Part shown: positions 1 to 34,300 of the stretch, piece after piece
How the letters are laid out: the number at the start of each line of letters is the position of its first letter
Position numbering within the stretch: the stretch's first letter is position 1
The notes under the pieces: generated by a model
The model's input: only the letters and a program-made list of their open reading frames with translations
Told to the model about the DNA's origin: nothing
The model's database searches: none
Virus record (IMG/VR): IMGVR_UViG_3300045974_000562
Span: 1-34,300 of that record
Source: a virus
DNA length: 34,300 nt
Direction: 5' to 3' (one strand)
Position numbers and translations under genes: made by a program

Positions 1-167
1 CTAAAACAAGCGGTCAAGACCTAAATGTTCAATCTGATTTAGTACCTACTCATATATTTCATAGAAGTCTAATGTTAAACTTTTTTTATGAATTGAATGT
101 ATCTGATTTTTTCTATAAAAAATTAGTCAAAAATTTTAAGATTACAGGAATAGCAGAAAATGAATAA
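1..167 (+). CDS. 3' end of an unrecognised gene (partial)
   Basis: Only the last 54 codons are in the window, read in the frame starting at base 3 and ending at TAA 165-167. The other two forward frames close within the first 40 bases or so. The visible peptide is hydrophobic and aromatic (LMLNFFYELNVSDFF) and ends KNFKITGIAENE. I do not recognise the family. Lying just before the sheath, it could be a neck or tail-completion protein, but that is inferred from position only. Its C-terminal codons are echoed by a diverged direct repeat just downstream. Confidence 0.6.
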   Translation, partial: KTSGQDLNVQSDLVPTHIFHRSLMLNFFYELNVSDFFYKKLVKNFKITGIAENE

Positions 168-199
168 AAAAGTTTAAAATAACAGGTATTATTGAAAAT
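135..199 (+). repeat. Imperfect direct repeat, 27-base units at offset 38
   Basis: Bases 135-161 and 173-199 match at 20 of 27 positions. The first copy encodes FKITGIAEN at the end of the upstream gene. The second encodes FKITGIIEN in the frame of the gene that starts at 212, but upstream of its ATG. Because the offset is 38, the two copies are read in different frames. A short tandem duplication during evolution of this junction is the simplest explanation. Confidence 0.6.
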
Positions 200-211
200 A
201 AAGGATTAATT

Positions 212-430
212 ATGAAAGTTTCTGAATTTGCTTTAAAAAATAATTTCAGCAATGTTGATAAAGGTATTGTTGAAAAACTTCATGGGAATGAAGAAAAAAC
301 TGAACATGAATGGTTCAATTTGTTTGATGGACATATTAATTTTGATTCTACATCTTATATTACTGAGATGAAGAAAAAGGAAAAAATTGAAAAAATTAAA
401 ACAGAAAAACAATCTGAATCTAAAAAATAA
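212..430 (+). CDS. Small hypothetical protein before the tail sheath
   Basis: This is a 72-residue, lysine- and glutamate-rich protein with no recognised domain. The C-terminal third (KKKEKIEKIK) is highly charged and probably helical or disordered. The ATG follows a TTAATT context with a weak GGA six bases upstream. The same frame stays open back to base 164 and encodes a plausible extra N-terminus (KKFKITGIIENKGLI) but has no start codon. An ATG at 160 overlapping the previous stop would join this frame if one base of the six-A run at 166-171 were lost. The true N-terminus is therefore uncertain. It lies 5 bases before the sheath gene and is probably co-expressed with it. Confidence 0.55.
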   Translation: MKVSEFALKNNFSNVDKGIVEKLHGNEEKTEHEWFNLFDGHINFDSTSYITEMKKKEKIEKIKTEKQSESKK

Positions 431-435
431 TAATT

Positions 436-2379
436 ATGCCAACAATAGTAAATTTTAAAGGTAAAAGAGTAGTTGAACCAGGTGTTTATGCTCAAATTAA
501 AAGTGGTATTCCAGCAAAGCCTAATAACTTCAGCTTTGGTAATTTAGCCATCATTGATACAGGTAAAGGTAAACAATGGGGTGGTGGAAGTGGAATTAAT
601 GGTACATTTGATAATGGAGTAAATTCTATTTATTCATTTGACGATGTAGATGATTTTAAATCATTCGTTAAAGGAGGTTTGTTTCACGATTTAGCTGATT
701 ATATCTTTAATCCTTTAAATGGTAGCAATGGACCAGAAAATGTTCAATTTTTGAGAGCATGTACTACAACCCCAGCTAAAATTAGTTATGAATTTAATTC
801 TACTGCTAATGGTGGTAAAGTTACTTTCTTATGTAAAAATGAGGGTGAAGTAGGAAATGGTTTTACAGATGAGACATTAGCAACTGCTACAATAAGAATA
901 GGAACTACTGTATCAGACCCATTAACGGCTGGAGATGTTCTTGTTTTAAAAGTAGGTGCTTTGACTATTGGCAATTTCACTACTACTTCAAATTCAATGT
1001 CTGAAGCGTTATCAGGTTTAAATAATTCTGTTAATAACGGAACATCTGGATATACTTCAAAAATACAAGGAACTTCTTTAGTAGTTTATTCAAAACCTAA
1101 TACTGTAGTTGTAGCAAATACTTTAGTAACATTAGAAACTAATGGAACTGTTACATATAATGGCTTATTTACAGGATATTTAGCTGGTACTATGCTAACA
1201 AGAGGTTATGGCGCCATTATGAAAGTTTCTGATTTAGATGCTACAAAATTCAATATATCATTTTATGAGGGTACTTTTGCTGGATATACTGACGGTGGAA
1301 ATTCTATTAATGGTTTGACTGAATCTCAATCATTACCTGTCTTAATAACAGTTTCTGAAGATTTCAATAATATAGATACTTTAATTCAATGGGCTAAAAA
1401 TGATTTCATATTCAATAAAATCTTTAAACTTGATGACGACTATTTACAAACAGGAGATGGAACAGTTGTAGTTGGAGATTTGAATGCAAATTTGAATTTA
1501 GCGAAAAATGGAACAAGTGTTTATAATGCTGCTGATTTAGATAGACTTCTTGAAGATATTAGAGAGTTACAAAATACTTTCTTTTTATCAGATAGATTTG
1601 GTGATGATGCGAGAGGCGTTGTAAACTTAAAAATTTTAAATCATATTAAAAACGATGCTGAATTTGATAAATTCTTAATAATCGGTGGAGGTACTGATGA
1701 AACTAAATTTGATACAGGAATAAACTCAAGTATCGAGATTGCTAAATTTTTCGATACTACTTCAGTAATTGTAGTACATAGTGGAGAAACACGATACAAT
1801 CAATATACAGGTCAAAAAGAGAAATTACCATCTATATATCACGCAGCTAATTTCGTTGGTAGATTAGGTGGATTAGAACCTCAAGTTCCAGCGACTTTTA
1901 AAGCGTTGAAAATTGCTGAATTCAATCACCCTTTAGGATTAAAACAAAGAGAAAAAGCATTAAAATACGGAGTAATTCATAACAGAACAGTTCCAGGCAT
2001 AGGTAATGTAGTTAATCAAGCGGTTAATACTTTACAAAATAATTCTCAATTAATAAATCAAGATGGTACATCACCAGAAATTTCTATAATGAGAATTGGA
2101 GGTCAATTGAATAAAGAATTGATTTTGAATATGCGTCCATTATTCGTAGGTAATAATTGGGGCAAAGCAAGTCCAGCTGACGTTAAAACGTACATAGAGG
2201 GTTACTTGCTTGGTAAGACTGTAACGAGTAATCAAGATAATTTAATTTTAAGTTTCAAAAACGTAACTGTTAGATTGATTGATGACTATTATGATATTAA
2301 ATATGGTTTTGTTCCTAATGGCCCAATCAATAAGTTATTCGTAACAGGATTTATGTTAGATGCAAATTTAAGTGCTTAA
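436..2379 (+). CDS. Contractile tail sheath protein
   Basis: At 647 residues this fits a tail sheath subunit, the protein that polymerises around the tail tube and contracts to drive it into the host envelope. The N-terminus has the sheath-typical VVEPGVYAQIKSG segment. The middle (about residues 115-260) is Gly/Thr/Asn-rich beta-type sequence, as in the variable surface domains of sheath proteins. The end (RLIDDYYDIKYGFVPNGPIN, then KLFVTGF) resembles the conserved C-terminal domain that links subunits. It is directly followed by a tube-like gene, the usual order. The start follows AATAATAATT with no Shine-Dalgarno. The family call rests on motif recognition and gene order. Confidence 0.85.
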   Translation: MPTIVNFKGKRVVEPGVYAQIKSGIPAKPNNFSFGNLAIIDTGKGKQWGGGSGINGTFDNGVNSIYSFDDVDDFKSFVKGGLFHDLADYIFNPLNGSNGPENVQFLRACTTTPAKISYEFNSTANGGKVTFLCKNEGEVGNGFTDETLATATIRIGTTVSDPLTAGDVLVLKVGALTIGNFTTTSNSMSEALSGLNNSVNNGTSGYTSKIQGTSLVVYSKPNTVVVANTLVTLETNGTVTYNGLFTGYLAGTMLTRGYGAIMKVSDLDATKFNISFYEGTFAGYTDGGNSINGLTESQSLPVLITVSEDFNNIDTLIQWAKNDFIFNKIFKLDDDYLQTGDGTVVVGDLNANLNLAKNGTSVYNAADLDRLLEDIRELQNTFFLSDRFGDDARGVVNLKILNHIKNDAEFDKFLIIGGGTDETKFDTGINSSIEIAKFFDTTSVIVVHSGETRYNQYTGQKEKLPSIYHAANFVGRLGGLEPQVPATFKALKIAEFNHPLGLKQREKALKYGVIHNRTVPGIGNVVNQAVNTLQNNSQLINQDGTSPEISIMRIGGQLNKELILNMRPLFVGNNWGKASPADVKTYIEGYLLGKTVTSNQDNLILSFKNVTVRLIDDYYDIKYGFVPNGPINKLFVTGFMLDANLSA

Positions 2380-2398
2380 TTTTTAAAAATAAAAGAAA

Positions 2399-2884
2399 AT
2401 GGCTGTAAAAGTAATGACCGCTCCATTAGCAATTGTAAAGGTTAATGGAGTAGCAATCGGTAAAATGAAAAACATTAGAGTTAATGAACAAATACAAAGA
2501 GGTAACGTTCAAGGTATTGGTGAATTAACTCCACAAGAACTTCCAGCACTTAAATGGAGTGGAACTCTGAGTGCGGGATTTTATTCAATAACATTTAATA
2601 ATCAAGATAATTTGATTAAAAATGCATTGTTAAGAAATGTGAACAACTTACAAGAGTTTGTTGATACTGTTCTTTTACAAGAAAATGGTATTCAAATTGA
2701 TATCATGAAAAAAGTAAAAGATTATCAAGACCCAAATACAGGAATTATATATCCACAATTTGAGTTATTCGCAAGCATTAGAAGCTGCTTTGCTACTAAA
2801 GAGAGTTTCGATATATCTGAGGGTCAAATTTCTGGTAGAGATGTTGATTTTGAGTATATGACTCCAATTTTATTCCCAGTTTAA
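2399..2884 (+). CDS. Tail tube protein
   Basis: This 161-residue protein is the expected size for the inner tube subunit (T4 gp19 or P2 FII type). The sequence is beta-rich. It begins with a conserved-looking strand pair around VNGVAIGKMKNIRVNEQIQ, then GIGELTPQELPALKWSGTLS, a pattern typical of tube proteins, which describe their own symmetry partner through such a loop. It lies between sheath and chaperone genes, where tube genes normally sit. The start has only an A-rich upstream stretch (AAAAGAAA). A generic minor tail protein is the main alternative. Confidence 0.78.
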   Translation: MAVKVMTAPLAIVKVNGVAIGKMKNIRVNEQIQRGNVQGIGELTPQELPALKWSGTLSAGFYSITFNNQDNLIKNALLRNVNNLQEFVDTVLLQENGIQIDIMKKVKDYQDPNTGIIYPQFELFASIRSCFATKESFDISEGQISGRDVDFEYMTPILFPV

Positions 2885-2902
2885 TTTTAAAATTTATTCG
2901 TT

Positions 2903-3286
2903 ATGGTAAGTAATCAAAAGTTGATTAATTTTAAAGGAAATGATTACATAGTAAAATTTCCAAATGTAGGTCAGTTAATGGATATTGAAAATATCAAGAT
3001 GTCATTAACAAATGGTAAGTATGTTGAAATGGCTATATCTGTTCTCAAAATTCATATCTTTCAATTAGATATGATAGATGCTATATCTTATTTCTCAATT
3101 TTATGTCCTGAAATGAAAACTAATTTAGGAATAAAAAATTGGAGAGATTTAGATGCCTCATTAGCAAAAGAGATAACATCAGTTTATAAAAAACAATTCA
3201 TACCATGGTTTAAACCTATTTTAGATGACTTGTTAAAAATTGAAGAAGATGATTCAGCGCCAGAAACAACAACCGAGTCAGAATAG
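2903..3286 (+). CDS. Tail assembly chaperone-like protein, first frame
   Basis: At 127 residues, and placed between tube and tape measure, this matches the position of lambda gpG-type tail assembly chaperones, which coat the tape measure before tube assembly. The N-terminus carries a short beta segment (FKGNDYIVKFPNVGQLMDIE), followed by a helical core and a low-complexity acidic, threonine-rich tail (EEDDSAPETTTES). The last 50 bases overlap another frame, as expected if a fraction of ribosomes shift to make a longer product. Function is inferred from context and architecture; I see no diagnostic motif. Confidence 0.6.
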   Translation: MVSNQKLINFKGNDYIVKFPNVGQLMDIENIKMSLTNGKYVEMAISVLKIHIFQLDMIDAISYFSILCPEMKTNLGIKNWRDLDASLAKEITSVYKKQFIPWFKPILDDLLKIEEDDSAPETTTESE

Positions 3287-3581
3287 AATAGAATTAAGAA
3301 AATTCATAATACAGTGGAATAATAATTATCCAATTGATTTTTTATGGAGAAAGAAATATGGCGTTGCTTTTGGTAGTCAAGAGCACCGCCAAATGTCTTT
3401 TTTAGACATGATGTTTGATTTAGAGGAAGAAATTATGATGAATAATTTATATCGCAAAAGAGAGCAAAATGAACAACAAAATCAAAAAGTTAAAGATGCT
3501 GAAAATTCTATAAGTGATTATGATTTCGATAATTTAGATGTTGAACAATTCAATAAAATAAAAGATACTGATAATGGCTGA
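3249..3581 (+). CDS. Tail assembly chaperone-like protein, second frame
   Basis: This frame is open from base 3237, after TAA 3234-3236. It can start at ATG 3249 (110 residues) or TTG 3240 (113 residues), or be entered by a +1 or -2 ribosomal shift from the preceding frame, which it overlaps. It contains a folded-looking segment, PIDFLWRKKYGVAFGSQEHR, then a methionine-rich helix (MSFLDMMFDLEEEIMMNN) and a charged tail. Segments of the WRKKYxxxFGS type are what I expect in chaperone C-terminal domains before the tape measure. Its stop overlaps the tape-measure ATG by 8 bases. Which start is used cannot be decided from sequence alone. Confidence 0.55.
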   Translation: MIQRQKQQPSQNRIELRKFIIQWNNNYPIDFLWRKKYGVAFGSQEHRQMSFLDMMFDLEEEIMMNNLYRKREQNEQQNQKVKDAENSISDYDFDNLDVEQFNKIKDTDNG

Positions 3582-5469
3582 AGTTAGTGTAAATATACGT
3601 GGTAGAGATGACGGATTTGGTTCAATGCTTGACAGCTTGAGAGACAAAGCAAATCAGTTAGGTAAAGATGTTGGAAATTTAGATAATTTTGATAGCCTTA
3701 CTAAAACCGAAAAAAGAATTGAAATTGAGAATGTAAATTCTAATGTTACCCAGAGTAGAAGACAATCTGTTCAAGATGAGTTTAGTCAATTACGTGAATC
3801 TAATTTACGTGAATTTAGTCAAGTAACTCAAGACCATATAAATGGTAGAATTTCTGACAGAGAGTATAATCAACATTCTGAAAGATTTGAACAATCGTCA
3901 AATGAATTAAATTTAGATGAGCAGAATGAATTAAATGCTATTGAAAAAGAAAGTAGTAATTACTTAAAGCAAATTTTAAGACAATTACAACTCCAAGAAA
4001 GATTAGACCGAGAAAGACGTCAACGTGATGGCTCTGAATTCTCAGATGGTAGTATTGGAAGTTTATTAAATCAAAATAGAGATTTAAGAGGCAGACAAAA
4101 CGGAACTACAGACCAAGCTGAGATAGATGAATTACAATCTCAAATAGATGCTAATAACGATGTTATTAGAGGAATGAGAAACAACGGCAGAGAAGTAGAT
4201 GGTGATGGCGGTGGATTTGGAGGTAATTATAATAGATTTACTTCAGGACTTCAATCAGGTGCTGGTGCGGCAGCCAGAGGTGATTTATCAGGAACTCTAA
4301 TGGGAGGTTTACAAATGGCAGGTGGAGTTGGTAAGGTAGCAGCTGGTTTAACCATAGCTGGTATCGTAGCAATGATTGTTAAAGAGTTTTTTGGACATGG
4401 TGAAAAAATACAAGAAGCAATAGGTCAAACGGCAGCAATGAGAGCTGGAAGTGGATATACTGCTGGAGTAACTAATCAAGCGTTACAATTACAAATAGCA
4501 AGCACTGATATTTTAGGTAATTTAGGACTTTCTGGAGATGAATTTGCTGGAATGGTAAATCAAAAGGCAATGGCTACAGGAAGAGCAGGAAATAATGTAG
4601 TCGGTAGAACTTTAGATGATTTTGCTTTCCAAAAAGGTTTTGGAGCAGATGTAGGTATGTTTTCTCAGTTTGAAAGATTTAGTAAAAATCAAGAAACTGC
4701 TACAACTATTGGATTAGATGTTTTAAATGTATTGACTTCAATTGATAAGAGTAGTTTAAAAGAGGGTGATTTATCTACATTGTCTGAAAAATTAAATTCT
4801 CAAAATTCTATATTAACTTTACAAAGAAGTAAAAGAGATATAGTTGATAATGATTCAGCTTTGAGAATTTTAGCATCATTTGAAAAAGCTGGTTTATCAG
4901 GCAAAGGTGATAAAGGTGGAGATTTTCTTAATCAAACTATTCAAGGACTTGGAGAGGGTGGAGGTGATAATGAAATGTTATTCAAATATGAAGCCGCAAA
5001 AAGAGCAAGACCTGATTTAGCTGGAGACCCAGCTGCTTTAAGAAGATTTGTAAAATTCAATTCAGATGACCCTAAATATCAAGCTGAATTCTTCAAATTT
5101 GCTAAAAAAGTTTCAGGTGGAAGTAAAATGGCTGAAGATGATATTCTTTATAGTATGTTCAATCCTCAAAGTGAAAAGGATATGGATATTTATGGAGATT
5201 TGATGAATAATAAAGATGGTTCACTTGACACTTTAAGTGGTAAAGTAGGTATTGATAAAACAAGAAAAGGCACTTTGAATTCAGATACTATGTATAAAGA
5301 TGCTCAATCTTCAGTAGGTGCTATTAGTACGATGACGAAAGATTTTAGTAATACTATGCAAGAATTATTAGTTGAGTTTAAATCAATGGGTGAAAAATTT
5401 GATAAAGGATTTAAAATATTGAATTGGCCAAGTTGGTTTTCTGGAAATAAAACAAAATCAGGTAAATAA
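3574..5469 (+). CDS. Tape measure protein
   Basis: This 631-residue protein has a long, charged, helical N-terminal half rich in Arg, Gln and Glu (about residues 40-200, likely coiled coil). A glycine-rich stretch and a strongly hydrophobic segment follow at about residues 240-272 (VAAGLTIAGIVAMIV), then a second helical region. Long helix plus a membrane-active hydrophobic segment is the usual tape-measure design: the protein sets tail length and leaves the tube during DNA delivery. By the approximate 1.5 Angstrom-per-residue rule it would specify a tail of roughly 90-95 nm. It follows the chaperone frames and precedes the hub, as expected. Confidence 0.78.
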   Translation: MAEVSVNIRGRDDGFGSMLDSLRDKANQLGKDVGNLDNFDSLTKTEKRIEIENVNSNVTQSRRQSVQDEFSQLRESNLREFSQVTQDHINGRISDREYNQHSERFEQSSNELNLDEQNELNAIEKESSNYLKQILRQLQLQERLDRERRQRDGSEFSDGSIGSLLNQNRDLRGRQNGTTDQAEIDELQSQIDANNDVIRGMRNNGREVDGDGGGFGGNYNRFTSGLQSGAGAAARGDLSGTLMGGLQMAGGVGKVAAGLTIAGIVAMIVKEFFGHGEKIQEAIGQTAAMRAGSGYTAGVTNQALQLQIASTDILGNLGLSGDEFAGMVNQKAMATGRAGNNVVGRTLDDFAFQKGFGADVGMFSQFERFSKNQETATTIGLDVLNVLTSIDKSSLKEGDLSTLSEKLNSQNSILTLQRSKRDIVDNDSALRILASFEKAGLSGKGDKGGDFLNQTIQGLGEGGGDNEMLFKYEAAKRARPDLAGDPAALRRFVKFNSDDPKYQAEFFKFAKKVSGGSKMAEDDILYSMFNPQSEKDMDIYGDLMNNKDGSLDTLSGKVGIDKTRKGTLNSDTMYKDAQSSVGAISTMTKDFSNTMQELLVEFKSMGEKFDKGFKILNWPSWFSGNKTKSGK

Positions 5470-6998
5470 TGGCAAAGATAATTTCTTTAGAATATAATGG
5501 AGAGTTAGGATATGCGGCAACTATTGAAGATGTCGTTTTATTCGTTTTTAAAATTTTTGAAATAAGTCCAGAACAATTTTTAGATTTCAAGAATGGCGAT
5601 TTATCAAACAGAGAATTAATTTTTTTACATTATCAAATTGGAGAAAAAATTAAATATAATCTTGCTGACGATAAAGGAAACGTTACAAAAACATTTGCTG
5701 ATGTAACTGCTCAAATGAGATGTCCTTACATAACTCTATTTATTGATTCAAAATACGTCACTAAAGATGTAATATTGAATAATAGTAGTTTATTGGTTGA
5801 CGATTTTGCTGCTCAAGAATTTGATGAAGAAGCAACTAAAAATGGAGAAAGTCAAGATGGAACTAAATTCATGACTAATAAATTCTTTTTTGAACAAATA
5901 AAAATAATTCCAAAAATAACTAAAAATAATCCTTTAGATTCAATAAATTCTGATGATAAGAAAACTACAAGAAAGCAATATCTTAATCCAAGAGTTTGGA
6001 TTTGGTGTAAGAGTTTAAATGAGAATGGAGAATTTAATAATAATTCAATATTTGATTTAACTCCATTTTTAAAGAATGTTGAATTTTCTAATAGCGAAAC
6101 AGGTGGTCAATTTTCTTTAGGACTTTTGAATATAGAGGGTTTCATAAATGTTATAGATAATATTGTAGCTGATGGGATTTGGAACCCAAGAAAAGATAGG
6201 TATGTAAAATTCAATCAAGATAATAAAATAAATTATCTTTTTAAAAATATATTGAATGCTCGTTATAATGCTAATACTGATAATCTATTCACTAACAACT
6301 ATCTTCAGAATCAAAATTCATTTAGTGATATTGAAGAAAGAAAAATAAAACAGAAGATGTCTGAATCTAATCAATATATTGAAGATTCAACTGTGAATGT
6401 AATTAAAACTTTAAATAAAGATAATAAATCAATAAGTAGCGATTTATTTTTCAAAAATCTAATTTCTGAAAACGATGTAGTTTTTATAACTTTTAGAGAT
6501 GATGAAGATAATAATATAGAAACTGTAGATGATTTCTTTATAAGTAACGATAAATTGCCTGGCATGAGCTGGGAAATGATTGGTTTAGTAGATAGAAATA
6601 GTGTAGGTATAACTTATGAGGGTACTGAACATAACGTCACTGTATCAGGCAGAGATATGATGAAACTACTTATTGAAGATGGAAGTTACTTTTTTGCTAA
6701 TTCATTTTCAGATGATGATACAAAAAGTATTTTTCAAAATATAGATTTGCCAAATAGAGGTGATGGAGTTAATTCAAGTAATAAAGTAATTGAAAAGGGT
6801 GCTAAAGGTGCTAATAGATTAGTTATGTCTGGAATGATAGATATGTTATTTACAGCAGAAGCAAGAAATGTTCATTTTGTTATGAATTTATTAATGAGTA
6901 CATTATCTAACATAGAAATATGTCCGTCAAGACTTTTTGAATACCAACAAAACAAAACTAAATTTCAGATACCTAAATTTGAAACGATAAAAAAATAG
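5469..6998 (+). CDS. Baseplate hub, N-terminal half (gp27/gp44-like)
   Basis: This is a 509-residue protein whose start overlaps the tape-measure stop. At about residues 370-410 it has LVDRNSVGITYEGTEHNVTV followed by SGRDMMKLLIEDG. This matches the beta-strand pair plus V-x-G-R-D-L-x-x-x-L-x-D type motif of Mu gp44/T4 gp27-family hub proteins. The N-terminal 100 residues look like an attached, separate domain. The normal second half of a hub (the w-x-x-l-l-x-x-i, R-x-x-PFD part) is absent here and appears in the next gene, 4 bases away. The two products probably form one hub ring between tube and spike. Confidence 0.65.
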   Translation: MAKIISLEYNGELGYAATIEDVVLFVFKIFEISPEQFLDFKNGDLSNRELIFLHYQIGEKIKYNLADDKGNVTKTFADVTAQMRCPYITLFIDSKYVTKDVILNNSSLLVDDFAAQEFDEEATKNGESQDGTKFMTNKFFFEQIKIIPKITKNNPLDSINSDDKKTTRKQYLNPRVWIWCKSLNENGEFNNNSIFDLTPFLKNVEFSNSETGGQFSLGLLNIEGFINVIDNIVADGIWNPRKDRYVKFNQDNKINYLFKNILNARYNANTDNLFTNNYLQNQNSFSDIEERKIKQKMSESNQYIEDSTVNVIKTLNKDNKSISSDLFFKNLISENDVVFITFRDDEDNNIETVDDFFISNDKLPGMSWEMIGLVDRNSVGITYEGTEHNVTVSGRDMMKLLIEDGSYFFANSFSDDDTKSIFQNIDLPNRGDGVNSSNKVIEKGAKGANRLVMSGMIDMLFTAEARNVHFVMNLLMSTLSNIEICPSRLFEYQQNKTKFQIPKFETIKK

Positions 6999-7002
6999 GA
7001 TT

Positions 7003-8970
7003 ATGTTTACTGTAAAAAATGCTAAAGATGCTATTTTAAAATTAGCTCAAGTAAAAGGTAATTATAGAGCAGCTTTGATTGAAAGAATGTTCCGATTAGA
7101 AACTGGTCACTTCACTTCAGGTCAATATATCAGAACAGGTTCAGCTGGTATGGAGAAAGGAAAATGGCCAGGCATATCAAGCAATGTTTCTTATTATAAG
7201 GCTAAAGATAATCATGATGGTAGAATGGTTGATTTTATTATATGGGGAGATGTATATGATTTTTGCATATATTTGTCTAACTATATTGATAGAAATGGAG
7301 GTGATTGGGCAAGGTGGAATAGTCGAAATGTTTATAGAAAAATTGAATATAAGCATAAAGTAAAAAATGTAAAAAATGTATGGGTTTTATCTTCAGGAAT
7401 TGAAGAGGAGTTTAAAAATTTAGCGAGTGATAAAAAATACACTAAATTTAAAAATAAAGATGTTTGGAATATAAAAGTTGGTGAACCGTCTATAACTGAT
7501 GAATCTACTGAAGATGAACAAGAAGTCATTGAAGAATATATTACTAAAATAGCGGATGTTGAAACTAAAGATGCCGTTGGAATATGGCAAATAATTAAAT
7601 TAGTTGCTGACCAATATTCGTTAAGTCAAAATATAAATGATGCCACAATAGCATTTAGTCAAGGAAGTCTTTTAAACTATATAGAGAAAGTTGTTCAAAA
7701 ACCGTGGTTACAATTTTTTGGAGATACTGTAGGTGACCAATATTATTTTCAATGTAGAAAAGAACCTTTTGATTTTGATGGGTATTCTAAACTACCATTA
7801 ATAAAAATAATACAAGAAAATGAAGTTTTATCTGATGAATTGAGTTGGTATGAGGGTGAGATATATTCTTGGTATCAAATAATTCCTAAAGGTTCATTTT
7901 TAGGTGAACAAAATCTTATATTTGCTTACGTTAAGGCAGTATTTTTTGAAGAGTATGCTGAAATTTGGGGAAGTAAACCTAATATACAAGTTAGTAATTA
8001 TCTAAATTTTAATAAGATAGATGAAGATAATAAAATGTTCAATAAAGCAATTGAAGATTTAAGATATATGGTTGAAAGCAATGCGTTCCTACCATTCACC
8101 AGACAAGGAACTATTGTAATAAATGGAGATAATACAATCAGAAGAGGTTATAAAATTTATTATGCTCCAACGGGTGAATATTTCTATATTGATTCAGTTA
8201 CTCATAATTATTCAACTGATGACTCTGGACCAACTTACACTACAACTTTGAGAGTTTCTAAAGGAGTTGTAAAAAATGAATTTGTAAGATATTTTAGTTT
8301 AATTAATTTTGATAATCCACCTCCATTAATTCAAGATTATGAAGAAGAGGTTTATGATAGAGGTTTGTTATTTTATTTCGATAATGGTAGAAGTTATTTA
8401 ATTGATTTAGAAGAAAATTTTTCAACTTCAACAAGTGGTACTGATATTAAAATGGTAAATCAAATTAATGAGTTTCCTAATTTAAGAAATGAATTATTTG
8501 AAATAAATCAAAAATACATAAGTCAAATTGCTGATTTAATTAATAAACATAAAGATGCTACTTTTGTTTGTAATGGTAATATGGATGAAGATGCTAAAAT
8601 AAAATTCTCTAAATTATCAAGAAAAAGAGCTGAAACTGTTAAAAATCTTGTTATAACGGAATATTTAAAAAAATACCAAGACCTAACTTTTAGTCAATTA
8701 AATTCAAAAATAGAGATAGTAGCAGATATAAATTCTACAACGCCATATGTATCGGATGACGCTACAAGTTATGAAAGATATGATGATAATAATGGTCAAT
8801 CAGATTTAAGAGAAAAAGCATACAAAAGAAATGCTGTATTTTATGTTAAGCCATATAAAGTAAAAAAGACAAGAGAAATACCTCAAAAGGGAGTTGCTTG
8901 GTCAGTAAATAGACCAAACTTTTATTATTTTTTTAACCGTAAACAATTTATAAGTGATGTACGAAAATGA
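7003..8970 (+). CDS. Baseplate hub, C-terminal half, fused to lysozyme-like and OmpA-like domains
   Basis: This 655-residue protein has three visible parts. Residues 1-115 contain ALIERMFRLETGHFTSGQY with a candidate catalytic Glu33, then TGSAGMEKGKW. This is a lysozyme/transglycosylase-like signature seen in phage structural lysins. Residues about 195-430 resemble the second half of a hub: SLLNYIEKVVQKPWLQFFGD, RKEPFDFDG, and a late YTTTLRVSKGV strand. Residues about 455-640 resemble an OmpA/MotB peptidoglycan-binding domain, with LSRKRAETVKNLV and a final KAYKRNAVFYVKP. The protein probably sits at the tail tip, grips and cleaves cell-wall peptidoglycan, and completes the hub begun in the preceding gene. 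The domain calls come from motifs by eye; the OmpA-like part is the least certain. Confidence 0.62.
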   Translation: MFTVKNAKDAILKLAQVKGNYRAALIERMFRLETGHFTSGQYIRTGSAGMEKGKWPGISSNVSYYKAKDNHDGRMVDFIIWGDVYDFCIYLSNYIDRNGGDWARWNSRNVYRKIEYKHKVKNVKNVWVLSSGIEEEFKNLASDKKYTKFKNKDVWNIKVGEPSITDESTEDEQEVIEEYITKIADVETKDAVGIWQIIKLVADQYSLSQNINDATIAFSQGSLLNYIEKVVQKPWLQFFGDTVGDQYYFQCRKEPFDFDGYSKLPLIKIIQENEVLSDELSWYEGEIYSWYQIIPKGSFLGEQNLIFAYVKAVFFEEYAEIWGSKPNIQVSNYLNFNKIDEDNKMFNKAIEDLRYMVESNAFLPFTRQGTIVINGDNTIRRGYKIYYAPTGEYFYIDSVTHNYSTDDSGPTYTTTLRVSKGVVKNEFVRYFSLINFDNPPPLIQDYEEEVYDRGLLFYFDNGRSYLIDLEENFSTSTSGTDIKMVNQINEFPNLRNELFEINQKYISQIADLINKHKDATFVCNGNMDEDAKIKFSKLSRKRAETVKNLVITEYLKKYQDLTFSQLNSKIEIVADINSTTPYVSDDATSYERYDDNNGQSDLREKAYKRNAVFYVKPYKVKKTREIPQKGVAWSVNRPNFYYFFNRKQFISDVRK

Positions 8971-9877
8971 TGATGAAGAAACTTTAGGAATAAAAGGAAT
9001 ACCATCTGGAAATTTACCAGCTGGTGTTGGGTATGTCATAATTCCAAATAATGTAGATATTAGAACTTATAAAGAAGATGTTTACAGGTCTGGTAGAATT
9101 TCTATATATGGAGGTTATGGACATTCAAATTTTTATAACGTACTTATTGATAGAGAAGTTTTACAAAGAATAAAATTTCCATCAAAAGTAGGTGAATTTG
9201 GAAGTCCTGTAGTTTGGATAAATATTCCTAAACATAATGAACCAATTGTAATATCGTGCTTAAAATACGATGAAGATTTTCATTCAGTATCTGAATTTAG
9301 AAGTAGAACTACACGTGGAAATGATGGTAATTTAGTCGATTTTGATTTAGATGGTAAAAAGGGTAAGGCGACATTAAATATTGTTGGAAATGCTAATTCT
9401 AATGGTGAATTAGAAATAACAATTAATTCAATTAAAGGTAAAGGACTTTTAAAATTAATAGTTAATGGAAAGATATTAGAAAAATCATCTGATTCAGTCA
9501 TTAGAATTTCTGAAAAAGAAATGATAAGTGCGGTTACTAATAAAAAAGGAATTACTTTAGCAAAATTAGAACTACATTCAGAAAATCCTGAAAGACTTTA
9601 TTATGAAGATGAATTTGGAAATAAAATGACTGCTTCCAAAGAAAAATTTAATTTTAGGTCAGATACTTCAAAAAAGATTGATTTTGGAGATGGTGCTGAA
9701 CCTTTAGTTTTAGCAAAAACTTTAAAGAGTATTTTAGATGAATATGATGATGCTTTATCTAAAATGACTGTACCAACGGCTTTTGGACCAAGTGGAACAA
9801 GAATAAATGATTCAGAATTTAAAGCAGTAAGAGCAAAGTTTGAACAATTTTTTAGTAAACTAACAAATTCAGATTAA
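8957..9877 (+). CDS. Baseplate central spike-like protein
   Basis: I choose ATG 8957 (306 residues) over GTG 8954 in the same frame; either overlaps the end of the hub gene. The first 120 residues are OB-fold-like (VGEFGSPVVWINIP), as in gp5/gpV-type spikes that sit on the hub. The centre is a beta-rich segment with repeated short strands. The C-terminus (LAKTLKSILDEYDDALSKM, then VPTAFGPSGTRINDSEFK) is a pattern shared by many phage spike and baseplate proteins. Its place directly after the hub supports a spike or puncturing role. No metal-binding HxH tip motif is seen at the end. Confidence 0.6.
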   Translation: MYENDDEETLGIKGIPSGNLPAGVGYVIIPNNVDIRTYKEDVYRSGRISIYGGYGHSNFYNVLIDREVLQRIKFPSKVGEFGSPVVWINIPKHNEPIVISCLKYDEDFHSVSEFRSRTTRGNDGNLVDFDLDGKKGKATLNIVGNANSNGELEITINSIKGKGLLKLIVNGKILEKSSDSVIRISEKEMISAVTNKKGITLAKLELHSENPERLYYEDEFGNKMTASKEKFNFRSDTSKKIDFGDGAEPLVLAKTLKSILDEYDDALSKMTVPTAFGPSGTRINDSEFKAVRAKFEQFFSKLTNSD

Positions 9878-10350
9878 TGTTAAATAGAGAAAAATTTGAG
9901 CAAGAGATTAGAAAACTAAATGATTCATCTTTTGAAGATTTTAAAGGTTTTCCAAATTCATGCCCTTTAGCGGTAAATAAATGGGCTGAAACTTTTTTTA
10001 TATATGCTGAAGAAATCGTACCATTCAGTAATACAGTTATTTTAGCAAAATCTAATGCTGAACAAATATTGATGGGAATATGTTCAGCGAGTAGTTTCAG
10101 TCAAAGTGTAACTATTTTTACTAATGCAATTATTGAATTTGCTCAACAAATAATGCCTGGATTTATAGTATCTCAATTTAGTGGAGTGATGCCGATTTAT
10201 CCTTTAAATTTATTTCCAATATTCATAAAAGCAATGAATGGAGGTAGTGCTTATGATTTTGCTGTAGAGTTAAGTACTGAAATTCATAATTGGTTTAAAA
10301 CAGGAACAGCTATAAATATAAATAATGGTTTAACTATAAATTGGAATTAA
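9877..10350 (+). CDS. Conserved-type baseplate-region protein of unknown function
   Basis: This 157-residue protein starts in a TAATG overlap with the spike-like gene. The first 60 residues are helical (KWAETFFIYAEEIVPFS). A more hydrophobic second half follows, with alternating glycine and small residues (QIMPGFIVSQFSGVMPIYP), and the end is polar (NINNGLTINW). It is mildly hydrophobic but has no clear signal peptide or membrane helix. Its position between spike and wedge genes argues for a virion or assembly role. I cannot name a family. Confidence 0.6.
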   Translation: MLNREKFEQEIRKLNDSSFEDFKGFPNSCPLAVNKWAETFFIYAEEIVPFSNTVILAKSNAEQILMGICSASSFSQSVTIFTNAIIEFAQQIMPGFIVSQFSGVMPIYPLNLFPIFIKAMNGGSAYDFAVELSTEIHNWFKTGTAININNGLTINWN

Positions 10351-10351
10351 T

Positions 10352-11089
10352 ATGTCTGTAGAATTTGTTAGAAGAAAGGCTCAAGATACCATATTTGAAA
10401 TTGGTAGAGGAGCATTACATGCTATTGCTCCAGATGATTTTGAACTTTATGCGTGTACTTTTGAACTGATTGACTCACAAGGAGTAATTGAAGATATTTT
10501 CCATTTTCCAGTTATGCCCTCAGGAATTTCTGTTGGAAGACAATCTTTAGTTAATATAAAGAAAAGTGGTACTGCTTATATGAGTCAATTCAATGATTCT
10601 TTTGTAGGTAGAAATGTTAATTTGAGTGGAACTTTTGGAAAAAAATTCAGATTAATGATTTCAAAAGGTGAGGGTGCTAATATTCATGAAAAGGGTGGAA
10701 CAGGTAAACTTTTCAATAATTTTGATTTAAATGTTAAAACAGGATATGGGGCTGTAAAGTTGTTGGAGAGAATAATTGAATCAAGTCAAAAATTAGATGA
10801 TTATGGTAATCCTAAATTATTAGTTTTTTATAATTCTACTATAAATCATAACCATGTTATAGAAGTTTTAAATTTTCAACTTCAACAAAGTCTTGAAAAT
10901 AATATGATGTGGAATTGGAGTATAGAAATAAAATCAGTTGCTAATGTTGACGATTTACTTTTTAATGGTAATTCTAAAAAACATTTGATTGAGCTTTTAG
11001 CCGTTTCCACTTTGAATAAAGTTATTAATAAAGTATTTGATAATATATCTTTAGTAGGTGTTCAAGATACTGTAAAAGCATTAATGTAA
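10352..11089 (+). CDS. Baseplate protein, hub-adaptor or distal-tail-like
   Basis: This is a 245-residue protein. The segment FPVMPSGISVGRQSLVNIKK followed by VNLSGTFGKKFRL resembles the fold-defining strands of tail/baseplate adaptor proteins, in which an MPx-type loop precedes paired strands and a G-x-FG turn. A middle helix (AVKLLERIIESSQKL) and later strands (FYNSTINHNHVIEVLNFQ) follow. I infer that it sits around the tube or hub and connects it to the wedges. Two bases separate it from the upstream gene, and its stop overlaps the next ATG by one base. The exact family is uncertain. Confidence 0.5.
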   Translation: MSVEFVRRKAQDTIFEIGRGALHAIAPDDFELYACTFELIDSQGVIEDIFHFPVMPSGISVGRQSLVNIKKSGTAYMSQFNDSFVGRNVNLSGTFGKKFRLMISKGEGANIHEKGGTGKLFNNFDLNVKTGYGAVKLLERIIESSQKLDDYGNPKLLVFYNSTINHNHVIEVLNFQLQQSLENNMMWNWSIEIKSVANVDDLLFNGNSKKHLIELLAVSTLNKVINKVFDNISLVGVQDTVKALM

Positions 11090-12015
11090 TGGTTGATAAA
11101 ATAGTAATAGATAAATTCAAAAAAATAACTAATTATCCTATTGATGAATTTTTAGTTGAATCAAGAAACTTTTTTTCAAAAGACTATGTTCAACTTGTAT
11201 CATTTTTTAGTGGTAAAAGTAGTTTTATAGATAAGAAATCTATAAAAAATTTGAATAGACTTTCTGAACAAAGTCTTATAATATCACATGTTTTTCATTA
11301 TAAGAAAAATCAAATGAAAACAGTTGATTATTGGGAATTATTAGACAGTTTTGAAGATATAAAAACTAAATTAGAAACGACTTTAAATTTATCAAAATAT
11401 TTAAGGTCATCTATAATTGCCAATAAAAATAAGGCTGGTTTTGTTTTCGAGCATAATTTGACTAATGAACAAACTTTAGAGGACATATCCAGAAATATGC
11501 TCAATGAAAATTCTTATGAAGATACTTGGGTAAATATTGCTGTAGAGAATGACTTGAAAGAAATTGATTATGATATCAAAGGTGGTAATAAATTAAAATT
11601 GAGAAAAAATCTTTTTCAATCTACTTTAGTAACATCTATGATTGATAACACTATTGGAGAAAAAATATATGGAAAAGATATAAAAAAAATATTTACATAT
11701 AAAGATAATGACCTTGAAACATTAGGATATAAAGAAACTGTATATCAAACAGCTGAAATACTATCTCAAATTGAAAAAGGTGATATTCCAGAATTTCCAG
11801 AATTGGGAATTAACTCATCATTTTATAAAGGAGTTAATATGTCTCAATTGAATTTTCCATCAATAGTAAGAGAATTAAAAAGAAATTTCAAAACCGATGA
11901 TTTATTTGAAAATTTTGAAATAAAAAACTTTAAAATTCAAGATGGTGATATACATATTGAATATAAAGTAGATACAAAATATGATTTAGTGATAATAAAA
12001 AATGTAACGATATGA
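11089..12015 (+). CDS. Composite baseplate wedge protein (LysM-like plus gp25-like)
   Basis: This is a 308-residue protein. Around residues 125-175 the sequence LEDISRNMLNENSYEDTWVN, then IAVENDL and LKLRKNLF, resembles a LysM/gp53-type module (helix, W-x-x-IA-x-x-N, then a 'G-x-K-L-x-L' strand). The C-terminal 110 residues have a gp25-like layout: a helix (ETVYQTAEILSQIEKGDIPE), a FPELGIN turn, a helix with basic residues, and final strands (GDIHIEYKVDTKYDLVII). gp25-like proteins start sheath polymerisation from the wedge. The following gene is the J-like wedge protein, the usual neighbour of gp25. Both domain calls are by eye and moderately sure. Confidence 0.5.
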   Translation: MVDKIVIDKFKKITNYPIDEFLVESRNFFSKDYVQLVSFFSGKSSFIDKKSIKNLNRLSEQSLIISHVFHYKKNQMKTVDYWELLDSFEDIKTKLETTLNLSKYLRSSIIANKNKAGFVFEHNLTNEQTLEDISRNMLNENSYEDTWVNIAVENDLKEIDYDIKGGNKLKLRKNLFQSTLVTSMIDNTIGEKIYGKDIKKIFTYKDNDLETLGYKETVYQTAEILSQIEKGDIPEFPELGINSSFYKGVNMSQLNFPSIVRELKRNFKTDDLFENFEIKNFKIQDGDIHIEYKVDTKYDLVIIKNVTI

Positions 12016-13208
12016 TAACTAAAATAACTCCAATTGAAGAACTAAAACAGATTTTTACAGAAAGTCTGTTAAATCATACTGATAAGGTAACTAAAGTTTC
12101 AGATGGTTCAGTACTTAATGGAATTGCCTATGGAATTTCTAAATTGAGCCAAAAAGTTTTAAAGGATGTTGCCGTAATAGAAGCACACCTTTTTCCAGAT
12201 ACTGCTGTAGGAATTTGTCTTGATGATATTGCAAAATTAAGAGGAATTGCTCCAAGATTAGGTCAAACTAAATCAACTGTTTTCGTTAGAGTTGTAGGAG
12301 ATGCTGGAACAGTCTATACTCCAGGCACGCAAGTTTTTTCAGGCTCAGGCGTAAATTTTGATTTACTTGAACCTGTTACAATTCCTGATTGTGGTTATAC
12401 CTATATAAATTTGATAAGTCAACAAGTTGGATTAGTTTCTAATGTAGCTGCTTTAACAATAACAAAAGTTAATCCGAAGCCAGTTGGTCATCAATATGTA
12501 ATAAATGAATTTTCAGCAACAGGCGGTAGAAATATAGAAGATGATGACGATTTTCGTAAAAGAATAAAAGATGAAGTGAATGTTATCGCAAGAGGAACTT
12601 TATCATATCTTGAACAAGTTTTTAGAAAATATGAACCAAATGTTTTAAGAATTTTTAATTTAGGTTTAGATAATGAGGGTGATTTGAATTTAGCCATAGC
12701 ATCTGTTAATGGTGTAGATTTCACAACTTCTCAATTATCTAATATGTTAATGAAAGGTGAGCAATATTTATCTATGAATGAATTTAAACCCAATGGATTA
12801 AATAATTATGGAATTAAATTAAAAAATGTAACATATTTTCCGATTGACATTAGTTTCAGAGTTGATATTGATAATTCTTATAATTATGATTTAGTTAGAA
12901 AAGAAATACAAGTATCATTAAATAAAGTTGCTGATTTTAGGTATTGGCAAGATGGAGATTGGATAGATTGGATAGATTTAATAAATTGCGTTAAATCAAC
13001 TAATGGAGTAAAAAGAGTTTTGGATAATTTTTTCTTTCCAAATACTCAAATTGAAATACCGAGAGGCAAACTTCCAAGAATAAGAGGTTTTCAAATGATG
13101 GATTTAAAGGGTCAAATTTTAGTAGATTTACAAGGTAATTTGAATCCAATTTTTTATCCTAATATAAACGATTTTGCATATCAAGCGACAATACTAAAAT
13201 CTTTATAA
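12012..13208 (+). CDS. Baseplate J-like wedge protein (gp6/gpJ family)
   Basis: This 398-residue protein shows the classic J-like pattern. The N-terminal helix region includes LFPDTAVGICLDDIAKLRGI. A strand-rich domain follows with TPGTQVFSGSG, then GGRNIEDDDDFRKRIKDEV, the hallmark GG-x-D-x-E-x-D-x-x-x-R-x-R type motif, and ARGTLSYLEQVFR. The C-terminal part (ISFRVDIDNSYNYDLVRKEI, then DLINCVKSTNGVKRV) matches the usual end. It forms the ring of the baseplate that opens on contraction. The ATG overlaps the upstream stop (ATGA). Confidence 0.87.
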   Translation: MITKITPIEELKQIFTESLLNHTDKVTKVSDGSVLNGIAYGISKLSQKVLKDVAVIEAHLFPDTAVGICLDDIAKLRGIAPRLGQTKSTVFVRVVGDAGTVYTPGTQVFSGSGVNFDLLEPVTIPDCGYTYINLISQQVGLVSNVAALTITKVNPKPVGHQYVINEFSATGGRNIEDDDDFRKRIKDEVNVIARGTLSYLEQVFRKYEPNVLRIFNLGLDNEGDLNLAIASVNGVDFTTSQLSNMLMKGEQYLSMNEFKPNGLNNYGIKLKNVTYFPIDISFRVDIDNSYNYDLVRKEIQVSLNKVADFRYWQDGDWIDWIDLINCVKSTNGVKRVLDNFFFPNTQIEIPRGKLPRIRGFQMMDLKGQILVDLQGNLNPIFYPNINDFAYQATILKSL

Positions 13209-13211
13209 AAA

Positions 13212-13544
13212 ATGGAAAAAGTTTTAAATACAATATCAAAATCAAAAGCAGAAAATTTCAATCAGAATAATGCTAACTTTACACTTAATGTTAATTTTGA
13301 AAAAGATAGTGAACAAATTGAAGAAAATTTTTTAAAACTAAATAATGTATCTGTTGATGAAGTTGAGTTATTGAATACTAAAAAAAGAAAAAATGGAGTT
13401 GATGGAATAGAATGTGAATTATTAGTAAATCATTCAAAAGATGTAAATTTTGAATTAGATATAGATGGTAGTTTACATATTTCTGATTTTAATCCTGAAA
13501 AATATTCTATAAATGAAATGGGTGAATTAATTTTACAATTATGA
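13212..13544 (+). CDS. Small hypothetical protein in the baseplate operon
   Basis: This is a 110-residue, Asn/Glu/Lys-rich protein with no recognised domain. The first half looks helical and polar. The second half (GIECELLVNHSKDVNFELDI, then DGSLHISDF) is predicted-looking beta. It starts 3 bases after the J-like gene and overlaps the next ATG (ATGA-type overlap), so it is translationally coupled. It may be a small wedge component or an assembly factor; I see no stronger evidence. Confidence 0.55.
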   Translation: MEKVLNTISKSKAENFNQNNANFTLNVNFEKDSEQIEENFLKLNNVSVDEVELLNTKKRKNGVDGIECELLVNHSKDVNFELDIDGSLHISDFNPEKYSINEMGELILQL

Positions 13545-15298
13545 TTACAAACAATACATTATCAGAAATAGGAGATGTTTTAATTATTTACTCTCAAGTA
13601 ATAGTTAATGCATTAATATCAATATCTTCATATAATGATAACTTATTCGGAGTCACTCCAACTAAATACTTTTATAAACAATTTAAGTATTCAATGGATG
13701 GTTTGAACTATTCCGATTGGCAGGATTTGAATAATATTAATCTTCAACAAATAAACGGCATTGTTAATGGTTTATTATTTTTTGAATTTAGATATGAGAG
13801 AGTTGGAACAGATAATACTGGAATACTTGAATTTAATGGTATAGAATTGATTGGGGATATTCAAATTCAAATATGTGAAAATACTTCAACTTTAGAAAGT
13901 ATATTTTCAGATTTATCTCAAAATGATTTTTATACTATGACTGTTCGTAATAATATTTTGAGAAAAATATTTCATCATGGTATTTTACCTAAATTTATTG
14001 AAAGAGGTGATAATGTAGATAATACGGATTTTATTTCATTTTGGAGTGCCGTTTGTATATATCTATCTTATTTTTCATCTTTTGCTAATAATTTTGACAA
14101 TATAATTTTTAAAAGAGAATATCTTGCTGAATACATAAAACAATATAATATTCAAATAGATGAAAAAGAAATCATTTACCAACATCTGTTTTATATATCT
14201 ACAAATTTTTACGATGAAATAAGAAAGCGTGGAACTCAAATGACTTTAAAATTAGTTGGAACAGAATTAGTTGACGGAACAATAACTCCAATAGATGGTG
14301 AGTGGTTAAGATTAATATGTAGAAATCATTATGATGAATTTTTAATAGAAATTATTTCCAAAGAAACAAGTGGATTTTGTTTAGGTAAATCATCACCAAT
14401 GTATAACGGAACTTATTTTTCAAAACAATTAAATAAGACTGAAGAAAATACATCTGATTTTTTAGATTTGAATAAATATACAACCATGGGTTATGTTAAT
14501 TCAAATTTATTAGATAATAAAAAATGTTTGAATTTAGGATATTATATGTCTGGTTTAGGTTATGATTTACAAAATCCACCTACTGCTTTAAATGTGAATG
14601 AATTGATTACGATTGATGAAAGTATTGATTATGAGATTACTTTTAATTTCAAAAGAACTTCTGATGCTTATAATAATATGCCTGAATTAAACGTTGGTGT
14701 TTTATGTTACAATAGAAATGGAGTTTTATTAACAAATGCTACTCAAAACATACAAAATAATATTCCTACAAATAGATTTTTTAAACAATCTATGTATAGT
14801 ATATCAAAAGTGAAAGATGAATGGTATTCATTTAGAGCAATTTTATATTCAAAGAATAGCGTAAATATTTCTGATAGTAGAACAAATTTGAATAAAGGAA
14901 ACCATCTAAAAATTGGCGGTAAAAACTCGCAAAGAGTTGAAAAAGTGAAGATTTGTTTATATTCAGATATTCCTCAACAAGGTGGATTTGAAAAATCTGA
15001 ATCATATTTCAATATTCATGATTTTAAAATGCGTCCATTAGTAAGAGGTAAAAACATATTAAAAACCTTTTTAGGTAAAGGTGAGTTTGACCAAAAAATT
15101 TATCAAGAACCTTATATAAAAAATCCTCAATTTTTACAATCTAATACTTTTTGTTTAAATTGGAGAAGAAATAATAATCAAGATAAAAGTGAAAATCAAG
15201 TTGATAATTTTATTCAAAATTATCTTTTACCTTATCAACAAAAACTGATAAGTATTCCATTAACACCTTATGTTGATGATAAACAGATATTAATATAA
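13541..15298 (+). CDS. Large baseplate wedge or tail protein (gpI-like position)
   Basis: This is a 585-residue protein. The region at about residues 140-240 (ILRKIFHHGILPKFIERGDN, YDEIRKRGT) is helical and tracks the LP-x-x-I-R-x-x-x-x-x-D start of tail-protein-I-like wedge proteins that connect wedge to fibre. After about residue 245 it turns into beta-rich sequence with repeated aromatic strands (DYEITFNFKRTSDAYNNMPE, then NVGVLCYNRNG), like a jelly-roll or carbohydrate-binding module. It lies between the J-like wedge and the tail fibre, where gpI-like proteins sit. The call of a wedge/fibre connector is inference. Confidence 0.5.
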   Translation: MITNNTLSEIGDVLIIYSQVIVNALISISSYNDNLFGVTPTKYFYKQFKYSMDGLNYSDWQDLNNINLQQINGIVNGLLFFEFRYERVGTDNTGILEFNGIELIGDIQIQICENTSTLESIFSDLSQNDFYTMTVRNNILRKIFHHGILPKFIERGDNVDNTDFISFWSAVCIYLSYFSSFANNFDNIIFKREYLAEYIKQYNIQIDEKEIIYQHLFYISTNFYDEIRKRGTQMTLKLVGTELVDGTITPIDGEWLRLICRNHYDEFLIEIISKETSGFCLGKSSPMYNGTYFSKQLNKTEENTSDFLDLNKYTTMGYVNSNLLDNKKCLNLGYYMSGLGYDLQNPPTALNVNELITIDESIDYEITFNFKRTSDAYNNMPELNVGVLCYNRNGVLLTNATQNIQNNIPTNRFFKQSMYSISKVKDEWYSFRAILYSKNSVNISDSRTNLNKGNHLKIGGKNSQRVEKVKICLYSDIPQQGGFEKSESYFNIHDFKMRPLVRGKNILKTFLGKGEFDQKIYQEPYIKNPQFLQSNTFCLNWRRNNNQDKSENQVDNFIQNYLLPYQQKLISIPLTPYVDDKQILI

Positions 15299-15310
15299 AA
15301 AATAATAATT

Positions 15311-17722
15311 ATGTCAAATATAAAATTTAGTGAAAACTTATTCTTGGAAGTTGCCGAGTTTAACAGATTTCAAAGATTTATGGAAAACGATGGATTTAAA
15401 AGACATTTTCTTTTAAATACCGATAATTTTGGATTAATAAGACAAGCGAACATTCCTGAAATTGGAAACATAAGTGTTGAAGATAACTTCTATGTTTCTA
15501 AAGCAGGAACTCCATTTGACCAAATAATAGTTAATAAAGGTTTGGCATTAGATGGAGATGGTAATTTAATAATAAATTACGAAAATTTCAATTTAAATGT
15601 TCCAAACAATTCTTTATGGTATTGGGTTAAAATAAAATATGAGCAAACGAGTATAGAAAAAGGAACTATATCAATTGACTCTTTAGGAAACTGTACAGGT
15701 ATTGGAACTGAATTTACTAAAATTTTAAGAGGTCAACCGAACTTTCCATCAAAAATAAAATTCACAAATTCTTTAAACGGAAATGCTGATGAATATGAAG
15801 TTGTAAAGGTTTTGGATGATAATCATATAATTATTCAAGGTGATTTTATAAATGAAGTAGATTTAAAATATGTTGTAGTAGGAACTTTTACACCAGGATT
15901 TGTAGTTGATAATTCTGATAAAAATATCTTTAGATATGATAATGTACAAATTTCTTTGGTACAAGAAACTAATGTTGGAAACCCTCCACCATATACTTTA
16001 AATTATGAATTTTATATTGCTCGTGTTAGAAATAATGGAGTCAATCTATCTTTACAAGATAAAAGAGTTCAATGGTGGCAAACTGAGGCTGCTAATGAGT
16101 TGAATAATTTAGACAGAAATCTTTATAATCCTTTAATTGGAGTAGAAAATACAAAATGGGATATAAAAACCTCAACCAGAGCAAAAAACTGGTTAGAGAT
16201 GACTTGGGGATTCAGATTTGAAAGTTGGACTTTAGATACTTCATCAAAAAGAATTTCTATATTGATAGGTCAAGGCGGTATTTATAAAGATACTTCATAT
16301 TTTCAAAATGGAGATTTTAATGGTTGGAGATTATATTCTAAAAATGGAAAATATCAAAATATAATCGACTCAATTAAAACAGGTACTCAAATTGTAATAA
16401 CTTTAGATGTACTTAATCCAGAAGATTATATTGGAGGTGATTTACTATTTGCTTGTCCATCATATGAAGAAATAGAAGTGAGAGTAAGAAAAGATGCTGC
16501 TATTTTAGATGTTAATGATATCAATGGTAATTCAAATACTACTGAACCATTTCCATTTCCAAATGTTGAAGAAATACATAATTTTTCTATAAATACGCCA
16601 TTAGCACGTTTTCAAATTCCTGCTCAAAAAGGTTGTTATAAATACAATTTAACTTATAGATATAAAATTTTTAACAACTATTCTGATTGGCAAACATTTC
16701 CTGACGATATTGTAGGATTTTATAAAGAAAAATCTTTTGATAATTATGGTAACATAAACGTTAATCCAAATGACCGTGAAAGAAGTCCTTATGTTGGAGA
16801 TGCTGAAAAGGGATTTATAAATATTTGCGAAAATAGTTATTCTTTTGATGCTTTTCAAGAACTTTTAAATACAGGTGATTTATTTGGAGTTAATACTACC
16901 CAATTTTCAGGTGCTGACCATATAATACATCTACAAGTTACGCAAAGCAAAAAATACCAACATTTTAAAGGTAATGCCAATCTTTTTACTCTAAACTCAG
17001 ATATTTATATAAACCTAAAAAGTTTTAAAGACAATGCTGGTTTAGTACCTTGTCGTGAGGGTAATACGTTTATATTACATATAGAACAGTGGTTAGATTT
17101 AGCAACTTTTAAAATAAGAATTGTAGAAAATTATGTTAATCCTACAAATTATAATTTAGTTGCTGAAATTGATAATAACGATGCTTGTTATATTAAAAAT
17201 AATGTAAAAGATGCTAATCCATCTACAAGAAAAGGTTTATTAGTAACTTGTACATTTAATGAATTAGGACATTGGATAGCACAATTTGATTCAGATACTA
17301 CTGTAAAAGGTAGCGTTAAAATGTTAAAAAATGTTCCTATAAATGCTTTTAATACAACTACTAAAGAGGGTGTATTGCCAGGATATTTTGGATGGAAGAT
17401 AATTGAAGATATGAATGATGTTTTTCCAATGGGTACTAATAACATTACTCAAATAGGAACACCTGGTGGTTCCAATAGTAAAACTATTGATGTATCTATG
17501 TTACCTGAACATGACCATATTATGTTCTCTGGAGATGATAACGGTGGGCCATATGCTGCTCAATCTCATAGTACAGGAGGTAATTTTGGATATGGAGTTG
17601 TAGGAGCATCGTCATACCCAAGCATACATAGAACAGCTAAAGCAGGTGGTTCTGCTACCCCATCAGCAATTGATTTAAGACCAAAATTTATAAAATTTTT
17701 ATTCGTTGAAAAAATAGTATAA
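15311..17722 (+). CDS. Tail fibre or receptor-binding protein with collar-type tip
   Basis: This 803-residue protein is the longest in the tail module. The N-terminal segment (NLFLEVAEFNRFQRFMENDG) looks like an attachment region, followed by many beta-rich stretches. The C-terminal 130 residues are typical of tail-collar/short-fibre tips: GWKIIEDMNDVFPMGTNN, a Gly-rich segment, LPEHDHIMFSG with metal-ligand-like His734 and His736, and the closing LRPKFIKFLFVEKI. Such tips fold as intertwined trimers and contact the host surface. The gene start is preceded by AATAATAATT. Host recognition is inferred from architecture and position. Confidence 0.75.
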   Translation: MSNIKFSENLFLEVAEFNRFQRFMENDGFKRHFLLNTDNFGLIRQANIPEIGNISVEDNFYVSKAGTPFDQIIVNKGLALDGDGNLIINYENFNLNVPNNSLWYWVKIKYEQTSIEKGTISIDSLGNCTGIGTEFTKILRGQPNFPSKIKFTNSLNGNADEYEVVKVLDDNHIIIQGDFINEVDLKYVVVGTFTPGFVVDNSDKNIFRYDNVQISLVQETNVGNPPPYTLNYEFYIARVRNNGVNLSLQDKRVQWWQTEAANELNNLDRNLYNPLIGVENTKWDIKTSTRAKNWLEMTWGFRFESWTLDTSSKRISILIGQGGIYKDTSYFQNGDFNGWRLYSKNGKYQNIIDSIKTGTQIVITLDVLNPEDYIGGDLLFACPSYEEIEVRVRKDAAILDVNDINGNSNTTEPFPFPNVEEIHNFSINTPLARFQIPAQKGCYKYNLTYRYKIFNNYSDWQTFPDDIVGFYKEKSFDNYGNINVNPNDRERSPYVGDAEKGFINICENSYSFDAFQELLNTGDLFGVNTTQFSGADHIIHLQVTQSKKYQHFKGNANLFTLNSDIYINLKSFKDNAGLVPCREGNTFILHIEQWLDLATFKIRIVENYVNPTNYNLVAEIDNNDACYIKNNVKDANPSTRKGLLVTCTFNELGHWIAQFDSDTTVKGSVKMLKNVPINAFNTTTKEGVLPGYFGWKIIEDMNDVFPMGTNNITQIGTPGGSNSKTIDVSMLPEHDHIMFSGDDNGGPYAAQSHSTGGNFGYGVVGASSYPSIHRTAKAGGSATPSAIDLRPKFIKFLFVEKIV

Positions 17723-17724
17723 TT

Positions 17725-18546
17725 ATGAAATTTCTATTCTCAGGTGCTACAAATTATAAAGTTGAACAACCAGACATAAATAAGTCATTAGGCGGTTTTA
17801 TGTCTTCAACTTCTGTTCCAAATAAAAAATTGAATGCTTTATTCTCAGATTTATCTAATTTTGATTTGAAAAATAAAAGTCAAAATACTATTGGAATTTT
17901 TATGTTTAATGATACAACTATTCCGATAAACAACATATCTTTAGAAACTATATATCAAAATAAATTTGGAAAATTAATAAATTTATGCGATTTTGAATTC
18001 TCAATATCAGAAGTATCTTCATCAGGCTCAATAGAAGTTATAGGAAGTGTTTTTGAAGAACCTTTTTATGCTAATTGGTTTGATTGTGAATCGGCATACG
18101 AATTTTGTAATTTAAAATTAAAAACAGCTGGTCAATTGGGTGATGATTTATCTTTATTTGGATTAGTAGGAACTTTAACAGGAAACACTATTGAATCACT
18201 TCAAAAAGATATATTTGACTTAATTAATTCGTCAAGTAATTTAGTTTGCGAAATTGTAGATGAAATGAATGTTTTTATAAGAAGTAAAGAAATAACTTTA
18301 ACAAATGAAAATAGTAATTTCTTAACTTCAGGAAATGCTGAAATTGAAGAAGATGTTATGCTACAAAATGGTAAAGATGGTAGAACTTTGATTTACGATT
18401 CATTACTTCCAGACAAAGCAATTGGAATATGGATTAAAAGAAAAATCAATAATAACTATAAATTATTGAATTCAGATTGTCAAGATTTAAAATTATCTAA
18501 TTTAGAAAAAATAGAAACTTTAGAAATGGTATTCCATCATGATTAA
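17725..18546 (+). CDS. Virion-like protein downstream of the tail fibre
   Basis: This 273-residue protein starts MKFLFSGATNYKVEQPDIN, then SLGGFMSSTSVPNKKLNALF. Proteins with this SLGG-x-x-SS-x-x-x-PN opening are, as I recall, frequent beside fibre genes in phages of Bacteroidota. No enzymatic motif is visible; the sequence is Ser/Asn/Asp-rich with alternating strands. It is the last gene of the tail block and ends 34 bases before a hairpin terminator. It could be a fibre-associated virion protein or a fibre chaperone; its position cannot separate the two. Confidence 0.5.
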   Translation: MKFLFSGATNYKVEQPDINKSLGGFMSSTSVPNKKLNALFSDLSNFDLKNKSQNTIGIFMFNDTTIPINNISLETIYQNKFGKLINLCDFEFSISEVSSSGSIEVIGSVFEEPFYANWFDCESAYEFCNLKLKTAGQLGDDLSLFGLVGTLTGNTIESLQKDIFDLINSSSNLVCEIVDEMNVFIRSKEITLTNENSNFLTSGNAEIEEDVMLQNGKDGRTLIYDSLLPDKAIGIWIKRKINNNYKLLNSDCQDLKLSNLEKIETLEMVFHHD

Positions 18547-18580
18547 AGTATTTTAGTGATTGTCTTATTAATATCTAACT

Positions 18581-18613
18581 AACGATTAAGGTTTTTATAT
18601 CTTAATCGTTTTT
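18581..18613 (+). terminator. Hairpin terminator at the end of the tail module
   Basis: AACGATTAAG (18581-18590) is perfectly complementary to CTTAATCGTT (18601-18610), with a 10-base loop. A T run follows the stem. The hairpin lies 34 bases after the last tail gene and separates the tail and replication modules, as a Rho-independent terminator would. Confidence 0.8.
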
Positions 18614-18688
18614 CAATTTTATAAGTGCCTATTTTAAAAATCTAATTTTTTACTATCAAAGTTTTATTAGTAAGTTAAAACTATAATG

Positions 18689-18696
18689 TACCTTTG
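18689..18696 (+). promoter_or_regulatory. Putative promoter -7 box before the replication module
   Basis: TACCTTTG fits the Bacteroidota housekeeping -7 consensus TAnnTTTG. It lies downstream of the terminator and about 150 bases before the UvsW-like gene. I see no good TTG-type -33 box at the usual distance, so either the promoter needs an activator or the match is chance. If real, transcription would start near 18700 and leave a leader of about 145 bases. Confidence 0.4.
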
Positions 18697-18699
18697 GGG

Positions 18700-18845
18700 A
18701 TTTGTGTGCTTATAGTGCCTCAAATGATGAAATAAATAATTCATCTTTAGGTCAGAAACTTCTTATCATCTTTAACAATAGTAAAGGGGGTAAGGGGGAT
18801 TTGATTTTTAGACCTAAATTTCTGAAATAGAAAAATTTTTTATGT
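18700..18845 (+). promoter_or_regulatory. Structured leader or control region with inverted repeats
   Basis: No gene is seen here. The stretch holds an 8-base inverted repeat, TTTAGGTC (18746-18753) with GACCTAAA (18811-18818). A small GATGAA/TTCATC hairpin lies upstream of it, a CTTTA/TAAAG hairpin is nested inside, and a purine run (AAAGGGGGTAAGGGGG) within 18783-18798 is striking in such AT-rich DNA. It may be a folded mRNA leader, an operator region or part of a replication origin; sequence alone does not decide. Confidence 0.35.
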
Positions 18846-20336
18846 ATGGTGACAATAACACGATTTGAATTAAACAAATGTAAATTTGATTTTCAAACAG
18901 ACAAAGAAAGTAGAATAATTGACAGTGTTTTAAAATTTTGGATTGATGGCGCCATTTTTTCTGAAAAGTATAAAAAAGGATATTGGGATGGCTTTTACAG
19001 ATTTTATGATAAAAACAATAATTTTGATTTTGGACTATTAAGCGAACTAATTTATTGTTTTGAAAAAAATAATGTAAAATACAATTATTTAGACAATTAT
19101 GTTCCTGATTACAGAATAAATAAAATCAAAATCAAAATTTTAGAGGGGTTTGATGAAAGAGATTATCAAAATGAGGCTGTTTATTCCTTTTTTGAAGATA
19201 ATATAGGAATTATAATTGTTCCAACACGTGGAGGTAAAACTTTTATTTCCAGCCAATGTGTTATACAAATAAATGAAAGACATCCAGATTTTAAAAGTCT
19301 TTTTATTGTAGATAGTATTGACTTATTTTCTCAAACTGTTACTGAATTTTCTAAATTCTTAAATATAGATGAATCTGAGATTGGTAAGATTAATTCAGAT
19401 AAAATAGAATTGAAAACAGTTACCATAGCAATGGCTCAAACTTTGACTTCAATTTTCTATGGAAAAAAGAAAAATTTAAAACTAATAAGAGAATTAAATA
19501 AATATCTTTGTTCTGTAAAATTTTTATGTGTTGATGAAATTCAAGATAATTCAAGTGATACAAGAATAAATGTATATAAGAAATGTAAAAATGTTGATTT
19601 TGTTTTAGGTTTATCAGCTACACCTTTCAAGCAAATGGATATAATGTCTTCATTAAAAGTAAAAGGATTTTTTGGAGATATTTGTTATGAAGTTAGAAAA
19701 AAAAGATTACAAAAAGAGGGATATTTGTCTTTAGATAAAGCAATTCTTATTTCAAATGAAGCTGAAGCATACGGACTTGCTGAAAGTTATGCTGAATTTT
19801 TAAAACTCTATATTCATGAAAATGAAAAAAGAAATGCTATTCTATTAAATGTAATACAAATATGTTTGAAAAATAATTGGAAAACATTATTATTATTCAA
19901 TTCAAAATATCATGGTAGATTAATTTCTGATTTATCAGGTCAAACTTTCATAGATGGTGATAGTAGTAAGTCAATAAGAAATATTGAAAAGGATAATTTT
20001 TTGAGTAAAAAGGGTGGCGTTTTACTTGCATCAAATATTTTCAAAAAAGGAATAACTTTACCAGAAGTTGAAATATGTTTTATTGCCGATGGAGGACTTG
20101 AGGGAACTAATATAATACAAAAATTTGGTAGAATGTTAGGAGTTACTGAAAATAAAAAACACTCCATAGTGATTGATATTATGGATGTTGGTAATAAGTA
20201 TTTTTCAGAACATAGTTTAAATAGATTAGAAATATATGACCAAGAAATTGGTAAAAAGAGAATTGAGATATATGAAAGCAAAGATTTATTTGAAATTGAA
20301 GAAACTATAAAAGATTGGTTAAATGTCAATAAGTAG
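18846..20336 (+). CDS. UvsW-like SF2 DNA helicase
   Basis: This 496-residue superfamily 2 helicase has DYQNEA (Q-type motif) at 106-111, Walker A PTRGGKT at 126-132, motif II VDEIQD around 229-234 (DEIQ in place of DEAD/DEAH), motif III SATP at 257-260, and motif VI QKFGRMLG starting at Gln425. The N-terminal 95 residues (RFELNKCKFDF, YWDGFYRFYD) resemble the DNA-binding head of T4 UvsW. UvsW unwinds R-loops and recombination intermediates and helps switch replication from origin-dependent to recombination-dependent mode. It is the first gene of the replication module, behind a promoter-like site and leader, which suits an early or middle gene. Confidence 0.8.
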   Translation: MVTITRFELNKCKFDFQTDKESRIIDSVLKFWIDGAIFSEKYKKGYWDGFYRFYDKNNNFDFGLLSELIYCFEKNNVKYNYLDNYVPDYRINKIKIKILEGFDERDYQNEAVYSFFEDNIGIIIVPTRGGKTFISSQCVIQINERHPDFKSLFIVDSIDLFSQTVTEFSKFLNIDESEIGKINSDKIELKTVTIAMAQTLTSIFYGKKKNLKLIRELNKYLCSVKFLCVDEIQDNSSDTRINVYKKCKNVDFVLGLSATPFKQMDIMSSLKVKGFFGDICYEVRKKRLQKEGYLSLDKAILISNEAEAYGLAESYAEFLKLYIHENEKRNAILLNVIQICLKNNWKTLLLFNSKYHGRLISDLSGQTFIDGDSSKSIRNIEKDNFLSKKGGVLLASNIFKKGITLPEVEICFIADGGLEGTNIIQKFGRMLGVTENKKHSIVIDIMDVGNKYFSEHSLNRLEIYDQEIGKKRIEIYESKDLFEIEETIKDWLNVNK

Positions 20337-20922
20337 AAAGGAATTAAGATTGGTTGTAGATACCTATAAATTTTATTATGAGAAAGTTTCAAAGATTGAA
20401 AACTATATTTTCAAAATGACTGATAGTAGGGCAGTAATGATTGATAATTTTGTAAATGAATTTAAAAACTTTAATCAAACTCCAATTCTTCAAGAAACTT
20501 CTTTGAAAAAATTTTTTGATTTTCAATTCAACCATTGGTATAAACGTGATGGAAAATTTGGTAAGGGAGTTTCTATTCAGATTGAATGGATAATTGGTAA
20601 ACAAGCGGTTGAAAGATATAAAAGTGTAAATAAAAAGCATATGTCTTTCATAGTCAGAAAAAATTTAAAGGCTGATAATGATTTTACGACAACCGATGTA
20701 AAAAAAGAAAATTGGAATGAATTACTTATAAATATCAATCAAACTGAAGAATTTAATAAAGCAAAGTTTATTAATAAGTCGATAGGTTTTGAAAATTGCT
20801 TATTGACTACAAATTTATATAATCATAGAAGTTCAAATTGTTTAGTTTGTAAATTCTCTACAGATTGTAAAAATAAGTTAAAAATTTTATATCCAAAAAT
20901 TCATAAAATAAGAGGGTATTAA
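20323..20922 (+). CDS. Unknown protein with C-terminal cysteine cluster
   Basis: This is a 199-residue basic protein overlapping the helicase gene by 14 bases. The body is helical and aromatic with many Lys and Asn. Near the end four cysteines (159, 173, 176, 182) in the arrangement C-x13-C-x2-C-x5-C suggest a zinc or iron-sulphur site, followed by a basic tail (KNKLKILYPKIHKIRGY). A nucleic-acid-binding role would fit the basic charge and its neighbours (helicases and primase), but I do not recognise the family. The start is set by coupling to the helicase stop. Confidence 0.6.
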   Translation: MSISRKELRLVVDTYKFYYEKVSKIENYIFKMTDSRAVMIDNFVNEFKNFNQTPILQETSLKKFFDFQFNHWYKRDGKFGKGVSIQIEWIIGKQAVERYKSVNKKHMSFIVRKNLKADNDFTTTDVKKENWNELLININQTEEFNKAKFINKSIGFENCLLTTNLYNHRSSNCLVCKFSTDCKNKLKILYPKIHKIRGY

Positions 20923-20923
20923 T

Positions 20924-21463
20924 ATGGAAAATGTTTTTAAGTTTAAAGGACAAAAATTTGAAAGGAACTTATCATTTCATGAGGCTGCTAAAATATTAGG
21001 AACTTCAAATGTGAAAATATTAGAACTTTTAAGGCAAAAAGAAATACTATTCAAACAAAACGATAGGAATTTACCATATGATAAATTTCTAACCAAAAAA
21101 TGGTTTGAAGTTTCTTACTCAAGTGTAGAGAATAAAGGATTTTCAGGAGTTGTTCCGATAGTTAGAATTACAAAAATAGGCTTTGATGAAATTGAAAAAA
21201 TTTTATTAGATGAGCCAATGTTTATAAAAAGTCATAATCAAAGAACTTTTTGGAAAACTTTAAAAATTAAGATAATTGATAAAGTAAAAAGTTTTGGAAT
21301 AGATTTTAAAGATTTTAATGATTGGATGAATAAAAATACTATAACTTGTAATGAAAATGATACTAATGTGTTTACTATCTTTACATTTATTAATAGCGAG
21401 AGAATAGATTTGGTATCATACGATTTAAAAAACAAAATAATAATAGAGGATGAAAGAAAATAA
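20924..21463 (+). CDS. KilAC-like DNA-binding protein
   Basis: This is a 179-residue protein. Residues 16-95 match the pattern of the phage antirepressor KilAC-type domain: LSFHEAAKILGTSNVKILEL (helix-turn-helix-like), a short loop, LPYDKFLTKKWFEVSYSS, then VRITKIGFDEIEKIL, the usual 'T-x-x-G-x-x-x-I' closing helix. The C-terminal 80 residues are a separate helical region without a recognised motif. KilAC domains occur in antirepressors and other phage regulators. Here the gene sits inside the replication operon, one base after its neighbour, so a role in replication or gene control is possible. The domain call is moderate. Confidence 0.55.
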   Translation: MENVFKFKGQKFERNLSFHEAAKILGTSNVKILELLRQKEILFKQNDRNLPYDKFLTKKWFEVSYSSVENKGFSGVVPIVRITKIGFDEIEKILLDEPMFIKSHNQRTFWKTLKIKIIDKVKSFGIDFKDFNDWMNKNTITCNENDTNVFTIFTFINSERIDLVSYDLKNKIIIEDERK

Positions 21464-22826
21464 ACTTGCTGATAATTTCGTTTTAGAATTATTCAAATGC
21501 GCATTTAAAAATGATTATGTTTTTGAAACAATAATAAAACATTTAAAATATTCATATCTTACTTTTGATTATGAAAAAAAGTTTTGGAAAAAATGTCAAC
21601 AATTATTCTTTGATAAAAATAGACCACCCTCATTAGGATTGATTCAAGCTGAATTAAAAAGAGATGAAGATGTTAGAGATTTTATTTATGAAATAAAGTC
21701 ATCTGACGATGTTGACCCTAAAGATTTGATTATCTCACTTCAGACTTACATTAAAGAAAGTATGTATGTTGAGATTTTTGAAAAGTCTGGAGATTTATAT
21801 AACAGAGGGGAGCAAGAACAGGCTATAAAAGTTTTCCAAAAGGGTTCAGATGAAATAAATAATTTATCTTTACATGATAAGATTTATGAAAAATTATTTG
21901 GAGACTTTAATGATAGATTTGAAGAACGTAGAAACCCAGAAAATCATAATGATAAATTACCACTCTTTATAGATAAGTTAGATGAACATACTTTTGGTGG
22001 GCCAGAGAAAGGTGAAACGGTTTTATTCTTGGCTGAGTCTGGTATAGGAAAATCTCAACTACTTATACACTATGCCGTTAGAACTGCCGTATCAGGCAAG
22101 AATGTCCTATTCTTTCAAATTGAGGGAACTAAAAAACAAGTTATGACAAGAATGGATGCTGCTTGGTCAGGATTGCCTTATAATGAAGTAAAATTTTCTC
22201 AAATATCAAGTGATGAAAAAGAAAGGAGAAAAAAAATAAACGATGCTTTGAAAAAAATGAGTGGTGAGATTTTTATAGAAGCATTTGAAAAATTCGGTGG
22301 CGTTTCTACTTTAGGAATAAAGCAATCAATAAAAGAGGCAAAGAAACTTTATGGAGAAATAGATTTGGTTTGCGTCGATTATTTAGAATTATGCGATGTT
22401 GAAGATGGTATAAATTATGGGCCAAGTATGGAGCGTTTTAGACAACAAAAAATTGCTCAACATTTCAAAGAAATTGCTATGGAAGAAAATTTAGTTTTAG
22501 CAACTGTAACCCAAGCATCTAATTTAGCAAGTGATTTAAAAAATGATTCATCTTTTGTTATGACCAGAGAATATCTTGCTGAAGATAAAGGTAAAATTAG
22601 AGCGTTTGATTATTTTTATACTTTGAATCAAACCATAGATGAAAAAAGACATAAAAATGAAAAGGGTGAATATGCTTCAGTTATAAGAATTTTTGAAGAT
22701 AAAATACGTGACTATCCATCAGGTGAAACAATTACTATTGTAACTAATTTCAAACGTTCAAGATTTTATGACAAAGCCAGAACTTTGGAATATGTTGTAA
22801 ATAATGATGAAATGGAAAATGATTGA
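21450..22826 (+). CDS. dnaB: Replicative DNA helicase, DnaB family
   Basis: This 458-residue protein has an N-terminal helical region (about 1-150) and a RecA-type core: Walker A AESGIGKS at 195-202, FFQIEGTKKQVMTRMDAAWS after strand 2, Walker B LVCVDYLEL at 306-314, and TVTQASNLASDL as the Q-bearing motif. A late NFKRSRFYDKA segment resembles the arginine-finger/DNA-loop region. It would form the hexameric 5'-3' helicase at the fork, like T4 gp41, and load with the primase encoded one gene further on. The ATG overlaps the upstream gene by 14 bases. The GIY-YIG gene follows immediately. Confidence 0.88.
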   Translation: MKENKLADNFVLELFKCAFKNDYVFETIIKHLKYSYLTFDYEKKFWKKCQQLFFDKNRPPSLGLIQAELKRDEDVRDFIYEIKSSDDVDPKDLIISLQTYIKESMYVEIFEKSGDLYNRGEQEQAIKVFQKGSDEINNLSLHDKIYEKLFGDFNDRFEERRNPENHNDKLPLFIDKLDEHTFGGPEKGETVLFLAESGIGKSQLLIHYAVRTAVSGKNVLFFQIEGTKKQVMTRMDAAWSGLPYNEVKFSQISSDEKERRKKINDALKKMSGEIFIEAFEKFGGVSTLGIKQSIKEAKKLYGEIDLVCVDYLELCDVEDGINYGPSMERFRQQKIAQHFKEIAMEENLVLATVTQASNLASDLKNDSSFVMTREYLAEDKGKIRAFDYFYTLNQTIDEKRHKNEKGEYASVIRIFEDKIRDYPSGETITIVTNFKRSRFYDKARTLEYVVNNDEMEND

Positions 22827-22828
22827 TT

Positions 22829-23416
22829 ATGATTATTTACAAAATAACTAATATTTTAAATAATAAAGTTTATATAGGACTTACTGTACAAAATTTAAAT
22901 GATAGATTTAAACAACATTTAAATGGAGTTAATTCAGGAAGTAATTGTCAATTACATAGAGCAATAAGAAAATATGGAGTTGAAAATTTTAAAGTAGAAA
23001 AAATTTGTAGATGTAATTCAATAGATAAAATGAAAAAATTAGAAATTTTATTTATTAAAAAATTTAATTCTTTTGAAAACGGATATAATATGACTTCTGG
23101 AGGTGATGGATGTACCGACTATTGGAAAGGTAAAAAGCATAAACAATCTACTAAAGATTTAATGAAAATTAAAATGATTGGAAATGATAATGCTAAATTC
23201 AGAGTTAATTTTGTAAAAGTTGATTTATTAGATTCAGATGGTAAAATAATAAAAACATTTAATTCTATAAAAGAAGCTGCTGATGAATTAAAAATAAAAT
23301 GTCCAAGTGACATAACTTCTTATTGTAGAGGTTATAAAAAGTCATTTAATAAAGGATTTATATTTAGATACTCTAATAGAAAATACAAGACTAAAAACGA
23401 TGAAAACCATACCTAA
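22829..23416 (+). CDS. GIY-YIG homing endonuclease, free-standing
   Basis: I use ATG 22829 (195 residues), 2 bases after the helicase stop, rather than TTG 22823. Visible motifs, numbered from this start: IIYKITN (the GIY strand, degenerate) at 2-8, YIG at 15-17, Arg26 in DRFKQH, Glu72 in KLEILFIKKF, and NGYNMTSGG. Then come a NUMOD3-like DNA-binding segment (DYWKGKKHKQSTKDLMKIKM, 97-116) and a NUMOD1-like segment near the end (FNSIKEAADELKI). It would nick or cut DNA and spread by homing, like T4 seg genes. It separates helicase from primase, has no intron around it, and overlaps the primase start by 17 bases. Confidence 0.88.
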   Translation: MIIYKITNILNNKVYIGLTVQNLNDRFKQHLNGVNSGSNCQLHRAIRKYGVENFKVEKICRCNSIDKMKKLEILFIKKFNSFENGYNMTSGGDGCTDYWKGKKHKQSTKDLMKIKMIGNDNAKFRVNFVKVDLLDSDGKIIKTFNSIKEAADELKIKCPSDITSYCRGYKKSFNKGFIFRYSNRKYKTKNDENHT

Positions 23417-24350
23417 AGAGGACTTATTGGGCTTATTTTCAAAATTTAAACCTGCTTCAAGAAATCATATTATTTCATCTTGTCCATTTTGTGGTAAAGA
23501 TGACCACTTTTATATTAATACTATAACTCAACTTTTTGATTGTAAAAAATGTGGTGAAGATGGTAATATTTTTAAACTTTTAAATTATCTTGGTAAACTT
23601 TATTTAATTGGAGATTTTAAGAGTATTGAAAGAAGTAGGATAAAACTATTGGGTGATTATGATTCTGAAGAAGATGAAAAAATTGAGATTGATACACCTA
23701 ACAGAAAATTGCCAATAGGATTTAAAAGAGTTTTTGAAAACGATTATTTGAAAACAAGAAAATTAGTAAAAAGAAATTTTGAAGATAATATTATTGGAGT
23801 GACTAATTTAAAACCATCTTTGAAAAATTATATTATTTTTTCTATTGATGAAATGAATGGTTGTAAAGGATTTGTATCAAGATATACTAAAAAAATTCCT
23901 GAAGACCAAAAGAAATTCATATTAAGATATAGAAATGATAAGGGTGCTAATTTTTCAAAATTATTATATGGTTTTGATAAAGTTACTAACAGAACAAAAA
24001 CATTGATTCTCGTTGAGGGGTTGATTGATAAAATAACTTTAGATAACTTTTTGAGATTAGATTTGGAACCTGATATTAAATGCGTTGCTACATTTGGAAA
24101 AAAAATTTCACAATCCCAGATATTAAAGATGTTAGAAGCAGGGGTTGAAAATATAATTCTTATTTTTGATTATGATGCTATCAAGGAAATGAAAAAATTT
24201 TCATTAGAATTATATAAATTTTTTAATGTAGAAATAGGTTATACATTTAAAAAGGATATAAATGATTCAAATGATTTTGAAATCGGACAAATTTTTGAAA
24301 ATCTTAAAAATGTAAGAGATTTCAATAAAAAAACTGTAAAGTTATTATGA
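23400..24350 (+). CDS. DNA primase, DnaG-type (zinc finger plus Toprim)
   Basis: This 316-residue protein has a zinc ribbon from Cys28, Cys31, Cys48 and Cys51 (CPFCGKDDHFYIN and FDCKKCGEDGN). The Toprim domain follows: LILVEGLIDKITL with Glu206, and IFDYDA with Asp257 and Asp259, the expected metal ligands. The size is close to T4 gp61 and well below bacterial DnaG, as no helicase-interaction domain of DnaG length follows. It makes RNA primers for lagging-strand synthesis with the DnaB-type helicase two genes upstream; the endonuclease gene has been inserted between them. Confidence 0.85.
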   Translation: MKTIPKEDLLGLFSKFKPASRNHIISSCPFCGKDDHFYINTITQLFDCKKCGEDGNIFKLLNYLGKLYLIGDFKSIERSRIKLLGDYDSEEDEKIEIDTPNRKLPIGFKRVFENDYLKTRKLVKRNFEDNIIGVTNLKPSLKNYIIFSIDEMNGCKGFVSRYTKKIPEDQKKFILRYRNDKGANFSKLLYGFDKVTNRTKTLILVEGLIDKITLDNFLRLDLEPDIKCVATFGKKISQSQILKMLEAGVENIILIFDYDAIKEMKKFSLELYKFFNVEIGYTFKKDINDSNDFEIGQIFENLKNVRDFNKKTVKLL

Positions 24351-24769
24351 ACAATCGAAATTTATCTATTTTAGACTATCTTAAACAATTACAATTAGAG
24401 TATCTTTTGTATGAATTGAGAATAAAAATTTATCCAAAATCTGAGGATAAAAAGCAATATAAAAAAATTCTTGATTATAAAGAGAATAAAATTTTAGATA
24501 TTTGTAAAAAGAATAGTTTAGATAATATGTTCACAAATGGTGAAATATTAAAAGAAATTGAAAGTGATTTTTATGACCAATTTGGAAATCCTAAAGAACT
24601 AACTAAAAGAGATAAATATTTCTACTTTTGGATAGGTTCAGATTTTTCATATGCTGGGAGAGGTGTAAAATTAGTTTCATATGATTTACAGAGTTTAACT
24701 TGTAAGGTACAAGATTACAAAAAAGAAGTTTTAGACATAGATTTAAACTTTATAAGAAGAATTTTATAA
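24347..24769 (+). CDS. Unknown protein downstream of primase
   Basis: This 140-residue protein starts in an ATGA overlap with the primase gene. The N-terminal 85 residues are helical and charged. The C-terminal part (YFYFWIGSDFSYAGRGVKLV, then SYDLQSLTCKVQDY) looks like a small beta barrel of SH3 or KOW style. I do not recognise a family. Tight coupling to the primase suggests a replication accessory role. It is the last gene before the second promoter region. Confidence 0.55.
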   Translation: MNNRNLSILDYLKQLQLEYLLYELRIKIYPKSEDKKQYKKILDYKENKILDICKKNSLDNMFTNGEILKEIESDFYDQFGNPKELTKRDKYFYFWIGSDFSYAGRGVKLVSYDLQSLTCKVQDYKKEVLDIDLNFIRRIL

Positions 24770-24796
24770 AAAATTTTCTCCACAAAAATAAGGATA

Positions 24797-24846
24797 TTGT
24801 AAATTTTTTTAAAAAAATATTGTAAAAAATTTTTTTCTTTGTAAAT
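24797..24846 (+). repeat. Three TTGTAAA direct repeats upstream of the sigma-like operon
   Basis: TTGTAAAT at 24797-24804, TTGTAAA at 24820-24826 and TTGTAAAT at 24839-24846 are spaced by 23 and 19 bases in a very AT-rich gap, just before a promoter-like -7 box. The last copy, extended to CTTTGTAAAT (24837-24846), recurs inverted at 25677-25686. They may be binding sites for a phage regulator, but in DNA this AT-rich chance repeats are possible. Confidence 0.4.
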
Positions 24847-24853
24847 TTCGTAA

Positions 24854-24861
24854 TATCTTTG
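24854..24861 (+). promoter_or_regulatory. Putative promoter -7 box before the sigma-like operon
   Basis: TATCTTTG matches the Bacteroidota -7 consensus TAnnTTTG, about 38 bases before the ATG at 24900. No TTG lies at the normal -33 distance; the nearest are 12 and 31 bases upstream. It lies in the 130-base gap that separates two gene blocks, which supports its use. Confidence 0.5.
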
Positions 24862-24899
24862 TACCATAGAACTTTATTAATAACGGAAAAATTTTTATT

Positions 24900-25118
24900 A
24901 TGGAACCAAGAATATTTAAAGCAGAACGTGACACTCAAATAGTCATAGAAAAAAAATTCACCATAAAAAAAGGTGATGACGTAACAGTTACTTACTTAAA
25001 GGATGAGTCTGGAGAGATTGTATTTGCTAATGTGCAAGTAAATAATGAATTTATTGGTAAATTCGATTTACAAGAACTTGATGAATTTTTAACAATCTTT
25101 TTTTCTGAACCTATTTAG
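24900..25118 (+). CDS. Small hypothetical protein, first gene after the second promoter
   Basis: This 72-residue acidic protein is strand-rich (FTIKKGDDVTVTYLKDESGE, then IVFANVQVNNEFIGKF) and ends with a helix (DLQELDEFLTIFF). It could fold as a small beta barrel. I recognise no family. It lies one base before the sigma-like gene and shares its promoter-like region. Early regulatory proteins of phages are often of this size, but no function can be read from the sequence. Confidence 0.6.
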   Translation: MEPRIFKAERDTQIVIEKKFTIKKGDDVTVTYLKDESGEIVFANVQVNNEFIGKFDLQELDEFLTIFFSEPI

Positions 25119-25119
25119 T

Positions 25120-25671
25120 ATGACAAAAGTTGAAGTTTTTTACGACAGATATGCTTATTTAGCAGACTACTATGCCAAAAAAGTTTGGGATACAAAAAAT
25201 ATCGGAATGGAATTGGACGATATTAAACAGGAATTGAGAATAAAATTATTCCTATCAATTAAGACTTACGCAAAAAAATGGGGTGAGTACAAAAAGACAG
25301 GTAGAATGAAACCGATGCCAATCGAATTTTATTTAAAAACTGTTATGTTGAATCAAGTTAGGGATTTTATAAAAGAAATAAATAAAGTTAGTTTTTGCGA
25401 TTTAGAAACCGTGTATAATCTACAAGTTAGTCAGGAAATGTTTGAAATATCCAGAACTGATATAAAAGTAGGTTTTCAAAATTTATCGGATTTATTTGAA
25501 GATAAAAAACAAAAAAGAATAATGAAATTATATTTTTTACATGATTATGATATAAAAAATATTTTCAAGTTTAGTAAAGGTAAAACAAAAGTCGAGAGAG
25601 AAAGAGAAATAAAGGAAACTGTAAATGATGGTTTGTTAAAAATAAGAGAATATCTTGAAGAAAAACCATAA
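25120..25671 (+). CDS. RNA polymerase sigma factor-like protein
   Basis: This is a 183-residue protein. The N-terminal half (LADYYAKKV, then ELDDIKQELRIKLFLSIKTY, then MPIEFYLKTVMLNQVRDFIK) follows the layout of sigma region 2: an acidic D-x-x-QE-x-R helix, an aromatic helix, and the N-x-x-x-D-x-x-K/R helix that reads the -10 element. The C-terminal half ends in helices with a basic patch (FSKGKTKVEREREIKETVND) where a region 4-like helix-turn-helix would sit. Its size is close to T4 gp55, the late sigma factor. Redirecting host RNA polymerase to phage late promoters is a reasonable inference; the similarity is structural and weak. Confidence 0.5.
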   Translation: MTKVEVFYDRYAYLADYYAKKVWDTKNIGMELDDIKQELRIKLFLSIKTYAKKWGEYKKTGRMKPMPIEFYLKTVMLNQVRDFIKEINKVSFCDLETVYNLQVSQEMFEISRTDIKVGFQNLSDLFEDKKQKRIMKLYFLHDYDIKNIFKFSKGKTKVEREREIKETVNDGLLKIREYLEEKP

Positions 25672-25676
25672 AATAC

Positions 25677-25700
25677 ATTTACAAAGTTATTAATGTAAAT
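25677..25700 (+). promoter_or_regulatory. Inverted repeat between the sigma-like gene and the acidic-linker gene
   Basis: ATTTACA (25677-25683) and TGTAAAT (25694-25700) are perfectly complementary around a 10-base spacer. A further TTACA follows at 25700-25704, making TGTAAATTACA nearly palindromic. The arms carry the same core as the TTGTAAA repeats upstream of 24900. It may be an operator or a weak RNA hairpin between two genes; no T run follows, so it is not a typical terminator. Confidence 0.4.
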
Positions 25701-25740
25701 TACAAATCAAAAATAGTTATTAATTAAAAAATTTTTAGTC

Positions 25741-26859
25741 ATGGCAAAATTAAGTAAAGACCAATTATCGAAATTAGAAAAAATTGGTGTTAAAGGTTGT
25801 AAAACTACTGAAGACAGTAGAGAAAAAATGGTTGAATTAATGGTAGAATTAGGTATTGAAGACGATGGTGAATCGTGGGAAGATGTCTATGATATCGTAG
25901 CAACGTTATTAGATGACCCAGAGTCAGAAAATGACGAACTTGCTGACGAAGTGGAAGATGAGGATGACGATACTGAAGATTCAGACGATGAGGATGAAGA
26001 CGATGATGAGGATGACTCAGACGATGAAGAAGATGAGGATGAAGAAGAAGAGGATGAAAAGCCTGCTCCGAAAAAATCTTCAAAAGCACCAACACCAGCT
26101 CCAAAGAAATCTTCAAAAGTTGAAGAAACTAAAAAACCTGTAAAAGAAGAAACTAAAAAAGTATCAAAAGCACCTGCTGCTAAAGTTGAGAAAAAAGTTT
26201 CAAAACGTTTGAATCCTAAAGAGAATAAAGAGGATGCTGCCCTTTATGATATCCTTAAAAAGGCATTATCTAAATTTGGAGAATTTGAATACAACTTTAT
26301 TGCTAATGGAGGTGTATCAATAAAATATTTAGGTAAAAATTCAACAAAAGTGTTTTTCTCTTTTGACTCACCTAAATTAATTGATAATAAGGTAGTTGGT
26401 AGAGTTTACTCTTCAGCAATCAAAACTGATGAAAAACTTGCTGAAATGTTCGGTGAAGATTTTGAAATCAAACAAGATTGGTCAGGTATTCCTATTATGG
26501 TTGAAATTTCTTTAGAAGACATAGTTGCCGCATTAAAAGAAAATAAAGAGTCATTTGAAGCATTCTTAAAAAATCTTGAAGGCAAAGATGTTAAATTAGG
26601 AAAAAATCGTGAGAAAATGGAAGAGCAGCTAAAAGAAACTCAAAAAGAGAAAGCAAAAGCTGTTAAGAAATCTGCTCCAAAACCAGTCGTTGAGGAAGAT
26701 GAGGATGATGAAGAAGATGAGGATGAAGTTGTAAAACCAACTCCAAAAAAATCTTCAAAAAAACCTGTAGTTGAAGAGGATGAAGATGAGGATGAAGAGG
26801 ATGAAAAACCAGCTCCAAAGAAATCTTCAAAAGTTTCTGACAAGAAAAAGAAAAAATAA
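25741..26859 (+). CDS. Unknown protein with acidic and KPAPKKSSK linker repeats, probable SSB partner
   Basis: This is a 372-residue protein of unknown family with four parts. An N-terminal helical domain (1-60, MAKLSKDQLSKLEKIGVKG) is followed by a long Asp/Glu run (about 60-105). Next comes a Lys/Pro/Ser/Ala linker. A folded core lies at about 158-285 (FGEFEYNFIANGGVSIKYLG, then IPIMVEISLEDIVAALKENK). The C-terminus alternates acidic blocks with PKKSSK units. The same linkers, including an exact 68-base DNA match, occur in the gp32-like SSB at the window end, and both genes start in AGTCATGGCAAAA. SSB partner, nucleic-acid mimic or storage protein are all possible; none is shown. Confidence 0.7.
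   Translation: MAKLSKDQLSKLEKIGVKGCKTTEDSREKMVELMVELGIEDDGESWEDVYDIVATLLDDPESENDELADEVEDEDDDTEDSDDEDEDDDEDDSDDEEDEDEEEEDEKPAPKKSSKAPTPAPKKSSKVEETKKPVKEETKKVSKAPAAKVEKKVSKRLNPKENKEDAALYDILKKALSKFGEFEYNFIANGGVSIKYLGKNSTKVFFSFDSPKLIDNKVVGRVYSSAIKTDEKLAEMFGEDFEIKQDWSGIPIMVEISLEDIVAALKENKESFEAFLKNLEGKDVKLGKNREKMEEQLKETQKEKAKAVKKSAPKPVVEEDEDDEEDEDEVVKPTPKKSSKKPVVEEDEDEDEEDEKPAPKKSSKVSDKKKKK
26023..26090 (+). repeat. 68-base exact direct repeat, copy 1
   Basis: These 68 bases inside the acidic-linker gene are identical to 34233-34300 in the SSB gene and are read in the same frame relative to the protein (ending EEEEDEKPAPKKSSKAP). The left boundary differs by one base (C here, G in the other copy). 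The right end of the other copy is cut by the window, so the repeat may be longer. Confidence 0.95.
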
Positions 26860-26881
26860 AAATTTTCTAAATTTAATTAAT

Positions 26882-26913
26882 AAATGCCTTATTTTACAAT
26901 AGGGCATTTTTTA
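26882..26913 (+). terminator. Hairpin terminator after the acidic-linker gene
   Basis: AAATGCCTTATT (26882-26893) pairs with AATAGGGCATTT (26898-26909): 12 base pairs with one G-U wobble and a TTAC loop, followed by a T run. It lies 23 bases after the stop codon and before the thymidylate-synthase-family gene, a strong Rho-independent terminator. Confidence 0.88.
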
Positions 26914-26956
26914 TTTCAAAGTTATTATAATAAACGAAAATTAAATATTATATATT

Positions 26957-28132
26957 ATGAAAAATCAAATTATTAACAATTCTTTAAGTACAGAAAATTT
27001 CTCAAAATCATATCCTTTTTTAAATAAATATCTTTTTGAAAATGCTGATTTTGTAAATAGTAGAAATGGAGATACTAAAGAAATATTAAATTTTAAGACC
27101 GAATTAACCAACCCTTATAAAAGATGTGTTGGTAATAATGAAAGAGGTGTAAATATTTTCTTTTTATTAGCAGAAGCAATCTGGATTTTTAGAGGTCGTA
27201 AAGATGTTCAATTTTTAGAAATATTTAATTCAAAAATGAAAGACTACTCAGATGATGGAAAAGTTTTTCATGCTCCATACGGATTTAGAATGAGGCATTA
27301 TGGCGTTTCTTCATTCGATGTTATAAAACCTTTAGGTGAAGAACAAAATCACGCAGCCAATCAATTAATTGATGGAACTGACCAAATTTTTGATTCTATT
27401 CAAATGTTGTCTGAAGATGCCGAAAGTAGGAGAGTTGTAATTTCAATTTGGAACCCTGAATTAGATTTAGGAACTAATTCAAAAGACTTACCATGTAATG
27501 ATTTATTAATGTTAAAGATTAGAAATAATAAACTACATTCTACAATATCAAATAGAAGTAATGATTTACATTGGGGGTTGCCTACAAATATTTTTCAGTT
27601 TTCATTCGTTACAGAAGTAATAAGTAATGTTTTAGGAATTGAACTTGGAACTCAGGTTCATAATTCTCAAAGTCTTCATTTTTATTTAGATAATGATATT
27701 GCTATGAAGATGTATGAAAATTTACAGTTTTCAAATTCTGATTTTGTTGACCTTTATGATTTTACTCAACCATTTAAAATTGATATGAAATTTTCTGGAG
27801 ATAGTATATATCTTAAATTACAAGAAGTTGATTACTTTTTAGACTTAATAATAAATTCTATTTTAAGTGGAGTAAAACTTGATGATTCAAAACAAATTGA
27901 TTTAGGAATTTTCTCAGAATTTTTATTATTCACATATAGACTTCTTTGGGTTTATAATGAATATAAATTTGAACAAAAAGATGAATTGGTCAAAGTTAAT
28001 TATTATAATTCTATCAAAAACGATTTTTCTGATTACAGTAATACGGATTTATATGCTTTGGCTTTAAATTTCTTTGCTTCAAGAATACCTGAAAAATACA
28101 GAACCGATAATAACATAATTGGAAAATTATAA
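26957..28132 (+). CDS. thyA: Thymidylate synthase family enzyme (ThyA-type)
   Basis: This 391-residue protein keeps the ThyA framework: AEAIWIFRG with Glu73, APYGFRMR, the phosphate-binding pair SRR (Arg158, Arg159) before VVISIWN, catalytic Cys180 in DLPCN, NRSNDLHWGLPTN with Arg200, Ser201, Asp203, Gly207 and Asn211, and LHFY with His241 and Tyr243. Asn211, equal to the E. coli uracil-reading Asn177, favours dUMP as substrate. The residue after the catalytic Cys is Asn rather than the usual His. It is over 100 residues longer than E. coli ThyA, mostly at the C-terminus. It makes dTMP, or possibly hydroxymethyl-dUMP, for phage DNA synthesis. Its stop overlaps the polymerase start (TAATG). 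Confidence 0.82.
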   Translation: MKNQIINNSLSTENFSKSYPFLNKYLFENADFVNSRNGDTKEILNFKTELTNPYKRCVGNNERGVNIFFLLAEAIWIFRGRKDVQFLEIFNSKMKDYSDDGKVFHAPYGFRMRHYGVSSFDVIKPLGEEQNHAANQLIDGTDQIFDSIQMLSEDAESRRVVISIWNPELDLGTNSKDLPCNDLLMLKIRNNKLHSTISNRSNDLHWGLPTNIFQFSFVTEVISNVLGIELGTQVHNSQSLHFYLDNDIAMKMYENLQFSNSDFVDLYDFTQPFKIDMKFSGDSIYLKLQEVDYFLDLIINSILSGVKLDDSKQIDLGIFSEFLLFTYRLLWVYNEYKFEQKDELVKVNYYNSIKNDFSDYSNTDLYALALNFFASRIPEKYRTDNNIIGKL

Positions 28133-31100
28133 TGAAAGATTTAAAAATTTGGATAAAACAAAGTAATATAAACTGTACCTTTTCAGGTGCAGTTTTGTTT
28201 ATTGATAATTTTGGTAAACTACTTTTCATACCAGAAAAAGATGGTATTATAATACAAAAAGATTATTCATTGATTTTAAGTGATGAAGAATATGATTTAC
28301 TTGACGAAGATGCTGAAATAAAAAATGTTGTTTTTAAATTTGGAAATAGATATTTCTTTTGTTCAGTAAATAATAGAAAAAAGAACGAATATAATGAAGA
28401 TGTTATTGAACCAAGATTTAACGACTTTAGAAATATTGGAGAATTCAACTCAGATTTTAATGATTTGAATTTTTGTCATTTAGGAGTTCATACAGGTTAT
28501 GAGTTATTAAATGGTAGTGGAGATGCTGATAGCTGGTTAAAAAAGGCAAAACACTTTAAATACAACAGTTTAGGTATTTGTGAAAGAAATACGTTGGCAG
28601 GTACTTTATCATTTCAATTACAATGTGAAAAACATTCTATAAAAAGTATTTTAGGTGAAACAATTTCTGTAGTTTATAATTACAATGCTGAAAAGGAATT
28701 TCAAGACACTTATGAAGTAAAAGTGTATGTAAAGAATAGTTTAGGTTGGAAAAATTTATTAAGAATATCTAAAGCAATAAATGTAGATTATAAAGAATTT
28801 ATACCATTAGAGGAACTGCTTGAGTTATCAGATGGTTTATCTTTTGTATTTTTCAAAGAAAGTTATTTATATGATAACATTTATAAAAAAGAAAATTTCT
28901 TAAAAGATTTAAAATTATGGAAATCTAAAATAAAAAAATCCGATTTATATTTTCAAATTGATTTAAATGAATTCTCAGATGATTCATTAGATATTGAGAA
29001 TTTAAAAAGAATAAAGCATTATTTTGAAAATTACTCTAATTTAATCAAACCTATTTATATTGAAGATTGTTATTATGTAGAAAAAATTGATTCACAAGTA
29101 AAATCTATTCTTAATAAAATAGACAGAAAAACAATACCATCTTCAAATGAACAATATTTCAAAAGCATTGATGATATAATAGAAAAAAATATTGGATTAT
29201 TTGTTAGTGATGATTCATTAGATTTATTTTTTCAATCAATTGAAAATACATTTGAATTATCTGAGAAATGTAATTTTAAAATAGATATTGGTAATCATAA
29301 ACTTCCAAAATATAAAGTCAAAAATAAAATACAATTTTATCATGATTTGATTGAAAAGGGATTTGAGCAAAAAGTTTTGAATAAATTCAAAGATGAAAAA
29401 ACTATAAATAAATACATTGAAAGAATACAAGAGGAAAATGATGTAATTTTAGGTGCTGACTTATCAGATTATTTCTTAATATTGTGGGATGTAGTTAATT
29501 GGGCAAAAAGTGAGAATATTTTAGTTGGACCAGGCAGGGGTTCAGCTGGAGGTTCATTAGTCGCTTATATGTTAGGAATAATTGAAATTGACCCTATACA
29601 ATACGATTTATTATTTGAACGTTTCTTGAATAAAACGAGGGTTTCAGGTGAAAGAGCAAAGTCTGCCGATTCATTGCCTGATATTGATATCGACTTTGAA
29701 GGCAAAAGAAGACAAGATGTTAAAAGATATATTGAAAAAAGATTTAATGTACATAACGTTTGTTCAATCGGAACTTATACCAGATTAAAAACAAAATCAG
29801 CAATAAAAGATTTTGGTAGAGCAAAAGGAATTGATTTCAAAAAAGTAAATTTTGCAACAAAACTTATACCAGATTCAATTGATTATAATTGGTCAGACAT
29901 TTTCACAAATTCATTAAAATCTGAAGATTTAAAGAATTTTGTTCAAGATAATATAGATATTTGCGAAATAATAAAAGCACCATTAGGTCAACCACGTTCA
30001 AAATCAATACACCCATCAGCTGTAGTTATTGTACCGAAAGAAGATGAAGATGGTAATCCGATGGAAGTTTATGATTGGATGCCTGTTAAATTAATTGATG
30101 GGCAAATTGTATCTGAATGGGAGGGTAAATATATTGATAGAGCAGGATTTTTAAAAGAAGACATATTGGGAATTGCTCAGCTTGATAAATTTAGATATAT
30201 GATAGATTTGATTCATAAAAATCATAATACTATTTTAGATTTAAATGATATACCTACAAAAGACAAAGTTGTATTTGAATATTTTTCTAAAGGTTGGAAT
30301 GAAGATGTTTTTCAATTTGGAACAGCTGGTTTAAAGACCTATTCATTCAGAGTAAAACCGAAAGCAATTGAAGATTTAATTTCTATGAATGCTTTATTCA
30401 GACCTGGCCCAATGGACTCAGATGCTCATAACGATTTTGTAGAATACAGAAGAGGTAAGAAAAAAGCAGTTTTTGATTTAGGAATGGAAGAGGTTTTGAA
30501 AAACACTCAAGGTTTATATATCTATCAAGAACAAGTAATGCAAGCGATGGTGGTTGGAGGTTTGACTTTATCTGAAGCAGACCAAGTTAGAACTTATATG
30601 AAGAAGTTTGATAAAGTGGCACTTGCTAAATTTCATGAAAAGTTTATTGATGGATATTCTAAAGTTTTAATTGAAAAGGGATTTAAAAAAGATGTTGAAA
30701 AAGAGGCAAACAAAGTTTGGGATAAATTAAATGCCTTTAGTAGTTATGGTTTCAACAGGTCACACGCTGCCGCTTATTCTTTAATGGGTTATTGGAGTCA
30801 ATGGTTAAAGGTAAATTATCCATTAGAATTTTGGACAGCATCTTTAAACTTTGCCGATGAAAACGAGCAAATACCAAATAGAATTTCTGAGATAAAAAGA
30901 ATTAATGATGGAATCAGAGTTACTGAACCTGATATAAATAAGTCGGACATAAACTTCACATCAGATATTGAAGAAAAAAGAATTTATTGGTCATTAACTA
31001 AAATAAAATATGTTGGTGAAGTAGCAGTTAGAGTTATTTTAGATGAAAGATTAAATGGTGAATTTTTTAGTCTTGAAGATTTTTTAAATAGAGTTCCTAA

Positions 31101-31722
31101 AGCAAAAGTAAATAAAAAAACTGTACAATGTTTAATATCGGCAGGTGCTTTTGATAGGATATCATCTGAAAAAATTAATATAGATGGAAAGCCTCAAGCG
31201 AAACATAGATATTTATTATTGAAAACATTTTTAGAATCAAGAAATGAATCAATTCCTGAAGATATTGAAAATTCAACATTCAAAAACAAAAATTGGTTTT
31301 GGAGAGTTAAACAAAAGGAGTTGACAGGTTTTGGAGATATAAACTATAAAGCACTTGTAGTTAGAAAATGGTTGCCTTTAAAAAATGTTGAAAAACAATA
31401 TTTAGATGGTGATTTAATAAACGATTTTGTTTTTGAAGATAAGAGTTTTAGAAAAACAATCATAGCTGGCAGAATCATGCATTTAAAAGAAAAGGATTCA
31501 AAAAGAGGTGAATATGCTACAATTTCTTTAGAGCATAATAATTCCGTAGTTTTAATTCAACTTTGGAATGACGTTTGGGGTAAACCAGCTATTCAAAAAA
31601 AATTACAAGAATTAAAAGTAAATAAAAATATGTTTGCTATATCAGGTGAAATAAAATACGATACTTGGAGAAATAGAAACATATTTTTAGGAGATGAAAA
31701 TACAAAAATAATAGAAATATAA
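28132..31722 (+). CDS. dnaE: DNA polymerase III alpha subunit (family C, DnaE-like)
   Basis: This is a 1196-residue protein. It has an unrecognised N-terminal region (1-113), then a PHP domain starting CHLGVHTGYELLNG (His116, His120). The polymerase core contains LVGPGRGSAGGSLVAYMLGI near 464-482, catalytic Asp519 and Asp521 in LPDIDIDF (with Asp517), and a third candidate Asp560 in AIKDFGRAKG. Next come VFQFGTAG, ALFRPGPMDSD, GLYIYQEQVMQ and YGFNRSHAAAYSL, a helix-hairpin-helix region, and a C-terminal OB-like domain (IIAGRIMHLKEKDSKRGEYA). It would be the replicative polymerase; a bacterial-type family C enzyme is unusual in a phage with an otherwise T4-like set. No clear clamp-binding motif is seen at the C-terminus. 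Confidence 0.92.
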   Translation: MKDLKIWIKQSNINCTFSGAVLFIDNFGKLLFIPEKDGIIIQKDYSLILSDEEYDLLDEDAEIKNVVFKFGNRYFFCSVNNRKKNEYNEDVIEPRFNDFRNIGEFNSDFNDLNFCHLGVHTGYELLNGSGDADSWLKKAKHFKYNSLGICERNTLAGTLSFQLQCEKHSIKSILGETISVVYNYNAEKEFQDTYEVKVYVKNSLGWKNLLRISKAINVDYKEFIPLEELLELSDGLSFVFFKESYLYDNIYKKENFLKDLKLWKSKIKKSDLYFQIDLNEFSDDSLDIENLKRIKHYFENYSNLIKPIYIEDCYYVEKIDSQVKSILNKIDRKTIPSSNEQYFKSIDDIIEKNIGLFVSDDSLDLFFQSIENTFELSEKCNFKIDIGNHKLPKYKVKNKIQFYHDLIEKGFEQKVLNKFKDEKTINKYIERIQEENDVILGADLSDYFLILWDVVNWAKSENILVGPGRGSAGGSLVAYMLGIIEIDPIQYDLLFERFLNKTRVSGERAKSADSLPDIDIDFEGKRRQDVKRYIEKRFNVHNVCSIGTYTRLKTKSAIKDFGRAKGIDFKKVNFATKLIPDSIDYNWSDIFTNSLKSEDLKNFVQDNIDICEIIKAPLGQPRSKSIHPSAVVIVPKEDEDGNPMEVYDWMPVKLIDGQIVSEWEGKYIDRAGFLKEDILGIAQLDKFRYMIDLIHKNHNTILDLNDIPTKDKVVFEYFSKGWNEDVFQFGTAGLKTYSFRVKPKAIEDLISMNALFRPGPMDSDAHNDFVEYRRGKKKAVFDLGMEEVLKNTQGLYIYQEQVMQAMVVGGLTLSEADQVRTYMKKFDKVALAKFHEKFIDGYSKVLIEKGFKKDVEKEANKVWDKLNAFSSYGFNRSHAAAYSLMGYWSQWLKVNYPLEFWTASLNFADENEQIPNRISEIKRINDGIRVTEPDINKSDINFTSDIEEKRIYWSLTKIKYVGEVAVRVILDERLNGEFFSLEDFLNRVPKAKVNKKTVQCLISAGAFDRISSEKINIDGKPQAKHRYLLLKTFLESRNESIPEDIENSTFKNKNWFWRVKQKELTGFGDINYKALVVRKWLPLKNVEKQYLDGDLINDFVFEDKSFRKTIIAGRIMHLKEKDSKRGEYATISLEHNNSVVLIQLWNDVWGKPAIQKKLQELKVNKNMFAISGEIKYDTWRNRNIFLGDENTKIIEI

Positions 31723-31725
31723 ATT

Positions 31726-32337
31726 ATGGAAATTTTTAGAAAGTTTTTAAATGACCCTGAGTTCGACCAAATAAATAATATGGTTAGATGGAATGGAGTA
31801 AGTAGGATAAAAGATGAAACTGTTGCTCATCATTCTTACATAGTAGCTTGGTTAAGTAGAGTCATAGCTGAGGAAATGTTTGATGATGATTCAATAAAAT
31901 TAAAAATAGTTTCTTTTGCATTATTTCATGATTTTGACGAGATGTTTACAGGTGATGTTCTTAATCCATTCAAGTACAATTCATTCAATGGTGTAGAAAT
32001 AAGAAATTGTATTGACGAATTTTTAAATTACAAAATAAAAAATAAATTCAATTCTCAATCCAATTCAGATAAAATGTTCAGAGAATTATTGTTAAAAGAT
32101 TTTCCTGATTATGTATCTAAAATAGTAAAAGTTTCAGATTGGTTTTCTATGTATTTTTATTTAGTGAAAGAAATTAAACTTGGAAATAAAGGGGTTGATA
32201 AACAAAGAGAATTTTGTATTCAAAGTATTAAAATCGCATGTGACGATTGTATTGAAACTATAAAAAAATTAGATTTAGGTTTCAAGGTTAATTTAGATGT
32301 TTTAGAAGAAATTAAAAATTTAAACTTTTATGAGTGA
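31726..32337 (+). CDS. HD-domain 5'-nucleotidase, YfbR-like
   Basis: At 203 residues this is close to E. coli YfbR (199). Motifs in order: RWNGVSR (Arg21, Trp22, where YfbR uses Arg/Trp to select the deoxy sugar), ETVAHHSYIVA with His36, HDFDEMFTGD with His68, Asp69, Glu72 and Asp77, and KVSDW with Asp138. These are the HD metal and catalytic positions. YfbR-type enzymes remove phosphate from deoxynucleoside monophosphates. Next to a thymidylate synthase and polymerase, the enzyme probably adjusts nucleotide pools in the infected cell. It is 3 bases after the polymerase gene and overlaps the next start. Substrate choice cannot be read from sequence. Confidence 0.8.
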   Translation: MEIFRKFLNDPEFDQINNMVRWNGVSRIKDETVAHHSYIVAWLSRVIAEEMFDDDSIKLKIVSFALFHDFDEMFTGDVLNPFKYNSFNGVEIRNCIDEFLNYKIKNKFNSQSNSDKMFRELLLKDFPDYVSKIVKVSDWFSMYFYLVKEIKLGNKGVDKQREFCIQSIKIACDDCIETIKKLDLGFKVNLDVLEEIKNLNFYE

Positions 32338-32617
32338 ATTAGTTGATAAACTTGAAGAGTCAAACAGAGCCAAATATGGCGAAAAGGAATTTGACCAGAT
32401 TGCTGAAAATTATAGAATTAGTAAAGAAAGTGGGGACACGTGGTGTGCTGAAAATGTTAAAAGGTATTTGAACCGATTTAAAAGACCAGGCAGTACAAAA
32501 TCTAACAATCTTACAGATTTGTATAAGGCTAAAGATTATTTGAATAGAATGATTGAAGCAAATGAAAAATTGTCTAACATTTCAACTAAAGAGGTTGAAG
32601 AAAATTTTACAAAATAA
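32330..32617 (+). CDS. DUF3310-like small protein
   Basis: This is a 95-residue protein. Residues about 34-75 contain SGDTWCAENVKRYLNRFKRP, then NLTDLYKAKDYLNRMI. This matches the 'N-x-x-KYL-x-R-x-x-x-K ... DL-x-KA-x-x-YL-x-x-x-I' pattern of DUF3310, a small helical domain frequent in phage nucleotide-metabolism and replication regions. The function of that domain is unknown to me. The ATG overlaps the HD gene stop by 8 bases, and its own stop overlaps the next ATG (TAATG), so it is part of the nucleotide/replication operon. Confidence 0.6.
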   Translation: MSELVDKLEESNRAKYGEKEFDQIAENYRISKESGDTWCAENVKRYLNRFKRPGSTKSNNLTDLYKAKDYLNRMIEANEKLSNISTKEVEENFTK

Positions 32618-33135
32618 TGGCTAAATTAGTATTCAATATTGGAGATAAATTGGTTAAGTTTACAATTGAAGATTTTAAAGAGAATGTTGATATAGACAGA
32701 CTTTTGAAAATTGACTATGGTAACTTGATAGCAGAACTTATAACTTTTCCAGTTATTTTAAATAAGATTGGTATTTTAAATGCTGATATGGAATCAGAAT
32801 TAAGATTAGGCAAAATGAATTTTAAAATTCGTGAGGCTAAAATAAGAAATCAAGTCAGAGAAAACTTTGCTTCAGATGGTAAAAAGGCTACTGTTAATGA
32901 GGTTGAAGAGGGTTTGATTGCTAATAAGATATACCAGAAATATCAAAAAGATTATTATGAAATCGAAAAGCAAAAAGATTACATAATGTCTATTTATATT
33001 GCGGCTAAAGACAAGAGTGAAAAGTTGAATAAACTTTCTCTTACTTTAAGAACAGGAGACATTGATGAGGAGTTAATTCAAAAACAACTTAACAACGTTT
33101 ATTATAAAATAAAGAATAACAAAAAAGAAGATTAA
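32617..33135 (+). CDS. UvsY-like candidate recombination mediator
   Basis: This 172-residue protein is almost wholly helical after residue 40. The body, with charged helices (KMNFKIREAKIRNQVRE), ATVNEVEEGLIANKIYQKYQ and a final helix rich in Asp and Lys (IYIAAKDKSEKLNKLSLTLR), follows a pattern I associate with UvsY-type mediators. These load the phage recombinase onto SSB-coated DNA. It lies 17 bases before the gp32-like SSB gene, a fitting position. No recombinase (UvsX/RecA) gene lies in the window, so the call is tentative; a general helical accessory protein is the alternative. Confidence 0.45.
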   Translation: MAKLVFNIGDKLVKFTIEDFKENVDIDRLLKIDYGNLIAELITFPVILNKIGILNADMESELRLGKMNFKIREAKIRNQVRENFASDGKKATVNEVEEGLIANKIYQKYQKDYYEIEKQKDYIMSIYIAAKDKSEKLNKLSLTLRTGDIDEELIQKQLNNVYYKIKNNKKED

Positions 33136-33152
33136 TAACTAAAAATTAAGTC

Positions 33153-34300
33153 ATGGCAAAAGAAACCAAAGGCAATTCAAGAGTTGAAGAACTAAAAAAA
33201 CTCATGAAGAAAAATGCACCTCAATTAGCTGAGGTTAAGAAACTAAATCAGGTTGATGATGATTCAATCGGATATAAAACAGGTGGAGACTATCTTGATT
33301 TTGAAGATGGTAAAACTATTAGATTGAGATTTTTTCCATCTCACGAGTCAGGTTCAAACTTTTTTAAATTAAGAAAAAGATATTGGTTGCCTGTTGAAAA
33401 AGAAGATGGCGATTTTGGAAAAACAACTGTTTTTGATTCTATCCATCACGGTGGAACAAAAATGGATATTGTAGATGAATATCGTAAACTTGCTAATAAA
33501 TTACTTAAAGGTGATGATAAAGGCTTGAAAAAAATTAACGATACTTATGGCGGTGGAATTGCTCCATCTATTGATTGGGTTGCTTATGCTTTGAAAATTA
33601 CTGGAGATAAGAGAGAATTTGGAATCATTCCTTTCAAAAAAACTGTTCGTGATGAAATCAATAAAATTAACTTTATTGAAGAAGATGATGAACCTGTTGA
33701 AACTGTAGATACATTTACAGGTGAGGGTTATCCTTTACTTGTAAAATATTTATCAAAACCTAACAAGAAAAAAGGTGAAGACTACTATTCTTGCCAGAAA
33801 GGTAAAAAACCTATTGAAGTTGAGGATGAAGAAATCTTAAAATGGGGAGATGCTAAACCACTTACAGAAATCTATAATAATGTTTATGGTTTAAAAGATT
33901 TTGAAAAAGCACTTGAATGTTTAAGAATTTTTGATGAACAAGAGGACTTTGGAATTTTTGAAGATGATAGATGGGAAGACATTGTAGAAAACGTTAAGGC
34001 TCAATATGAAGATTCAGACGATGATGACGATGACGAAGATGAAAAACCTGTTAAAAAATCTTCAAAAAAATCAGCCACACCTGTTAAAAAATCTTCAAAA
34101 AAAGTAGTTGAAGAAGATGACGATGAGGATGATGAAGACGATGAAGAAGATGAAAAACCCGCTCCAAAGAAATCTTCAAAAAAGCCTGTCGTTGAAGACG
34201 ATGAAGATGAAGATGAGGATGAAGAAGATGAGGATGAAGAAGATGAGGATGAAGAAGAAGAGGATGAAAAGCCTGCTCCGAAAAAATCTTCAAAAGCACC
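33153..34300 (+). CDS. gp32-like single-stranded-DNA-binding protein (3' end outside window)
   Basis: The gene starts at ATG 33153 and is open to the window end (382 complete codons). Similarity to T4 gp32: a basic, helical N-terminus (about 1-35) for self-association; GGDYLDFEDGKTIRLRFFPS at about 44-63, the gp32 'VIRFLPS' strand; KLRKRYWLPVEKEDG; YALKITGDKREFGIIPFKKT; and EGYPLLVKYLS at about 191-201. The zinc-ligand cysteines of gp32 are missing. From about residue 287 a long acidic tail with KPVKKSSK and KPAPKKSSK units replaces the short gp32 acidic tail, which normally binds replication partners. It coats single-stranded DNA at forks and during recombination. Confidence 0.72.
   Translation, partial: MAKETKGNSRVEELKKLMKKNAPQLAEVKKLNQVDDDSIGYKTGGDYLDFEDGKTIRLRFFPSHESGSNFFKLRKRYWLPVEKEDGDFGKTTVFDSIHHGGTKMDIVDEYRKLANKLLKGDDKGLKKINDTYGGGIAPSIDWVAYALKITGDKREFGIIPFKKTVRDEINKINFIEEDDEPVETVDTFTGEGYPLLVKYLSKPNKKKGEDYYSCQKGKKPIEVEDEEILKWGDAKPLTEIYNNVYGLKDFEKALECLRIFDEQEDFGIFEDDRWEDIVENVKAQYEDSDDDDDDEDEKPVKKSSKKSATPVKKSSKKVVEEDDDEDDEDDEEDEKPAPKKSSKKPVVEDDEDEDEDEEDEDEEDEDEEEEDEKPAPKKSSKA
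34233..34300 (+). repeat. 68-base exact direct repeat, copy 2 (window edge)
   Basis: Identical to 26023-26090, and ends exactly with the window, so its full length is unknown. It encodes the acidic and KPAPKKSSKAP part of the SSB tail. Confidence 0.95.

Follow-up and report, generated by a model that had tools for sequence, protein, structure and literature searches.

An SSB with a gp32-like predicted fold and a previously undescribed 372-aa protein (hereafter UNK) occurred together throughout one clade of contigs from uncultured phages, and the charged linkers of UNK and the tail of the SSB are, in several genomes, partly copied between the two genes at the level of DNA. The window, by which we mean the whole 34.3-kb IMG/VR contig (34,300 nucleotides) that was analyzed, contains both. 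They represent a conserved protein pair in which the disordered charged arms of an SSB and of a putative DNA-binding-type protein evolve in concert. Even if the arms share no partner, the pair clearly exemplifies the exchange of disordered tails, within a genome, between genes that are not homologous, and a small folded module was probably exchanged between the UNK and SSB genes as well.

The gene pair and its genomic neighborhood

The called ORFs of UNK (25741-26859, plus strand) and the SSB (33153-34300, plus strand) were confirmed, and both encode the alternating acidic and KPAPKKSSK-type linkers that the initial annotation had described, together with PVVE units. KKSSK units were absent from every third gene called in the window, and the genes between UNK and the SSB (thymidylate synthase, DnaE, a YfbR-like HD protein and others) were unrelated to either. 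The C-terminus of the SSB is not visible in the window because its gene runs off the contig end. Directly upstream of UNK lies a gene (25120-25671, plus strand) whose product we call sigma-70-like from matches to region 2 only, together with its synteny: Pfam Sigma70_r2 matched 12 of 19 relatives (best 2.1e-8), and the match of the family to TIGR02937 was weak. Solved structures searched by sequence gave nothing convincing for this protein. Elsewhere in the window, the start of the ORF at 22823-23416, between helicase and primase (IIYKITNILNNKVYIGLT), resembles a GIY-YIG nuclease by eye, and a small protein at 32330-32617 shows weak similarity to DUF3310 and to the C-termini of phage nucleotide kinase families.

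Relatives were collected by scanning IMG/VR, with E-values that refer to the candidates only. A first search with full-length UNK was overwhelmed by acidic patterns; the UNK core retrieved 25 loci and the SSB profile 45 loci, and all relatives carrying UNK were metagenomic contigs. The informative loci shared one gene order, namely a DnaB-like helicase, primase, a small gene, the sigma-like gene, UNK, thymidylate synthase, DnaE, the YfbR-like HD protein, one or more small genes and the SSB. In these relatives, UNK directly followed the sigma-70-region-2-like gene, with the SSB about 6-8 kb further downstream. Among the SSB-driven loci, UNK was present wherever enough upstream DNA was available, and no such locus was without it. 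The independent cases of co-occurrence number roughly two dozen, because the proteins of several contigs are identical and some of the UNKs incomplete. In L006, L015, L028, L029 and L033, DnaE was best matched by a shorter ORF, about 2.0-2.1 kb long, so DnaE may be two genes there; it is annotated as split in two genes in Cellulophaga phage phiST.

UNK had no match in named phages, and none was found in bacterial genomes in a scan with one peptide pattern only. A weak match in Bacteroides phage DAC16 (E 0.002) was rejected, as the protein looks unrelated and the match disappeared with the deeper profile A8, which also detected no UNK in DAC16, MA9V-3, phiST or Larrie. The co-occurrence that the initial annotation had proposed to check holds within the clade but not beyond it: the distant phages DAC16 and Chryseobacterium phage MA9V-3 have an SSB with an acidic tail and a basic tip, and UNK is undetectable in them. 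At this long distance, the pattern is one that the initial annotation had named as evidence against its own reading. By SSB and DnaE, the closest named phages infect Bacteroides, Chryseobacterium, Cellulophaga and Tenacibaculum, and for this reason a Bacteroidota host is likely for the phages carrying UNK.

Predicted structure of UNK

An AlphaFold2 model of the window UNK, built with 23 sequences, was confident over residues 1-60, mostly disordered over residues 62-150, mostly above pLDDT 90 over the core and long helix (residues 155-310), and disordered in the tail. The N-terminal helical domain of 60 aa (25741-25920; pLDDT 81-92), for which no clear relatives were found, is followed by a disordered acidic linker block (25921-26058) and a lysine-rich block that holds the KPAPKKSSK units (26059-26202). 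Net charge ranged from -17 to -69 in the acidic block and from +5 to +17 in the lysine-rich block in the relatives measured, and the order of acidic then lysine-rich was kept in 21/21 despite sequence turnover. The KPAPKKSSK-type units of the window, in contrast, proved to be lineage-specific rather than conserved: the UNK of L019 has neither long acidic runs nor KKSSK, yet retains the acidic-then-basic order. Beyond the linker, a core with a predicted MotA-CTD/YjbR-like fold (26203-26535; pLDDT about 88-95), which bears out the earlier claim of a folded core of its own, leads to a long helix with a conserved LGxNRxKM motif (26545-26670) and to a disordered C-terminal tail of alternating acidic and KKSSK units (26671-26856), whose length and charge varied among the 21 relatives measured. 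(All UNK features are on the plus strand.)

UNK matched no curated family above threshold, and nothing convincing was found for it by sequence among solved structures. With Foldseek against the PDB, the best seven matches of the core were T4 MotA structures (E 0.04-0.1, prob 0.72-0.93), including chain M of the sigma appropriation complex 6k4y, which we take to be MotA; the eighth was YjbR (2a1v; E 0.1). In a viral structure library, the best match was MotA of phage Bp7 (E 0.013, prob 0.98). None of the core matches was significant (E ≤ 0.001), and the likeness is suggestive. Profile-profile alignment of the core with the MotA CTD (hhalign) gave P 0.009 and a probability of only 4.5%, and 0/15 UNK records matched Pfam MotCF (PF09158); the strand order can be matched to the MotA CTD by eye. 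YjbR/DUF419 has a similar topology, gave no Pfam or other sequence match to UNK, and has no such linkers reported in 2a1v. The UNK core thus looks like a MotA-type domain in its modeled fold.

In MotA, a flexible linker connects the NTD, which sits on sigma region 4, with the double-wing CTD, which sits on DNA (PMC6755090). UNK resembles T4 MotA, its nearest structural match in both libraries, in this layout of N-domain, flexible linker and C-domain and in adjoining a sigma-like gene. It differs in the N-domain, the very acidic linker, the long helix and the lack of a family-level sequence match, and its neighbor is a phage-encoded sigma-like protein, whereas MotA acts with AsiA and the host sigma.

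Core, tail and tip of the SSB

For the SSB, the structure of the relative L032 was predicted, and the window protein was placed by alignment with it. The L032 model matched gp32 (1gpc) in Foldseek at E 5e-7 and prob 1.0; the SSB is gp32-like by its predicted fold, as the initial annotation had proposed. The window SSB also matched a PHROG SSB family (E 4.5e-11), partly over the tail. The core (33153-34007, plus strand) shares about 17% identity with T4 gp32 in the structural alignment, and a zinc-binding His/Cys cluster was unsupported, as no position that is fully or almost fully conserved across 18 SSB sequences holds a cysteine. Like gp32, the protein carries an acidic disordered C-terminal domain. 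In the window this acidic/KKSSK tail (34008-34300, plus strand) is cut by the contig end; full-length tails of relatives measured about 111-181 aa, i.e., 2-4 times the 48-aa C-domain of T4, so that the tail is indeed greatly lengthened. They alternate in charge, often contain a two-helix module and end in a basic segment. The description of this tail as acidic is right for its net charge (-22 to -47) and wrong for its tip, which is nearly always basic (S-[LMI]-x-[DE]-I-[RK]-x-[KR]-L, then lysines; L108 differs). A disordered linker with a conserved C-terminal tip is also found in E. coli SSB, where the tip is acidic.

Exchange of linker DNA between the two genes

UNK and the SSB were rejected as paralogues in their cores (hhalign probability 0.2%). 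UNK linker 4-mers scored 0.164 against the SSB tail of their own genome and 0.099 against those of other genomes, a difference reached in 0/10,000 permutations (16 genomes, including the window and L006, with truncated SSB or UNK). Local DNA scores of own-genome pairs likewise exceeded those of mismatched pairs (0/20,000 permutations, 15 genomes).

In the window, a 68-nt exact repeat occurs in UNK (26023-26090) and in the SSB (34233-34300), both on the plus strand, and the second copy stops with the final nucleotide of the contig. The DNA score of the window pair exceeded all 400 codon shuffles; when the 68-nt end match was removed, the window was not significant alone (37/400 shuffles). The assembly probably broke inside the repeat, since the contig ends exactly where the repeat does. 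This match is weak alone, and the argument is therefore carried by internal matches in other contigs. UNK and the SSB tail were identical over 80/86 nt in L071 (0/200 shuffles reached the score), over 50/50 nt within the module in L027 (0/400), over 67/70 nt in L037 (0/400) and over 62/72 nt in L032 (1/400); in L029 and L025 the observed score was above nearly all codon shuffles. The proposal that the linker was copied onto the second protein is upheld for several genomes, among them L071, L027 and L037, as exchange at the DNA level. The codon shuffles preserve each protein and its codon usage and leave local codon autocorrelation uncontrolled; stretches of proline, serine or module are the stronger cases.

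Similarity was not clearly above the codon-shuffle null in L007, L009, L010, L012, L019, L022, L033, L034, L073, L093, L094, L102 and L108; in the majority of genomes tested, copying was either absent or short of significance. These 13 genomes would suit a simpler explanation, that the arms are ordinary charged low-complexity linkers in which lysine and acidic spacers come to look alike through replication slippage, codon bias and short recombination events, with no shared partner or mechanism. The free variation of the KKSSK units, including their absence from the L019 UNK, and the occurrence of further acidic-linker proteins in relatives point the same way. Against it stand the within-genome sharing that beats permutation, the acidic-then-basic order in every UNK measured and the basic tip of nearly all SSBs, as well as the confinement of the module, described below, to UNK and the SSB in the relatives scanned. 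We consider this explanation unlikely, while ranking it first among the alternatives.

A two-helix module in both proteins

In most SSBs, a 44-aa module (consensus EFDxMDRxELKxYIKENxLDVxVKKSMxDDDIREAIR) occurs once or twice in the tail; it was modeled as two helices with pLDDT of about 91-95. The module is also found inside the acidic linker of UNK in L004, L024, L026, L027 and L032, and it is present in both proteins, with both complete, in L027 and L032. No third protein with the module was found in three relatives scanned over nearly the whole record (the final 717 bases of G006, a record without any module, were left out). Pfam Ish1 (PF10281) matched 9/15 members at E ≤ 0.1 (best 1.1e-4), and the one score seen together with its cut-off fell below it. 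The module also showed weak similarity to an endonuclease VII PHROG, and it had no match in named phages by tblastn and no convincing solved structure by sequence. Two other proteins of related genomes in which long acidic stretches precede a short C-terminal segment, without the module, are encoded at L052:2078-2503 and L066:17719-18207 (minus strand).

Proposed role of the arms

We tentatively favor the reading, possible though still short of probable, that UNK is a clade-specific DNA-binding-type protein that probably works alongside the replication machinery and the sigma-like factor encoded next to it, and whose charged arms are homogenized with the SSB tail. UNK would combine a short helical N-domain, an acidic then lysine linker, a MotA-CTD/YjbR-like core and a long helix; by analogy with MotA (PMC6755090), it would work with the sigma-like protein. 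Its linkers and the SSB tail would be one kind of charged disordered arm, whose resemblance in any one genome is maintained by repeated local copying of low-complexity repeats, and sometimes of the Ish1/LEM-like two-helix module, at the DNA level. The acidic C-domain of gp32 (48 residues in T4) blocks the DNA site of the protein itself and is where partners make contact (PMC5892887). By analogy, the acidic blocks here may occupy basic DNA-binding surfaces in competition with nucleic acid and serve as docking sites for partners, the lysine block beside the UNK core may help to grip DNA, and the basic tip of the SSB tail may dock a dedicated partner.

The initial annotation had instead proposed a replication scaffold, in which equivalent arms let the SSB and UNK bind a common set of replisome partners, or the two proteins condense together on single-stranded DNA. 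Both genes do lie within a cluster with DnaB-like helicase, primase and DnaE, and they always co-occur in the clade. Under crowding, T4 gp32 condenses at concentrations similar to those of E. coli SSB (PMC11951158), and because of this behavior condensation of the SSB and UNK would be plausible. However, the acidic tail and the basic tip persist in distant SSBs where UNK is undetectable, and both the likeness of the UNK core to a DNA-binding domain of MotA type and the constant immediate neighbor of UNK, the sigma-like gene, point equally to transcription; we regard the scaffold as quite unlikely. About as improbable is parallel adaptation, with arms doing the same physical job (DNA mimicry, autoinhibition or solubility) in a pair of DNA-binding proteins that have no contact with each other, and with copying as a by-product of repeat-mediated recombination, which would fit the autoinhibitory acidic C-domain of gp32 (PMC5892887) and the acidic block that always flanks the DNA-binding-type core of UNK, but would not by itself explain a folded two-helix module in both proteins.

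A bolder reading can be conceived, to which we give little credence: the SSB and a MotA-like factor would carry interchangeable arms, homogenized by gene conversion, that dock the same partner (e.g., the sigma-like protein or polymerase) and physically couple phage transcription to replicating DNA. If the arms do share a partner, the link between replication and transcription would be built differently from the sliding-clamp route of T4.

Start contexts

The two genes had been noted to start in the same context, and the window does contain AGTCATGGCAAAA at exactly two places; in relatives, however, the two genes have no common start context, so the coincidence of contexts looks fortuitous, and we rejected it as a regulatory signal. 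Separately, a TTAAATTGTAAA-type motif was seen within a few bases upstream of start codons, both for UNK in the genomes of L019 and L012 and for some other genes, with sites at L060:12530 (minus strand), L065:7218 (minus strand), L052:7903 (plus strand) and L053:18967 (plus strand); it is possibly a phage promoter or a start-proximal signal.
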